Assembly (NCBI RefSeq): GCF_017301335.1
Contig: NZ_CP071247.1
Coordinates: forward strand, 1,922,001-1,986,000
Direction: 5' to 3'
Source: Marinobacter salinisoli
GTDB lineage: Bacteria > Pseudomonadota > Gammaproteobacteria > Pseudomonadales > Oleiphilaceae
DNA: 64,000 bases
The notes under the pieces are model-generated. The model was not told the DNA's origin, ran no database searches, and was given only the letters and a program-made list of their open reading frames with translations. Both the position numbers and the translations under genes were made by a program. Positions 1-64,000 of this stretch are shown in pieces; the stretch's first letter is position 1, and each line of letters opens with the position of its first letter.

Positions 1-824
1 AGCAATGGCTGCCGAAGATGGTCTCCGGCGAGGCCGTGGGCGCCATCGCGATGACTGAGCCAGGGGCTGGCAGTGACCTGCAGGCCATCCGCACCAGCGC
101 GGTGAAAGATGGCGACGACTACATCCTGAATGGCTCCAAGACCTTCATCACCAACGGCCAGCATGCCGACATGGTGATTGTCGCCGCCAAAACCGACCCG
201 AGTGCCGGCGCCCGGGGCATCAGCCTGTTCCTGGTGGATACCTCGCTGCCGGGTTATAGCAAGGGCCGCAACCTGGACAAAATCGGCCAGCACTCCGGCG
301 ATACCTCCGAACTGTTTTTCTCCGACATGCGGGTTCCGGCCTCCGCCCTGCTGGGTGAAGAGGGACAGGGCTTCATGTACCTGATGCGTGAGCTGCCCCG
401 TGAGCGGCTGGTGATCGGTGCCCTTGGCGTTGCGGCGGCCCGAGGCGCGCTCGATCTGACCATTGCCTACGCCCAGGAACGCGAACTGTTCGGCCAGAAG
501 CTCGCCCAGCTTCAGAACACCCGGTTTGAAATCGCCCGCATGGAAACCGATTACCGGGTAAACCGGGCCTTTGTACAGGAGTGCGTGGAAGCCTACGAAC
601 GCGGCGAGCTGGATGCCCCCACTGCCTCCATGGCCAAGTACAGCGCCACCGAAATGCAGTGCCGGGTGGCCGATGGTTGCCTGCAGCTGTTCGGTGGCTA
701 CGGCTACACCACTGAGTACCCGATTTCGCGGGCGTTCATGGATGCCCGGGTACAGCGGATTTATGGCGGCACCTCCGAGGTCATGAAGGAAATTATTGCG
801 CGCTCAGTACTGGGTAAGGCCTGA
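1..824 (+). CDS. Acyl-CoA dehydrogenase, long-chain/isovaleryl type (5' end outside window)
   Basis: C-terminal two-thirds of an FAD-dependent acyl-CoA dehydrogenase, which makes the trans-2-enoyl-CoA in fatty-acid or branched acyl-CoA breakdown. The frame is open to the window edge, with codons for QWLPK before the first ATG at 18, so the start lies upstream. Seen: the FAD/substrate motif MTEPGAGSD, the C-terminal QLFGGYGYTTEYPISR helix and YGGTSEVMKEIIAR. The residue after Tyr in YGGT is Gly, where medium-chain enzymes carry the catalytic Glu. The Glu in RERLVI (codon 129 from the ATG at 18) fits the position used by long-chain and isovaleryl-CoA dehydrogenases. A thiolase follows on the same strand after a hairpin repeat. 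Substrate chain length cannot be told from sequence. Confidence 0.93.
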   Translation, partial: QWLPKMVSGEAVGAIAMTEPGAGSDLQAIRTSAVKDGDDYILNGSKTFITNGQHADMVIVAAKTDPSAGARGISLFLVDTSLPGYSKGRNLDKIGQHSGDTSELFFSDMRVPASALLGEEGQGFMYLMRELPRERLVIGALGVAAARGALDLTIAYAQERELFGQKLAQLQNTRFEIARMETDYRVNRAFVQECVEAYERGELDAPTASMAKYSATEMQCRVADGCLQLFGGYGYTTEYPISRAFMDARVQRIYGGTSEVMKEIIARSVLGKA

Positions 825-852
825 GTAAGGACGGCCAACTCCACACTATGCC

Positions 853-958
853 GAGGGCGTGGAAAGGTCATTCAGGGACCGTCCAAAACATGGATGTTTT
901 GGTCGAGCGTACACGGACGTATTCACAGCGAGTGCCTGAATGACCTTTCCGCGCCCTC
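853..958. repeat. 106-bp nested inverted-repeat element
   Basis: Two 23-bp arms at 853-875 and 936-958 are inverse complements with one mismatch (GAGGGCGTGGAAAGG... against ...CCTTTCCGCGCCCTC). The 60-bp interior carries a second, perfect palindrome at 883-902 (CCAAAACAT / ATGTTTTGG around GG). It fills most of the gap between the dehydrogenase and the thiolase and ends 26 bp before the thiolase start. It could fold as a long RNA hairpin that attenuates read-through, or be a REP/MITE-like dispersed element. Only one copy is seen in this window. Confidence 0.75.
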
Positions 959-984
959 AAGCACCAAGATTTGAGGACAGAGAG

Positions 985-2166
985 ATGAATAAAATCGACG
1001 TAGTCATCGCAGGCTCCGCAAGAACCCCCATGGGCGGCATGATGGGCGCCCTCAACTCCGTGCGCTCGCCGGACCTCGGCGCGGTAGCCATCAAGGCGGC
1101 TATCGAAAAGGCCGGCCTCCAGCCGGCTGACGTGCAGGATGTGGTCATGGGCTGCGTACTCCCCGCGGGCCTTGGCCAGGCACCGGCGCGACAGGCTTCC
1201 CGGGCATCTGGCATTCCCGACAGCACCGGCTGCACCACCATCAACAAAATGTGCGGCTCTGGCATGCAGGCCCTGATCATGGCTCATGACCAGATCAAAG
1301 CCGGCACCAACGACATCATGATTGCCGGTGGCATGGAAAACATGAGCCAGGCGCCGTATCTGCTGCCTAAGGCCCGCGCCGGCATGCGCATGGGCCACGG
1401 ACAGGTCATGGACAGCATGTTCCTGGACGGGCTGGAAGATGCCTACGAAGGCGGCCTGATGGGGGTGTTCGCCCAGCGCACGGCGGACAAGCTGAATATC
1501 AGCCGCGAGACCATGGACGAGTTCGCCATCGGCTCACTGAACAAGTCCCTCGCGGCCATCGAGAATGGCTGGTTCCGGGATGAAATGGCACCGGTGACGG
1601 TCTCTGGTCGTGGTGGTGAAACGGTGGTCGATACCGACGAACAGCCGGGCAACGCCCGTCCGGACAAGATTCCTCACTTGAAACCGGCCTTTGCGAAAGA
1701 CGGTTCCGTGACTGCGGCCAACTCCAGCTCCATCAGCGATGGTGCCTCGGCTCTGGTGCTGGCTTCTGCCGCCGAAGCCGAGTCCCGCGGCCTGACCCCG
1801 CAGGCCCGTATCGTGGCCCATGCCACCCACGCTCGCTTGCCGTCGGAGTTCACTCTGGCGCCCATTGGCGCTATTGAGAAGGTCTTGGAAAAGGCCAACT
1901 GGTCGGTCAAAGATGTGGATCTGTTCGAGATCAACGAAGCCTTCGCCGTGGTCACTCTGGCCGCCATGCAGGCGCTGGATCTGCCGGAAGAGAAGGTGAA
2001 CGTTTACGGCGGCGCTTGTGCGCTGGGGCACCCGATTGGCTCCTCCGGTTCCCGGATCATCGTGACCCTGATCAATGCGCTGAAACAGCGTGGCCTGAAG
2101 CGGGGTATTGCGTCGCTGTGTATTGGCGGTGGTGAGGGGACTGCCGTGGCAATCGAGTTGCTGTAG
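985..2166 (+). CDS. Acetyl-CoA C-acyltransferase (thiolase)
   Basis: Thiolase-family enzyme, 393 residues, joining or splitting acyl-CoA and acetyl-CoA. The frame stays open upstream to 940, but the ATG at 985 is chosen: it follows GAGGACAGAG and gives the usual thiolase N-terminus (NKIDVVIAGSARTPMG). Seen: nucleophile Cys90 in INKMCGSGM, the NEAFAV loop, the GHPIG histidine motif and the C-terminal Cys in SLCIGGGEG. The acyl-CoA dehydrogenase just upstream suggests a beta-oxidation or branched-chain acyl degradation role. The sequence alone does not separate a biosynthetic acetoacetyl-CoA thiolase from a degradative 3-ketoacyl thiolase. Confidence 0.93.
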   Translation: MNKIDVVIAGSARTPMGGMMGALNSVRSPDLGAVAIKAAIEKAGLQPADVQDVVMGCVLPAGLGQAPARQASRASGIPDSTGCTTINKMCGSGMQALIMAHDQIKAGTNDIMIAGGMENMSQAPYLLPKARAGMRMGHGQVMDSMFLDGLEDAYEGGLMGVFAQRTADKLNISRETMDEFAIGSLNKSLAAIENGWFRDEMAPVTVSGRGGETVVDTDEQPGNARPDKIPHLKPAFAKDGSVTAANSSSISDGASALVLASAAEAESRGLTPQARIVAHATHARLPSEFTLAPIGAIEKVLEKANWSVKDVDLFEINEAFAVVTLAAMQALDLPEEKVNVYGGACALGHPIGSSGSRIIVTLINALKQRGLKRGIASLCIGGGEGTAVAIELL

Positions 2167-2191
2167 TCGCCGGAAACAGGGTGCTTGGCGC

Positions 2192-2272
2192 GGGGAGGTA
2201 GGTCTTTTCTTCTGGGAAAAGGAACTCGCTGCGCTCAGACAGCTTTTCCCGGCAGAAAAGACCGACCTCCCC
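2192..2272. repeat. 81-bp hairpin repeat, copy A
   Basis: Imperfect inverted repeat with arms of about 29 nt (GGGAGGTAGGTCTTTTCTTC... pairing with ...GCAGAAAAGACCGACCTCCC) around a loop containing CTCGCTGCGCTC. A second copy with five differences by hand count lies at 10192-10272 in the same orientation. It sits between the convergent thiolase and ilvD genes, so it can act as a bidirectional terminator. Both copies are intergenic and next to gene 3' ends. Its origin as a dispersed REP-like family is inference. Confidence 0.85.
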
Positions 2273-2336
2273 ACTTTTCCGTCACTGATAGAGCCAGGTC
2301 GGATTCAAACCAGACGATCTGGATGCATCTCGAAGG

Positions 2337-4013
<1,677 letters not shown>

Positions 4014-4034
4014 GGTCAATTCCTCGTGGTCCGT

Positions 4035-4241
4035 TCAAGCTGTCCGGAGCGGTGTCACAGCTACTGGCATCAGCTCAACACCTGCCCCGGCATGCAGTTT
4101 TTCCAACTGAAACTGAAGCATAGCAACTGGCCGTGAACCCTCCAATGTTCGCATCCGGTGTAGATGCTCAGCGAGTGAGTCCCATACCGTTGCCGAGACA
4201 CGGAGACCGCGCATCCGTGTTCTCAGAAGTGATCCGAAGAG
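4035..4241 (-). pseudogene. 5'-truncated ilvM-like ACT-domain remnant
   Basis: Open frame of 68 codons between the stop of the sigma-54 regulator (4242-4244, same frame) and a TGA at 4035-4037. Its translation aligns without gaps to residues 34-83 of the intact IlvM at 10332-10610, with about 24 of 50 identities by hand. Shared blocks are R-R-G-R, TLEG-RP, ML and QLEKLH. The first 30 or so residues, holding the first ACT strand, are missing and replaced by the regulator's 3' end. An ATG at 4214 could still give a 59-residue product. The stop lies 21 bp before the ilvD ATG, like an old ilvM-ilvD operon junction. It is probably a relic, but the frame is intact, so expression as a small protein is not excluded. 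Confidence 0.8.
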
Positions 4242-6176
<1,935 letters not shown>

Positions 6177-6231
6177 CGCTTGTCCTTCCCTGAGTACGAA
6201 TCAGTGAGATAGAAACAAGGGGCGTGCCAAC

Positions 6232-6284
6232 TACGAAAATTCGTTCCATTGACTACGAAAAATCGTCGAGTACGAAAAATCGTA
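6232..6284. promoter_or_regulatory. Three TACGAAAAATCGTA-type palindromes (candidate activator sites)
   Basis: Three related palindromes start at 6232 (ACGAA-AA-TTCGT core), 6254 (ACGA-AAAA-TCGT core) and 6271 (TACGA-AAAA-TCGTA, the most complete). Starts are 22 and 17 bp apart. A further half site, TACGAA, lies near 6195. They sit 70-120 bp upstream of the sigma-54 promoter at 6354, the usual place for enhancer sites of NtrC-type activators, and about 60-110 bp upstream of the regulator's own start, so autoregulation is possible. The repetition is seen directly. The binding protein is inferred. Confidence 0.8.
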
Positions 6285-6353
6285 GTTGGCGTGACCTTCC
6301 GAGTTTAAAAAATAAGTTAATAAAAACAGTTTTCTATGTGTTTTCTGGTTCGC

Positions 6354-6369
6354 TGGCACGAACTCTGCG
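6354..6369 (+). promoter_or_regulatory. Sigma-54 (-24/-12) promoter for the cyanate operon
   Basis: TGGCACGAACTCTGCG matches the TGGCACG-N4-TTGCW consensus, with GG and GC at the required 12-bp spacing. The gap around it, 6177-6504, is the only stretch above 300 bases without a gene. Apart from the palindromes, this promoter and the ribosome site AAAGGAG at 6491-6497, I see only an AT-rich run near 6300-6340 of the kind that aids DNA bending. Transcription would begin near 6380. Confidence 0.8.
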
Positions 6370-6504
6370 TTAGAGAACCTCAGAAGGAGCGCCGGAAGCT
6401 TTGGCGGGTATGCCTGAACGCGAGTGTTGCTCGCATTGGGGCGAAACCTGTCAGTTGCACCGAAATGGCGCGGTGAATGACCAAAAAGATAAAGGAGCGT
6501 GCCC

Positions 6505-7923
6505 ATGACCATGAACAGCCTCGGAAACCCGTTCGATGGTGATCAGTCCCTGATTCACTCGAAAACCTGCGAATGCCCGACCTGCCAGCCAGGCACCGGT
6601 GCAAGCTTGTTGATGCCAGCAACCGAAAAGGTGCAGGAAGCCAAAGCCTCGGATGCGCCGACCGATTCGGAGGCCATGCTGGATCGTGCCATTGAGAGCG
6701 CGGTGGTTCGTTCGGTATTCGGCCACAACGATTTTGATCGCCGCAGTTTCATGAAAATGATGGGCGCCGGTTCCGCCGCTGCGTTGCTGGGCAGCGTTTT
6801 CCCGATGGACAAGGCCAAGGCGGCTGTGAAGGAATCCCTGGGGAAGCTGGAGAAAACCAAACTGAACGTCGGATTCGTGCCGATCACCTGCGCCACGCCC
6901 ATCATCATGGCCCACCCGATGGGCTTCTATGAGCGCTACGGCCTTGATGTCACCGTTACCAAAACCGCCGGTTGGGCGGTCGCCCGGGATAAATCCCTGG
7001 CCGGCGAATACGACGCCTCGCACATGCTGACCCCCATGCCCCTGGCGATGACCATGGGCGCCGGTTCCACCCCCGAGCCTTACATCATGCCGGCGGTTGA
7101 GAACATCAACGGTCAGGCCATCGTGCTGCACGTTGACCACAAGGACAAGCGAGATCCGAAAGACTGGAAAGGCTTCAAGTTCGGTGTGCCGTTCGAATAC
7201 TCCATGCACAACTTCCTGCTGCGGTACTACCTGGCCGAGAACGGAGTGGATCCGGACAAAGACGTGCAGATTCGGGTGGTTCCACCGCCCGAGATGGTGG
7301 CCAACCTGCGCGCCGGTAATCTGGATGGCTATCTGTCGCCAGACCCGTTCAACCAGCGTGCGGTGTGGGAGAAAGTCGGCTTCATCCACATCCTGACCAA
7401 GGACATCTGGGAAGGCCATCCGTGCTGCGCCTTCGCCTGCAGCCAGAAGTTCGCGACCGAGAACCCGAATACCTACGGCGCCCTGCTGCGTGCAATCATC
7501 GACGCCACCCAGTACTCCCAGAGCACCGAAAACCGTAAGGAAATCGCCGAGGCTATTGCCCCGAAGAATTACCTGAACCAGCCGGTGCCGGTGATTCAGC
7601 AGGTGCTGACCGGTTACTACGCCGATGGCCTGGGCGAGGTGCAGAACGTGCCCGATCGCATCGATTTCGATCCGTTCCCCTGGCACTCGATGGGCGTGTG
7701 GATACTGACCCAGATGAAGCGTTGGGGTTATATCGAGGGCGACGTGGACTACAAGGCCATTGCGGAGCAGGTCTATCTGGCCGGCGAGACTGGCAAGCTG
7801 ATGCAGGAGATGGGCTACTCCGCGCCGAGCGAAACCTACAAGACCCACACCATCATGGGCAAAACCTTTGATCCGGCCAAACCGGAAGAGTATGCCCGCA
7901 GCTTTGCCATCGGGAGGGTGTAA
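6505..7923 (+). CDS. NrtA/CmpA-family ABC substrate-binding protein, probable cyanate uptake, Tat-exported
   Basis: Periplasmic binding protein of 472 residues, first gene of a transporter-cynS operon, so probably captures cyanate (CynA-like). The ATG at 6505 follows AAAGGAG by 7 nt; a GTG six bases earlier is less well placed. A twin-arginine signal DRRSFMKMMGAGSAAALLG places the two Arg at 79-80, followed by the NrtA-type fold (NVGFVPITCATPIIMA, then GVPFEYSMHNFLLRYYL). Odd: a 78-residue extension precedes the Tat motif and carries a Cys-X-Cys-X2-Cys cluster (22, 24, 27) in KTCECPTCQPG. Nitrate, nitrite or bicarbonate are alternative substrates of the family; cynS makes cyanate the best guess. 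Confidence 0.9.
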   Translation: MTMNSLGNPFDGDQSLIHSKTCECPTCQPGTGASLLMPATEKVQEAKASDAPTDSEAMLDRAIESAVVRSVFGHNDFDRRSFMKMMGAGSAAALLGSVFPMDKAKAAVKESLGKLEKTKLNVGFVPITCATPIIMAHPMGFYERYGLDVTVTKTAGWAVARDKSLAGEYDASHMLTPMPLAMTMGAGSTPEPYIMPAVENINGQAIVLHVDHKDKRDPKDWKGFKFGVPFEYSMHNFLLRYYLAENGVDPDKDVQIRVVPPPEMVANLRAGNLDGYLSPDPFNQRAVWEKVGFIHILTKDIWEGHPCCAFACSQKFATENPNTYGALLRAIIDATQYSQSTENRKEIAEAIAPKNYLNQPVPVIQQVLTGYYADGLGEVQNVPDRIDFDPFPWHSMGVWILTQMKRWGYIEGDVDYKAIAEQVYLAGETGKLMQEMGYSAPSETYKTHTIMGKTFDPAKPEEYARSFAIGRV

Positions 7924-7925
7924 CC

Positions 7926-8753
7926 ATGGCGTCCCTGAACGTTCGGGCTGCTGTCGTTTCCATCACGTTCCTGATTCTGGTGCTGGGCATGTGGGAGATG
8001 TCTGCCCAGGCACCGGAAGCCGAAACGGCGATGACCGAGTACGAGCGTCTGATGGGCGGGGCTGATCAGGAGTCCCGGGTGCCACCCCCGTCCAAGGTGA
8101 TTGCCTTGGCGTGGGAGGAATTGTCTGACCCCTTCTACGATGCGGGTGCCAACGACAAGGGCATCGGCATTCAGTTGGCCTACTCGATCTATCGGGTGTT
8201 GACCGGGTATCTGGCGGCCATGGCTATCGCCTTGCCAATTGGATTTCTGATCGGCATGTCGCCGCTGATGTACAAGGCGCTGAATCCCTACATCCAGGTC
8301 TTGCGGCCCATCTCGCCGCTGGCCTGGATGCCACTGGCCCTGTTCATCATTCAGGATTCCGATGCCTCGGCCATCTTCGTGATTTTCATCTGCTCCATCT
8401 GGCCCATGTTGCTCAATACCGCTTTTGGTGTGGCCAACGTGCGGGAGGACTGGATCAACGTGGCGCGCACCCACGAGTTGGGGCCGCTACGCACCGCGCT
8501 CACCGTGATCCTGCCCGCAGCGGCGCCGACGATTCTCACCGGCATGCGCATCTCCATCGGTATTGCCTGGCTGGTGATTGTGGCCGCCGAAATGCTCGTG
8601 GGTGGCACTGGCATTGGCTACTACGTGTGGAACGAGTGGAACAACCTGGATCTGGCGAGTGTGATCTTCTCCATCCTGATGATCGGGGTGGTCGGCATGG
8701 TGCTGGATCTGATTCTGGGCCGGGCGCAGCGCCTGGTGGAGTACAAGGAATGA
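7926..8753 (+). CDS. NrtB/CynB-type ABC transporter permease
   Basis: Inner-membrane permease of 275 residues in the binding-protein-dependent (BPD_transp_1) family. An N-terminal membrane helix (about 7-27) is followed by a roughly 55-residue stretch outside the membrane and then hydrophobic segments. The EAA-type loop reads NVREDWINVARTHELGPLRTALTVILPAAAPTI, shown here only as landmarks within about 170-200, and would dock the ATPase. Its ATG lies 2 bp after the binding-protein stop, with GGGAGG inside the preceding coding end, so translation is probably coupled. With its neighbours it forms a cynA-cynB-cynD-cynS-like order. Confidence 0.92.
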   Translation: MASLNVRAAVVSITFLILVLGMWEMSAQAPEAETAMTEYERLMGGADQESRVPPPSKVIALAWEELSDPFYDAGANDKGIGIQLAYSIYRVLTGYLAAMAIALPIGFLIGMSPLMYKALNPYIQVLRPISPLAWMPLALFIIQDSDASAIFVIFICSIWPMLLNTAFGVANVREDWINVARTHELGPLRTALTVILPAAAPTILTGMRISIGIAWLVIVAAEMLVGGTGIGYYVWNEWNNLDLASVIFSILMIGVVGMVLDLILGRAQRLVEYKE

Positions 8754-8804
8754 ACGGGTGGGGCGGCCATGGGTCGTCCCCAATCCTCCTGAGGGAGAAC
8801 AGTT

Positions 8805-9701
8805 ATGAGTAAGTCCTTTCTGGAAGTCGATGGCTTGTCCAGGGTATATCCGGACGGGCAGGGCGGCGAGCTGACGGTATTCGAGGACATTCGCTTCAGC
8901 CTGGAGAAGGGCGAGTTTGTCTGCATTATCGGGCACTCGGGGTGCGGAAAATCCACCATCCTGAATGTGCTTGCCGGCCTGGACGAAGCCTCCGAGGGCA
9001 ACCTCGTGATGAGTGGCAAAGAGGTCAAAGGGCCGAGTCTGGACCGGGGCGTGGTGTTCCAGAACTACAGTCTGCTGCCCTGGAAGTCGGCCCTGAAGAA
9101 CATCACCTTTGCCGTGCAGGCTCGCTGGCCCGCCTGGTCGAAGGACCAGGTACGTGAACACAGCGAACGTTACCTGAAAATGGTTGGGCTCGATCACGCC
9201 ATGCACCGCAAACCGTCACAGTTGTCCGGCGGTATGCGCCAGCGGGTGAGTATCGCCCGGGCCTTCGCCACTCAGCCGGAACTGCTGTTGCTGGATGAAC
9301 CCTTCGGCGCGCTGGATGCGCTGACCCGGGGTGTTATTCAGGATGAGTTGGTGAAGATCTGGGAAGAAACCCGTCAGACGGTATTCATGATTACCCACGA
9401 TGTGGACGAGGCGATCCTGCTGTCGGACCGCATTTTCCTGATGTCCAACGGCCCCAATGCCCGCATTGCCGAGAGTGTCAGTGTCGAGCTGCCTCATCCT
9501 CGGGCCCGGGCGACGATTTTCCAGAACCCTGCTTATCACAAGATCCGGGATTACCTGGTGGACTTCCTGGTGAACAGAAGCAGTACCGCGCTGCCTGAGA
9601 AGAACGGCGCGCCCCGTGCTGTAGCGCCTGCCAGCGGCGTCACCCCGAGCCCGGATGACAACGCTCAATCTGCATCGCCCGCCAAAGCGGTCAATGCCTG
9701 A
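8805..9701 (+). CDS. NrtD/CynD-type ABC transporter ATPase
   Basis: Cytoplasmic ATPase of 298 residues energising the adjacent permease. Seen: Walker A GHSGCGKST (about 46-54), Q-loop VFQNYSLLPW, signature LSGGMRQR, Walker B ELLLLDEPFGALD and switch histidine MITHDVDEA. A tail of about 45 residues rich in Ala, Pro and Ser follows the catalytic domain, with no recognised domain. The start follows GAGGGAG, 51 bp after the permease stop. Together with the NrtA-type and NrtB-type partners it completes a nitrate/cyanate-class importer. Confidence 0.93.
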   Translation: MSKSFLEVDGLSRVYPDGQGGELTVFEDIRFSLEKGEFVCIIGHSGCGKSTILNVLAGLDEASEGNLVMSGKEVKGPSLDRGVVFQNYSLLPWKSALKNITFAVQARWPAWSKDQVREHSERYLKMVGLDHAMHRKPSQLSGGMRQRVSIARAFATQPELLLLDEPFGALDALTRGVIQDELVKIWEETRQTVFMITHDVDEAILLSDRIFLMSNGPNARIAESVSVELPHPRARATIFQNPAYHKIRDYLVDFLVNRSSTALPEKNGAPRAVAPASGVTPSPDDNAQSASPAKAVNA

Positions 9702-9728
9702 ACCATCGCAACAAGTGAGGATACAAGC

Positions 9729-10172
9729 ATGATGAACAAGGAACTGATGACGGCGAAGATTCTGGAAGCAAAAGTCACCAAGGGAATGACCTGGGAAGCG
9801 ATTGCCGAGGCGGTTGATATGTCGCCGGTATTCACCACCTCGGCGTGCCTTGGCATGAACAGCATGGCGGAGGACAAGGCCTTCGCGCTGTGCGAGACCC
9901 TCGGGCTCGACAAGCAGGTGGCGGAAGCCTTGCAGAGTTGTCCGAAGAAGGCGTGGGACGGTGCCGTCCCGCAGGACCCGCTCATTTACCGCCTGTACGA
10001 AATCGTGGGGGTTTACGGGGATACCCTGAAAGAAATCATTCATGAGAAATTTGGTGACGGCATCATGAGTGCGATCGATTTCTCAATGGAGGTGGATAAG
10101 GAAGAGAATCCGAAGGGGGACCGGGTGGTGGTGACCATGAACGGGAAGTTCTTGCCTTACAAAGCATGGTGA
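9729..10172 (+). CDS. cynS: Cyanate hydratase (cyanase)
   Basis: Cyanase converts cyanate and bicarbonate to carbamate and CO2, and carbamate breaks down to ammonia. At 147 residues it is close to the family's 150-156. Seen: an N-terminal helical DNA-binding-like domain (MTWEAIAEAV) and the C-terminal catalytic part. Arg88, Glu91 and Ser114 (YRLYEIVG, MSAIDF) sit eight residues before the known E. coli catalytic Arg96, Glu99 and Ser122, in the same spacing. Last gene of the operon, 27 bp after the ATPase. Hairpin repeat copy B follows and may terminate transcription. No cynT-type carbonic anhydrase gene is adjacent. The first two codons are both ATG, so the start may be 9729 or 9732. Confidence 0.97.
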   Translation: MMNKELMTAKILEAKVTKGMTWEAIAEAVDMSPVFTTSACLGMNSMAEDKAFALCETLGLDKQVAEALQSCPKKAWDGAVPQDPLIYRLYEIVGVYGDTLKEIIHEKFGDGIMSAIDFSMEVDKEENPKGDRVVVTMNGKFLPYKAW

Positions 10173-10191
10173 TTTGACGGAGTCCGGGTGC

Positions 10192-10272
10192 GGGGAGGTC
10201 GGTCTTTTCTTTTGGGAAAAGAAACTCGCTGCGCTCGGACAGCTTTTCCCGGCAGAAAAGACCGACCTACCC
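10192..10272. repeat. 81-bp hairpin repeat, copy B
   Basis: Second copy of the element at 2192-2272, same orientation, same 81-bp length, about five substitutions. Arms GGGAGGTCGGTCTTTTCTTT... and ...GCAGAAAAGACCGACC enclose a loop with CTCGCTGCGCTCGGACAG. It lies between the convergent cynS and ilvM 3' ends, so it can terminate both transcripts. A separate perfect hairpin (GGAGGA-CGTT-TCCTCC, 10307-10322) lies between it and the ilvM stop. Confidence 0.85.
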
Positions 10273-10331
10273 ACACCCTGCAGAGGTTTGCTTTCGCTTG
10301 CAGACCGGAGGACGTTTCCTCCTGAAAAACC

Positions 10332-10610
10332 TCAGGCGGTTTTGGTCCTTGCCATCGGCTCCTGCAGTACCACTTCCGCTACCGTATGCAGCTTCTCCAG
10401 CTGTGATTTGAGCATGCTTATTGGCCTGGTGCCTTCCAGGGTCATGGCAATGTTCAGCTGCTCGCCCGCTGCATCCACGGCCATCTGAACAATCCGGAAA
10501 CCCCGAATACGAATCACCTGGCAGAGCCGCTCCATGGCAGCGGCTTCGTGGGTCATGGTGCAGGCGATGGCGTAGCTGCCGTTGGTGCTTGGGTGCGTGG
10601 TCGGATTCAT
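10332..10610 (-). CDS. ilvM: Acetolactate synthase small (regulatory) subunit, IlvM type
   Basis: A single ACT domain of 92 residues, the size of E. coli IlvM and well below the roughly 160 of IlvN/IlvH-type subunits in many bacteria. The ACT core runs about 12-83: YAIACTMTHEAAAMERL strand-helix, VIRIRGFRIVQM, TLEGTRP, then SQLEKLH. Its ATG overlaps the ilvG stop as ATGA (10607-10610), so the subunits are translationally coupled. It would stabilise IlvG and tune feedback inhibition. A truncated relative lies at 4035-4241, on the far side of the cyanate genes. Confidence 0.9.
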   Translation of the reverse strand: MNPTTHPSTNGSYAIACTMTHEAAAMERLCQVIRIRGFRIVQMAVDAAGEQLNIAMTLEGTRPISMLKSQLEKLHTVAEVVLQEPMARTKTA

Positions 10611-12310
10611 GCAACGTGCTCCTTGTTGGCGTTTCGGTTGCGCTGGGATTCATCAATCATGTCGCGGTTGCTGGCGCCGGGTTTCACGATCGGCCAGACG
10701 TTCTCTTCCCGGGCAATGGCGACGTGCAACAGCATGGGGCCGTCGTAGGCCAGGATGGTTTCGATGCCGCGGCGGATCTGGTCGGTGCGGTCAATGTGCA
10801 GGGCAGGAATGTCGAAGGCGCGGGCCATGGCAACGAAATCCGGGTTATCGTCCAGATCAATGTGGCTTTCCCGGTTGTTGTAGAACAGCTCCTGCTGCTG
10901 GCGAACCATGCCCAGGCACTGGTTGTCCAGAATGATCAGTTTCAGCGGCAGCCGATACCGGCGAATGGTGGCCAGCTCCTGAGCATTCATCATGAAGGAG
11001 CCGTCGCCGGCGACGTTGATCACGGTGCTGCCGGGACTGGCAAACTGGGCACCGATAGCCGCAGGCAGGCCAAAGCCCATGGTGCCCAAACCACCGCTGG
11101 ACAGGTGGTGGCGGGGGTGGTCGAACTGGTAGTACTGGGCGACCCACATCTGGTGCTGGCCCACATCACAGGCAATGACGGTGTCATCCGGTGCGATGCG
11201 GGACAGCTGGCGGACGAAGGCAGGGCCGGTAATCGGGGCCAGGGGTTCTTCGTTGTCGGCGGTGTTGAAGCCGCCGGTGGCGTGCCAGGTCCGGCACTGT
11301 TTACGCCAGCCTTCAATCGACAGGGGCTTTGCCCGGAACTCTCTGGCGAACTCCGACAGGATGCCATTCAGGTCACCGCGCAAGGCGAGGTCGGCTGGTC
11401 TCAGTTTGCTGATCTCGGCCGCGTCAGCATCGATGTGAATCACGCGGGCGTTGGGGGCAAAGGTATCCAGCTTGCCCGTGGCGCGGTCATCGAGGCGCGC
11501 GCCGATGATCAGTAACAGGTCGCATTCATCCACCGCCCGGTTGGCAGCACGGGAGCCGTGCATACCCAGCATGCCCAGATGGTTCGGGTCGTGTTTGCCG
11601 CCGTTGCCTATGCCCTTGAGCGTGACCACGCTGGGCAAAGCGGAGGCGTCGGCAAACCGTCGAAAAACGTCTTCACAGTGGGCCAGACTGACGCCGCCCC
11701 CGCTGTACAACAGCGGCTTCTTCGCGTTGCGCAGCATAGTAACCGCCGTGGACAGATCCGGCGGTACGGTCTGGACCGGTGGCGCCGGATGTTGTGTCGC
11801 GACTGGCTTGGCTTCGGTCAGTAAGACGTCTTTGGGAATGTCGATCCACACCGGCCCGGGGCGGCCGGTCTGAGCCAATTCAATAGCTTCTGCCATGATG
11901 CCGGGCAGTTCGTCGGCAGAGTCGACCAGGTAGGAATGTTTGACGATTCCCAGGGTCATGCCCAGAACGTCGGTTTCCTGGAACGCATCGGTGCCAATCA
12001 GGCCGGAAGGCACCTGGCCGGTGATCACCAGCATGGGGATGGAGTCGCGGTGGGCGTTGGCAACGCCGGTGATCAGGTTGGTGGCACCGGGGCCCGAGGT
12101 GGCGATGCAGACACCGATCTCGCCACTGGCACGAGCGTAGCCGTCGGCGGCCAGGGCACAGGCTTGTTCATGGCGGCACAGCGCGTGCTCCACATTCCCG
12201 TCGTCCACTAGCGCATCATAGAGCGGCATGATGCAGCCGCCGGGGTAGCCAAACACCGTGCTGATGTTGTGCTGGTGGAACGCGTCCAGAATGTGTTGTG
12301 CGCCGTTCAT
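10607..12310 (-). CDS. ilvG: Acetolactate synthase large subunit, IlvG type
   Basis: ThDP- and FAD-dependent acetolactate synthase of 567 residues, condensing pyruvate with pyruvate or 2-ketobutyrate at the first common step of branched-chain amino acid synthesis. Seen: GYPGGCIMPLYDAL, the catalytic Glu region RHEQACALAADGYARA, the Phe/Gln-rich AFQETD segment and the ThDP/Mg motif GDGSFMMN with its downstream Asn (LDNQCLGM). Start ATG at 12308-12310 with AAAGGA upstream. Expression is probably set by the leader peptide and attenuator at 12344-12495. It is followed directly by ilvM. The neighbouring ilvEDA genes of the enteric operon are not here, except ilvD beyond the cyanate block. Confidence 0.97.
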   Translation of the reverse strand: MNGAQHILDAFHQHNISTVFGYPGGCIMPLYDALVDDGNVEHALCRHEQACALAADGYARASGEIGVCIATSGPGATNLITGVANAHRDSIPMLVITGQVPSGLIGTDAFQETDVLGMTLGIVKHSYLVDSADELPGIMAEAIELAQTGRPGPVWIDIPKDVLLTEAKPVATQHPAPPVQTVPPDLSTAVTMLRNAKKPLLYSGGGVSLAHCEDVFRRFADASALPSVVTLKGIGNGGKHDPNHLGMLGMHGSRAANRAVDECDLLLIIGARLDDRATGKLDTFAPNARVIHIDADAAEISKLRPADLALRGDLNGILSEFAREFRAKPLSIEGWRKQCRTWHATGGFNTADNEEPLAPITGPAFVRQLSRIAPDDTVIACDVGQHQMWVAQYYQFDHPRHHLSSGGLGTMGFGLPAAIGAQFASPGSTVINVAGDGSFMMNAQELATIRRYRLPLKLIILDNQCLGMVRQQQELFYNNRESHIDLDDNPDFVAMARAFDIPALHIDRTDQIRRGIETILAYDGPMLLHVAIAREENVWPIVKPGASNRDMIDESQRNRNANKEHVA

Positions 12311-12343
12311 GGTCGATGTGTCCTTTTGCTTTGCCCAATAAAG

Positions 12344-12377
12344 AAAAACCCCCGGGACCTTTCGGTGCCGGGGGCTT
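12344..12377 (-). terminator. ilvG attenuator terminator and competing antiterminator
   Basis: On the minus strand, CCCCCGG (12374-12368) and CCGGGGG (12355-12349) form a GC stem followed by TTTTTCTTT, an intrinsic terminator just before ilvG. AAGCCCCCGG (12377-12368) is also an exact complement of CCGGGGGCTT inside the leader coding region (12437-12428). The two foldings exclude each other, the classic attenuation layout. A 7-bp pairing GCTTGTC/GACAAGC within the leader may act as the 1:2 protector. Confidence 0.88.
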
Positions 12378-12402
12378 TTGGTGTCTTGTCAGGTTGGTTG
12401 TT

Positions 12403-12495
12403 CTATCTCACCTGCTTGTCCACGCAGAAGCCCCCGGATGGCACCACGACCACCAGGACAAGCTTCACTAGGACGATTACAGCGTTGAGATTCAT
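12403..12495 (-). CDS. ilvGM leader peptide (attenuation)
   Basis: A 30-codon ORF from ATG 12495 to TAG 12403, upstream of ilvG. It encodes 10 Val, 4 Leu and 1 Ile, including a run VLVVVVP and the upstream VIVLVKL. This is how leader peptides of branched-chain operons sense charged tRNA: ribosomes stalled on Val/Leu codons favour the antiterminator over the terminator at 12344-12377. No strong ribosome site is visible. A possible promoter reads TTGCGC (12570-12565), 18 bp, TAGATT (12546-12541), which is weak support. The composition and the matching secondary structures make the call firm despite the short length. Confidence 0.88.
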   Translation of the reverse strand: MNLNAVIVLVKLVLVVVVPSGGFCVDKQVR

Positions 12496-12594
12496 GCGTT
12501 GAACAATCTGCTCTGAGTTCGAAATAAATCGTATGGCCAAAATCTACCCCACCCGTTAAGTGGGGCGCAAGCGTTTACCGAAAGTTTTTTAAAC

Positions 12595-14220
12595 TCAGGC
12601 ACGAACGCGACTTGCAAGTTCGCCCGCTTTAGCGGCCATGCTATCCAGTTCCGGGATCGACAGCAGGTTTTCGTGAGCCGCTTGATTCATGGATTCCGAG
12701 ATCTGGGCAATCTCGGTGACATTCCTGTTCACTTCCTCGCTCACGCTGGTTTGCTGCTCTGCCGCCGTGGCTACCTGCGTGGTGGCGTCGTTTACATTGA
12801 CCATGCGGCGGGTGATTTCCGCGAGAGTGTGGCGCACGGCTTCAACCGATTCGCTGCTTGATTTGGCAATGGATTCAGATTCTTCCATGTACTCGGTGGC
12901 CACTTGCGAGGCAGAGCCAATGGCTTCGATGATCTGATCAATCTCAATCGTGGCTTCCTGAGTCTTGGCCGCGAGGGTGCGCACTTCGTCGGCCACCACG
13001 GCAAAACCACGGCCAGCCTCGCCAGCACGGGCGGCCTCAATTGCAGCGTTCAGCGCCAGCAGGTTGGTTTGATCGGCAATTTCCCGGATGACTTGCATGA
13101 CACCACCGACGCGGCGCCCGTCACTGGCCAGTTGATTGACGGTTTCGGCCGATGAGCGGATCTGGCCGGTGAGAAGTTCGACGTTCTCCACCGCCTGATT
13201 GATTTGTCGGTCTGCCATCCTGGTTTCTTCCGTGGTCTCCTTGATCTGTGTGGCCACTGCCGCGGCATGATTGGCCACTTCCACCGAGGTGGCAGACATT
13301 TCATTCATGGCCGCTGCAATCTGATCAATGCGCTGATGTGCCTCGCCGGATTGACTGGAAACTGTGCTGGTGTTGGTACGGAAAATTTGCCCCGTTTGCT
13401 GAAGCTGGTTCGCGTTGTGTTGCAGGAGCGTGGCAATTTCGGTCAGGAAACCGTGCAACACGCGGGCATTTTCAGCGACCCAGCCGAGTTCATCTTCCCG
13501 CCGCAAAGAAACCGGTTCGGACAGGTCGCCCTTGCTCAGTTTGTGCAACTGGCGGGCCAGCACCTTGGCTGGCGTGACCACCGAACGGATGAGGATGACG
13601 ACACAGGCCGCAGTGCCGATGATGATCGCCGCGAACATCAGGCCGCCAATAGACCACGAGCTGCTTGCCATGGTGGTGTCCAGTTCGCTGGCATGGGCCG
13701 TCGTTTGTTCTCGGATTTGAGTCGCCGCCGCTTCAATCAATTTGGCGGGCTCTCGGTCAATGCCCTTCACCGCTCGATCACCCGCTTCGTGGTCGTAGTC
13801 CGCCTCAACGAAATGCTGGAAGCCCTTGCGATACGCGGTGCCCATGCGTGCATGGGAGTCGCGGAACTGCGCCAGCAGTTTTCGGGCCTCGGGGTCCTGA
13901 AGTTCCGGAATGAGGCGGTCCAGGCTCGCCTGAATGTCGGCTTCCCGCTGTTGGAAACGCTCCCAGTATTTTTCACGCTGGCTATCGTCCGCGCCGCGAA
14001 TCAGCACGTTTTTCCATTCCTGAACCTGGGTCTTGAAGCTGATGAGGATGTCCTGAGCTTCCAGGGAATGCCTGGCCTCGATGCTGATGAGGTCCTGGTA
14101 GCCGTTCTGGGTAGATAACGATGTCTGGAAGAAAAGTACTGCCGCGACGGCAATGATCAGGTTGGTGACCAGAACGGCGGTCAGTATCCGGTTCAGAATG
14201 CTGCGTGCATACCACTTCAT
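12595..14220 (-). CDS. Methyl-accepting chemotaxis protein (tandem copy 1)
   Basis: Inner-membrane chemoreceptor, 541 residues. TM1 at about 10-32, a helical periplasmic sensor (about 33-187, four-helix-bundle type), TM2 at about 190-212 and HAMP at about 212-265 are followed by the cytoplasmic signalling hairpin. The hairpin tip [22 protein letters not shown] and [12 protein letters not shown] are typical. No NWETF-type CheR tether is present at the C-terminus. The ATG at 14220 (MKWYARS) follows AGGACG and matches the start of the neighbouring copy; the longer frame to 14271 is not used. It is the same length as the receptor upstream, so this is a tandem duplication. The ligand is unknown. 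Confidence 0.94.
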
Positions 14221-14448
14221 TGTTGTCGTCCTGCTAGTGGGGTATTCCGGCATTATCCACAGATGCCCCATTAATAATGTTTAATTTCTTTACCGGGGCG
14301 GTCGTACGCGTGACAGAAAGAGGGTCATGGCTTGCCGCCCTCGGTACCGAGCAGGGTAACGGTTTGAAGGACGTTTGCGCTGGTAACGCGAGGACAGGAG
14401 AAGGGGAAGGAATGGGTACCGGTCTGGCGACGGGTACCCTGTGCCGGA

Positions 14449-16074
14449 CTAGGCGCGGACCCGGCTCGCCAGTTCGCTGGCCTGGCTCGCCATACGGTCG
14501 AGTTCAGGAATACGTTGCATATTTTCGCTGGCCGCCTGATTCATCGACTCAGACATCCGGGCAATCTCTGTGACGTTTCGATTGACGTCTTCGGTCACGC
14601 TGGTTTGTTGGTCGGCTGCGGTGGCCACCTGCGTGGTGGCGTCGTTTACACTGACCATGCGGCGGGTGATTTCTGCGAGAGTGCGACGCACCGCTTCAAC
14701 GGATTCGCTGCTCGAGCGGGCGATCGTCTCGGATTGTTCCATGTACTCGGTGGCGACTTCGGAGGCCGAGCCAATGGCGCCGATGATCTGGTCGATCTCA
14801 ACCGTCGCTTCCTGAGTCTTGGCTGCGAGGGTGCGCACTTCGTCGGCCACCACCGCGAAGCCGCGTCCGGCTTCGCCAGCCCGGGCCGCTTCAATGGCGG
14901 CATTGAGCGCCAGCAGGTTGGTCTGATCGGCAATTTCGCGGATGACCCGCATGACATCACCGACCCGGCGTCCGTCACTGGCCAACTGATTGACCGTCTG
15001 GGCAGAGTTACGGATCTGGGACGTCAGGCGTTCGGCACTTTCCGCCGCCAGGTTGATCTGGCTGTCCGCTGTTTTTGTTTCTACCGTAATTTTTTCAATT
15101 TCGGTGGCCACCCCCGCCGCATGCCTGGCCACTTCCAGAGAGGTGGCGGACATTTCTTCCATCGCGGCGACAATCTGGTCGATTCGCTGGTGGGCTTCTT
15201 GTGACTGGGAAGCCACTCGGTTGCTGTTGGTCCGGAAAACCTGACCGGTCCGATCAAGCTGGGTCGAGTTGTTCTGCAGCAGGTCCGCGATTTCTGACAG
15301 GAAGCCGTGCAGAATCCTCGCGTTGTCGGCAACCTGGCCAAGCTCATCGTGCCGGTTCAGGGCAATCGGTTCGGACAGGTCGCCTCGGCTGAGTTTGTTG
15401 AGTTGCTGGGCGAGACGTTTCGCAGGCTCGACCACCGCACGGATCAGGATGATGACGCACGCCAGGGTGCCGAAAATAATGGCCGCAAACATCAGTCCGC
15501 CGATCAGCCAGACACTGTCGGTCATCGATGACGCCAACGCATTGGCGTCGATCGCCGTGCGCTCTCGGATTCTTTGCGTTGCCCGCTCAATGAGTTCGGC
15601 TGGCTCCCGGTCGATGCCGGATACTGCCCGATCGCCCGCGCCCGAGTCGAAACCGGCGCTGACAAAACTCTGATAGCCTCGGCGATAGGCGGCTCCCATG
15701 CGCTGGTGAGCATCGCGGAACTGGGTCAGCAGATTTTTGGCTTCGGTATCCTGCAGTTGCGGAATGAGGCGGTCCAGGCTGGCCTGGATGTCGGCCTCCC
15801 GTTGCTGAAAGCGGCCCCAGTATTTGTCCAGCTGGCTGTTGTCTGAACCCCGAATCAGAACGTTTTTCCACTCCTGAACCTGGGTCTTGAAGTTGACGAG
15901 GATATCCAGTGACTCAAGCGAGTGCCGGGCTTCGTTCTGAATCAGCTCCTGATAACCCTTTTGGGTGTCGATCGAAGGTTGGAGATATAATACCGCGGAG
16001 ATTGCGATGATGAGGTTGGTCAGTAAAACGCAGGTGAGTACTTTGCTTAATATACTTCGTGAATACCACTTCAT
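14449..16074 (-). CDS. Methyl-accepting chemotaxis protein (tandem copy 2)
   Basis: Second chemoreceptor, also 541 residues and the same domain order: TM1, helical periplasmic sensor, TM2, HAMP and signalling hairpin with the same tip motif. The C-terminal half is nearly identical to copy 1 and the sensor region differs more, as expected when duplicated receptors diverge in ligand range. The start MKWYSRS at 16074 follows AGGGACG. Upstream, 16075-16187 is distinctly AT-rich, unlike the rest of the window, and probably holds its promoter. The 228 bp between the copies contains no other gene that I can support. Confidence 0.94.
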
Positions 16075-16187
16075 ATAAGACGTCCCTGTACCTTGTTTAC
16101 CATTTTGTTTCAAATTTATTACAGTTTTTCGGTTTTTATGTCCTTGTTTTTGTTAAATTTTGTAGTTTTCTCTTCGGGCTTTAAGCA

Positions 16188-16961
16188 ATGAACCCTCTCG
16201 TACCGCTATACCAAGACAATGCCCTGCTGGCCGTCCACAAGCCCGCAGGGCTGCTGGTGCACCGAAGCCCTATCGATAAGCATGAAACCGAGTTTGCCCT
16301 GCAATATGCCCGGGCAATCAACGGTGGCAGACACGTTTACCCGTTACACCGGCTGGATCGGCCCACCTCCGGAGTGCTGGTGTTTGCACGTGACCCGGAT
16401 GTCGCCCGAACGTTGGGCTTAAGGATGATGGCGGGGGACATACAGAAACAGTATCTGGCGGTTGTGCGGGGCTGGCCGGCAGGGCAGGGGACCATTGACC
16501 ATCCATTGCGGGACGAGCCGGAAGATCGGCGCCGGAAAGGCGAAGAGCAGACCGTTCGGGATGCGCTAACGCAGTACAGAACCCTGGCCACGACACAGCT
16601 GGATGTGACCATCGAGAAATACCCCACCAGCCGCTACGCCCTGGTGGAACTGGAACCGAAGACCGGTCGAAAGCATCAGTTGCGCCGCCACATGAAGCAC
16701 ATCAGCCACCCGATCATCGGGGATGCGAACCATGGGAGAGGGCGGCACAACCGGTACTTCGCGGACCGGTTTGGCGCAGCGCGGCTGATGCTGGCCGCGA
16801 CCTGCATCCGGTTTCCTCACCCTGAAACGGGTGCGTGGCTGTCGATTTCAGCCCCGCCTGAGGAATCGTTCAGGCAGGTGCTTTCAATTTTTCCGGATCG
16901 TGAAGCGATTGACGAACTGATGCACCGGATCAGTGGTGTGCCGGGGCGTTCGCAGGACTGA
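16188..16961 (+). CDS. truC: tRNA pseudouridine(65) synthase
   Basis: RluA-family pseudouridine synthase of 257 residues without an S4 domain. Seen: the catalytic motif HRLDRPTSGVLVF with the nucleophilic Asp, and the TruC-like block ELEPKTGRKHQLRRHMKHI followed by HPIIGDANHG. In E. coli, TruC modifies U65 of tRNA-Ile and tRNA-Asp. The gene is convergent with the GGDEF-EAL gene and their 3' ends overlap by 32 bp. It starts just beyond the AT-rich region upstream of the chemoreceptor on the other strand. An RluA-type rRNA target is less likely given the match to the TruC motif. Confidence 0.9.
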   Translation: MNPLVPLYQDNALLAVHKPAGLLVHRSPIDKHETEFALQYARAINGGRHVYPLHRLDRPTSGVLVFARDPDVARTLGLRMMAGDIQKQYLAVVRGWPAGQGTIDHPLRDEPEDRRRKGEEQTVRDALTQYRTLATTQLDVTIEKYPTSRYALVELEPKTGRKHQLRRHMKHISHPIIGDANHGRGRHNRYFADRFGAARLMLAATCIRFPHPETGAWLSISAPPEESFRQVLSIFPDREAIDELMHRISGVPGRSQD

Positions 16962-18807
16962 GGAATTTGCTGACCAATTCGTTGAAAGGAACCGGTTTGC
17001 TGTATTTAAAGCCTTGAAGAAACTGGCAGTCGTGGGCCCGCAGCCAGCGTTCATGTTCCTCGGACTCCACACCTTCGGCCACGATATCCAGCCCCAGCCC
17101 GCGGGCCAGACCGATAATCGATAAGGTAATGGCGCAGTCGTCCTCGTCGCCGGGGATGTCGCGAATGAATGAGCGATCCACCTTGATGCGTGAGAATGGC
17201 AGTGACTTGAGCCGCGAGAGCGAGGAGTAGCCGGTGCCGAAGTCATCGATCGAGAGGGCTGAGCCGGCTTCCACCAGTTTTGTGAGGGTGTTGCGCAGGA
17301 TCTGGGAGTCGCCCTGGATGGCGTCCTCGGTCACTTCGAAGTGCAGTCGGCCCGGTGACACCCGATATTCGGCGCAGATGGCCTGGATGTCTTCGGGCAG
17401 GTTGGGCGCCAGGACCTGCTCCGAAGCCAAGTTAACGCTGATCACGGGCAGGTTCAGTTTTTGCCGGCTGGCATGCTGGATATCCTGGCATACCCGGTGC
17501 AGCACGCACTCGCCCAGTTCCCGCATCAATCCCGCACCCCGGGCCACCTCAAGGAACTCAATGGGTGGCAACAGCCCTCGTTCCGGGTGGTGCCACCGTA
17601 CCAGCGCCTCGGCACCGACCATCTGCTTGCCGGAATTGTCGAAGATGGGCTGGTAGAAGACGTCCAGTTTTCGTTCATGAATCGCCAGTCTCAGCTCCCG
17701 TTCCAGGGCGAATCTTGAGCGCGCCGTTGCCTGAATCGAGTTGTCGAACGGGCGGGCCTGATTCGGCCCCTGGCTCTTGGCATGGTACATCGCCGCTTCA
17801 GCGCTTCGGAGCAGGTCGTCGACATCGCGGCCATCGCCGGGGAATCGACAGGTGCCCAGGCTGGCCGTCACATTGATGCTCTGACCCTGTGTTTCGATCG
17901 GCTGACTGATCGTTTCCAGAATGCGCCTGTTCAGCTTGTCTAACTCCTGACCCCTGGGCACGGTGGTCAGCAGCAGGGCAAATTCGTCGCCGCCGATACG
18001 GGCGAGTACATCCTTGCCAGGTACGTGCATTTCACCGAGGCGCCGGCCAATCTCTGCAATGACGGCATCGCCAATCTGGGGGCCCAGGCCGTCATTGATG
18101 GTTTTCAGCCGGTCCAGGTCGGTCCAGATCAGCAGGAAATGATGGTGCCCGTGTCGGCGCGCCTTGCTGATCTGGTATCCCATGCGCTCGCGCAGGGTGT
18201 TGAGATTGGCCAGGCCAGTCAATGTGTCGAAGTGGGTCACGTAATCCAGCTTGCGCTTGGATTCCACCCACGCTTCGTGGGTGTTGATAAGGCTGACGGT
18301 GTCTGCCAGTGCTGCAACAAAGGACAGCTCGGGCAAGGTCCAGGTCCGGCGATGCATGGCTTCCAGGCAGATGACACCACTTGGGCGTGAGCCGTCAAAA
18401 ATGGGCGCGTCGAGCATGGACTGGATGCCAAGCGCCGTCAGGTAGCCCTTGGAGAAGGTGTTGGTTCGTTCATCCGTTTGCGCATCAGAGGCGTCAATCA
18501 CGCGGGCATTGCACAGCGCTTCAAAGTAGCGCGGATGCTCGTCGCCGAGCAGGACCAGAGGATGGGTTGAATCGTAGCGCGGAGCGCCGGATGCCTCGGC
18601 TTTCGCATCATGCAGGTATTCGCAGGTGAGCTGTTCGTGACCGTGACTGAGTTGCCAGATACTGACCCGCTCTACCTCAAGCGCTGACGCACACAGTTCG
18701 GTCAGCGCAGCCAGTTTCTGCTCCCGCTCATCCTGAATGAATTCGGGGCTGTGGCTGAGCTTCATCAGTCGCTCGTGAAAATCCGTAAACAATCGGTTCT
18801 CTGACAT
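16930..18807 (-). CDS. GAF-GGDEF-EAL c-di-GMP turnover protein
   Basis: Soluble protein of 625 residues. A GAF-like sensor (about 25-180) precedes a diguanylate cyclase domain (about 190-350) with intact GGDEF at 272-276, then a phosphodiesterase domain (about 365-615). The EAL motif (400-402, GAEALVRW), DDFGTGYSS, KVDRSFI and VAEGVE are all intact. Both catalytic signatures are kept, so it may make and break c-di-GMP, with the GAF domain choosing. No membrane segment is seen. It is divergent from the 7TMR-DISM cyclase. Which activity dominates in the cell is not decidable from sequence. Confidence 0.94.
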   Translation of the reverse strand: MSENRLFTDFHERLMKLSHSPEFIQDEREQKLAALTELCASALEVERVSIWQLSHGHEQLTCEYLHDAKAEASGAPRYDSTHPLVLLGDEHPRYFEALCNARVIDASDAQTDERTNTFSKGYLTALGIQSMLDAPIFDGSRPSGVICLEAMHRRTWTLPELSFVAALADTVSLINTHEAWVESKRKLDYVTHFDTLTGLANLNTLRERMGYQISKARRHGHHHFLLIWTDLDRLKTINDGLGPQIGDAVIAEIGRRLGEMHVPGKDVLARIGGDEFALLLTTVPRGQELDKLNRRILETISQPIETQGQSINVTASLGTCRFPGDGRDVDDLLRSAEAAMYHAKSQGPNQARPFDNSIQATARSRFALERELRLAIHERKLDVFYQPIFDNSGKQMVGAEALVRWHHPERGLLPPIEFLEVARGAGLMRELGECVLHRVCQDIQHASRQKLNLPVISVNLASEQVLAPNLPEDIQAICAEYRVSPGRLHFEVTEDAIQGDSQILRNTLTKLVEAGSALSIDDFGTGYSSLSRLKSLPFSRIKVDRSFIRDIPGDEDDCAITLSIIGLARGLGLDIVAEGVESEEHERWLRAHDCQFLQGFKYSKPVPFNELVSKFLSPANAPAHH

Positions 18808-18870
18808 CGCTCTCGTTTTCTGTTCCGGGTACGCCGAACCTGGCTCAAGAATTCCTTCTCATGGCACGTC

Positions 18871-18886
18871 TGGCACGATAGGTGCT
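18871..18886 (+). promoter_or_regulatory. Candidate sigma-54 promoter of the DISM diguanylate cyclase
   Basis: TGGCACGATAGGTGCT fits TGGCACG-N4-TTGCW with correct GG-GC spacing and one mismatch in the -12 block. It lies 200 bp before the cyclase start, which would give a long untranslated leader of about 185 nt. No enhancer repeats were spotted. This is sequence match only. Confidence 0.45.
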
Positions 18887-19085
18887 TGTAAGTACTTGAA
18901 AAATGGTCGGCTAATGATGGCAATTTGTGCCCGTCCTGTCCAACCGTATTTCGAGTCAGCATCTATGGAACAGTGTAGGAGAGGGGCACTGTATCCGTTT
19001 GTATTAAAATGCTGTTTTTTATTGTTCGTGCGGACCTGCGCCACGGAAGTGGGCGATACTCAAACTGAAAAATTACAACAAAGTA

Positions 19086-20984
19086 ATGGTGTTGAGTGTG
19101 AGACAACTTCTGGCGGCGGTGTGGGTGCTCTTCGGCTGGCTCGTTGTAAGTTATGCCTGGGCGGGAACGGTGGACTGGCAGGTCCATAATCAGCGCCTGA
19201 ATGTCGCGGAGCACGTGTATTACGTGCAGGAACCCCCGGCTGGCCTGTCCTTTGCTGAGGTCCGGCAACTGCCGGAACAGACCTGGACGGAAAATACCGC
19301 GGATACTGTCAGTCTGGGTTATGGCAGCGACGTTTACTGGTTCCGGCTGAGTGTTGTTTCCAGAACGCCGACGATTGTCCCAACCTTCCTTGAAATCGCT
19401 TACGCGGTGCTGGATGACGTCCAGGCATACGTGGTTCAGGGCCAGAGCGTCGCCGGGCAATACACGATGGGCGACAAGAAGCCCTTCTATGACCGCCCGA
19501 TCAACCACCGTAACTTCGTTATTCCGCTCGAACTCTGGCCAGGAGAGACAACCACGGTCTACCTGCGGGTTGATACCACCAGTTCGATGCAGGTGCCGTT
19601 GACGCTCTGGAGCGAGGATGCGTTTTACACCTCGGACCAGTCAGTGAACATCTTTGAAGGTGTGTATTACGGGATCTTCCTGGTGATGATTCTGTACAAC
19701 CTGTTCGTCTACATGGCGATGGGGGAACGCAGCTTCCTGTACTACGTGTGCTACATCACCGCCATGCCGCTGTTCATGGCCAGCCTGCGTGGCACCGGAT
19801 TCCAGTACCTGTGGCCCGAGGCCACCTGGTGGAATGACCAGGCGATCATTGTGTTCCTTAATCTGACCATGTGTTTCGGAGCCGTCTTTACCGTCCGTTT
19901 CCTGTCGATCAGAGCGACGTCCACGCCCGTGATGTACCGGGTTTCGTTGCCGCTTACCGTCCTGTCCGGCCTGATGGCCCTGGCGGGTCTGGTGCTTCCG
20001 TACAGTGGCCTGATTGTTCCGACCATCATCATGGCTTTCGTTTACTGCGTGTTGATGCTGGTGTTCGGTTGCATCCGCTGGTATCAGAAGCACCCCGCGG
20101 CGCGTTTCTACACAGTGGCGTGGGTATTCTGGTTGTCCGGAGGGGTGATTCTGGGATTGAGTAAATTCACGCTCCTGCCGCGTAATTTCTTTACCGAAAA
20201 CGCAACCCAGATTGGTTCTGCGTTGGGTGTCATCCTGCTGTCGATCGCGCTGGCGGATCGCCTGAACAAAGAAAAGCGCGCGGCTTTCCTGGCCCAGCAG
20301 CGGTTATTGCGGGAGGAGCGTAAAGTCCGGCTGGCGCAGGAAAAATCCCTTCACGTCCAGCAGGAAGCCAACGCGCAGCTGGAAGCACGGGTTCAGGAGC
20401 GGACCCGTGACCTGGAAAAACTGAACGCTCAACTGCTTGAGCTGAGCGCCACCGACGGCCTGACCAGCCTGAAAAACCGGGCGCATTTCGACACGGCCTT
20501 CCAGTCCGCGGTGGTGCATGGTTTCCGGTTTGAGGAACCGGTGTCTCTGCTGGTGCTGGATATCGACCACTTCAAGAAGTTTAACGACACCTATGGCCAC
20601 CTGGTGGGCGATGATTGCCTGAAGATGGTTGCCAGTACCATCCGTCAGCACGTGACCCGGCCACAGGATCTGGCGGCTCGCTATGGTGGCGAGGAATTTG
20701 TCATCCTGTTGCCGAATACTCCCGAGGAAGGTGCCCTGCGAGTGGCGGAGCGGATTCGTGCCGAGGTAGAAAACACGGGCTTTCGGGTGTCCGGGGAAAC
20801 GGTCCATCTGACGGTCAGCATCGGCGTTTGCACGATGCTGCCCACGGAGGCCGACGCCACCAAGGAACTGTTCCGTCTGGCGGACGAGGCGCTTTACGAA
20901 GCCAAGGGCGACGGCCGGAACCGCGTAGTTCCCTGGCGGGCCTCGGGTCAGCCCGTCGACAATCCCCCTTTAACCCCCGCATAA
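19086..20984 (+). CDS. 7TMR-DISM diguanylate cyclase
   Basis: Membrane diguanylate cyclase of 632 residues. A signal peptide (about 1-27, ending AWA) leads into an extracellular DISMED2-type beta domain (about 30-175), seven membrane helices of the 7TM-DISM family (about 190-395), a coiled coil (about 400-455) and a GGDEF domain. The active motif is GGEEF at 534-538, intact. It probably senses a periplasmic carbohydrate-like ligand and raises c-di-GMP. The ribosome site is poor, so the start could be the ATG at 19086 or a nearby GTG at 19098. Its 3' end overlaps the convergent amidase gene by 37 bp. A possible sigma-54 promoter is at 18871. Confidence 0.93.
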   Translation: MVLSVRQLLAAVWVLFGWLVVSYAWAGTVDWQVHNQRLNVAEHVYYVQEPPAGLSFAEVRQLPEQTWTENTADTVSLGYGSDVYWFRLSVVSRTPTIVPTFLEIAYAVLDDVQAYVVQGQSVAGQYTMGDKKPFYDRPINHRNFVIPLELWPGETTTVYLRVDTTSSMQVPLTLWSEDAFYTSDQSVNIFEGVYYGIFLVMILYNLFVYMAMGERSFLYYVCYITAMPLFMASLRGTGFQYLWPEATWWNDQAIIVFLNLTMCFGAVFTVRFLSIRATSTPVMYRVSLPLTVLSGLMALAGLVLPYSGLIVPTIIMAFVYCVLMLVFGCIRWYQKHPAARFYTVAWVFWLSGGVILGLSKFTLLPRNFFTENATQIGSALGVILLSIALADRLNKEKRAAFLAQQRLLREERKVRLAQEKSLHVQQEANAQLEARVQERTRDLEKLNAQLLELSATDGLTSLKNRAHFDTAFQSAVVHGFRFEEPVSLLVLDIDHFKKFNDTYGHLVGDDCLKMVASTIRQHVTRPQDLAARYGGEEFVILLPNTPEEGALRVAERIRAEVENTGFRVSGETVHLTVSIGVCTMLPTEADATKELFRLADEALYEAKGDGRNRVVPWRASGQPVDNPPLTPA

Positions 20985-22423
20985 CGCGTTGGCGCGCGGC
21001 CCGGGAGAATTGCCCAGGGTCGCTCTGCCTCGAGCGTATAGGCAAGGTCCAGCAAGGTGCGTTCGTCGCCGTGACGGGCCATGAAATGAACCGACAGCGG
21101 CAGCCCGTTGCTGCCCAGACCCGCCGGGAGTGAGATGGCCGGAGCCCCGGTGGTGTTGGCCAGCGGAGTAAATCCCACATAACGGATCAGGCGATCGAAC
21201 AGGTCATCGAAGGGCACGTTCGGACTCAGGTGCCCGAGGGGCGGAGTGGCGTGGCCGAGTACCGGCGTCAGGGAAGCATCCAGCCCGGCCATGGCCGTTT
21301 CGTACTCCTGTGCAGAGCGGCGAAGCCGCCACAGGGCCAAGGGTAATCGGTGGAATTCCTTCCTGAACTTTTTCGCCAGTCCACGAGTCAGGCCGTCGAC
21401 TTTTCGCCGGTCGAATTCGCGATGAAACATCAGCCGGCCGTTGGTGGTGACGCCAAACGCCAGGAAGGCCCAGTACAGGGCGAAGTCCTGAGCGAAGGTG
21501 GCCGCGACAGGCACCTCCATAGGCACGATCCTGTGTCCCAGCTTTTCCAGCAGGCGGGCGGTGCTCGCAACCGCCTCCCGGGCTTCCTGATCGGTGGGGT
21601 GGCCGGTGATGGAATCTTCCACCACGCCGATTCGAAGGGGCTTGCCTGACGGCCCGCTGACGGTGCCGATTGCCGGAAGCCTGCGCCGGCGAAAGTAACG
21701 CTCTGCCTCACGGTAGAAATTGGCCGTATCCCGAACTGACCGGCTGACGATGCCATCGCTCAAAATGTTAATGGGCAGCGCAGTCGCGGCGTCATTGTTG
21801 ACAAGGCGCCCCCGTGACGGTTTCAGCCCGACCAGTCCACAGCAGGCGGCCGGAATTCGTATGGAACCGCCACCATCGTTGGCGTGGGCCATGGGAACCA
21901 CCCCTGCAGCCACCAGCGCGGCGGAGCCTCCCGAGGATGCGCCGGTGGAATAATCCGGGTTCCAGGGATTGCGGGCGACGGGCTGATTCGGTGGTTCGGT
22001 GGTTGCATTGAATCCAAATTCGGGCATGCTGCTCTTGCCCAGGCAGATCATTCCCTGTGCCAGCAGCTGTTTGGCCACGGGGCTGGTGCGGGATGCGGGG
22101 CACGCAGGCACGGCATCGGAGCCGTGTTGGGTTGGCAGCCCTTTGATGTCGGTGTTGTCCTTGATGGCGATTGGAACCCCGCGAAAGAACGTCTGTCCCT
22201 TACTGTCAGAACCTGAGTCTATGCGCAGCGCGACGGCTTCGGCCTGTTCAAAGGCGGTGCTTGCGAACGTGCCCAGCTGGCCATCGACTGCCCGAGCCCT
22301 GTCGATGGCGGCCTTCGTCAGCTCGGTGGCGGACAGCTCGCCCTGGCGGATGCGCTGGGCCAGAGCGGTTGCGTCATCGGTCTGCAGAGCATCGTCTGTG
22401 AAAGCGTGAACCGGCTCGGACAT
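20948..22423 (-). CDS. Amidase-signature family hydrolase
   Basis: Amidase of 491 residues with the Ser-cisSer-Lys triad: Lys in VPIAIKDNTD, cis-Ser in GASSGGSAA and the nucleophilic Ser in GGGSIRIPA. The family hydrolyses amides, from small amides to indole-acetamide, or serves as GatA. There is no gatC or gatB neighbour, so a stand-alone amidase is more likely. The ATG at 22423 (SEPVHAF) follows AGGAG by 6 nt; the frame stays open to 22741 but that extension looks non-coding. The substrate is unknown. Confidence 0.9.
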   Translation of the reverse strand: MSEPVHAFTDDALQTDDATALAQRIRQGELSATELTKAAIDRARAVDGQLGTFASTAFEQAEAVALRIDSGSDSKGQTFFRGVPIAIKDNTDIKGLPTQHGSDAVPACPASRTSPVAKQLLAQGMICLGKSSMPEFGFNATTEPPNQPVARNPWNPDYSTGASSGGSAALVAAGVVPMAHANDGGGSIRIPAACCGLVGLKPSRGRLVNNDAATALPINILSDGIVSRSVRDTANFYREAERYFRRRRLPAIGTVSGPSGKPLRIGVVEDSITGHPTDQEAREAVASTARLLEKLGHRIVPMEVPVAATFAQDFALYWAFLAFGVTTNGRLMFHREFDRRKVDGLTRGLAKKFRKEFHRLPLALWRLRRSAQEYETAMAGLDASLTPVLGHATPPLGHLSPNVPFDDLFDRLIRYVGFTPLANTTGAPAISLPAGLGSNGLPLSVHFMARHGDERTLLDLAYTLEAERPWAILPGRAPTRYAGVKGGLSTG

Positions 22424-22622
22424 GCAAACTCCTGTGGTGTTTGAAGCAGGCGGATCGCTGCGTTTCCGTACTGTAGTGCATCGGGTTCGCCAGGAGTATG
22501 TCATTTGGGGAAAGAGCGCACAGATGGTGTCAATAATCCAGGTGTGCCTGGTTCCCAGACCCGTTGCACAAGGGAATAATGACAATAAACTCAAAACACG
22601 ACTGAAACCGGATACGACTTCC

Positions 22623-23231
22623 ATGGATGTGATCGAACCGCTGGTACGCCATTTTCTGGGTATCTTCTTTCTGATGATCGGCTTGCAGTTTTCCAGTCGC
22701 AGCATAGGGCTGTTCCGGCGTATGGGGTTTTCCCATATCAATTACGGCGCCCGGGGCGCGGCGAGCTGGTGGCACCGGCACACATTCAATGTGTTTCGGG
22801 CGCTCATTCTGGCGGTCTGTCTGACCCGGATATTTGTTGATATTGATGACTGGCTCGGAGTTTTCGATGCCCTCTACCAGTGGCCAGTGCTCCTGTTGGG
22901 GCTCGCGCTGATGCTGGTGTCTTATACCTCGGTGAACTATCTGCAGGCGTTCATGCACGAAGAGTGGCGATCCGGCATCGATCCGCGCCAGGACAAACGC
23001 ACCCTGATTACCTGTGGTCCTTTCGAAAAATCCCGGAACCCGCTGTTTCTGGCCGTGATGACCGGACAATGGGGCTTTTTCCTGGCACTGCCCAGTGTGT
23101 TTTCACTGGTGTGTCTGGTGGTGGGAATGCTGGTGGTTTCGCGCCAGGCGCGGGAGGAAGAGAAAGACCTGCTGCAAAAGTTCGGCGAGGCCTACGAGCA
23201 GTATCGCGCCCGTGTGCCCCGCTGGTTCTGA
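22623..23231 (+). CDS. Isoprenylcysteine carboxyl methyltransferase (ICMT)-like membrane protein
   Basis: Integral membrane protein of about 202 residues with four or five membrane helices. The C-terminal pattern CGPFEKSRNPLFLAVM, then EEEKDLLQKFGEAYEQYRARVPRW, is typical of the ICMT/PEMT-like methyltransferase superfamily, which binds S-adenosylmethionine near the membrane surface. The start is uncertain: ATG 22623 has no clear ribosome site, and the frame runs open to 22422. It is divergent from the amidase. The substrate in bacteria is unknown; some relatives are isoprenoid or phospholipid methylases, others uncharacterised. Confidence 0.75.
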   Translation: MDVIEPLVRHFLGIFFLMIGLQFSSRSIGLFRRMGFSHINYGARGAASWWHRHTFNVFRALILAVCLTRIFVDIDDWLGVFDALYQWPVLLLGLALMLVSYTSVNYLQAFMHEEWRSGIDPRQDKRTLITCGPFEKSRNPLFLAVMTGQWGFFLALPSVFSLVCLVVGMLVVSRQAREEEKDLLQKFGEAYEQYRARVPRWF

Positions 23232-23252
23232 GCCGCGCCCATCAACCGCCCA

Positions 23253-24038
23253 TCAGCTGGCCTTTTTGCGTGCGTCCTTGATGATGTCGTAGGCGTGGCT
23301 GATTTCCCGGGTCCGTTCTTCCGCCATTTCCCGCATGGTTTCCGGCAGGCCTTTTCCGGCCAGTTTGTCCGGGTGGTTTTCGCTCATCAGTTTACGGTAA
23401 GCCTTTTTGAGCTCGTCGTCAGAGGCGGTCGGCGAAACGCCCAGAACCTTGTAGGCGTCTTCCAGTTGCTGGGAACTTGAACGCTGCGCTGCGCCACCGC
23501 CGGCGTGCCCGCTGAAGGAGCCGCGCAACATGGCTTCGAGCTGATCCACCTGGCTCTCTGGCAGCCCCAGCCCGCGGGCAATCCGAACCAGCATGGCGTG
23601 TTCCGCCGGGTGAATAACGCCGTCGGCCGCCACCGCAGAGACCTGAACCTGCAGGAACATCTGTAACAGCGCGGGTTGTCGGCCACTGATTTTCAGAAAG
23701 TGCGCCAGTTCGGCGTCCAGATCAAAATCCGGTGATTTGCCGCGGCTGAACGCGTCCTTCGCTTTCGCCTTGGCCGCTTCATTCAGTCGAAACCGCACGA
23801 ACATGGCTTCGGCCACCTGGATTTCATCGCGGGTGACCTGGCCATCGGCCTTGCACAGAGCCCCCATAACGGCAAAGACCGACTCCACGAATCCGGCCTG
23901 GATATCCTGAAGTTTGCCCAGCAGGCGACTTTTCAGAAGGTTGAAGGCGAAGGCACCCAGAGCGGCACCAATCAGAAGGCCTGGAAACCGGCCGAACGCG
24001 TAGCCAATCATGCCGCCGAAAAACAGCGCAACGAGCAT
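23253..24038 (-). CDS. djlA: DjlA-like membrane co-chaperone (TerB-DnaJ)
   Basis: Co-chaperone of 261 residues: one N-terminal membrane anchor with Gly-rich helix (about 1-32), a TerB/DjlA-N helical domain (about 45-175), a short Gly/Ser linker and a C-terminal J domain with the HPD motif (ENHPDKLAGKG) that stimulates DnaK. The anchor-TerB-J order defines DjlA. The ATG at 24038 follows GAGGA; a TTG two codons upstream is unlikely. It is convergent with the methyltransferase-like gene and lies just downstream of the HD-GYP gene on the same strand. Confidence 0.9.
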   Translation of the reverse strand: MLVALFFGGMIGYAFGRFPGLLIGAALGAFAFNLLKSRLLGKLQDIQAGFVESVFAVMGALCKADGQVTRDEIQVAEAMFVRFRLNEAAKAKAKDAFSRGKSPDFDLDAELAHFLKISGRQPALLQMFLQVQVSAVAADGVIHPAEHAMLVRIARGLGLPESQVDQLEAMLRGSFSGHAGGGAAQRSSSQQLEDAYKVLGVSPTASDDELKKAYRKLMSENHPDKLAGKGLPETMREMAEERTREISHAYDIIKDARKKAS

Positions 24039-24088
24039 CAGCAATTCCTCAATATGTCGTTTAAGTGTCTGTTCAATATACGGGGTTT

Positions 24089-26902
24089 TCAGTCCGGGGT
24101 CATGAACAGCCGTTCATCCACCCGGTCGATCTGTTCCGGATCAAGAAACCGTTGGGCGTACCGCCGGTAGGTGCCGGAGCGGATGAACAGTTCGAAAACG
24201 TCCCGATCGATATGGCCGTTACTGACCATTCTGGCCACGATGCCCAGTGATTCGGTGAGAGACTTGGCTTCCTTGTAGGGGCGATCGGAGGCCGTCAGAG
24301 CTTCGAATACGTCGGCCAGCACCATAATGCGTTCTGGAATGCTCAACTGGTCTCGGGTCAGCCGGCGCGGATATCCCTGGCCGTCCATGCGTTCGTGGTG
24401 GGTGCCCGCCAACCGGGGCACGTTTGCCAGCCGATCCGGCAGGGGCAGGGCGTCGAGCATGCAGATGGTCTGCACAATGTGCTCGTTCACCCGGAAGCGT
24501 TCCTCGGGGGTCAGCGTGCCCCGGGCAACGGTCAGGTTATGCAGTTCGCCCTTGTTGGCGGCGAAATCCGGCAGTGTCATGTCGAAGCCCCAGCGGTTAC
24601 GGGGATCGTCGCGCTGAACGGGCGGGCGGTGTTCACCCCAGGGGCGCGTGTGTTCGGGTTTGTCGCTGAGCAGGGGTTCGGCCGCTGGCAGGATGGGCTC
24701 CGGGTGTTCGGCGGCAGCCTGCTCTTCGTCCCAGGACAGTCCGAGGCGGTCGCTGAAGTGGCGTTGCCAGGTTTGCCGGCCAATGTTGTGGATGCGATCG
24801 ATGTCGGAGGCGGACAGGGCTTCGCTGCCGTGGTTGATGCTGGCGATGAAAGCAAACTCCTGCTGCAGTCGCTTTTGGGTGGCGTTGCGTTCCTGTCGGG
24901 CGGCGGCTTCGTCATCGCCCTTGAGTTGCCGCTTGAGGTAGCGAATGTCAGCGTCCCGATGCAGGACCTCAAAGCGGGTGCGAATCTCGTGTATGCGATT
25001 GTGAATGGTTTCCAGCTTGACCGCCTTGTTGATCACATACTCGGGGCTGGTGATCTTTCCGCAGTCGTGCAGCCATGCTGCCAGCCTGAACTCGTAACGT
25101 TCCTCATCGCTCATCGTAAAGTCAGCGAAAACACCCTTATTGCTGGCGGTTGCGGCGTCTACCAGCATTTCGGCCAGTTGCGGAACCCGGGAACAGTGCG
25201 CTGCGGTGTGTCGGGACTTCGAGTCAATGGCATTGGCCACCAGTTGGATGGTGCCGTCCAGCATGGCCTGCTGGCTTTCGATCAGTTCCTGCGTCTCGAT
25301 AGCCACCGCGGCGGAGCCGGAGATCTGCTGGACAAAGGCAATGAGCTCATCGCTCAGGCGTTCGTGATCGCCACGTTCCATTTCAATCACCAGCGCCCCG
25401 ACCAGCTTCCCGTCCCGGTTTCGCAGTATGGTCACGAGGGGGTTGCCGGACAGCCGTTGGCGCAGGTTTTGGATAACGCTGGCATCGTCCTGTGTCGCGG
25501 CAATACCGCCGATCTGTCTCGGCAGATTTGGGTCTTTGTCGACGGCGAGGCCCAGGGTTTCCGACTGCCGGCGAAAGAGATAGACACCGCCGCGCTCCTC
25601 CCCAACGATGCTGATGATCTGGGTCAGGATGTCGTGTAACAGCCCGTCGAGGTTTTGGCCCCGGTTCAGGACATTGGCAATACGCTGAAAGCTGCTGATG
25701 GAACTGGCCATATTATCCAGGGCCGAGCCCAGTTTGTGGGCCTCGCGAACTTTTGAGGCAGGCGCTTCCCAGGTATCGAAACGAAACTGCGACAACTGGC
25801 TCACGTGATCGGTCAGCGCCTCCAGCGGCTTGGCCACTCGCCGGCCAAGGATCCAGCCAAGAATGGTCATGACCAGCCCGATCAAACCGGCAATCAGCGC
25901 TTGTCGGGTCAATAGCTCCCAGACCTGTTTCAGAATTTCCTCGGCAGGTATCACCACGGCAACGGTCAGCTGTTCTCCCGGAAGCAGAGAGGACGTTCGT
26001 GTGGTGCCATACCAGTGCTGGTCATTTACCTTGAAACGCCGCACCGAGCTGTCGGCAATGGTCTGTCCTTGTTGATGGACGGCGGCCAGCAGGACCGGGT
26101 GGTTGGTTTCGCCTTGGCCGGTGTGGGCCAGAATCTTGTCGTCATCATTCAAGATGGCAACGTGGGTATTGGGCGTAGGTTTGAGTTCGGATAACTGGTC
26201 CGTGATATCGCTGACGGAGGCGTCCATGCCAAACACCGCGCCACCTTCGCTGGCCATGTGGGAGAAGGTGATGCCGGTTTCTCCCGTGGTGAAAAAGACG
26301 TAGGGTGGGGCGAGTTCGGACTGGGTGGATCGGATGGCGTTCCTGAACCAATCCCGGGTGCGGGGGTCGTAAATCTGGCCCTCAAGCTTGCGATCTGCCA
26401 GGGGGCGCATCTGTGCATCGTAGAATCGTCGCAGGCTCTGTTCGCTGCTGCCGTGGGCGGCCGATCCCTGTACAAAATAGGCCGCGCCGGGTGGTGCGTC
26501 AGGGAATTGAACGGAACCTGAGCTTTTGACTTTACGTAATTGAAAGAACTCGCCGTTCGGATAGCCGACGTAGATCGCGCTGGCGACATCGCTGGCCTGC
26601 AGGATGCTGCTGATGGCCGGCAACCGCTCGAGCCGCTCGGCCAGGGTGACGGCCCGGCCCAGTGGATCATGACTTAACAGCGCCATGGTGGCGGCGGACG
26701 GGGTGGTCAACGTGCGCAGCCGATCGTCGACGTTTATCAGCAACTGGTGCGCGGCTGAGCTGGCGGCAGTGACCTTGGCCCGCTCCATACCCAGAAAGCT
26801 CTGCCCGACCATGACAAGAGTTAACAGCAGCATACCCAAACTGACCATGCCGGCGATCAGCAGCGCCAGCGAAATTCGGGAAGCAGGGTGGCGTTGAGGC
26901 AT
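24089..26902 (-). CDS. Cache-HAMP-GAF-HD-GYP signalling protein with long insert
   Basis: Membrane protein of 937 residues. TM1 (about 10-32), a periplasmic double-Cache-like sensor (about 40-330, with DPRTRDWFRNAI), TM2 (about 340-360), HAMP, a GAF domain (about 415-560) and an HD-GYP phosphodiesterase domain. His612-Asp613 (WLHDCGK) and HHERMDGQGYP (GYP at 843-845) are intact, so c-di-GMP hydrolysis is expected. Odd: about 220 residues separate HD from HHE, far more than the compact HD-GYP fold. The insert is charged, helical and partly Pro-rich (within about 640-800). The start follows AGGATT. Divergent from alkB. Confidence 0.92.
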   Translation of the reverse strand: MPQRHPASRISLALLIAGMVSLGMLLLTLVMVGQSFLGMERAKVTAASSAAHQLLINVDDRLRTLTTPSAATMALLSHDPLGRAVTLAERLERLPAISSILQASDVASAIYVGYPNGEFFQLRKVKSSGSVQFPDAPPGAAYFVQGSAAHGSSEQSLRRFYDAQMRPLADRKLEGQIYDPRTRDWFRNAIRSTQSELAPPYVFFTTGETGITFSHMASEGGAVFGMDASVSDITDQLSELKPTPNTHVAILNDDDKILAHTGQGETNHPVLLAAVHQQGQTIADSSVRRFKVNDQHWYGTTRTSSLLPGEQLTVAVVIPAEEILKQVWELLTRQALIAGLIGLVMTILGWILGRRVAKPLEALTDHVSQLSQFRFDTWEAPASKVREAHKLGSALDNMASSISSFQRIANVLNRGQNLDGLLHDILTQIISIVGEERGGVYLFRRQSETLGLAVDKDPNLPRQIGGIAATQDDASVIQNLRQRLSGNPLVTILRNRDGKLVGALVIEMERGDHERLSDELIAFVQQISGSAAVAIETQELIESQQAMLDGTIQLVANAIDSKSRHTAAHCSRVPQLAEMLVDAATASNKGVFADFTMSDEERYEFRLAAWLHDCGKITSPEYVINKAVKLETIHNRIHEIRTRFEVLHRDADIRYLKRQLKGDDEAAARQERNATQKRLQQEFAFIASINHGSEALSASDIDRIHNIGRQTWQRHFSDRLGLSWDEEQAAAEHPEPILPAAEPLLSDKPEHTRPWGEHRPPVQRDDPRNRWGFDMTLPDFAANKGELHNLTVARGTLTPEERFRVNEHIVQTICMLDALPLPDRLANVPRLAGTHHERMDGQGYPRRLTRDQLSIPERIMVLADVFEALTASDRPYKEAKSLTESLGIVARMVSNGHIDRDVFELFIRSGTYRRYAQRFLDPEQIDRVDERLFMTPD

Positions 26903-27015
26903 GTGGTAATCCTGTGAGGCCGGGGCTGGGGTTGGGCCTGCCGTTGATTGGTATTACCTTAGAAAGGGTAGACCCAGACCGGGTATTTTTCTGGCATAGC
27001 GCAGGGTGCACCATC

Positions 27016-27666
27016 ATGACCATGGATCTGTTTCAGAATCAGCCTGTGGCGCGCTTCACCGAAGAGGTCGGCGAGGGCGCTCGGGTGCTGCGGGGGCTGG
27101 CCTGCGACTCGGACCAGGCCTTGCTCAACGCCATCACGCGGGTGGCCCGGCAGGCTCCGTTCAGGCATATGCAAACCCCCAGTGGCCATACCATGTCGGC
27201 CGCCATGACCTGTTGTGGGCAGCTGGGCTGGGTGACCGACGCACGCGGTTACCGCTACCAACAGGAGGATCCGCTGAGCGGCGAACTCTGGCCGGCGATT
27301 CCCGAACCCATGCTGGGGCTTGCACAAGAGGCGGCCGCCGAGGCCGGTTATCCGGATTTCCGGCCGGATGCCTGCCTGATCAACCGTTATCAGCCCGGGG
27401 CGAAGATGGGCTTGCATCAGGACAAGGACGAGCAGGACTTCGGTCAGCCGATTGTGTCGGTTTCGTTGGGCTTGCCTCAGGTATTTCAGTTTGGCGGGGC
27501 GAGGCGGAATGAGCGACCGGTGAATATTCCGCTCGGGCATGGTGACGTGGTGGTATGGGGCGGCCCCTCCCGCTTGTTCTACCACGGCGTTCTGCGCCTG
27601 AAAGAAGGTGAACACCCACTGACCGGCCGCTGCCGGTACAACCTGACGTTCCGGCGCGCCCGGTAA
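27016..27666 (+). CDS. alkB: DNA oxidative demethylase AlkB
   Basis: Fe(II)/2-oxoglutarate dioxygenase of 216 residues that reverses 1-methyladenine and 3-methylcytosine damage. Seen: iron ligands in LHQDKDE (His, Asp) and FYHGV (His), the 2-oxoglutarate-binding RYNLTFRRA at the C-terminus and NRYQPGA in the core. The C-terminal HPLTGRCRYNLTFR closely resembles the E. coli enzyme. The start ATG 27016 follows AGGGTG; the upstream frame to 26914 is not convincing. No ada gene is adjacent. Its stop codon directly abuts the stop of the convergent gene, with no base between. Confidence 0.94.
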   Translation: MTMDLFQNQPVARFTEEVGEGARVLRGLACDSDQALLNAITRVARQAPFRHMQTPSGHTMSAAMTCCGQLGWVTDARGYRYQQEDPLSGELWPAIPEPMLGLAQEAAAEAGYPDFRPDACLINRYQPGAKMGLHQDKDEQDFGQPIVSVSLGLPQVFQFGGARRNERPVNIPLGHGDVVVWGGPSRLFYHGVLRLKEGEHPLTGRCRYNLTFRRAR

Positions 27667-28947
27667 TTACTGAAACCAGGCGACTGCGAGCCCTGCTGCC
27701 ATGGACAGCAGCATGGGCGCGGCCACCAGCTTGCCAGCCTTGCGATCGCCAAGGCCCCAGGCCATGGCGGATTTCATCAGATTATTGGTCGCTGCTGCGA
27801 TCACAATCGCCAATGCGGCGACATCCAGCGCCAGCCGGTCGTGGGACATGCGGGTCAGGGACAGGGTGATGGCGTCCACGTCGGCAATGCCGGAGGCGAA
27901 GGCGAGCATGTAAACACCCGCGGTACCCAGCCACTCCTTCAAGAGTTCGCCCAGCAGCAGAATAGCCGTGAGCAGTAGGCCAAAAACCATCGCTGAAGGC
28001 AGGTCCAGCGGGTTCTGTTTGAGTTCCATCTGGCTCAGGGCTGGCTTGTCTGAGTGCTGTCGCCAGATAAGCCAGGCGGGGATGTACAGCAGCGCTGCCA
28101 TGGTGATGACCGGCGCCACCAGCAACGGCAGCAAGTCGCGATTAATCACGAAGCCGTACATCAGAATGCGGGGAAACATGGTGCCGCAGGCGATCAGGAT
28201 GCCCGCAGCCAGCTGGGGCCCAAGCTGGGGGTTGTCGGCAGACTGGCGGGCAAAGTTCAGGGTCAGCGCGGTGGACGAGCTTAGCCCGGCAAACAGGCTG
28301 GTAAACAGGATACCCTTGCGCGTGCCGGCGACGCGCATCGCGAAGTATCCAACGAAGGAAATCGAGGCAATCAGCACCACCATCCACCAGATTTCCCGCG
28401 GGTTGAGCACGCCACCGGGCCCCATCTTCTCATTGGGCAGGAGTGGCAGGAGCACCACGGAAATGAGCAGCAGCTTGAGGGCCGCATCCAGTTCGTGCTC
28501 CTTGAGTTTGCTGACCCAGCCGTGAATGTCTTCCTTGTTGTCCAGAATAACCGCAGTGACCACCGCAGCGGCGGTGGCCATCACCGGATCAACCGCCACG
28601 GCAATGGCGCCGAAACAGAACGTGAGTACCATGCCCACCATGCTGGTGATACTGAAGTTGCGGATATGGGACAGGCGCTGACTGTAGCCAACCACGTTCA
28701 TGGCCACCACACTGGCCAGTAACACGGGAAATGCCCAGACAGTAATGGCGTCCGAAAGAACGGCGGACACCCCGCCCAGCAGCCCGACCAGGGCAAACGT
28801 CCGGATGCCGGCAATGCGCTCACCGGATTTTTGGTCCCGGGCATCCCATCCCCGTTCCAGCCCGATGATGGCACCCAGCAACAGGGCCACCGCCAGGTTG
28901 ATCGTGGTCTGGTTGGTGGTAATGAACTGGCTGGTAACCTCATCCAT
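27667..28947 (-). CDS. MgtC/SapB family membrane protein with DUF4010
   Basis: Polytopic inner-membrane protein of 426 residues. An N-terminal MgtC-like region (about 15-145, LLLGAIIGLERGWDARDQ and GIRTFALVGLLGG) is joined to a DUF4010 region (about 175-420) of further hydrophobic segments. The family is linked to Mg2+ homeostasis but transport has not been shown for most members. It is convergent with alkB with zero spacing and divergent from the SulP gene. The ribosome site is weak. Function is uncertain. Confidence 0.85.
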   Translation of the reverse strand: MDEVTSQFITTNQTTINLAVALLLGAIIGLERGWDARDQKSGERIAGIRTFALVGLLGGVSAVLSDAITVWAFPVLLASVVAMNVVGYSQRLSHIRNFSITSMVGMVLTFCFGAIAVAVDPVMATAAAVVTAVILDNKEDIHGWVSKLKEHELDAALKLLLISVVLLPLLPNEKMGPGGVLNPREIWWMVVLIASISFVGYFAMRVAGTRKGILFTSLFAGLSSSTALTLNFARQSADNPQLGPQLAAGILIACGTMFPRILMYGFVINRDLLPLLVAPVITMAALLYIPAWLIWRQHSDKPALSQMELKQNPLDLPSAMVFGLLLTAILLLGELLKEWLGTAGVYMLAFASGIADVDAITLSLTRMSHDRLALDVAALAIVIAAATNNLMKSAMAWGLGDRKAGKLVAAPMLLSMAAGLAVAWFQ

Positions 28948-29239
28948 GGGCGCGGGGCTTCCCTAAGTGTTGGAAAAAACTGTTTTTATTGTAGCGCCCT
29001 GTGGCTGCAATCATAAACCCACCGGTCATCCCTTACCTTACGCGCCATTAGTGAATCTGATAAGCTTCGCCGCCCTTGCTTACTATCCTGTAAGGTCAAA
29101 GCCCACCGGCATCCCGAAGCTCCCGTTGTTCCGGCGCGTAACCTATTGCCGCTTTCCCTGTCTTCGGATCTTCGTTGCGATTCTCCGGCCCGCTCGGCGA
29201 GCGAGTTTTGACCCGCTTTACCAAAAAACGGAACCCGAC

Positions 29240-30727
29240 ATGGTTAATACACTGAAAAACGAATGGTTATCCAACATTCGAGGCGACATTCTCTCCGGTA
29301 TCGTGGTGGCGCTGGCGCTGATTCCGGAGGCCATCGCCTTTTCCATCATCGCCGGCGTTGATCCCAAGGTCGGCCTGTACGCCTCATTCTGTATTGCGGT
29401 CATCATCGCCTTTGTGGGCGGTCGTCCGGGTATGATCTCGGCAGCCACCGCGGCCATGGCGGTCCTGATGGTGACGCTGGTGAAGGAACACGGGCTTGAG
29501 TACCTGCTGGCGGCCACCATTCTGACCGGTGTGATCCAGATTGTTGCCGGTTACCTGAAGCTGGGCAGCCTGATGCGGTTTGTCTCCCGATCAGTGGTGA
29601 CCGGGTTCGTGAACGCGCTGGCGATTCTGATTTTCATGGCCCAGTTGCCGGAGTTGACCAACGTAACCTGGCACGTCTACGCCATGACGGCGGCCGGCCT
29701 CGGCATCATCTACCTGTTCCCGCTGTTGCCCAAGGTGGGCAAGACCATTCCATCGCCACTGGTGTGTATCGTGGTACTCACGCTGGTCTCCGTACTGATG
29801 GGGCTGGATATCCGCACCGTTGGCGACATGGGGGCGCTGCCGGATACCCTGCCGATTTTCCTGTGGCCGGACGTGCCACTGAATATGGAAACCCTGATGA
29901 TCATCCTGCCGTACTCCATTCCGCTGGCCATTGTGGGCCTGCTGGAATCGATGATGACGGCCACCATCGTCGATGATCTGACGGATACCGAAAGTGACCG
30001 TAACCGCGAGTGCAAAGGTCAGGGCATCGCCAACATCGGTTCCGGCCTGATCGGCGGCATGGCCGGCTGTGCGATGATTGGCCAGTCGGTGATCAACGTG
30101 AAGTCCGGCGGTCGTACCCGCTTGTCGACGCTGATCGCCGGTGTGTTTCTGCTCATCATGGTACTGGTGCTGGACAGCGTGCTGGTTCAGATCCCCATGG
30201 CTGCGCTGGTGGCGGTGATGATCATGGTGTCCATCGGCACCTTCTCCTGGGACTCTATCCGCAACCTCAAGGAACATCCGGTTTCCACCAACGTGGTGAT
30301 GCTGGTGACCGTGATTGTCGTGGTGGCTACCCACAACCTGGCCTATGGTGTGCTGGCCGGCGTTCTGCTGGCGGCCCTGTTCTTTGCCAACAAGATCGGC
30401 CACTACATGGTGGTCCGTTCCGAGCTGGACGATCAGACCAACACCCGCACCTACAAGGTGATCGGCCAGGTGTTCTTCAGTTCGTCGGAAAAATTCCTTC
30501 AGTCCTTTGACTTCAAGGAAGCAGTCGATAAGGTGGTGATTGATCTGAGTCGTGCCCATTTCTGGGATATTACGGCGGTGGGGTCGCTGGACAAGGCCGT
30601 CATCAAGTTCCGTCGGGAAGGCGCGGATGTTGAGGTGAAAGGGCTGAACGAGGCCAGCGCCACCATCATCGATCGCTTTGGGGTCCACGACAAGCCGGAT
30701 GCCATTGATCAACTGATGGGGCACTGA
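29240..30727 (+). CDS. SulP family anion permease with STAS domain
   Basis: SulP/SLC26-type transporter of 495 residues: about 12-14 membrane segments (20-410) with [16 protein letters not shown] and the conserved [23 protein letters not shown] region, then a cytoplasmic STAS domain (about 420-490). The substrate may be sulfate or bicarbonate. No sulfur-assimilation genes are nearby, while similar proteins include Na+/HCO3- symporters of the BicA type. The ATG at 29240 has only a weak ribosome site. The preceding 290 bp holds no gene that I can support. A universal stress protein gene follows immediately. Confidence 0.9.
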
Positions 30728-30803
30728 TATGACCCACGCCAAGGAATCCGCGGAAGATCGCAGCCAGAATAATAATCAGAACGATCAGCAAGGTGAGGTG
30801 AAC

Positions 30804-31655
30804 ATGCAACGAGTTGTGGCCTGTATCGACGGTTCCCGCGCTGCGCCCGCCGTCTGTGACTATGCGTCCTGGGCGAGCCGGCACATGCAAGCGCCCCTGA
30901 CGCTACTGCACGTTTTGGATGAAGAACGCTACCCGGCAGAGCCGGATCTGGCCGGTAACATCGGCCTGGGCAGCCGGGAGCAGTTACTGGAAGAACTCGC
31001 CGAGCTCGATCGCAAGCGCGCCAAGCTGGCCCTTGAGCATGGCCATAACATGCTGGATGAGGCCGAGCGCCGGGTTCGGGAAGCGGGTGTTGAAGACGTG
31101 ACGCAGCGCCAGCGTCACGACGACCTGACCGCGTCGCTGCTGGCACTGGAAAGCCAGACCCGGCTGTTGGTGATGGGGCTGCATGGTGAGAGCAGCTCCG
31201 ACCGCGACGTTCACATCGGCAGCCAGCTGGAAACGGTGATCCGCAGTGTGCACCGGCCGATCTTGCTGGTGCCGGATGAATTCACCGCACCGAAGAGCGC
31301 CATGCTGGCGTTCGATGGCAGTGCAACGGCGTTCAAAGGCGTCGAGATCCTGGCCGATAGTCCAGTGGTGAAGGGAATGCCTCTGCATCTGGTGATGATC
31401 GGGGCTGATACCAATGATCGCTGGGAGCAACTGAAACAGGCCAAGAAAATGCTTGAGCCGCTCGGGTCCGAGATCACCATGGCCATCCGTGCCGGGGATG
31501 TCGAGCCGGCGCTGCACGAGTATCAGCGGGAGCACAATATCGATGTGCTGGTGATGGGGGCTTACGGGCACTCACGAATCCGTCAGTTCCTGGTCGGAAG
31601 CACGACCACCCAGATGCTCAGGACGGCAACGACGCCGTTGGTGATTCTGCGCTGA
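30804..31655 (+). CDS. Tandem-domain universal stress protein
   Basis: Cytoplasmic protein of 283 residues with two UspA-like domains (about 1-145 and 150-283). The C-terminal domain ends with MGAYGHSRIRQFLVGSTTTQML, the ATP-binding G-2X-G-9X-G(S/T) signature; the N-terminal copy has a looser form, MGLHGESSSDRDVHIGSQLE. The frame opens at 30729, but the ATG at 30804 has a strong AGGTGAGG site and begins at the domain edge, so it is preferred. It lies downstream of SulP as a probable operon, which suggests it regulates or responds with that transporter. Confidence 0.88.
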   Translation: MQRVVACIDGSRAAPAVCDYASWASRHMQAPLTLLHVLDEERYPAEPDLAGNIGLGSREQLLEELAELDRKRAKLALEHGHNMLDEAERRVREAGVEDVTQRQRHDDLTASLLALESQTRLLVMGLHGESSSDRDVHIGSQLETVIRSVHRPILLVPDEFTAPKSAMLAFDGSATAFKGVEILADSPVVKGMPLHLVMIGADTNDRWEQLKQAKKMLEPLGSEITMAIRAGDVEPALHEYQREHNIDVLVMGAYGHSRIRQFLVGSTTTQMLRTATTPLVILR

Positions 31656-31734
31656 CCCGGACTTCTGGTGGCGGGGGCAATCTACTCGTGGTTGCCCTCC
31701 TGCGTTGTCGCCGGAATCACCCCTTCTGGCGTCT

Positions 31735-32916
31735 TCAGGCTGCGTTCCCCGCGGCCACGCCAGACGCCCATGCCCACTGGAAATTATGTCCGCCCAAATG
31801 ACCGGTAACGTCCACCACTTCACCGATGAAGTACAGGTCGGGGCGGTCAATGGTGGCCATGGTTTTGGATGACAGCTGACGGGTGTCGACACCGCCGAGC
31901 GTCACTTCCGCCGTCCGGTAGCCTTCCGTGCCAGCTGGCTTGATAGTCCACTGCTCCAACGTACGCGCGATCTGTTCGAGGTCGCTGTTCTTGTGGCCCT
32001 GCAACGGGCCGCTCCAGCCTTGCAGCTCGTTGAAGGCCTGCGCGAATCGCTTGGGCAGGTGCTGGGCCAGGTAGTGCGCGAGGGTGCTTTGCGGCCTATC
32101 CCGACGCAGGGCCAGCAGATCTTCCATCACGCGCTGCGCTGGCAGGAGGTTGATGGCCAGTTCATCGCCTGGGTTCCAGAAACTGGAGATCTGCAACATG
32201 CTGGGGCCGCTTAGCCCCCGGTGGGTCACCAGCATGGGTTCGCGGAAATGCTGGTTGTTGCAGCTGGCTTCCACCGGACAGCTGACGCCGGACAACGGCG
32301 ATAACTGGTCCTTGAGTTCCGGCTGAAGGGTAAATGGCACCAAGCCCGCCCGTGTCGGCAGCACTTGCAGCCCGAATTGCTCGGCAATCTGATACCCGAA
32401 GCCGGTGGCGCCCATGGTGGGAATGGACAGCCCTCCGGTGGCGATGACCAGAGACCGACAGGTGAGTGGGCCAGAGCTGGTGGCCAGCCGGTAGCCCTCA
32501 TCGCTTTCGGTGACCGATGACACCGAGGTGCGCATCCGGATTTCGGCACCGGCCCATTCACACTCGGTGATCAGCAGGTTCAGGATGTCTTTGGCACTGT
32601 CTTCGCAGAACAACTGCCCCGGGGCCTTTTCCACATACTCCACGCCGTGCCGGTCAACCAGTTCCAGAAAGTGCTGGGGGGTGTAACGTCTGAGCGCCGA
32701 GATACAGAAATGCGGGTTATCAGACAGGAAGTTGGCCGGTGTGCTGTTCAGGTTGGTGAAGTTACACCGCCCGCCGCCGGACATCAGGATTTTCTTGCCC
32801 GGTTTGTTGGCGTGGTCGATGACCAGTACCCGGCGGCCGCGATAGCCCGCAGTGGCCGCGCACATCAAGCCGGCGGCGCCGGCACCAATAATTATTACGT
32901 CGAAGTCCGAGGCCAT
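31735..32916 (-). CDS. BaiN/YhiN (HI0933) family FAD-dependent oxidoreductase
   Basis: Flavoprotein of 393 residues. Seen: N-terminal FAD-binding IIIGAGAAGLMCA (about 7-20), the family motif KILMSGGGRCNFTN, and near the C-terminus FIGEVVDVTGHLGGHNFQWAWASG. Members of the HI0933 family are mostly uncharacterised; one clostridial member acts on bile-acid intermediates, but that does not predict the role here. It is preceded on the same strand by nothing close. A hairpin at 32981-33008 separates it from the alcohol dehydrogenase gene. Confidence 0.92.
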   Translation of the reverse strand: MASDFDVIIIGAGAAGLMCAATAGYRGRRVLVIDHANKPGKKILMSGGGRCNFTNLNSTPANFLSDNPHFCISALRRYTPQHFLELVDRHGVEYVEKAPGQLFCEDSAKDILNLLITECEWAGAEIRMRTSVSSVTESDEGYRLATSSGPLTCRSLVIATGGLSIPTMGATGFGYQIAEQFGLQVLPTRAGLVPFTLQPELKDQLSPLSGVSCPVEASCNNQHFREPMLVTHRGLSGPSMLQISSFWNPGDELAINLLPAQRVMEDLLALRRDRPQSTLAHYLAQHLPKRFAQAFNELQGWSGPLQGHKNSDLEQIARTLEQWTIKPAGTEGYRTAEVTLGGVDTRQLSSKTMATIDRPDLYFIGEVVDVTGHLGGHNFQWAWASGVAAGNAA

Positions 32917-32980
32917 GAATCATCGCAGCGGTTGGAATGGATCGCGCATTATACGTGGCTGCGAAGGTGAGAGAAATCGT

Positions 32981-33008
32981 GCCCGGCACCTATAAAACGG
33001 TACCGGGC
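32981..33008 (-). terminator. Hairpin after the alcohol dehydrogenase gene
   Basis: GCCCGG(C/T)ACC and GGTACCGGGC pair around TATAAAAC, just beyond the 3' end of the alcohol dehydrogenase gene. No uridine run follows on either strand, so it may be a weak terminator or only a structural boundary. Confidence 0.45.
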
Positions 33009-33018
33009 AGGTGGTTCG

Positions 33019-34074
33019 TCAGCTGTCCTTCAGTGATTTCATGTCGATGACAAAGCGGTATTTGACGTCACCTTTCTTCATCCGCTTGTACGCCTCGTTG
33101 ATGTTGTGAATGTCGAGCATCTCAACATCACAGCTGATGTCGTGTTCAGCGCAGAAATCGAGCACTTCCTGGGTTTCCGGCATACCGCCAATCAGCGAGC
33201 CGGCCAGTACGCGACGCTTGAACACCAGGGCTCCGGCCTCCAGCGCTGGCTCGATGGGCTCCAGCAGGCCCACGATGATGTGGGTGCCATCGAACTTGAG
33301 GCAATTGAGGTAAGGATTGAGGTCGTGCTGTACCGGAACGGTATCAAGCATGAAGTCGAAGGTTTCGGCGACCCCGGCCATCTGGTCCTCGTCGGAGGAA
33401 ATGACCACGTGGTCCGCACCTTGGTTTTTGGCTTCGGCTACCTTGCTTTCCGACCGTGTGAAGATGGTGACCTCTGCACCCAGGGCCTTGGCGAACTTGA
33501 CGCCCATGTGGCCGAGGCCGCCCATGCCGATGACACCGACTTTGTGGCCCGGCTTTACGCCATAGTGCCTCAGGGGCGAGTAAGTGGTGATGCCGGCACA
33601 GAGCAGGGGCGCTGCCTTTTTCGTGTCCAGCTTTTCCGGAATCCGAACCACAAAGCGCTCGCTGACAATGATACGTTCGGAGTAACCACCATAGGTGACG
33701 GAGTGATCATGGCGGTCTTCACCGTTGTAAGTGGCCGTCATGCCCCCCGAGCAATATTGCTCCAGCCCCGCTTCACAGGCCGAGCAGGTCCGGCAGGAAT
33801 CGACCATGCAACCCACACCAACCACATCGCCTTCTTTGTATGCCCGCACATCCGGCCCGACCGCGGTCACCCTACCCACAATTTCATGGCCGGGAACAAC
33901 GGGATAGACGGTTACTCCCCAATCGTTTTCGACGAAATGAATGTCGGTATGGCAGACCCCGCAGTAATCGATTTCAATGGCAACATCGTCTTTGCGCAAT
34001 GGCCTGCGCTCGATGTCATGAGGCCCCATTCCGGATGTGGCGGATTGTGCTGCGAATGCTTTTGTAGCTGTCAT
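33019..34074 (-). CDS. Zinc-dependent NAD(P) alcohol dehydrogenase, YahK/cinnamyl-alcohol type
   Basis: Medium-chain dehydrogenase of 351 residues. Seen: catalytic zinc ligands CGVCHTD and GHE, the structural zinc Cys set in CMVDSCRTCSACEAGLEQYC (four Cys) and the Rossmann motif GMGGLGHMGVKFAKALG. This layout fits NADPH-preferring aldehyde reductases of the YahK/CAD group. The ATG 34074 is chosen because AGGAGGA lies 5 nt upstream; the extension to 34101 lacks support. Its natural aldehyde is unknown. It lies downstream of phzF on the same strand, about 100 bp away. Confidence 0.93.
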   Translation of the reverse strand: MTATKAFAAQSATSGMGPHDIERRPLRKDDVAIEIDYCGVCHTDIHFVENDWGVTVYPVVPGHEIVGRVTAVGPDVRAYKEGDVVGVGCMVDSCRTCSACEAGLEQYCSGGMTATYNGEDRHDHSVTYGGYSERIIVSERFVVRIPEKLDTKKAAPLLCAGITTYSPLRHYGVKPGHKVGVIGMGGLGHMGVKFAKALGAEVTIFTRSESKVAEAKNQGADHVVISSDEDQMAGVAETFDFMLDTVPVQHDLNPYLNCLKFDGTHIIVGLLEPIEPALEAGALVFKRRVLAGSLIGGMPETQEVLDFCAEHDISCDVEMLDIHNINEAYKRMKKGDVKYRFVIDMKSLKDS

Positions 34075-34179
34075 GGGATTCCTCCTGAAGTTCAGATCCA
34101 ATCAGACCCATACGCACGTTCATGTTGCAGCTATCACTTCAGCGAGTTGCCATTTCGTAATCTTGCCGAACGAGGGTGG

Positions 34180-34986
34180 TCACAGGTGAACAGTGCCTTC
34201 CATGTAAAAGGCGGCCTGACCCGCAATGCCGACCCGGTCGCCCCGTAGCTCGCACTTCAAGACGCCGCCCCGATCGGACAGCTGATGCGCCAGCAGTGTG
34301 CTGCGCCCCAGCTTGTTCGCCCAGTAGGGCGTGAGCACGCTGTGAATCGAGCCGGTGACCGGGTCTTCGTCGATGCCCACGGCCGGCACGAAATAACGGG
34401 AAACGAAGTCGGCGCTCTGGCCCGGCGCACTGATGATCACGCCCTGGTTGCCCAGCTGCTTTAGTAACCGCAAATCCGGGTTGGCGTTGCGTACGGTGGT
34501 CTCGTCCTCAACCAGAACCAGGTAGTTGGTGTCGTTGGGCACAAAGAGCACCGTATCCCCCGCTTCGGGCATGGCGTCGCGCAGCAGGGCAGGCGTCGGG
34601 CGCTCCTCAAAGGCCAGATTCGGGAAGTCCAGTTCCAGCCAGCCATCGTCCTGCTGGCTTACACCCAGGGGGCCGCTCTTGGAGCGGAAGCTGACCTGCG
34701 CACGGGGGAATCCCAGTTTGTTGAACAGCACCCAGGCCGTGGCCAGTGTGGCATGGCCGCACAGCGGCACTTCGGCTCCGGGCGTAAACCAGCGGATATG
34801 GAAATCCTGTTCCGCACCCTCGGGCTCCGGAACGATAAAGGCGGTTTCCGCCAGATTGTTTTCTTTCGCCAGTTGCTGCATGACGTCGTCCGGCAGCCAC
34901 TTGGTGAGCGGCATCACGGCTGCCGGGTTGCCACCGAAGACTTTGCTAGTGAATGCATCGACTTGGTAGATCGGGTAGGTGCTCAT
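34180..34986 (-). CDS. PhzF-family isomerase/epimerase-like protein
   Basis: Protein of 268 residues with the diaminopimelate-epimerase-like fold. Seen: YQVDAFTSKVFGGNPAAV at the start, the acid candidate Glu in NNLAETAF (about 47), LCGHATLATAWVLF and GIDEDPVTGSIHS near the C-terminus. The family includes PhzF of phenazine synthesis, but no other phz genes are here, so a phenazine role is unlikely. Its ATG overlaps the stop of the small upstream gene as ATGA, so the two are coupled. A MocR regulator is divergent from the pair. Confidence 0.92.
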   Translation of the reverse strand: MSTYPIYQVDAFTSKVFGGNPAAVMPLTKWLPDDVMQQLAKENNLAETAFIVPEPEGAEQDFHIRWFTPGAEVPLCGHATLATAWVLFNKLGFPRAQVSFRSKSGPLGVSQQDDGWLELDFPNLAFEERPTPALLRDAMPEAGDTVLFVPNDTNYLVLVEDETTVRNANPDLRLLKQLGNQGVIISAPGQSADFVSRYFVPAVGIDEDPVTGSIHSVLTPYWANKLGRSTLLAHQLSDRGGVLKCELRGDRVGIAGQAAFYMEGTVHL

Positions 34987-35300
34987 GCTTCTTTCCTCAT
35001 GATTCCGTGTTGTTGGTTTGCCTGTCTGCTCGATTCGGCGAGCCTGCGTTGGGCAAAAACGGCGAGTTCCTCAGTACTGTAGAGATGGTATTCCGGCAGT
35101 GCACCATTGCAGCGCAAAATCCAGTGGTGAGGCTCCGCCAGAAGTACCTCGAAACCGAGCTCATGCAAAAGTTTGAGGCTCCTGGTAATTGCGGCCCAGC
35201 TTCCCTGTGTTTCCGCATTCGCCTGGGACAGGCCAAGAACGTCTTTGCGGGATACGTGCCTGTCCCGAGGACGGTTTGCGGGGATGTCATGGGTGTTCAT
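34983..35300 (-). CDS. Small protein of unknown function coupled to phzF-like gene
   Basis: Not recognised. 105 residues, soluble, no Cys cluster and no signal peptide. The middle (about 35-90, LKLLHELGFEVLLAEPHHWILR and STEELAVFAQRRLAES) looks like an alpha/beta domain, and the N-terminal 30 residues look flexible. The ATG has AAGGA at a good distance, and the stop overlaps the phzF-like start. It is the first gene of the unit facing the MocR regulator, so both genes are probably under that regulator's control. Confidence 0.75.
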   Translation of the reverse strand: MNTHDIPANRPRDRHVSRKDVLGLSQANAETQGSWAAITRSLKLLHELGFEVLLAEPHHWILRCNGALPEYHLYSTEELAVFAQRRLAESSRQANQQHGIMRKEA

Positions 35301-35388
35301 GATCGGGATTCCTTCTCCGGTTATCGTGACACCATTGTCGCGCTGCCGGGTATATCGATACAGATTCAGTTACTATTAGATTGAACCG

Positions 35389-35446
35389 GTACAGTTTTAA
35401 AGTTTTGCCAACTGTACTGCATCGATCGCCCGGTAACTGTGCTGCA
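35389..35446. promoter_or_regulatory. MocR-type operator repeats
   Basis: GTACAGTT (35389-35396) and AACTGTAC (35410-35417) form perfect inverted arms. AACTGTACTGCA (35410-35421) recurs as AACTGTGCTGCA (35435-35446), a direct repeat 25 bp downstream. Direct plus inverted repeats between a MocR gene and its divergent target are the usual operator layout of PdxR/GabR-type regulators. Confidence 0.75.
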
Positions 35447-35478
35447 GCCATGCGCCGGGCTTATGGCAGGATGGCGCT

Positions 35479-36891
35479 ATGGGAATGTTATACAACCACC
35501 TGGCAGACCAGCTTCAGACGCTGATTCACGAGGGCGTTTACCGGGAAGGCGAGCGGCTGCCCGGCGTTCGCGTTCTGAGCCGGCAATTCGGTGTCAGTGT
35601 GTCCACAATTCTGCAGGCTCACCAGACCCTGGAAGGCCGGGGTTATCTGGAGGCGCGCGAACGCAGTGGCTACTTTGTGCGTTTGCCAAGGCTGGACACG
35701 CCAGAGCCGAAGATGGAGCTGACTCGCGCCGAGCCGATGCCCGCCACCGCCCGGGAAATGGCCCTGGAGCTTTGCTCCGACGAGCGAACCCGTTCGGTTC
35801 CCCTGGCCGCGGCCATACCCCATCCCGATTTTCTGCCCGTCAGGCAGATACAGCAGGCGACCTTGTGGGCGGCCCGCCACGGAACCGAGGTTCTGGACTA
35901 TGCCTTTCCGGGCAAGGCCGAATTCCGGCGCCAGATTGCCCAACGGATGAACGGACTGGGCTGCCTGTGCACCGCCGACGATGTACTGACCACCAACGGG
36001 GCGCAGGAAGCGATGATTCTTGGCCTGCGCTCGGTGACCTCGCCGGGGGATATCGTGGCGATCGAGTCGCCGTGCTTCCCGGGTATTCTCCAGGCACTGG
36101 AAGTGGTGGGGTTGCAGGTGATCGAGATTCCCTCCCACCCCACTGACGGCCTCAGTCTCGAGGGTCTGCAACTGGCTCTGGAGCAGTGGCCGGTTAAGGC
36201 CTGTTTGGTGGTTACCAATCACAGCAACCCCCTGGGAGCAAAACTGAGCGACGAGCGCAAGCAGGCGCTGGTGACCATGCTCAATGCGGCGGGCGTGCCG
36301 TTGATCGATGACGATATCTATGGCGACCTCTATTTCGGTGATCATCGGCCCAGGCCCGCCAAGGCCTTCGATCGCTCCGGCAACGTGATCTACTGCAGCT
36401 CGTTCTCCAAGACCATCTCGCCAGGGTTGCGCCTGGGCTGGATGCTGCCCGGGCGCTACTTTCCGCAGGCGAAACAACAGAAATACTTCAGCAATCTGGC
36501 GACCGCGAGCCTGCCGCAGCTGGCCGTCTCCCGCTTTCTGGAGCAGGGTGGCTACGAGCGTTATTTGCGGGTTGCCCGACAACAATACCGGGATGCGGTG
36601 GAGCGCATGCGTGTGGCCGTGGGCCACGCTTTCCCCGAGGGAACGGCGGTCAGCCGGCCGCAGGGGGGCTTTGTGCTCTGGGTGCAGTTGCCGGTGAATG
36701 TGTCCGGCACCCAGCTTTACCGGAAGGCGCTGGAAGAAGGCATCAATATCGCACCCGGAAGGATGTTCTCCATCAGCGACAAGTATGAAAACTACCTGCG
36801 ATTGAACGCCGCCAATCCCTGGACCGAGCGAGTCGAGTTTGCCATCCGGCGCCTGGGAACCCTGGCCAGCGAGATGTTGAAGGGCTCTTAG
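35479..36891 (+). CDS. MocR/GntR-type regulator with aminotransferase-like domain
   Basis: Transcription factor of 470 residues. A winged-helix GntR domain (about 8-72, LYNHLADQLQTLIHEG to GYFVRLP) is fused to a class I aminotransferase fold (about 100-465). The PLP-binding lysine is expected at 311 (SSFSKTISPGLRLGW); LIDDDIYGDLYFG carries the Asp/Tyr cofactor contacts. Such proteins use PLP or a PLP adduct as effector. The ATG follows AGGATG. The operator repeats at 35389-35446 lie between it and the small gene-phzF pair, its probable target besides itself. Confidence 0.93.
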   Translation: MGMLYNHLADQLQTLIHEGVYREGERLPGVRVLSRQFGVSVSTILQAHQTLEGRGYLEARERSGYFVRLPRLDTPEPKMELTRAEPMPATAREMALELCSDERTRSVPLAAAIPHPDFLPVRQIQQATLWAARHGTEVLDYAFPGKAEFRRQIAQRMNGLGCLCTADDVLTTNGAQEAMILGLRSVTSPGDIVAIESPCFPGILQALEVVGLQVIEIPSHPTDGLSLEGLQLALEQWPVKACLVVTNHSNPLGAKLSDERKQALVTMLNAAGVPLIDDDIYGDLYFGDHRPRPAKAFDRSGNVIYCSSFSKTISPGLRLGWMLPGRYFPQAKQQKYFSNLATASLPQLAVSRFLEQGGYERYLRVARQQYRDAVERMRVAVGHAFPEGTAVSRPQGGFVLWVQLPVNVSGTQLYRKALEEGINIAPGRMFSISDKYENYLRLNAANPWTERVEFAIRRLGTLASEMLKGS

Positions 36892-36938
36892 GCCAAGTTG
36901 CGCGCTGCTCGGGGTGCTGGGGCCAACCCCCTGTCAAT

Positions 36939-36966
36939 TTGGGCCGTTAACTGGTTAACTTATGTA
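36939..36966 (+). promoter_or_regulatory. Candidate promoter with internal double GTTAAC
   Basis: TTGGGC (36939-36944) and TATGTA (36961-36966) are spaced by 16 bp. The spacer is almost filled by GTTAAC-TG-GTTAAC (36946-36959), two palindromic hexamers in tandem, as expected for a repressor site between -35 and -10. The PF10118 gene starts 80 bp downstream. Confidence 0.4.
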
Positions 36967-37046
36967 CAGTCTGTTGGTGGCTACTCTACCGTTAGCACTG
37001 ACACATGGACCTCTGTGAATAACCAGAACAAAGGCAGGAGGCAGTG

Positions 37047-37880
37047 ATGACCATCAGCCACACCCCCGAGGATGTGTCTGTCCAACCCCGGCATATGCAT
37101 TTCGATGTGTCCGAGGATCTGAAAACCTGGTGGCACGGCAACGATGCGTTCCGCACCGCGTTCTTCAATGCCCTTTCATTGCAGTTCCCTGACGGTGAGC
37201 AACAGTTCATCAATGCGGTGCGTCATTATCGCGACCAGATTGACGACCCGAAGCTGAAAGAGGAAATCCGCGGATTTATCGGGCAAGAAGGCTTGCACAG
37301 CCGGGAACATCGCCACTACAACGAGGCCCTGAAAGCCCGTGGCTACGAGATTGACACTCTGGATGCCCGATTCCAAAAGCACATGCAGTGGGTAGGTTCA
37401 CTGCCCAGAGATCGTCAGTTAGCTGGCACCTGCGCGGCTGAGCATTACACGGCGGTGCTGGCCAATGCCATCCTCCGGCATCCTGAGTGGATGGCCGGTG
37501 CCTCGCCACAGATGCAGCTGCTCTGGCGCTGGCATGCGATTGAGGAAACTGAGCACAAATCCGTGGCCTTTGACGTCTACCGGCACTGCGTAGGAAATGA
37601 GCGGCTGCGGCGAATTGTGTTCGTGTTTGTCACCTACAACTTCTTCAAATACACCTTGATTAACACCTGTAGCCTGCTGAAGACCGACGGCAAATTGTGG
37701 AGCCTTCGGACCTGGCTGGGCGGCCTTAATTTCCTCTGGGGCCGGCCCGGAGTTCTTCGCCGGTGCCTGCCGGATTTTCTGGCTTATTTCCGCAAGGGCT
37801 TCCATCCCTGGCAGCAGGACAACCGCGATTTGCTGAGCCAAAATCTGGCAGAGCTTGATGGGGGAGTGTCGTCGGCCTGA
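37047..37880 (+). CDS. PF10118 family predicted metal-dependent hydrolase
   Basis: Protein of 277 residues in the family called predicted metal-dependent hydrolase. Seen: several His/Glu pairs suited to a di-metal site: GQEGLHSREHRHYNE (about 81-95), CAAEHYTAVL and WHAIEETEHKSVAFD (about 168-182). These spacings resemble ferritin-like or heme-oxygenase-like di-iron proteins more than classical hydrolases; that is my inference. The ATG at 37047 sits 5 nt after AGGAGG; a GTG three bases earlier is less likely. No catalytic activity is established for the family as far as I know. Confidence 0.85.
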   Translation: MTISHTPEDVSVQPRHMHFDVSEDLKTWWHGNDAFRTAFFNALSLQFPDGEQQFINAVRHYRDQIDDPKLKEEIRGFIGQEGLHSREHRHYNEALKARGYEIDTLDARFQKHMQWVGSLPRDRQLAGTCAAEHYTAVLANAILRHPEWMAGASPQMQLLWRWHAIEETEHKSVAFDVYRHCVGNERLRRIVFVFVTYNFFKYTLINTCSLLKTDGKLWSLRTWLGGLNFLWGRPGVLRRCLPDFLAYFRKGFHPWQQDNRDLLSQNLAELDGGVSSA

Positions 37881-38017
37881 TGACTGGTTAAATATGCACC
37901 AGTCAGCAGTTTTGGGTTTGAAGTGTTGCCAAAAATTACATGTTTGGCTATCACATATCACTGAAAATAATGACAACAGTGCGACCGTCCAGGGAACGCC
38001 GACGTTCGGAGGCAGTT

Positions 38018-38968
38018 ATGCGAGTTGGTCTGATCGTGGATTCGGCCTGTGATTTACCGCATGAATTCAGCAAAAAGAACGATGTATTCATCCTGCCGGT
38101 GACGGCAACCATCGACCACCACACCTACATTGACGACCACAATCCCGAACAGACCCGGGAGTTTTACCACAACGGGTTGCTGCAAAAGGGCCACCACGCT
38201 GAAACCCAGGCGTTTACCCCGGCCCAGATCCATGACCTGTTCATGGAGAAAATCGTCACCCAGTATGATTTTGCCATTTGTGAAACGGTCACCCGATCCC
38301 GCAGCCTGGTGTATCAGAATGCCACCGAAGCCATGAACAGCGTCATGGTGCATTACCACACGGCACGCGAAGCGGCCGGTGTGCAAGGTAATTTCACCAT
38401 GAGGGTGGTTGACAGTAAGCAGCTCTTCGCGGGCCAGGGATTGCTCGCCGCCCACACGCTGACCCTGCTCGACAAGAAGCTGTCCAAGAACGCACTGCGG
38501 CACGAAATCGAAACCTTCACCGATAAGATCTACACCTGTGTCATCCCGCGGGACCTGCACTACATCCGTGAGCGTGCCCGCATGCGCGGTGACAAAAGTG
38601 TATCGGCCCTGGTCGCGTTTCTCGGTAAGGCGCTGAACATTACACCCGTGCTGTTCGGTCGGGGCGCCGACGCGAAACCGGTCGCGAAAACGCGAAGTTT
38701 CGAACTGGCGGTGGAAAAGGTCATGAACTACGCCATTGGCCGAATTGAGGCCGGCCTGCTGACGCCCTATGTCTGTTTGTCCTGTGGCTTATCCTGGCAA
38801 GAGATCGACACACTTCCGGGCCTGGACCGGTTGCGGGAAACCTGTGACCAGCACGGTGTAGAACTCTTGCTGTCCCAGATGGGAATAACCAGCAGTATCT
38901 ATATTGGGCAGGGGAGTCTGTGCCTGGCCCTCGGTGCTGAGCCCCATACCTTCAGCGACTTTCAGTAA
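38018..38968 (+). CDS. DegV-family fatty-acid-binding protein
   Basis: DegV-fold protein of 316 residues. Seen: the N-terminal VDSACDLPHEF, the lipid-carboxylate Thr/Ser region ETQAFTPAQ (about 62-72), VVDSKQLFAGQG and the glycine-rich C-terminal IYIGQGSLCLAL. DegV/FakB proteins bind fatty acids for the FakA kinase in firmicutes. No fakA is seen here, so the partner is unknown. ATG 38018 follows GGAGGC; upstream frame to 37940 is not favoured. It is longer than the usual 280 or so residues, with an insert rich in His and Arg near 120-135. Confidence 0.88.
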   Translation: MRVGLIVDSACDLPHEFSKKNDVFILPVTATIDHHTYIDDHNPEQTREFYHNGLLQKGHHAETQAFTPAQIHDLFMEKIVTQYDFAICETVTRSRSLVYQNATEAMNSVMVHYHTAREAAGVQGNFTMRVVDSKQLFAGQGLLAAHTLTLLDKKLSKNALRHEIETFTDKIYTCVIPRDLHYIRERARMRGDKSVSALVAFLGKALNITPVLFGRGADAKPVAKTRSFELAVEKVMNYAIGRIEAGLLTPYVCLSCGLSWQEIDTLPGLDRLRETCDQHGVELLLSQMGITSSIYIGQGSLCLALGAEPHTFSDFQ

Positions 38969-38999
38969 CCCCTGCACGCAGCCCGACCATCATCACTTG

Positions 39000-39049
39000 G
39001 CCGCACCGCGACAGAAATCAGCCGCTGGGGCAATTCGGAGCGGTGCGGC
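39000..39049. terminator. 10-bp perfect hairpin with 30-nt loop
   Basis: GCCGCACCGC (39000-39009) and GCGGTGCGGC (39040-39049) pair perfectly between degV and the next gene. A short TTCGTGTT follows. It could end degV transcription or belong to the 5' leader of the next gene. Confidence 0.4.
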
Positions 39050-39107
39050 TTCGTGTTAGCCTGTGCTGTATCCCATCAAGCCTCTCCAACGTTCAGGACA
39101 CCGAATC

Positions 39108-40142
39108 ATGACCACCGCCGTCACCGACCTGGCGAATGCCCTTCTTGAGCAACACGTAAAGCATGAGCTGGCCCATTTTAAAGGTGCCAAGCTCCAGAAG
39201 TATCTGGCGCGCGAGGTGGCGGCCCTGTTTACCTACGCGGACCGGGTGACATTGAACCGGCTCAGTTCACCGGACCAGATTCTGGGTGTGATTCGCCGGC
39301 TGGTGATCGATATGGATCTGGATGCCGGTATCCCCGAGATCGCGGGCGAGATGGCGGCGCAGGTGCTCAACGCTCCGATGCAATCTCACACCCGGCTGAA
39401 GGAAATTCTCAGTCGCGATCAGGTCACGGGATTCGTTGAGGAGGCGCTGGAACTCAAGCAGCACCGTGAACGAATGATCAGTGGCATCATGGCTCACCCG
39501 GTGTATCAGGAGTTGGTTGCCAATGTGGTGTATCAGGGGCTGGTGACGTATCTCTACGAGGATAATCTGATCACCAAGTCGGTCCCGGGTGTCGGCTCGA
39601 TGATGAAGTTCGGCAAGAAGATGGCCAATAAAGCGGTGCCAGGGCTGGACGAAAGCTTCGAACGCCGCATCAAGACCTGGTTATCCGACAGCCTGCCCGG
39701 GCTGATCAGCCGCAGTGAAGCCTTTCTGCATCGGGCGCTCACCGATGACGAGGTGCGGGATACGGTCATGGCCGCCTGGATTGGCGTCGAAGATCTCAGC
39801 ATTCAGGAACTCAACGAAGGGCTCGGCGATATTCAGCTGCAGGAATTTGTCGTGCTGGGTTACGAATTCTGGCTCAGTTTCCGCGAAACCCCTTATTTTG
39901 AAGCCTGTTGTGCAGCGGTGGTGAATCACCTGTTTGAGCAATACGGTGACAGGCCCATTGCTGAGCTGTTGCAGGATGTGGGGGTCACAGAAACCATGGT
40001 TGTGGCGGAAGTGGAAACCCTGGTGCTGCCCCTGGTAGACGTTCTCCGGGAGGAAGGTTATCTTGAGGAGGCACTGCGGCGCCGGTTGTCGTCATTCTAC
40101 CGGTCGGCAGCGGTGAAAAAGATCCTTGAACCGGAAGCCTGA
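39108..40142 (+). CDS. Conserved protein of unknown function, mostly helical
   Basis: Not recognised. 344 residues, acidic, no signal peptide. The text is strongly amphipathic-helical with a short hydrophobic, glycine-rich stretch (about 158-180, KSVPGVGSMMKFGKKMANKAVPG) that may associate with membranes. A cysteine pair occurs in FEACCAAVV (about 265-270). The ATG at 39108 follows AGGACA; the extension to 39063 is unlikely. It sits alone between degV and a LysE-type exporter, all on the plus strand. Confidence 0.8.
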   Translation: MTTAVTDLANALLEQHVKHELAHFKGAKLQKYLAREVAALFTYADRVTLNRLSSPDQILGVIRRLVIDMDLDAGIPEIAGEMAAQVLNAPMQSHTRLKEILSRDQVTGFVEEALELKQHRERMISGIMAHPVYQELVANVVYQGLVTYLYEDNLITKSVPGVGSMMKFGKKMANKAVPGLDESFERRIKTWLSDSLPGLISRSEAFLHRALTDDEVRDTVMAAWIGVEDLSIQELNEGLGDIQLQEFVVLGYEFWLSFRETPYFEACCAAVVNHLFEQYGDRPIAELLQDVGVTETMVVAEVETLVLPLVDVLREEGYLEEALRRRLSSFYRSAAVKKILEPEA

Positions 40143-40183
40143 ACCGCTGTTGCCCAGGCTTCCCCGGACATTTCAGGTGTGTC

Positions 40184-40822
40184 ATGCCAACCGGCGAGCT
40201 TTTCTGGGCGTTTCTGGTCGCCATTACGCTACTGACCATTACCCCCGGCGTCGATACCTTACTGGTAATTCGTAATACCACGCGTACCGATCTGCAGGCG
40301 GGGTGTGTGACCAGCCTGGGTATCTGCAGTGGTCTTTTCCTGCATGCGGCACTCTCTGCGGTCGGCATTTCACTGATTCTGGTGCAGACCGCCTGGGCGT
40401 TCACCCTGCTGAAGTGGGCCGGCGCCTGCTACCTGATTTGGCTGGGGCTATCCAGCCTTCGCCTGGCTAGTCGTCGTTCCCCGGCCCGACCGGTGATGAG
40501 CGATGCCGTAACGCAATCGCCCGGCCGCTGGCGGGATTTTCGTGAGGGATTGCTTTCCAACCTGTTCAACCCCAAGGCCGCGCTCTTCTACATGGCGTTG
40601 TTGCCGCAATTTGTTGACCCCCAGGGGCATGTGTTGTCGCAGTCACTGTTACTGGCCGGGGTTCATTTTGTTCTGGCCATGCTCTGGCAGTGTGCGGTGG
40701 CCGCGGCGGTATCCCGGTCCCGGCACTGGAACGCGCCACCATGGGTGGCCCGGATGATGCACGGAATAACCGGTGGCATCTTTGTAGGCATTGGTGCCAA
40801 GGTGGCAATGACCCAGGCCTGA
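40184..40822 (+). CDS. LysE/RhtB-family amino acid exporter
   Basis: Inner-membrane exporter of 212 residues with about six hydrophobic segments. The family motif TPGVDTLLVIRNTTR (about 21-35, normally TPGPxxxxV) and GLLSNLFNPKAALFYMALLPQFV (about 122-144) are typical. The gap of 41 bp from the previous gene suggests possible co-transcription. It probably exports a hydrophilic amino acid such as a threonine or homoserine analogue; the substrate is not predictable. Confidence 0.92.
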   Translation: MPTGELFWAFLVAITLLTITPGVDTLLVIRNTTRTDLQAGCVTSLGICSGLFLHAALSAVGISLILVQTAWAFTLLKWAGACYLIWLGLSSLRLASRRSPARPVMSDAVTQSPGRWRDFREGLLSNLFNPKAALFYMALLPQFVDPQGHVLSQSLLLAGVHFVLAMLWQCAVAAAVSRSRHWNAPPWVARMMHGITGGIFVGIGAKVAMTQA

Positions 40823-40865
40823 ACACTGACATGGCCTGATGACAGGAGCCAGGGAGATCTCCGGT

Positions 40866-43568
40866 ATGGAACAACAGGGAACCGGTTTCCATCAGCAAGG
40901 CACGGAAGCAGTCTTACGCGCCCTGACTTCAGGCCGCTCTGGCCTGGACAACGCCGAAGCCGAGGCACGGCTGGCGCGTTTCGGGCCGAACCGCTTGCCG
41001 GAACAGCGGCCTCAGAGCCCCGTGATCCGTTTTCTTCGGCAATTTCATAACATACTCATCTACGTGTTGCTGGCGGCGGCGTCTATCACTTTTCTGCTCG
41101 GGCACGGGCTGGATACCGCAGTCATTGTGGCGGTGGTCCTGCTGAATGCGGTGGTTGGTTACGTTCAGGAGGGCAAAGCCGCCCGGGCCATTTCCGCCAT
41201 TCGCCACATGCTGGCGCCACAGGCGACAGTCATCCGCGATGGGAAGCGGTTGTCCATTGCCGGTGAACACGTGGTTCCCGGTGATATTGTCCTGCTGGAC
41301 GCCGGGGATCGCGTACCCGCAGACCTGCGACTGATCAAAGTGCACAGCTTGCAGATACAGGAAGCCATCCTGACGGGTGAGTCGGTCGCAGTGAGCAAGC
41401 AGACCGAACCGGTCGCGGGCGACACCTTGCTGGCGGAGCGGGATTGCATGGCCTTCAGCGGTACCACCGTGACCGGAGGGCAGGGCACCGGTGTGGCAGT
41501 GGCCACTGGCCAGGCGACGGAAGTCGGACGTATCAGCGGGATGTTGACCGACGTTGCCACCCTCACGACACCGCTGATCGAACAGATGTCCGAACTGGCT
41601 CGCTGGCTGACCTTGTTGATTGGTGTGGTGGCCGGGCTGATTCTGCTCTACGGCTACTTTGTTCTGCAGCAGCCTTTTGCCGAGGTGTTTATGGCGGTGG
41701 TGGGCTTGTCGGTGGCGGCCATTCCCGAGGGCCTGCCCGCAGTTCTGACCATTACCCTCGCCGTCGGCGTGCAGACCATGGCGCGCCGCCATGCCATCGT
41801 TCGCCGCCTGCCCGCTATCGAAACGGTGGGCTCGGTCTCGGTAATCTGTACCGACAAGACCGGCACCCTGACGCGCAATGAGATGAGCGTGGTCAGTGTG
41901 GTGGCGGATCGGGCGTCCTACACCGTCGATGATTCGGGTTACGCCCCGTTCGGTACCGTGAGACTCAACGGAGAACCTGTTGGCTCCGAGTCGGTGCCCG
42001 CGCCCCTGAACATGCTGGTCCGGAGTGCCGCCCTCTGCAATGACGCGGAACTATCGAAGCAGGGTCAGGATTGGGACGTACAGGGTGATCCCATGGAAGG
42101 CGCGCTGCTGGCACTGGCAGGAAAGGTGGACGAGGCACCGGCAGAGCTCAGGCAAGCCTGGCCGCGAACCGACGTTATCCCGTTTGATACCGCCAACCGG
42201 TTTATGGCGACCCTGAATCACGACCATCAGGGCCATGGCATGGTCTTCCTCAAAGGCGCCCCGGAGACCGTTATTGGTTTGTGCGCAACACAGATGGGGG
42301 ATGACGGAGAACCGGTGCCGCTGGATGCCAGCTTCTGGAAGCAGCGCTCGGATACGATTGCAGCGCAGGGGCAGCGGGTGCTGGCGTTCGCCTGCCGTCA
42401 GGTGCCTGCGAACAAAACCGTGATCAACCTGGATGATGTCACTCATGAAATGGTGTTCGTTGGCATTGTCGGTTTGATGGATCCGCCACGGGAAGAGGCC
42501 GTCAAGGCCGTTGCCGAGTGTCAGGCTGCCGGAATACGGGTCAAAATGATCACCGGCGATCACGCCAGCACCGCCTCGGCCATCGGGGGGCTGATTGGCC
42601 TGGCCAACCATGAGCGAACCCTCACCGGGGCCGAGCTGGACAAGCTGAGCGATGACGCATTGGCCGTCGCCGCCCGGGAAGTCAGCGTATTCGCCCGAAC
42701 CAGCCCGGAGCACAAGCTGAGGCTGGTCAAGGCCCTGCAGTCAGAAGGCATGACCGTCGCCATGACCGGAGATGGTGTGAACGACGCGCCCGCTCTGCGC
42801 CGGGCGGATATCGGAATCGCCATGGGCTGCAAGGGTACCGAGGCGGCCAAGGAGGTCTCGGATCTGGTGTTAGCGGATGACAACTTTGCCTCCATCGTCG
42901 CCGCTGTCCGTGAAGGGCGAACCGTGCGCGACAATATCCGCAAGGTGATTGCCTGGACGCTGCCCACCAGCAGCGGAGAAGCCTTTGCCATTATTGTCGC
43001 ATTGCTGGTGGGCGTGGCTCTGCCGGTAACGCCGGTTCAGATCCTGTGGATCAATTTCATCACCACCGTCTCGCTCGGGCTGGCCCTGGCCTTTGAACCC
43101 ACCAGTGACAACACCATGCAGCGCAAGCCACGACCCCGTAACGATCCGCTGATTGGCGCCGGGGTGCTGTGGCATATCATCCTGGTGTCGCTGCTGTTCC
43201 TGTGCGGGGTATTCGGTATCTATACCTTTGCCATCGAATCCGGTTATACCGTGGAGCTTGCCCGCACCATGGCAATGAACACCCTGGTTGCCTTGGAAAT
43301 TTTCTACCTGTTCTTCATCCGGAACATGGATGTGCGGACGTTGAACTGGTCCATGGTGCGCGGCACGCCGGTGGTCTGGCTTGCGGTAGTCAGCGTGGTG
43401 ATCGGGCAGTGTGTCATCACCTACTGGCCGGTGGCCCAGGCGGTTTTCCATACCGAAGCGCTGGCGTTGGTGGATGTTGCTTTGGTTGCTCTGGTGGGGG
43501 TGGTCCTGTTGGTGATCCTGGAGATTGAAAAGCAGGTGAGGTTTCGCGTTCGTGGCGATCGTCCCTGA
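40866..43568 (+). CDS. P-type cation ATPase (PMR1/SERCA-like, altered ion site)
   Basis: P2-type ATPase of 900 residues: cation-ATPase N domain (about 10-75), actuator with LTGESV, phosphorylation motif CTDKTGTLT (Asp330), nucleotide domain with FLKGAPE, hinge TGDGVNDAPALRRADIG and C-terminal membrane helices. In the fourth helix IPEGLP keeps the Glu of Ca2+ pumps. In the fifth, SSGE has Ser where SERCA has Asn768. In the sixth, NFITT has Thr where SERCA has Asp800. The transported ion is therefore uncertain, and Ca2+ should not be assumed. ATG 40866 follows GGGAG; an ATG at 40839 is possible. Confidence 0.92.
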   Translation: MEQQGTGFHQQGTEAVLRALTSGRSGLDNAEAEARLARFGPNRLPEQRPQSPVIRFLRQFHNILIYVLLAAASITFLLGHGLDTAVIVAVVLLNAVVGYVQEGKAARAISAIRHMLAPQATVIRDGKRLSIAGEHVVPGDIVLLDAGDRVPADLRLIKVHSLQIQEAILTGESVAVSKQTEPVAGDTLLAERDCMAFSGTTVTGGQGTGVAVATGQATEVGRISGMLTDVATLTTPLIEQMSELARWLTLLIGVVAGLILLYGYFVLQQPFAEVFMAVVGLSVAAIPEGLPAVLTITLAVGVQTMARRHAIVRRLPAIETVGSVSVICTDKTGTLTRNEMSVVSVVADRASYTVDDSGYAPFGTVRLNGEPVGSESVPAPLNMLVRSAALCNDAELSKQGQDWDVQGDPMEGALLALAGKVDEAPAELRQAWPRTDVIPFDTANRFMATLNHDHQGHGMVFLKGAPETVIGLCATQMGDDGEPVPLDASFWKQRSDTIAAQGQRVLAFACRQVPANKTVINLDDVTHEMVFVGIVGLMDPPREEAVKAVAECQAAGIRVKMITGDHASTASAIGGLIGLANHERTLTGAELDKLSDDALAVAAREVSVFARTSPEHKLRLVKALQSEGMTVAMTGDGVNDAPALRRADIGIAMGCKGTEAAKEVSDLVLADDNFASIVAAVREGRTVRDNIRKVIAWTLPTSSGEAFAIIVALLVGVALPVTPVQILWINFITTVSLGLALAFEPTSDNTMQRKPRPRNDPLIGAGVLWHIILVSLLFLCGVFGIYTFAIESGYTVELARTMAMNTLVALEIFYLFFIRNMDVRTLNWSMVRGTPVVWLAVVSVVIGQCVITYWPVAQAVFHTEALALVDVALVALVGVVLLVILEIEKQVRFRVRGDRP

Positions 43569-43744
43569 CTGGGCAGAGTCGCGGGCCGGCAAAGCCCCGG
43601 TCAATGTTGACGCCTGAAACCTTGGCAGCTGCCATGGAAAAGTGTCTAGGCTTCATTTTCGGGCGCCTGGCCTGCCGTCGGATGGAAATACCCGAGTCGA
43701 CAACTAGGATTAACAGGACATAACTCAGGCAGACGGCCCAAAAC

Positions 43745-46651
43745 ATGATTCGATGGCGTACTGTTCGTTTTCTCACGCGGATCAGCGCCTGTGCGCTCCT
43801 GATCGTGCACACTGCATTGGCTGCCCAGCCCGCAGAGGGCCTCCGCGATTCCGACACGGCCGTGATCGGAATTACCGTTGGTCACGAACCTTTTTCGTTT
43901 TTCGAGGGGCGTACAGCATCCGGCTATGCCGTGGATCTGGTCAACGATATCGTGTCGAACAGTTTGATCAGTGTCGATTTCCGCGGAGGCAGTCGGCGCG
44001 AGCTGGTCAATGCCTTGCTGAGCGGAAGCATTGATGCCATCGACGAAATCTCCGCTACCGACAATCTCGCCGGCGAACTGTTTTTCACCGATCCCTACCA
44101 CATCAGACAGACGTACATGATGGAGGATGGCAGCGATCCTGTGGGCGCCATTGAGTCTCTGCAGCAACTGGAGGGTCTGATTGTCGGCGTGGAAGAAGGC
44201 CGCTCCTACATCCCCTTTCTGAAGGATCAGGGCATACAGGTAGTTGTTTACCCGTCGGTTCCGCGCATGGTGGAGGCACTGGCTTTTGGCTGGGTGGACG
44301 TTATTTTCGGGCCCCGGCTGAGCATGAGTTTTCACGCCAATGAAGCGGGCTTCCACTTTTTGAACGTGAACGGACGGGCCCCGCTTGGCGAGCGGGGGAG
44401 GGAGGAACTGAGAATTGGCGTGCGCCGGGACAAACCGGAACTCTTCCGCAAGCTTCAGGAAGGGCTGAAAGCCATTCCTGACGCTCGGAAGGACCAGTTG
44501 CAGCGACGGTGGGCGGATTATGGCGGCTCCGTCTATGGCCGCTCGCCGGGACTGCGGCTGAGCGACACCGACCGGATCTTCCTCGCCCGGCTCGGGCCTG
44601 TGCGGGTAGGCTTCAGAACCGATGGCGCGCCGTTCAGTTTCAAGGATGGCGGCGCGTTGCGTGGTCTGTCGGTCGATATTCTCAATCGCCTGGCGGAACT
44701 CACCGACCTCCGGATTATTCCGGTGACCGGCCAGATGTCCGACCTCAAGGAAATGTTTCAGAATTCGGAGATTGAACTACTCGTCGATGCGTCCACCTCG
44801 GATGACAGCCTCTCGGCGATCAAATTCACCGAGCCCTATCACCACATCCCGCAGGTGGTGTTCAGTCGGCTTGGTCGGTCTGGTTTCAGCAACCTGGCAA
44901 GTCTCAGAGAACACCGGGTCGGTATGCAATCGGACGCCAGTTACCTGAACCGGGCGGTTGCTATCCTGGGTGGTCAGGCGGCCCTGTACGACACTCAGGA
45001 GGCGATGTTTCAGGCCCTGTCGGACCGGGAAATCGACTTCGCACTGGCCGATTTGCATGGGGGGAATTACTGGGTCAACGAACTGGGCATTACTGGTGTG
45101 ACAATCGTCGGTGAGGTGGAGATTGCCGGGGAAACCAGTGATGACCTGAGATTCGGCGTGCCGGAGCGGTACGCAAAACTGGCTGACATTCTCGATCAGG
45201 CGCTCGCGGCGATCAGCCCCATCGAACGAAGGATGATCGAAAACCATTGGTTTGGGCCGGTTTCTTTGACCAACGTGCGTGTCGGATCTGGGCTGGAATT
45301 CAGCGCCCGGGAGCGAGAGTGGCTGGAGGATAACCAGTGGCAAATCACTTACTGCATTGCGCCCGATGCCTTGCCACTCGAAGGCGTCAACGATGACAAC
45401 GTGCCCACGGGGGTAGCAGCAGAGTTGCTGCTTCTGTTTGGCCGCAAGTCGGACGTCAAATTCAAGTTTATTCCCACAGAATCCTGGGCCGCGAGCCTGG
45501 AAGCCGTGCGTGAAGGTCAGTGCGATATTCTGCCCATGGCGATGAAAACCCCCAGCCGGACCAGCTTCCTGAGTTTTACCGAGCCCTATCTTCAGGTGCC
45601 AAACGTTGTTGTCGGGCCCTCGGACGCCCGGTATATCGACAGCCTTGGCGACTTTCGCGGAAAGCGGTTGGGACTGGTGAAATCCTATGCGCTGTTGGAA
45701 CTGTTTCAATACCGGTATCCACGGGTGAATTTTGTGGAAGTCGAGAATGAGCAGCAGGGCCTGGAGATGATGCAGGAACAGGAACTGGACGGGTACATCA
45801 TGTCCCTGGCCCGCCTGGGCCATGTTCTGCACCAGGAAGGAATCATGGGGGCGAAAGTGCTGGGTTCTATTTCCGAACAATGGTTCTTTTCCGTCGCGGT
45901 ATCGAAGGGCCACTGGGTTGAACTGGGTATCATGGAAAAACTGGTGGCCAGCCTCACCGAGGAGGAAAGGACTCGTCTGGAAGACTATTGGCGCAATATT
46001 CGTATCGAGCAGTCGGTCGATTACTCCCTGTTGCTGCAGGTCTTCGGTGTGGCCCTGTTGATCGGTTTGGCGCTGACCTACTGGAATCGGAAGCTGGGGC
46101 GCGTGAACGCAAAACTGGCCGAGGCCAACGGAAAACTGGAGCGGATGAGCGCCACCGATCCCCTGACCCAGGTCGGTAACCGGAATTATTTTGATGAGGA
46201 ACTGGTCAAGAGCTTCGAGTGGTGCAAGCGCGACCGCCAGGGTTTCGCGGTCGCGATGATAGACGCCGATTTTTTCAAGTCGATCAACGACACCTATGGC
46301 CATGACGCCGGGGACAAGTGCCTGATTGCGATTGCCAGCCTGATGAAGGAGAACTTCCGCAGAGAAGTCGACGGGTTGGCGCGGTTTGGTGGCGAAGAAT
46401 TCGTGATTTTCACGGCGTGCCGGAACTGCGATGAGGTTCTGGCGCGCCTGGAACAACTGCGAAAAGCGATCGAAAAGCACACGGTGGTGACCGAAGACGC
46501 AGAAATACGCTTTACCGTCAGCATGGGGGTGGCGTTCGGAAAGCCCTCTCAAGACGAGTCTCCCGAGGAGTATGTGAAGCGGGCGGATGAGGCACTGTAT
46601 GAGGCCAAACAGAACGGAAGAAACCGGCTGGAGTGGCATCAACTGAACTAG
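43745..46651 (+). CDS. Diguanylate cyclase with three periplasmic SBP_bac_3 sensors
   Basis: Membrane protein of 968 residues. A signal peptide (about 1-27) is followed by three amino-acid-binding-protein-like domains, about 38-260, 275-505 and 525-760. Each has the FSF/FTEPY-type landmarks: ITVGHEPFSFFEG with FFTDPYH, VRVGFRTDGAPFSF with FTEPYH, and YCIAPDALPLEG with FTEPYL. A single membrane helix (about 765-785) leads through a coiled coil to a GGDEF domain with GGEEF at 882-886, intact. It probably turns one or more amino-acid-like signals into c-di-GMP. Three sensors in one cyclase is unusual. The ribosome site is weak. Confidence 0.93.
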   Translation: MIRWRTVRFLTRISACALLIVHTALAAQPAEGLRDSDTAVIGITVGHEPFSFFEGRTASGYAVDLVNDIVSNSLISVDFRGGSRRELVNALLSGSIDAIDEISATDNLAGELFFTDPYHIRQTYMMEDGSDPVGAIESLQQLEGLIVGVEEGRSYIPFLKDQGIQVVVYPSVPRMVEALAFGWVDVIFGPRLSMSFHANEAGFHFLNVNGRAPLGERGREELRIGVRRDKPELFRKLQEGLKAIPDARKDQLQRRWADYGGSVYGRSPGLRLSDTDRIFLARLGPVRVGFRTDGAPFSFKDGGALRGLSVDILNRLAELTDLRIIPVTGQMSDLKEMFQNSEIELLVDASTSDDSLSAIKFTEPYHHIPQVVFSRLGRSGFSNLASLREHRVGMQSDASYLNRAVAILGGQAALYDTQEAMFQALSDREIDFALADLHGGNYWVNELGITGVTIVGEVEIAGETSDDLRFGVPERYAKLADILDQALAAISPIERRMIENHWFGPVSLTNVRVGSGLEFSAREREWLEDNQWQITYCIAPDALPLEGVNDDNVPTGVAAELLLLFGRKSDVKFKFIPTESWAASLEAVREGQCDILPMAMKTPSRTSFLSFTEPYLQVPNVVVGPSDARYIDSLGDFRGKRLGLVKSYALLELFQYRYPRVNFVEVENEQQGLEMMQEQELDGYIMSLARLGHVLHQEGIMGAKVLGSISEQWFFSVAVSKGHWVELGIMEKLVASLTEEERTRLEDYWRNIRIEQSVDYSLLLQVFGVALLIGLALTYWNRKLGRVNAKLAEANGKLERMSATDPLTQVGNRNYFDEELVKSFEWCKRDRQGFAVAMIDADFFKSINDTYGHDAGDKCLIAIASLMKENFRREVDGLARFGGEEFVIFTACRNCDEVLARLEQLRKAIEKHTVVTEDAEIRFTVSMGVAFGKPSQDESPEEYVKRADEALYEAKQNGRNRLEWHQLN

Positions 46652-46776
46652 ACACCCAAGCCTGCACGGCAGATCGGTTTCCGGTGTTCGGCCAGCCGGC
46701 GAAGAACAGTCGAAGCACAACGCCTGGCTGCGTTATGGTGTGTGACGTGTGGTTTTGAACCTGAAGGGAGCTCCTG

Positions 46777-47943
46777 ATGAACGAAGAACAGCGTGAAGAC
46801 AGGCGAACCCGAATGATTGCTGCGGTAGCCGGAGGTTGGGTGGCGGACGCCGCAAGCCTGGGCCTGCACTGGCTCTACAACAGCAATCGCATTCTGGAGG
46901 TGGGCGGTCAGGAACCCGAGTTCCTCCCGCCCCGGGCGGACTACTTCGAAGGTGTGTTCGGCTTCTTCGCCCACGAAGGCAAGACGGCCGGTGATGTGAG
47001 TCATTACGGTGCGGCAACCAAAGTGCTCACCGACAGCCTACTTGCCAATCATGGCGAACTGAACACCCGGGATTACCAGCGTCGCTTCGTGAACCATTTT
47101 GGCCCGGGCGGGCAGTGGCAGGGTTTTATCGATAACCCGACCCGATGGACACTCATCAATCTCGCCACCAACGAGCAGAAAGCGATCGAGCAGGCCTATT
47201 CGTCCCTCGATACGGAGCTGACGGATAAGCAGAAACGCGTTCTTGTGCAGAAGGTCATGCCCTATGTCCGGCGTCTCAGTGGCAGTGAGCTGGCGGCGCC
47301 CGTTCGTGAAGCCATCAATCTGACCTATCAGGAAACCCGGATTCAGGACGCGGGCGTGTTTCTCGCGGAAACCATTGATCGGGAACTGTCGCCGGAGAGC
47401 GGCGCGGACGACACTCAGTTGCCTGCGGTCTCCAAGCTGGCGCCTCTGGTTGCCTGCTGTGCCGGACACGCTGATTTGATGAAGCGTGTCGAAGCGGCAG
47501 TGCGGGTGACCAATAACAGCGATGAGGCGGTCGCCTGGGCCCATTGTGCAGCGCAGCTTCTGGAAGGAGTGTTTCTGGGGCGTCCACTGTCGGAGGCGAT
47601 GGAGAGCGCTGCGAAAAAGGCGCCAGATCGGCGCAACATCGATCTGGCCTGCGCGGACTCAGCCCTCGATCCGATCAAGGCCGGAGACACCTTCGGCCGC
47701 ACCTGCTATCTCCACGAGGCCATGCCGGTCATCTTTCATATCGTCAGCCAGGCCAAGTCCTACACCGAGGCCATCCGGGCCAACATTCAGTGTGGGGGTG
47801 ATTCCTGCGGGCGGGCCTGGATCATTGGCCCGGTCATGGCGGCTATCCATGGTGTCGGTTTCAAGCAGGGCATACCGCTGAGCTGGCTGGCCCGTGTGAC
47901 GGATGCGGCAGACCTTTATGCAGATCTGGAAGCCCTGGTGTAG
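46777..47943 (+). CDS. ADP-ribosylglycohydrolase-fold protein
   Basis: Protein of 388 residues in the ADP-ribosylglycohydrolase/J1-crystallin family. Seen: the N-terminal GGWVADAASLGLHWLYN, in place of the GxxxGDALG metal motif of classical enzymes, and near the C-terminus GGDSCGRAWIIGPVMAA, matching the family's second metal-binding segment (GDxDTxG-like). The first motif is D-poor, so activity is uncertain. The ATG follows GGGAG. No ADP-ribosyltransferase gene is adjacent, so a toxin-antitoxin or nitrogenase-type switch is not supported by context. Confidence 0.85.
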   Translation: MNEEQREDRRTRMIAAVAGGWVADAASLGLHWLYNSNRILEVGGQEPEFLPPRADYFEGVFGFFAHEGKTAGDVSHYGAATKVLTDSLLANHGELNTRDYQRRFVNHFGPGGQWQGFIDNPTRWTLINLATNEQKAIEQAYSSLDTELTDKQKRVLVQKVMPYVRRLSGSELAAPVREAINLTYQETRIQDAGVFLAETIDRELSPESGADDTQLPAVSKLAPLVACCAGHADLMKRVEAAVRVTNNSDEAVAWAHCAAQLLEGVFLGRPLSEAMESAAKKAPDRRNIDLACADSALDPIKAGDTFGRTCYLHEAMPVIFHIVSQAKSYTEAIRANIQCGGDSCGRAWIIGPVMAAIHGVGFKQGIPLSWLARVTDAADLYADLEALV

Positions 47944-47991
47944 CAGGACTTCCGGTAAGCCCTCCGTTGATGCGAGGGTATCGGTAGGGCG

Positions 47992-48549
47992 TCAGTGGCC
48001 GCTGTCTTTGCGCTGGGCATGGCTCATCAGGTACAGGCCGCCGGCCAGAACCAGCACGGACAGGGCGAGGTAAATGGCATCCAGGGGCGTCTGGAACCGG
48101 ATGTCCACGACCGCCCGGAAGAATTCGATGATGACCGCCAGGATAACGACACGGGCAATCTTGTCTTTGAGCTGGTCAAAGGACTGCACGTTAAAGGGGT
48201 GGCTGGGTTCAGACGCTTCGGCCTGATCAATCGGGGACACAAATAACCGGTAAACGCCGGAGCCAAAAATCAACAGAACGATCGCAATCAGGTAGATATC
48301 CACGGCCAGAATGATATTGGGCACAACGGTGTCGTGAATATCCCCGGCGCCGCTGGAGAAATAGTAGGCAAAGGCATCGAGAAACACCTTGATAATATCG
48401 ATCGTGCCGATCAGGAAAAGTATTACCGCGCCAAGCAGGCTGGGCACGACGGCCAGCATCACCAGTAATCGTGAGCGCCAGAGAAACGACTCGAAGCGGG
48501 TTTCAATGTCCTGGTGGCGAGCCTTGTTCGGCGTTTCGTCCTTTTTCAT
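47992..48549 (-). CDS. YqhA/UPF0114 family membrane protein
   Basis: Small inner-membrane protein of 185 residues with four hydrophobic segments (about 28-48, 70-92, 100-115 and 128-165). ESFLWRSRLLVMLAVVPSLLGA at the start and LKDKIARVVILAVIIEFFRAV are characteristic of the UPF0114/YqhA family. Function is unknown. It is followed by the LysR gene only 42 bp upstream on the same strand, but the ribosome site is separate. It is convergent with the ADP-ribosylglycohydrolase-like gene. Confidence 0.88.
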   Translation of the reverse strand: MKKDETPNKARHQDIETRFESFLWRSRLLVMLAVVPSLLGAVILFLIGTIDIIKVFLDAFAYYFSSGAGDIHDTVVPNIILAVDIYLIAIVLLIFGSGVYRLFVSPIDQAEASEPSHPFNVQSFDQLKDKIARVVILAVIIEFFRAVVDIRFQTPLDAIYLALSVLVLAGGLYLMSHAQRKDSGH

Positions 48550-48591
48550 GCCGCATAACCTCTGGATATGACGTGGTTCGTTGCCGTCACT

Positions 48592-49461
48592 TTACAGCCA
48601 CTTCCGGGCTTCAGCGATGACCGTATTCATCCGGCGCAGCAGCGCCCTTTTGCGATGAGTACAGAGATAAAGCGTTTCACGAACTGGGTTTGACAGTTGC
48701 TGTACCTTGATCCGCTCGCGCTTCTGGAATGCTTCTACAGCGTACAACGGTAACACGGTAAACCCCAATCCCATGCTCACCGGTTCCAGAATCAAGCTGA
48801 TCTGGTTTGAAAAGCCTTTGTGGGTAAGCAGATCGCTGTGCTGGAACTCCGGATAGTTGGCGCCCAGAAGCAAATTCGCATGATGGCTGCCGTCCGGGTG
48901 GTCGATGAAACCGAGCGCGGCGAGGGTGTCCCAGCTCGGGTCTTCTACAGTCGCAGGGGTGACCAGCAGCAGCGGTTCCTCGGCAACCGGTTGGCACTCC
49001 ACGTCAGCCAGTGTGGAAGGGGCGGTCATAAAGCCAATGTCGACAGCGGCATCGGCAATGGCGTTCTCTACATCCGAATTGGGGGCAAAGCGGTAATCGA
49101 TGATGAGTTCAGGATGCTTGCCCTGCAAAGCAAGCAGGTGGGGGTAAAGCTTGAGCCCCACGCTACCCGGCGACATCAGCCGCACACGGCCCTCATAGGC
49201 GGGGTCATCGGTGACTTTGTGCTCCAGGTTAGAAAGCGCCAACAGGACATCACTGGCTTCACGGAAGAGTCGTTCACCGGCATCGGAGAGGGAAAACTGT
49301 TTGCCCTGCCTGACCAGCAGCTCCACACCGAGTTGCTCCTCCAGCTTGCGGATGTGCTGACTGACCCCCGATTGCGTCATGTGAAGCCGCTGCGCCGTTC
49401 TGGTGAAATTTCCAACATCGATCAGGGTGCAGAAGGTTCGCAACCATGTGGTATTAAACAT
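48592..49461 (-). CDS. LysR-family transcriptional regulator
   Basis: LysR regulator of 289 residues with an N-terminal helix-turn-helix (about 2-62, FTRTAQRLHMTQSGVSQHIRKLE) and a periplasmic-binding-like effector domain (about 90-285). The ATG at 49461 is preceded directly by a GTG that could also start. No clear ribosome site is seen. It is divergent from the VOC enzyme gene; a LysR-type box at 49491-49510 lies between them, so that gene is the likely target. Confidence 0.9.
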   Translation of the reverse strand: MFNTTWLRTFCTLIDVGNFTRTAQRLHMTQSGVSQHIRKLEEQLGVELLVRQGKQFSLSDAGERLFREASDVLLALSNLEHKVTDDPAYEGRVRLMSPGSVGLKLYPHLLALQGKHPELIIDYRFAPNSDVENAIADAAVDIGFMTAPSTLADVECQPVAEEPLLLVTPATVEDPSWDTLAALGFIDHPDGSHHANLLLGANYPEFQHSDLLTHKGFSNQISLILEPVSMGLGFTVLPLYAVEAFQKRERIKVQQLSNPVRETLYLCTHRKRALLRRMNTVIAEARKWL

Positions 49462-49490
49462 CACAAAAAATACTCATTTAAATGACAAAT

Positions 49491-49510
49491 GATAATTTTA
49501 CGTAATTATC
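49491..49510. promoter_or_regulatory. LysR-type box between regulator and VOC gene
   Basis: GATAATT (49491-49497) and AATTATC (49504-49510) are perfect inverted arms around TTACGT, and fit the T-N11-A rule of LysR sites. The site lies about 30 bp from the LysR start and 45 bp from the VOC gene start. Confidence 0.6.
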
Positions 49511-49555
49511 TGTGCTTTGTAAGCTCCTCCCAACGTTCACACAGGAGGAGAAGTC

Positions 49556-50056
49556 ATGAGCAACGTGTACCCGCGCAACTTTTCACACATCGGTATTTCC
49601 GTTCCGGATCTGGAAAAAGCGGTTGAGTTCTATACCGGGGTAATGGGGTGGTACCTGATTATGGAGCCCACCGACATCGAGGAAGACGACAGTGCCATCG
49701 GGGAAATGTGCACGGACGTGTTTGGCCCCGGTTGGGGCAGCTTCCGAATTGCTCACCTCTCGACCGGGGACCGGATCGGTGTCGAGCTGTTTCAGTTCAA
49801 AAACCAGACCAACCCGGAAGACAACTTCGAATACTGGAAAACCGGTGTTTTCCATTTCTGCGTACAGGACCCGAACGTGGAAGAGCTGGCTGAGCGCATT
49901 GTCGCCGCCGGTGGCAAGAAGCGCATGGAAAAGCCTCGTTACTACTACCCTGGCGAGAAGCCTTATCGCATGATTTACATGGAAGACCCGTTTGGCAACA
50001 TCCTGGAAATCTACAGCCACAGCTATGAGCTGATTTACAGCGAGGGCGCGTACTGA
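49556..50056 (+). CDS. VOC (glyoxalase/bleomycin-resistance) superfamily metalloenzyme
   Basis: VOC-fold protein of 166 residues with two beta-alpha-beta-beta-beta modules. Likely metal ligands: His in NFSHIGISVPDLEKAVEF (about 11), Glu in GVELFQFKN (about 76), His in VFHFCVQDPN (about 100) and Glu in GNILEIYSHSYE (about 150). It could be a lactoylglutathione-lyase-like enzyme or an extradiol-type lyase. AGGAGGAG lies 5 nt before the ATG, one of the strongest ribosome sites in the window, so high expression is likely when the LysR regulator permits. Confidence 0.9.
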   Translation: MSNVYPRNFSHIGISVPDLEKAVEFYTGVMGWYLIMEPTDIEEDDSAIGEMCTDVFGPGWGSFRIAHLSTGDRIGVELFQFKNQTNPEDNFEYWKTGVFHFCVQDPNVEELAERIVAAGGKKRMEKPRYYYPGEKPYRMIYMEDPFGNILEIYSHSYELIYSEGAY

Positions 50057-50107
50057 TCCGTTGCGTAACAGCACGGGGTGGGCTGCCGGCCACGGCCAGC
50101 CCACCGA

Positions 50108-50569
50108 TCAGCGGGGGTGCCTTTGCCGCAGAATGTCATAGATTTCATACACCGCCGCCAGTTCCATCTCGGACTGGTCGAAGCCTTCAGTGTCGTTCTG
50201 CTCGAGCCTGGCCCTCAGTTCCGGCGCCAGATGTCGTTCGATCCAGCCGTCCAGAATCCGTAACAGGGCTCTTTCATCGGGGCCGCCGATGCCGGGCCAG
50301 TAAACGTAGGGCACCAGCTCTGGATTGCGGATATAAAACACAGGAAACGACTCGGGGTTGTCGCCGGTACTGCCCCGGATGCCAAACTGGAAAACCGTGC
50401 CGTCTTTATCCCTGAATGAAACCGATATCGAGCTTCCATCCGGACTGAACCTCGCCTGGCTGATGGTGACCGGCTCTTCCAGGTCAGGTAGCGACGTGAT
50501 GTAGTGCTGGAATGCGATTCCTGTCAGCAACAGAGCGATGAGCGTTGCCAGTGCTATCGATTTTCTCAT
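50108..50569 (-). CDS. Membrane-anchored periplasmic protein of unknown function
   Basis: Not recognised. 153 residues from ATG 50569 (GGAG upstream); the frame extends to 50599. An N-terminal hydrophobic helix (about 3-21, SIALATLIALLLTGIAFQ) acts as a signal or anchor. The rest, with ITSLPDLEEPVTISQARF and a repeat-poor acidic C-terminal half (LEQNDTEGFDQSEMELAAVYEIYDILRQ in part), looks like a small soluble domain. It is divergent from the PsiE-like gene. Confidence 0.7.
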   Translation of the reverse strand: MRKSIALATLIALLLTGIAFQHYITSLPDLEEPVTISQARFSPDGSSISVSFRDKDGTVFQFGIRGSTGDNPESFPVFYIRNPELVPYVYWPGIGGPDERALLRILDGWIERHLAPELRARLEQNDTEGFDQSEMELAAVYEIYDILRQRHPR

Positions 50570-50694
50570 GGTGTGCTCCGGGTGCCAGCTGGAATCCACC
50601 CAAGGGCTGTGCCGTTGCCTATACTGCGTTTAATCATGATCTGTGGCCCGGGGCCTGAATTCAGGCGTGTTGCGTGTTGAATGAAGGGATAGAG

Positions 50695-51165
50695 ATGAGC
50701 TACGAACAAAAATCCGAGGAAATCGACAACAAGCTGCGCCGGGTAACGGATCCGTTCGGCAACCTCATGGTGGACCTGTTTCACTACATTGCCCTGTTTG
50801 CCATCGGCGGCGCCATCTTCTGGTCTGCGGTCATGGCCTTTATCGACATGGCGAGTGAGGGTGGCGCGTCGATTTCGGATATCCTGTTGCTGTTCATCTA
50901 TCTCGAACTGGGTGCCATGGTTGGAATCTACTTCAAGACCAACCACATGCCGACCCGGTTTTTGATTTATGTGGGCATCACGGCATTAACCCGAATGCTG
51001 ATCGGCGATATCCAGGCTCACCATCACGATCCCGGTATCGAGCTCCTGTACATCACCGGTTCCATTCTCTTGCTGGCGTTGGCCAATCTCGCTGTCCGGT
51101 TCGGTTCCCATCGCTATCCGTCGCCGCCGATACCCAAGCTGGATTCGAAAGGCGCCAACGAGTAA
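50695..51165 (+). CDS. PsiE-family membrane protein
   Basis: Small inner-membrane protein of 156 residues with four hydrophobic segments (about 28-50, 60-80, 88-103 and 115-135). LLLFIYLELGAMVGIYFK and MPTRFLIYVGITALTRMLI are landmarks of the phosphate-starvation-inducible PsiE family. No Pho box was identified. ATG 50695 follows AAGGGA; the extension to 50674 is unlikely. A bidirectional terminator separates it from fdxA. Confidence 0.85.
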   Translation: MSYEQKSEEIDNKLRRVTDPFGNLMVDLFHYIALFAIGGAIFWSAVMAFIDMASEGGASISDILLLFIYLELGAMVGIYFKTNHMPTRFLIYVGITALTRMLIGDIQAHHHDPGIELLYITGSILLLALANLAVRFGSHRYPSPPIPKLDSKGANE

Positions 51166-51214
51166 CCCCGGGCAGCCGGTCTGTCCCAGACATAGCGTTC
51201 GCAGACCCGCCATT

Positions 51215-51243
51215 AAAAAAGGGAAGCCGAGGCTTCCCTTTTT
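51215..51243. terminator. Bidirectional terminator between psiE-like gene and fdxA
   Basis: AAAAAA, then GGGAAGCC-GA-GGCTTCCC, then TTTTT: a perfect 8-bp stem flanked by A and T runs on each side. It serves the plus-strand psiE-like gene and the minus-strand fdxA, which converge here. Confidence 0.93.
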
Positions 51244-51265
51244 CTGCGCCGATGCTGGTGCGGAC

Positions 51266-51589
51266 TCAGCGCTCCAGATACTGAAGCTTGTCCGGCTTGC
51301 CATCCCATTCCTCGGCATCAGGCAACGGGTCTTTCTTCTCGGTGATGTTCGGCCACTTGCCGGCCAAATCCGCGTTGATTTCCACGAACTGGGCCTGATC
51401 TGCCGGCAATTCATCTTCAGAGAAGATTGCTTCCGCCGGGCACTCCGGCTCACACAGGGCGCAGTCGATGCACTCGTCCGGGTCTATTACCAGAAAGTTC
51501 GGGCCTTCGTAGAAACAGTCTACCGGGCACACTTCTACGCAGTCGGTGTACTTACACTTGATGCAGTTATCAGTAACGATAAACGCCAT
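51266..51589 (-). CDS. fdxA: 7Fe-8S ferredoxin
   Basis: Ferredoxin of 107 residues, the usual FdxA size. The N-terminal Cys set (C9, C12, C17, C21 in [16 protein letters not shown]) and the second, regular set [14 protein letters not shown] carry one 3Fe-4S and one 4Fe-4S cluster in this family. Its electron partner here is unknown. It lies directly downstream of mutS on the same strand, an order common in Pseudomonas-like gammaproteobacteria. Confidence 0.95.
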
Positions 51590-51747
51590 AATCAGATCCC
51601 TGGTCCAGTGGTCTATCTCATCGGGAGCTTGAAAACAGGCTCCAAGGTTATGTTTTTCTGCGCGATATTGTAGGGAGCGGCTTCAAGGGCCGCAAGCGCC
51701 GGGCCGGCATATGTTTATGCCTGGCCCGAAAACTGTGTGGCGCACCG

Positions 51748-54381
51748 CTATTTGCGCAGCAGTTGTTTCAGCTCATAGAGCTGGTTGAGCGCTTCTCTGG
51801 GGCTTAGCCCGTCGACATCGACGCTCTTCAGTGCTTCCTCGACAGCGCTCGGCTCCAGTGAGGCGAACATGTCGCCCTGGAAGGCGGGCTCGGACGCTGC
51901 CGGTTGTTTCGCTGTGGCCGCTTCCACGCTTGGAACGGGCTGCCCGGCAGACGACTCGCCACTGGCCGGCACGGTGCTGCTTTCGAGGTGTGCCAGCTGG
52001 TCCTTGGCGTTCCGGATGACGTCCTGGGGAACACCGGCCAGCTTGGCGACCTGAAGCCCGTAACTCTGGCTGGCGGGGCCTTCGTGCACGTTATGCAGGA
52101 ACACGATGTTGTCATCATGCTCGGTGGCGGTCAGGTGAACGTTCACGGCGTGTTCGAGGTCGTCAGCCAGCTGGGTCAGCTCGAAATAGTGGGTCGCGAA
52201 CAAGGTGTAGCAACGGATGTTCTTCGCCAGGTGTTCGGCCGTGGCCCATGCCAGTGACAAACCATCGAAGGTGCTCGTGCCACGGCCGACTTCGTCCATC
52301 AACACCAGACTGTATTCGGTGGCGTTGTGCAGGATATTAGCGGTTTCGGTCATCTCTACCATGAAGGTGGAGCGTCCGCCGGCGATGTCATCGGAGGAAC
52401 CCATCCGGGTGAAAATCCGGTCTACCGGCCCCAGCACCGCCCGGTTGGCCGGGACGAAGCTGCCGGTGTAGGCCAGCAGGGCAATCAGTGCCGCCTGGCG
52501 CATGTAGGTCGACTTACCGCCCATGTTCGGGCCGGTGATCACCAGCATGCGGCGTTTGGTGTCCATCAGCAGGTTGTTGGGCACAAATGGCTCATCCAGC
52601 AGTTGCTCCACCACCGGGTGACGGCCTTCCTCGATGTCGAAGCCCGGAGTTTCAGTGAATTCCGGCGGGGTAAAGCGCAGGCTGGTGGCGCGCTCGGCAA
52701 AGTTGGCCAGCACATCCAGTTCTGACAGCGCCTGGGCGGCATCCTGCAGCGGCGCCAGTTCGGCCGCCACGGTTTCCAGAACCTCGTCGTACAGAGCCTT
52801 TTCCCGGGCCAGTGCCCGGCTTTTGGCGCTGAGCGCCTTGTCTTCGAATTCTTTCAGCTCCGGGGTGATGAAGCGCTCGGCGTTTTTCAGGGTCTGTCGG
52901 CGGATATAGTCCGCCGGCGCCTGGTCGGACTGGGCCCGGCTGATTTCGATGTAGTAGCCGTGGACCCGGTTGTAACCGACTTTCAGAGTACTGATGCCAG
53001 TGCGTTCGCGCTCGCGGGTTTCCACATCGAGCAGGTACTGGCCGGCGTTTTCACTGATGTTGCGCAGTTCGTCCAGTTCTTCATCGAAGCCCTCACGAAT
53101 AACGCCACCGTCGCGGATCACCACGGGCGGGTTGTCGATCACCGCCCGCTCCAACAGATCGGCCAGCTGTGGGTACTCGCTGACGATCGTCGCTAGCTTG
53201 ACAATGTGGTGGGAGTTCACCGGCTTGAGCGTTTCCTGCAGGTCCGGAAGCACCTGAAACGCGTCGCGCAGGCGGGCCAGGTCCCTCGGGCGGGCCGAGC
53301 GCAGGGCCACACGGGACAGCACCCGTTCGATATCGCCGACGGCTTTCAGGTGGTCATGAACGGGTTCGTAATGGAAACCATCCAGCAGTGCCGAAACCGC
53401 CTGCTGGCGTTGCTTGACTATGGTCACATCGCGCAGGGGGCGGTTCAGCCAGCGCTTGAGTTCCCGTCCACCCATGGCGGTTGCGGTGCGGTCCATCACC
53501 CAGGCCAGCGTGTACTGGTGCCCGCCCATGAGGTTGGTGTCGATTTCCAGATTGCGCCGGCTGGCCGCATCCAGAATCACCGCTTCGTCCCGACGTTCGC
53601 GGGTCAGTTTGCGGATATGCGGCAGGGCGGTACGCTGGGTTTCCTTGGCGTATTGCAGCAGGCAGCCGGCAGCGCAAATGGCGAGGTTGAGGTCCTCGCA
53701 GCCGAAACCAGTCAGGTCGCGAACCTGCAACTGCGAGGTAATCACCCGGCGCGCCGTGTCGGCTTCGAACAGCCACGGCCCCTGACGGCGGATGCCGGTG
53801 AAGCCCTCAAGGATTTCCTCATAAGGGAAGTCTTCGCTGATCAGGATTTCGGCCGGGCGCAGGCGCTGCAATTCGCCCTGCAGGGCCTCCAGGTTTTCCA
53901 GTTCAGAAACCGAAAAACGGCCGCTGGAGATATCCAGTGAGGCAAAGCCAAACTGTTCCCGGTGGCTGTAAATCGCCACCAGAAGGTTGTCACGCCGGTC
54001 TTCCAGAAAGGCGTCGTCACTCAGGGTGCCCGGTGTTACGACGCGCACGACCTGGCGTTCGACAGGTCCTTTGCTGGTGGCCGGGTCGCCAATCTGCTCA
54101 GCAACGGCAATGGACACGCCGGCGCGCACCAGGCGGGCGATGTAGCCTTCGGCTGCGTGGAACGGAATGCCGGCCATGGGGACCGGATTGCCGCCGGACT
54201 GGCCCCGGGCCGTCAGCGTAATATCCAAGAGCTCCGCGGCTTTCTTGGCGTCGTCATAAAACAGCTCGTAGAAGTCCCCCATGCGGTAAAACACCATCTC
54301 GTTTGGATGTTCACCCTTGATCTTGAGGTATTGCCGCATCATGGGCGTGTGCTGGGACAGGTCGGTTTGAGCTGCTGACAT
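51748..54381 (-). CDS. mutS: DNA mismatch repair protein MutS
   Basis: MutS of 877 residues. The ATG at 54381 is chosen ([18 protein letters not shown]); upstream frame to 54501 is not typical. Seen: the mismatch-recognition Phe-X-Glu ([17 protein letters not shown]), connector and lever domains, Walker [14 protein letters not shown], and the Walker B/ASCE motif [17 protein letters not shown] low-complexity Ser/Ala/Pro linker near 795-830 precedes the C-terminal tetramerisation helices ([17 protein letters not shown]). It is divergent from pncC-recA. Confidence 0.97.
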
Positions 54382-54461
54382 GGAGGCTTCCGGATTGACT
54401 GCTTTGGATGAGGTGGGCAATTGTAAGAAAATAACCGTCGGGATGAAATGAGGAGAGCATG

Positions 54462-54962
54462 ATGGTGACCAGCGATCAGGAACTGAACCAGGCGGCTGCA
54501 AGGCTGGGAGAGCTGCTGGAGTCGAAGGGGCGAACCATTGTCACCGCGGAAAGCTGCACCGGTGGCTGGGTGGCCAAGGTTCTGACCGATCGGGCAGGCT
54601 CGTCGGCCTATGTGCTTGGCGGGCTGGTGACCTACAGCAACGAGGCCAAGCACGGTTGGCTGGGAGTTACCAGCGAGTCGTTACAGATGCACGGTGCCGT
54701 TAGTGAGCCGGTGGTGCGAGAGATGGTGGCCGGCGCCCTTGCCAAGTCAGGTGCCAGCGTCGCGGTGGCTATTAGCGGTGTAGCAGGCCCCGGGGGTGGA
54801 AGTCCGGACAAGCCCGTAGGGACAGTGTGGTTCGCCTGGGGGTCTAATGCCGAGTCTACACAGACAGCATTGAAACAGTTTTCCGGAGATCGCGATCAGG
54901 TGCGTCGGCAGGCTGTCGTGTATGGCCTTCAGCAGGTGCACGGCTATTTACAGGATGCCTGA
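54462..54962 (+). CDS. pncC: Nicotinamide-nucleotide amidohydrolase (CinA C-terminal type)
   Basis: PncC-type protein of 166 residues: hydrolyses nicotinamide mononucleotide to nicotinate mononucleotide in NAD recycling. Seen: [21 protein letters not shown] with the nucleophilic Ser, [17 protein letters not shown], and [21 protein letters not shown]. It lacks the N-terminal molybdopterin-like domain of full CinA. ATG codons occur at 54459 and 54462; 54462 gives better spacing to AGGAG. It lies upstream of recA, a conserved arrangement. Confidence 0.94.
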
Positions 54963-55023
54963 TACCGATTTTGAAAAAGGATATACAGGAAGACACGCAA
55001 AGGGGGTTGGTCTCTTTTTCGGG

Positions 55024-55052
55024 TTGTGTTTTAATACTGTTCAAATATACAG
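55024..55052 (+). promoter_or_regulatory. recA promoter with LexA (SOS) box
   Basis: TTGTGT (55024-55029), 16 bp, TATACA (55046-55051). CTGT-TCAAATAT-ACAG (55037-55052) is a 16-bp LexA box overlapping the -10, as in other recA promoters. A further CTGT...ACAG at 55060-55076 has a 9-bp centre and is less likely to bind. Confidence 0.85.
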
Positions 55053-55150
55053 GGAATTACTGTATCTGCTGTACAGCTTCCCCACCATTGGAATCCACTA
55101 CCGGTCCGGCTGGTTGACAGGTGGTAACAGCAACAGAGGGTTTTGCACTG

Positions 55151-56194
55151 ATGTCTGACGATAACCGCAAGAAAGCATTAAGCGCAGCACTGGGCCAGAT
55201 CGAGCGCCAGTTTGGCAAGGGCGCCGTGATGAAAATGGGCGATCAGCCCCGCGAGGCCATTCCTGCGGTATCCACCGGCTCTCTGGGGCTGGATGTGGCG
55301 CTGGGTATTGGTGGCCTGCCTTATGGTCGTATCGTAGAAATCTACGGACCGGAAAGCTCCGGTAAAACCACGCTGACACTGCAAGTAATTGCGGAAGCCC
55401 AGAAGCAGGGCAAGACCTGTGCCTTCGTCGACGCCGAGCACGCGCTTGACCCGATCTACGCCGAAAAACTGGGCGTAAACGTGGACGACCTGCTGGTATC
55501 CCAGCCGGACACCGGTGAGCAGGCGCTGGAAATCGCCGACATGCTGGTGCGCTCCAACGCGGTAGACGTGATCATCGTGGACTCGGTTGCGGCACTGACG
55601 CCGAAGGCGGAAATCGAAGGCGAGATGGGTGACAGCCACGTGGGCCTGCAGGCGCGTTTGATGTCCCAGGCGCTGCGTAAGCTGACCAGCAACGTCAAGA
55701 ACGCCAACTGCCTGATGGTGTTTATCAACCAGATCCGTATGAAGATCGGTGTCATGTTCGGTTCGCCGGAAACCACCACCGGTGGTAACGCGCTGAAGTT
55801 TTACTCCTCCGTTCGTCTGGATATCCGTCGCATCGGTGCTGTGAAGGAAGGCGACGAAGTGGTGGGTAACGAAACCCGCGTGAAGGTGGTTAAGAACAAG
55901 GTATCCCCTCCGTTCCGTCAGGCCGAGTTCCAGATCATGTACGGCAAGGGCATCTATCACATGGCCGAAGTTCTGGACATGGGCGTGAAAGAGGGCTTTG
56001 TGGACAAGTCCGGCGCCTGGTATTCCTACAACGGCGACAAGATCGGCCAGGGCAAGGCGAATGCCTGCAAGTTCCTGGAAGAAAACATGGATCTGGCCAC
56101 CGAAATCGAAGCCAAGGTCCGTGACAAGCTGATGCCGAAGACGGAAAAGAAAGTGGCCGAGGCGCCGGCCGAAGCGAACGGCGAGTTACTCTAA
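55151..56194 (+). CDS. recA: Recombinase RecA
   Basis: RecA of 347 residues: ATP-dependent strand exchange and LexA co-protease. Seen: Walker [10 protein letters not shown] (about 66-74), Walker [11 protein letters not shown], the L1/L2 DNA-binding loops ([18 protein letters not shown] and [16 protein letters not shown]) and the acidic C-terminal tail. ATG 55151 gives the usual RecA N-terminus ([14 protein letters not shown]). Regulated by the SOS box upstream. No recX follows; the next plus-strand gene is an OsmC protein 198 bp on. Confidence 0.98.
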
Positions 56195-56292
56195 AATCGT
56201 GATCAACCCTGCGTATTCGTTCCGTCTGAGGGGCGATGCGCAGGGCGCACATCCGCATGGCACCAGTTGTCTGCCCCCCCCTGTCAGTTGAT

Positions 56293-56315
56293 TTGCATTA
56301 GCCTGGCTAATGCAA
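56293..56315. promoter_or_regulatory. Perfect 23-bp palindrome (candidate operator)
   Basis: TTGCATTAGCC (56293-56303) and GGCTAATGCAA (56305-56315) are exact inverse complements around a single T. A palindrome this long and perfect, 77 bp before the OsmC start, fits a TetR- or MarR-type operator. It has no T run and is not a terminator in form. Confidence 0.75.
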
Positions 56316-56392
56316 CCGGATAGTAATCCTCGTTTTACGCCCGGCTTAACCGTTTCTATGATGAAGGCTCAGAACCCACAGGAGCCGACGTC

Positions 56393-56842
56393 ATGTCCAC
56401 CCATCAGGCCGCTATCCGCTGGCAGCGTGCTGACCACGAATCAGAGTCAGACACCTACTCTCGCAACCACCACGTCATCTTGAACGGCGGCCAGCAAATC
56501 TGTGTTTCGGCCTCCGAAGAATTCAAGGGTGATCCGCAATGCGCGGACCCGGAGCAAATGCTGGTGAGCGCGGTATCCAGTTGCCACATGCTGTTTTTCC
56601 TCGCCATCGCGGATTTTCAGGGCTATCGGGTGGAATCCTATGAGGACGACCCCAAAGGCTACCTGGAAAACATGGAAAAGAAGGGGAAGGCGGTGACCCG
56701 CATTGAGCTGTCACCGCGAATCACGTTCGGTGGTGACAAGATGCCTGACCAGAAGGCGCTCGAACGAATGCACAGCAGTGCTCACAGCAACTGTTTCATT
56801 CGCAACTCCATCACTGCGGACGTCAAAATCAACTATCTTTAG
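56393..56842 (+). CDS. OsmC-family peroxide reductase-like protein
   Basis: OsmC/Ohr-fold protein of 149 residues. A Cys near VSASEEFKGDPQCADPEQML (about 44-46) and the second in AVSSCHMLFFLAIA (about 65) are the usual thiol pair for reducing organic hydroperoxides. The family's C-terminal core includes RIELSPRITF and SAHSNCFIRNSI. It leads a likely operon with crotonase, acyl-CoA synthetase and LysR genes. The ATG follows AGGAGC. It could protect against lipid peroxides formed during fatty-acid use, which is inference from context. Confidence 0.9.
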   Translation: MSTHQAAIRWQRADHESESDTYSRNHHVILNGGQQICVSASEEFKGDPQCADPEQMLVSAVSSCHMLFFLAIADFQGYRVESYEDDPKGYLENMEKKGKAVTRIELSPRITFGGDKMPDQKALERMHSSAHSNCFIRNSITADVKINYL

Positions 56843-56897
56843 AACAATTATTCTTAATCAGGCGTCGCTACCAGGGGGCGCTTGGCGGAGATAACTT

Positions 56898-57698
56898 ATG
56901 AGTGACACCCAGTCAGTGGCGGCCGAGCTTCTCCGAGAGGATAAGGAGGGCGCGGTCTATCTGACGTTAAATCGCCCGGACAAATTCAACACGCTCTCCG
57001 AGTCCTTGCTGGATGCATTGCAACACGAGTTGGATAACATCGCGTCCGATCCCTCGGTGCGATGTGTGGTCATCGGCGCCAATGGCCGAGGTTTCTGTGC
57101 GGGACACGACCTGCGGCAAATGCGCGCCCATCCCGATCACGACTATTACCAGGGGTTATTCCGGCGCTGCAGTCGGGTGATGCAGGGCCTGGTCAACCTG
57201 CCGGTGCCCGTGATTGCCAGGGTTCAGGGCATGGCCACGGCGGCCGGCTGTCAGCTCGTGGCCAGCTGTGATCTGGCTATTGCGGCCCGATCGGCCACTT
57301 TCGGGGTGTCTGGCATCAACGTCGGGCTGTTCTGTTCAACCCCCGCGGTGGCCCTGTCCCGCAATATCAACGCGAAGCGCGCGTTTGACATGCTGGTTAC
57401 GGCGGATTTTATCGATGCGGACACCGCGATGGGCTGGGGCCTCCTGAGCGGTGTGGCGGAGGACTCCGATCTGGATGCCGCCGTCGCTGAAAAGGTTGAG
57501 GTGATCCTGAGCAAGAGCCCGGCAGCGGTTCGATTTGGCAAGACGATGTTCTACCGCCAACTGCAAATGCCGCTGGCTGATGCCTATGAGCTGGCAGGCG
57601 CCGTGATGGCGGACAACATGATGAGTCCTGATGCCGGAGAAGGCATCGACGCGTTTCTTGAAAAGCGTAAACCAACGTGGGAGCAGCCGGGCCGATAG
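56898..57698 (+). CDS. Enoyl-CoA hydratase/isomerase family protein
   Basis: Crotonase-fold protein of 266 residues. The oxyanion hole segments GRGFCAGHDLRQMR (about 64-77) and MATAAGCQLVASCDLAIA (about 110-127) are intact. At the usual catalytic Glu positions of hydratases this protein has Cys in GCQLVASCDL and Gly/Ser-rich GVSGINVGL, so it may be an isomerase or another crotonase reaction rather than a plain hydratase. It is about 55 bp after OsmC and 38 bp before the acyl-CoA synthetase start, a likely operon. Confidence 0.88.
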   Translation: MSDTQSVAAELLREDKEGAVYLTLNRPDKFNTLSESLLDALQHELDNIASDPSVRCVVIGANGRGFCAGHDLRQMRAHPDHDYYQGLFRRCSRVMQGLVNLPVPVIARVQGMATAAGCQLVASCDLAIAARSATFGVSGINVGLFCSTPAVALSRNINAKRAFDMLVTADFIDADTAMGWGLLSGVAEDSDLDAAVAEKVEVILSKSPAAVRFGKTMFYRQLQMPLADAYELAGAVMADNMMSPDAGEGIDAFLEKRKPTWEQPGR

Positions 57699-57736
57699 CG
57701 ATGGCGTGCGGCGCGGTCAAGGTGGGAGCATAAGTG

Positions 57737-59380
57737 ATGAATGACGTCAGTCAGTTCGATGAGGGCTTGGGTAAAAACGCCGCCAACCATGTACCTCTGT
57801 CCCCCCTGAGTTTCATAAGGCGCGCCGCTGCCGTTTATCCCCACAGAACAGCTCTGATATACGGCGACACACGCTACACCTGGCAACAGACCTACGCTCG
57901 CTGTTGCCAGCTGGCGTCGCTGCTGCAGGATTTCGGCGTTTCGCGGGGCGATACGGTGGCCGTGATGTTGCCCAATGTCCCGGCGATGTATGAGGCTCAT
58001 TTTGGCGTGCCGATGACCGGGGCTGTGCTCAATGCCATCAATATCCGGCTTGATGCGGCAACCGTGGCCTTTATCCTGGATCACAGTCGCGCACGGTTTC
58101 TGCTGGTCGACCCGGAGTATGCCGATGTTGTCGAGATGGCCCTTGCCCGGATGAACGGGGCCGCTCCGGTCATTATCAATGTGCCTGACGCCAGCCAGGG
58201 TGCGCAGACGCTCATTGGCAACCACGAGTATGAAACGCTGCTGGCCGGCCAGCCCGAGACACTCGACTGGCGCCTGCCCGCCGACGAATGGGACGCCATT
58301 GCGCTGGGCTACACCTCGGGCACTACCGGCAATCCCAAAGGCGTGGTTACTCATCATCGTGGTGCCTACCTGAACGCCGTCAGCAACGTGCTGTCCTGGA
58401 CCCTGCCCGCCAGCGTTACCTATCTCTGGACGCTGCCGATGTTCCATTGCAATGGCTGGTGTTTTCCCTGGACCCTCGCGGCCATCGGGGGTACCAGCGT
58501 CTGCCTGCGGCGCGTTGACCCCGAGCTTATCCTTGAGCTGATTCCACAACACCAGGTCAGCCATTACTGCGGTGCTCCCATTGTCCATGCCATGATTGCC
58601 GATGCCGCCCGTGCCGCGGGCACCACCTTCGATCGTCCGGTTGCCGGGTTGATCGCAGGCGCTGCGCCGCCTGCCACGGTGCTGGAGCGTATGGAGAAAA
58701 TCGGTGTGGCGCTCACCCATGTATACGGGCTGACAGAAACCTATGGCCCGGCTACGGTCTGTGCGAAGCAGGATGATTGGGCGCAACGCCCGCTCGACGA
58801 ACAAGTCCGGCTCAACGGACGTCAGGGGGTGACCTATCCGCTGGAAGAAGACGTCGCAGTCCTCGACCCGGCGACCATGGAACCGGTCCCTGCCGACGGG
58901 CAAACCATGGGCGAGGTGATGTTCCGGGGCAATATCGTTATGAAGGGCTATCTTCGCAACCCGGCGGCCACCAAAGAAGCATTCGCCGGTGGCTGGTTTC
59001 ACTCCGGCGACCTGGCCGTGATGGAACCGGACGGCTACATCAAGATTCGTGATCGCTTGAAAGATGTCATCATCTCAGGCGGGGAGAACATCTCGTCCCT
59101 TGAGGTAGAGGAGGTCATTCTCCGGCACCCGGATGTTGCCCTCGCCGCGGTGGTTGCCATGGAGGACGCCAAGTGGGGAGAGGTTCCTGCCGCCTTTGTG
59201 CAGCTGCGCCCTGACGCAGAACTGAACGAAGCGCAGCTGATTGCCTTCTGCAGGGACAACATCAGCCGGTTCAAGGTGCCCAAAAAAGTCATCTTCGGCC
59301 CGCTGCCGACCACCTCGACGGGCAAAATCCAGAAGTTCCTGTTGCGCCAGCAGCTTGGCACTGGGACCTCGCCGGGCTGA
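57737..59380 (+). CDS. AMP-forming acyl-CoA synthetase
   Basis: ANL-superfamily ligase of 547 residues that activates a carboxylic acid with ATP and CoA. Seen: the P-loop-like LGYTSGTTGNPKGVVTHH (about 194-211), the adenylate-binding VYGLTETYGP, GWFHSGDLAVMEPDGYIKIRDR with the hinge Asp, and the catalytic Lys in STGKIQKFLLR. The family includes medium-chain synthetases and methylmercaptopropionate-CoA ligase; the substrate cannot be fixed here. The ATG at 57737 is preferred to a GTG three bases upstream. Its stop nearly touches the LysR start. Confidence 0.92.
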   Translation: MNDVSQFDEGLGKNAANHVPLSPLSFIRRAAAVYPHRTALIYGDTRYTWQQTYARCCQLASLLQDFGVSRGDTVAVMLPNVPAMYEAHFGVPMTGAVLNAINIRLDAATVAFILDHSRARFLLVDPEYADVVEMALARMNGAAPVIINVPDASQGAQTLIGNHEYETLLAGQPETLDWRLPADEWDAIALGYTSGTTGNPKGVVTHHRGAYLNAVSNVLSWTLPASVTYLWTLPMFHCNGWCFPWTLAAIGGTSVCLRRVDPELILELIPQHQVSHYCGAPIVHAMIADAARAAGTTFDRPVAGLIAGAAPPATVLERMEKIGVALTHVYGLTETYGPATVCAKQDDWAQRPLDEQVRLNGRQGVTYPLEEDVAVLDPATMEPVPADGQTMGEVMFRGNIVMKGYLRNPAATKEAFAGGWFHSGDLAVMEPDGYIKIRDRLKDVIISGGENISSLEVEEVILRHPDVALAAVVAMEDAKWGEVPAAFVQLRPDAELNEAQLIAFCRDNISRFKVPKKVIFGPLPTTSTGKIQKFLLRQQLGTGTSPG

Positions 59381-60322
59381 TTGGTTTTGTCCCGACTCCC
59401 GCCACTGATAGCGCTGTCTTACTTTGAAGTCGCTGCGCGAACCGGCAGTTTCGCTGCGGCGGCCAAGGAACTCAACGTCACGCCGGCAGCCATCAGCCAT
59501 CAGATCAAGGCACTGGAAGACTATCTGGGCATAGAGCTGTTTGTTCGCCACCACCGCCGGGTCACCCTGACCTCAGCCGCGCGAGTGGCTCTGCCCGATC
59601 TGCAGGAGGGATTTCAGGCCCTGGGCCGGGCAGTAGACCGGATTCGTTCCCATGGCGAGCAAAGCCTGGTTGTCACCGTCTGTTCCGAGCCCCTGTTTGC
59701 CACAAAGTGGATTGTGCCGCGTTTGCACCGGTTCTACGCCCGTTGCCCCGAGGCTGAAGTGCGCCTGCAGGCGAGCCTCCACACCGTTGACCGGGGAGTG
59801 GATACCAGCTTTGGTGTGAACGATCTCAAACGCGCGGGCATCGACGTCTCGGTTCGCCTCGGCTTTGGCCGGTACAGCGGGCTCTCGGTCCAGCATCTGA
59901 TGGACGTGGAACTGAGCCCCATGTGCGCGCCCGAACTTGCCAGCAAGGTCGCGAGAATCGATGAATTGGGCGGTTTGCCGTTACTCAGTGACAGCACGCT
60001 CACCCGGCTGGATCAGCCCTGCGGCTGGAAGGCCTGGTTTGCTCAGCAAGGCAGCGAGAGTGGCCCGTTTCGGGAGCTGCGCTTCGGAAACGGATTGCTG
60101 ACGCTGGAAGCCGCCATTGCCGGTCAAGGTGTATTGCTGGGCAGCCCGGAACTCCACCAGGCCGAGCTGGCTGCCGGAAAACTGGTGGTCGCCCTGGATC
60201 AGCGACTCAGCTGCGGCCAAGCATACTACGCGGTCAGTGCCGGCGCCGGGACCGAGCGGCCCATAGCGACACTGTTCCGCGATTGGTTGCTGGAAGAGGC
60301 GGACCAGCCATGCTTAGCCTGA
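59381..60322 (+). CDS. LysR-family regulator, GcvA-like
   Basis: LysR regulator of about 313 residues starting with a TTG directly after the acyl-CoA synthetase stop (another TTG at 59387 is possible; no ATG is available). The helix-turn-helix is LSYFEVAARTGSFAAAAKELNVTPAAISHQIKALE (only parts quoted, about 12-47). Its effector domain spans about 95-300. Being last in the OsmC-crotonase-ligase unit, it probably controls it, perhaps through the palindrome at 56293 although that shape is more TetR/MarR-like. Confidence 0.88.
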   Translation: MVLSRLPPLIALSYFEVAARTGSFAAAAKELNVTPAAISHQIKALEDYLGIELFVRHHRRVTLTSAARVALPDLQEGFQALGRAVDRIRSHGEQSLVVTVCSEPLFATKWIVPRLHRFYARCPEAEVRLQASLHTVDRGVDTSFGVNDLKRAGIDVSVRLGFGRYSGLSVQHLMDVELSPMCAPELASKVARIDELGGLPLLSDSTLTRLDQPCGWKAWFAQQGSESGPFRELRFGNGLLTLEAAIAGQGVLLGSPELHQAELAAGKLVVALDQRLSCGQAYYAVSAGAGTERPIATLFRDWLLEEADQPCLA

Positions 60323-60468
60323 ACCTGTCGGCAGGCTTTGGGGGTTACTTGAATGTCGGTCATTCTCTGATTTACTGAATACACGCATCGCGTTGGTGTT
60401 TCCGTCTGGTAGGGGGAGTGGTGGTAGCGATTGCGTTCAAGGGACGCTTCACCACGCAGGGTATCCGC

Positions 60469-62184
60469 ATGATTCGGTCACACCGTCTTCTCTCACAGGC
60501 AGCTCTGATCAGCTGTCTTTTCAGTGCTTTCCCCTTGGCGCCTGTTCTGGCAGAAGAGCGCGAACCGCCGAGGTTGATCCTGCAAATCACAGTGGATGCC
60601 TTGCGGGCCGATATGCCTGAGCGGTATCGGGCAGTACTTGGCGAAAGCGGATTCCGGTGGCTTTGGGATAACGGCATCACCTACAACAACGCCAACTACC
60701 AGCACGCCAACACCGAAACCATCGTCGGCCATGTGTCGTTGGCCACCGGTACCACGCCTTCGCGTCATGGCATGATCGGCAATGTCTGGTTCGATCGTGA
60801 GCAGGAACGTCTGGTATACAACATAGAGGATGCAGACTACCGGCTGCTGACGGCCGGGGCAGACGTAGACGACCAAACGGAAATTGATCCGACACAGAAG
60901 GCGGCCTCGGCAGATGGCCGTTCTCCCAAGGCGATTCTGACGTCGACATTCAGTGACGAGCTGGCGCTGCACTTCAATGGTCAGTCGAGGATCTTCGGAG
61001 TGTCGGTCAAAGACCGTGGAGCCGTGTCCCTGGCGGGGCAAACCGGCAAGGCGTTCTGGTTTTCCAAGGCCAGCGGCGAGTTCGTTACCAGCAATTATTA
61101 CTACGACGCATACCCCGATTGGGTACGGGAGTGGAACGAAAAGCAGCTCGCGCAAACCTACGCAGGTAAGTCCTGGAGCCTGCTTCACAGCGCGAGCGAA
61201 TACCTGTTCGGCAAGGCCGACGATCAGGATTATGAAACCGATTTCCCGGGTTTCGGCCGCACCTTCCCGCACCCATGGGGGGAGGGCGATGACAAGTATT
61301 TCACCACCCGCCTGACCCTAAGCCCTGCCGGTGATGAGCTCACACTGGATTTCACCAAGGCGCTGATCCGCGCCGAAGCGCTTGGCCAGGATCGTCTTAC
61401 CGATTACCTGTCGGTGAGCTTTTCGTCCACCGACTACGTGGGCCACGTTTTTGGCGCGTCGAGTCTGGAATCGGAAGACAACCTGGCCAGGTTGGACCGG
61501 ACCTTATCAGACCTGCTGGCCTTCGTGGATGATGCGGTTGGTCTTGAGCGCACGCTGATTGTGCTGTCTGCGGACCACGGCCAGCCAGAGGTGCCCGGAC
61601 ACCTCCATGCCCGGGGTTTCCAGGGGGCGGCCTATTTCGATGTCGAGGGCGTGGACAAGTTGCCGGTCTTCTCAGAGTTGAAAAAAACTCTGGGCATCGA
61701 AGGTCAGTTGGTGGAAGCGTTTTTCCAACCGTACATTTACCTCGATCAGCAGCTCATGGCGGAGCAGGGTGTGGATAGGGGGCGGGTTGAGCAAGCGTTC
61801 GCCTCTGCGCTGATGCAGCTTGATGGAATTGCGGCGGCCATACCCAGTTCGGCGCTGCGCACAGGCGCCTTTCCCGGTATTCCGGTGATCGATTCCGTGC
61901 TTCATAACTACCACCCGAAACGCTCCGGCGATATCTACGTGGTGTTCGAGCCCAATGTGTTCATCAATGATTTTGATGGCCTGGAAGTGGCGTCGGTGCA
62001 CGGCTCCCCCTGGCGTTACGATACCCACGTCCCGGTGATTTTTGCCGGCTATGGCTTGAAGCCCGCGACCATCAGCCGGGCGATCACACCCTACGACATT
62101 GCGCCCACGCTTTCCGCTCTGATTGGCGCCAAACAGCCGTCCGGGGCGACGGGTGAAACACTGGCGGAAGTTCTGGGTCAGTAA
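60469..62184 (+). CDS. PafA-type alkaline phosphatase superfamily enzyme
   Basis: Secreted phosphatase of 571 residues: signal peptide (about 1-28, ending LAPVLAEE) and an alkaline-phosphatase-like fold. The nucleophile is expected at Thr84 (NTETIVGHVSLATG), and Asn105 in GNVWFD is 21 residues on, as in PafA (Thr79, Asn100). Metal-binding landmarks are VSFSSTDYVGHVFG, LSADHGQPEVPGH and VASVHGSPWRYDTHVP. It likely cleaves phosphomonoesters in the periplasm. Start ATG 60469 follows AGGGT; the upstream frame to 60418 is non-coding in look. No Pho box was seen. Confidence 0.9.
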   Translation: MIRSHRLLSQAALISCLFSAFPLAPVLAEEREPPRLILQITVDALRADMPERYRAVLGESGFRWLWDNGITYNNANYQHANTETIVGHVSLATGTTPSRHGMIGNVWFDREQERLVYNIEDADYRLLTAGADVDDQTEIDPTQKAASADGRSPKAILTSTFSDELALHFNGQSRIFGVSVKDRGAVSLAGQTGKAFWFSKASGEFVTSNYYYDAYPDWVREWNEKQLAQTYAGKSWSLLHSASEYLFGKADDQDYETDFPGFGRTFPHPWGEGDDKYFTTRLTLSPAGDELTLDFTKALIRAEALGQDRLTDYLSVSFSSTDYVGHVFGASSLESEDNLARLDRTLSDLLAFVDDAVGLERTLIVLSADHGQPEVPGHLHARGFQGAAYFDVEGVDKLPVFSELKKTLGIEGQLVEAFFQPYIYLDQQLMAEQGVDRGRVEQAFASALMQLDGIAAAIPSSALRTGAFPGIPVIDSVLHNYHPKRSGDIYVVFEPNVFINDFDGLEVASVHGSPWRYDTHVPVIFAGYGLKPATISRAITPYDIAPTLSALIGAKQPSGATGETLAEVLGQ

Positions 62185-62232
62185 AAAGAGCGAATTTCGG
62201 TATTTAATGCACAGCGATCGGAGGGCACAACC

Positions 62233-62517
62233 GTGCGGCATTTACTCTGTATCGTGATGGCGGCGGCGCTGACCATGGGGTTTGCCGCCGCCAGCGTCTA
62301 TTACGACGACTGGACCCTGCTGCCCCGGGCCGGAGCGATCATCGTTGTCATGGGGCTTCTTGTGGAGTACTGGCCCCTGTTGCGAACCCCATCGGTCGAG
62401 ACGGTGTCGCGGGAATTCCGGCAATCCATACACACCTCCACCCGGGTGACCATCTCTCTGACCTGTTACGGCACGATTATCTGGGCCTTTGGCGATCTGA
62501 TCGGACAGCTGGTCTGA
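62233..62517 (+). CDS. Small membrane protein of unknown function
   Basis: 94 residues with a GTG start behind GGAGGG (well spaced). Three hydrophobic stretches: about 2-21, 31-48 and 73-92. No family recognised. It lies 48 bp after the phosphatase gene and may be co-transcribed with it. Confidence 0.72.
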   Translation: MRHLLCIVMAAALTMGFAAASVYYDDWTLLPRAGAIIVVMGLLVEYWPLLRTPSVETVSREFRQSIHTSTRVTISLTCYGTIIWAFGDLIGQLV

Positions 62518-62609
62518 GAACCCAAAGGCTTATGGGGCTGTCAGGGGCCGTTGTAACGCACTGATCTACGGCGTAGGGTACTGGCATCACGAGGACTTCA
62601 GGAGTCACC

Positions 62610-63080
62610 ATGGGAAATCGCAGAAAGCTTCTGGTCGTGGCCCATGCGCCTTCCCCGAATACGCTCAAACTCCGCGAGGCAGTAGAGCAAGGCGCTCGCC
62701 ACCAAGACATTGAGAACGTCGATGTGACCGTTCTGGCCCCCCTTGATGCCGGACCGGAAGACGTGCTCGCTTGCGACGCCATTATTCTCGGAACGAGCGA
62801 GAACCTGGGGTACATGAGTGGCGCGCTGAAAGACTTTTTCGACCGCAGCTATTACCCCTGTCTGGAGCAGACCCAGGCCCTGCCTTTTGCCTATTACATT
62901 CGAGCCGGGCATGACGGAACCGGTACCCGTCGCGCTATAGAGAGTATCGCAACCGGATTGCGCTGGAAGCGGATGCAGGAGCCATTGATCTGTCGGGGCG
63001 AATATCGGGACGAGTTCGAAGACCAGTGCCGGGAACTGGGCCTGTACATGGCCGCCAGCCTGGACGCTGGCCTGATTTGA
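62610..63080 (+). CDS. Flavodoxin-fold NAD(P)H-dependent reductase-like protein
   Basis: Protein of 156 residues with a flavodoxin-like fold. VVAHAPSPNTLKLREAVEQG (about 9-28) matches the FMN phosphate loop, and ILGTSENLGYMSGALKDFFDRSYYP (about 69-93, quoted in part) the second FMN loop. It may be a small reductase that uses FMN; partner unknown. It is convergent with the PilZ gene, with only 7 bp between stops. Confidence 0.85.
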   Translation: MGNRRKLLVVAHAPSPNTLKLREAVEQGARHQDIENVDVTVLAPLDAGPEDVLACDAIILGTSENLGYMSGALKDFFDRSYYPCLEQTQALPFAYYIRAGHDGTGTRRAIESIATGLRWKRMQEPLICRGEYRDEFEDQCRELGLYMAASLDAGLI

Positions 63081-63087
63081 TCGTCAA

Positions 63088-63465
63088 TCAACTGGCGTAG
63101 CGGTTATAGAACGCTTCGATCCGGGACAGGGCGTTGTCGACCGCCCGGGAATAGCTCTTCTGCTCAAGGCAGTAGCTGAATTGCAGGCTTAACCGGTAGC
63201 CGGTCTGGAAGCGCTGGCACCGTACAACCCTGGCAGAAACGCGGGACTCGTTGATGTATTTGCCGTCAAAATCGAGGCTTAAGCGAACACCCGCGTCAAT
63301 GGGCCGAGGGCAGAGGACGGCCATGCCGTAGCGATTCAGATCCAGGCAGGTAACGGCCGTCGGCGCTTTGCTTCGGCCGAAAAAACTCCGTTCGCGCAGC
63401 TGAACTTTCAGGCAGGATGCCGGATAGCGCTGCTTGATTCTGCGATCCTTGGTGTCCTTGGTCAT
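63088..63465 (-). CDS. PilZ-domain c-di-GMP-binding protein
   Basis: Single PilZ domain of 125 residues. The N-terminal RRIKQRY matches the c-di-GMP-binding RxxxR, and DLNRYGMAV the second motif (D-x-S/N-x-x-G). Binding is expected, so it is a probable effector for the cyclases in this window. The ATG at 63465 is preferred (MTKDTKDRR, GGAA upstream); the frame stays open to 63720 without looking coded. It is divergent from the Lon-like protease gene. Confidence 0.85.
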   Translation of the reverse strand: MTKDTKDRRIKQRYPASCLKVQLRERSFFGRSKAPTAVTCLDLNRYGMAVLCPRPIDAGVRLSLDFDGKYINESRVSARVVRCQRFQTGYRLSLQFSYCLEQKSYSRAVDNALSRIEAFYNRYAS

Positions 63466-63710
63466 CACGGCGATTCCATTGCTCGTTGTTGTTCTCACCG
63501 GCAGGAGCCCTCCCGGAGTTGAAACGGAGACCGAAATCAAAGTGTAGATCTGGAACATTTGTCTGAAAATGCGTCTTGCTGAAAGTGTGAAACACTTGTC
63601 ATTTATGATGAGCAGGCTAACCAAGCCTGAATTACCCGGCCACACGCGACACAAGCCGTTGCAGACTCTACAATGTCCGGCCAAAGCGACAAACGTTACA
63701 GGATCAAACC

Positions 63711-64000
63711 TTGAAGTCATTGCCCCTGCACCAGCTGTATAAAGCCTGCGTTCTCAAAGACCTGCCTTTCAAAACCACCCGGCAGTTAGAGCCGTTGTCC
63801 GAGATTGTCGGGCAGAACCGTGCTCAGGAGGCGGTGCGATTCGCTCTTGCGATGCCGCAAGGCGGATACAACGTCTACGCGGTCGGACGGAACGGGTTGG
63901 GTAAGCGCACAATGATGCTGCGCTATCTCGAGCACCACGTCGACACCGACCAGATGGCTCATGACTGGTGCTATGTGGCTAACTTTGAAGACCCCAGGGT
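63711..64000 (+). CDS. Lon-like ATP-dependent protease, N-terminal part (3' end outside window)
   Basis: Open frame from TTG 63711 (AGGA 8 nt upstream) to the window end, with no ATG before codon 50. It reads LEPLSEIVGQNRAQEAVRF, then ALAMPQGGYNVYAVGRNGLGKRT. This matches the AAA-type LonB/YcbZ-like proteases found in many gammaproteobacteria; GRNGLGKRT is the Walker A. No Pro-rich linker or protease domain is visible because the gene leaves the window. Divergent from the PilZ gene; the 245-bp gap between them holds AAGTGT-GAA-ACACTT near 63585. Confidence 0.85.
   Translation, partial: MKSLPLHQLYKACVLKDLPFKTTRQLEPLSEIVGQNRAQEAVRFALAMPQGGYNVYAVGRNGLGKRTMMLRYLEHHVDTDQMAHDWCYVANFEDPR

Follow-up and report, generated by a model that had tools for sequence, protein, structure and literature searches.

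A truncated ilvM beside ilvD in Marinobacter salinisoli probably marks the import of ilvD from a related lineage

The window, i.e. the whole stretch of 64,000 nucleotides of Marinobacter salinisoli DNA that was analysed, carries two groups of ilv genes with a cyanate (cyn) block between them. On the minus strand, ilvD (2337-4013), encoding a dihydroxy-acid dehydratase, scores above the cut-offs of the NCBIfam models TIGR00110 and NF002068; its start is taken as the ATG at 4013, the start in the open reading frame list being a TTG at 4019. A leader with a ribosome binding site (4014-4034, minus) and then a short ilvM-like stub separate ilvD from a PAS-PAS sigma-54 activator gene recognised by Pfam (4242-6176, minus), which adjoins the cyn operon. 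The cyn block (6499-10172, plus) comprises three ABC transporter genes (6499-7923, 7926-8753 and 8805-9701) and cynS (9729-10172), assigned with Pfam and NCBIfam models and in an order common to relatives. Beyond it lie an intact ilvM (10332-10610, minus; Pfam ACT_5), encoding the acetolactate synthase small subunit, and ilvG (10607-12310, minus; Pfam), encoding the large subunit. The transporter permease and ATPase exceed the cut-offs of nitrate transporter models, and the binding protein has a twin-arginine signal; the one pointer to cyanate as a possible transporter substrate is the neighbouring cynS.

Positions 4035-4241 (minus), located 21 bp upstream of ilvD and directly past the stop codon of the sigma-54 regulator, correspond to the 3' two-thirds of an ilvM gene. 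The frame is open from just past the regulator stop to a TGA at 4035-4037 (minus), which on its own is no proof of coding, as 6.7% of base shuffles of the stub are also open. When aligned with the product of the intact ilvM, 27 of the 56 aligned residues are identical (pairwise blastp E 4e-14), and the alignment score of 113 compares with a maximum of 48 in 2000 shuffles. Profiles built from IlvMs of the genus were searched against 2067 six-frame peptides from the window and from the locus of the sister species (L033; genome G115). The stub was detected by a profile of G020-type sequences (G020, G038, G099 and G015; E 6e-17, 58 bits), by a class B/C profile (6e-15), by a class A/N profile (4e-14) and by a profile of the two intact class D IlvMs (3e-11, 40 bits), the classes being those of gene order defined below. 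The stub thus has the significant ilvM homology expected of an ilvM pseudogene, and its description in the sequence-only reading, as an in-frame, 5'-truncated relative of the intact IlvM with its stop 21 bp from ilvD, is borne out.

The curated models see merely a trace of the stub, i.e. E 0.17 and 12.1 bits with Pfam ACT_5 versus a cut-off of 27 (intact IlvM, 1.4e-15 and 57.3 bits), and E 0.029 and 14.3 bits with the NCBIfam IlvM model (NF008362) versus a cut-off of 68. Since the intact IlvMs of the window (61.0) and the sister (57.1) also miss the latter cut-off, only Pfam discriminates between stub and intact protein. A protein database search with the stub returned one candidate and no protein at E <= 0.001; a pattern scan of genome contigs, from which the window's own and near genomes were possibly absent, returned 181 matches, none of them a relative.

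The stub is homologous to IlvM (NF008362; ACT_5, PF13710) from about residue 33 to the C terminus, its alignment spanning profile positions 38-98 only. Unlike IlvM, it lacks the first third, including the ERLCQVVR region that is kept in IlvMs of the genus, and therefore does not encode a complete ACT domain. At the DNA level, homology to an intact ilvM (that of G020) starts near 4217. On the basis of the profile and DNA alignments, the remnant is placed at 4035-4217 (minus; ~60 codons plus stop), and the right junction occupies the ~24 bp from the regulator stop to the first recognisable ilvM homology (4218-4241, minus), a segment outside the local DNA alignment to ilvM. This placement supports the proposal of a breakpoint where the regulator ends. 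The possibility that the regulator itself was truncated at the breakpoint was rejected, its C terminus being like those of relatives. In one search the IlvM match ran through the regulator stop into its last codons (39%, 85 residues, one TGA); because the regulator end resembles the ends of relatives' regulators, this was taken as over-extension.

Among 124 genomes of the genus, including that of the window (G000), 114 gave a match in a search with the stub, and only two of the 124, i.e. those of the window and the sister, had a second ilvM piece. Wide loci were compared for 103 relatives and the window, 20 of the 124 genomes being left out, and were assigned to classes A-D, for which the labels and thresholds are our own and in which some stretches stop at contig ends. 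Class A (cynS in the stretch, no ilvD) contains 41 of the 104 loci, 32 with the regulator and 29 with cynA; in one of its members (G076) cynS is ~7 kb away from ilvM. Class B (ilvD-ilvM-ilvG, no cynS seen) contains seven loci, in one of which (G118) the stretch beyond ilvD is not covered, and class C (cyn, then ilvD-ilvM-ilvG) contains nine, eight of them with the regulator. Class D consists of the window and G115, and 45 loci have neither order. The usual order in the lineage of the window species (14 of the 17 genomes in the housekeeping tree described below) is cyn beside ilvM-ilvG, with ilvD elsewhere. In the class C loci (L081, L086, L120, L123, L130, L132, L133, L139 and L142) the cyn block lies beyond ilvD-ilvM-ilvG on the ilvD side and, where acat is covered, between acat and ilvD; cyn and ilvD thus co-occur at the locus in two orders within the genus.

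The conserved genes of the locus and elsewhere give conflicting trees. In the rpoB+gyrB tree (29 rows; 30 genomes were asked for, with G099 having no usable gene, G065 no gyrB, G082 and G113 no rpoB and G088 a partial gyrB), a split supported at 100/100 separates 12 rows (class B, class C and G015) from 17 (14 class A, two class D and G061), class D thus falling on the side of class A. The ilvG+ilvM tree (30 rows) likewise places class D inside class A, in groups of 17 rows (100/99) and 10 rows (98/97); whether D is nested within A hinges on midpoint rooting, whereas the side of the split on which D falls does not. In the ilvD tree (31 rows), by contrast, class D groups with B/C (14 rows, support 95/90). 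Forcing D with B/C in the rpoB+gyrB tree gives an AU p of 0.006, and forcing D with A (and G061) in the ilvD tree is rejected with an AU p of 0.0005, the group lists for these tests having been partly completed after the trees were seen (G061 and G015 were added, G011 was left out). In terms of pairwise identity, with G115 set aside, acad, cynA, cynB, cynD and ilvG are closest to class A, with margins of 0.009 to 0.025 over the best B/C sequence, and ilvM with a margin of 0.038. The identities of acat, the regulator and cynS do not separate A from C (best values 0.836/0.831, 0.755/0.753 and 0.825/0.825, respectively).

These trees bear on the proposal, made in the sequence-only reading, that an ilvG-ilvM-ilvD operon was split when the cyanate block inserted into it, with part of an ilvM remaining next to ilvD. 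The order ilvD, stub, regulator, cyn, ilvM, ilvG seen in the window is the expected outcome of such an insertion, and the unsplit order does exist in the class B loci. However, cyn beside ilvMG without ilvD is the usual arrangement in the lineage of the window species, which the housekeeping tree places on the class A side; the ilvM-ilvG pair in the window is of class A type, in contrast to the B/C type of ilvD and the stub; D is outside B/C in the ilvG+ilvM tree, a result that contradicts an insertion; and the site occupied by ilvD in the class A genomes G008, G050 and G007 lacks it in both class D genomes. The conflicting trees thus lead us to reject the insertion, which we consider very improbable. 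The part that moved was most likely ilvD with its ilvM tail, not the cyanate block.

Comparison of the stub DNA with 104 ilvMs identifies a type of donor. The ilvMs nearest to the window stub are those of G020, G099 and G038 (scores 66, 58 and 54), all in the class B/C clade, and the same three are nearest to the sister stub (G099 and G038, 74 each; G020, 56). The window's own intact ilvM ranks 100th for the window stub and 89th for the sister stub, and that of G115 ranks 72nd for both; the idea that the stub is a second copy, arising by duplication of the window's own ilvM, is therefore rejected. The protein tree of the stub was uninformative (end branch 10). In G020, G038 and G099 the ilvM-to-ilvD gap is ~21 bp, matching the stub-to-ilvD gap in the window. 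Thus, the arrangement is like that of the class B/C ilvG-ilvM-ilvD clusters (e.g. L034, L035 and L139), with the stub in the position that ilvM has there, but differs from them in that the donor ilvG and the 5' part of ilvM are missing and a regulator-cyn block lies upstream.

The native site of ilvD is empty in class D. In two class A genomes, G008 and G050, conserved gene blocks flank ilvD on both sides, and in G007, where a shorter stretch is covered, one of these blocks is seen beside it. Both G000 and G115 have kept the two flanking blocks with no ilvD between them, and each has a single ilvD match at E <= 1e-100, i.e. the copy beside the stub in the case of the window. The stretch of the class B genome G038 has one of the blocks and no ilvD. 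An ancestor with both a linked and an unlinked ilvD, of which the window lineage kept the linked copy, would explain the position of ilvD beside an ilvM stub without any transfer. Such hidden paralogy appears very unlikely, however, in that it requires several independent losses, two ilvD matches at E <= 1e-100 were found in only one of the 124 genomes (G087, as partial pieces on different contigs), and the depth between the A and B/C ilvDs is like that of orthologues.

In xenologous gene displacement an orthologous gene is replaced by a horizontally acquired copy. For ilvD, the gene tree conflicts with the housekeeping tree and the alternatives are rejected, a neighbour linked to it in the donor clade has been carried along, and the native copy has been lost from its site in both G000 and G115. 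On the basis of the tree conflict, the proximity of the stub to the second clade and the empty native site, we therefore conclude, with a probability of about 0.8, that ilvD was imported, together with the ilvM 3' end adjoining it, beside a pre-existing cyn-ilvMG cluster and that the native ilvD was then lost. In the ancestor of the window species and its sister, the locus would have read acat-regulator-cynABDS-ilvM-ilvG and ilvD would have been located elsewhere. About 2 kb of DNA, containing ilvD and the ilvM 3' end, would have come from a relative of the ilvD-ilvM-ilvG clade and become linked to acat on one side and the regulator on the other. Loss of the native ilvD would have followed, leaving the imported copy as the sole ilvD found and the ilvM stub as a hitch-hiking pseudogene. 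We infer the mechanism of joining, the left junction and this order of events; the left junction is placed only to the interval from acat to ilvD (2167-2336). Because the class D ilvD is sister to the B/C group and not nested within it, the donor is not pinned. The case differs from displacement in place in that the new ilvD is at another locus and is accompanied by a readable scrap of the donor's neighbour gene.

A variant that overlaps with this import of a short piece is the arrival, between acat and the regulator, of a complete donor ilvG-ilvM-ilvD segment, from which ilvG and the 5' part of ilvM were later deleted as redundant. The end product and the tree conflicts would be the same, but the variant requires one extra event, and the ~24 bp between the stub and the regulator stop show no trace of the rest of such a segment; we regard it as a possible, though less favoured, course of events.

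Comparison of the window with the sister informs on the fate of the stub after import. Relative to the 4-fold sites of eight neighbouring genes, which are 60% identical (904/1499), the 5' half of the stub is less conserved (47%, 41/87 sites, p 0.018), the core shows a modest excess of conservation (73%, 55/75 sites, p 0.028), the tail is 71% identical (32/45 sites, p 0.16) and the leader is 88% identical (14/16 aligned sites, p 0.036). In the sister stub a gap of one base midway along the alignment puts the 5' half out of frame with the 3' half, such that it matches IlvM in one frame over the last 37 residues only, and the reading frame is thus not conserved in the nearest relative, as it should be for a functional IlvM. 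The third-position GC of the stub is 0.49, as against 0.73 in ilvM and 0.73 to 0.78 in the neighbours. These observations are best explained by a pseudogene in decay whose 3' end is partly kept.

It had also been suggested that a surviving ACT half-domain of 59 residues might still bind acetolactate synthase; the rival considered here is a product of 59-68 residues. The frame in the window is indeed open, the PVAMLQ-QLEKLH stretch is readable, the 3' frame in the sister is open for 64 codons, and pN is below pS (0.194 and 0.295, respectively, over the 33 codons in a shared frame), a ratio of ~0.66 that, with so few codons, is not clearly neutral. The missing first third of IlvM, however, comprises the initial strand and helix of the ACT fold, residues have changed in the part that the sister keeps, the third-position GC is unlike that of ilvM, and the database search gave no protein at E <= 0.001. 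Given the frame shift in the sister and the weak constraint at the protein level, a working half-domain is highly improbable.

Instead, the 3' part of the stub may have been kept as the leader of the imported ilvD, and this role, perhaps including that of a promoter region, is the most likely reason for its persistence, as opposed to the coding of a peptide. The best-kept stretch, an 18-mer at 4113-4130 (minus) that is identical in the sister's remnant and in the G020 ilvM, contains a putative extended -10-like motif, TGCTATGCT. A tentative extension, which we think possible but doubtful, is that, in the donor clade, the ilvM 3' end also serves as a promoter or leader of ilvD, such that ilvD and the stub would form a portable, self-expressed cassette. 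If so, this would explain both the replacement of ilvD by a copy at a new locus and the retention of the 3' part of the stub while the protein decays. The ilvGMEDA operon of Escherichia coli has an internal promoter, which would be a precedent for signals in or near ilvM serving downstream genes; unlike in that operon, a consensus scan of 3980-4400 in the window for sigma-70 promoters and terminators detected none. Codon usage for PVAMLQ in ilvMs with and without a linked ilvD was ambiguous, with T-ending codons also occurring where no ilvD is linked. Literature searches on Marinobacter with ilvM, and on the ilvGMEDA internal promoter in combination with ilvM, found nothing.

The proposed event is of an ordinary kind, i.e. 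one in which a relative's copy takes the place of a gene, but its scar is unusually readable, in that a gene scrap would preserve evidence of the donor cluster and also of the breakpoint in a transfer that, at a different locus, replaced the only ilvD found in the genome. The case would show how, within one genus, a gene of biosynthesis can be relocated and rewired; it is also a warning against reading every truncated neighbour gene as the mark of an operon split by insertion.

Two further observations concern the locus in the genus. In G065 (L252 and L121) the ilvD match stops at residue 465 and contains one TGA, and cynA is in three pieces, these being either assembly errors or real breaks. 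A palindromic element of 80-90 bp is present in the gap between acat and ilvD (2187-2274) and, 93% identical, in the gap between cynS and ilvM (10187-10274). It has six matches at four separate places in the genome, both window sites included, and resembles a terminator-like repeat dispersed in the genome, lying close to the left border of the imported piece; by eye, similar-looking palindromes are present 3' of the regulator in several relatives.
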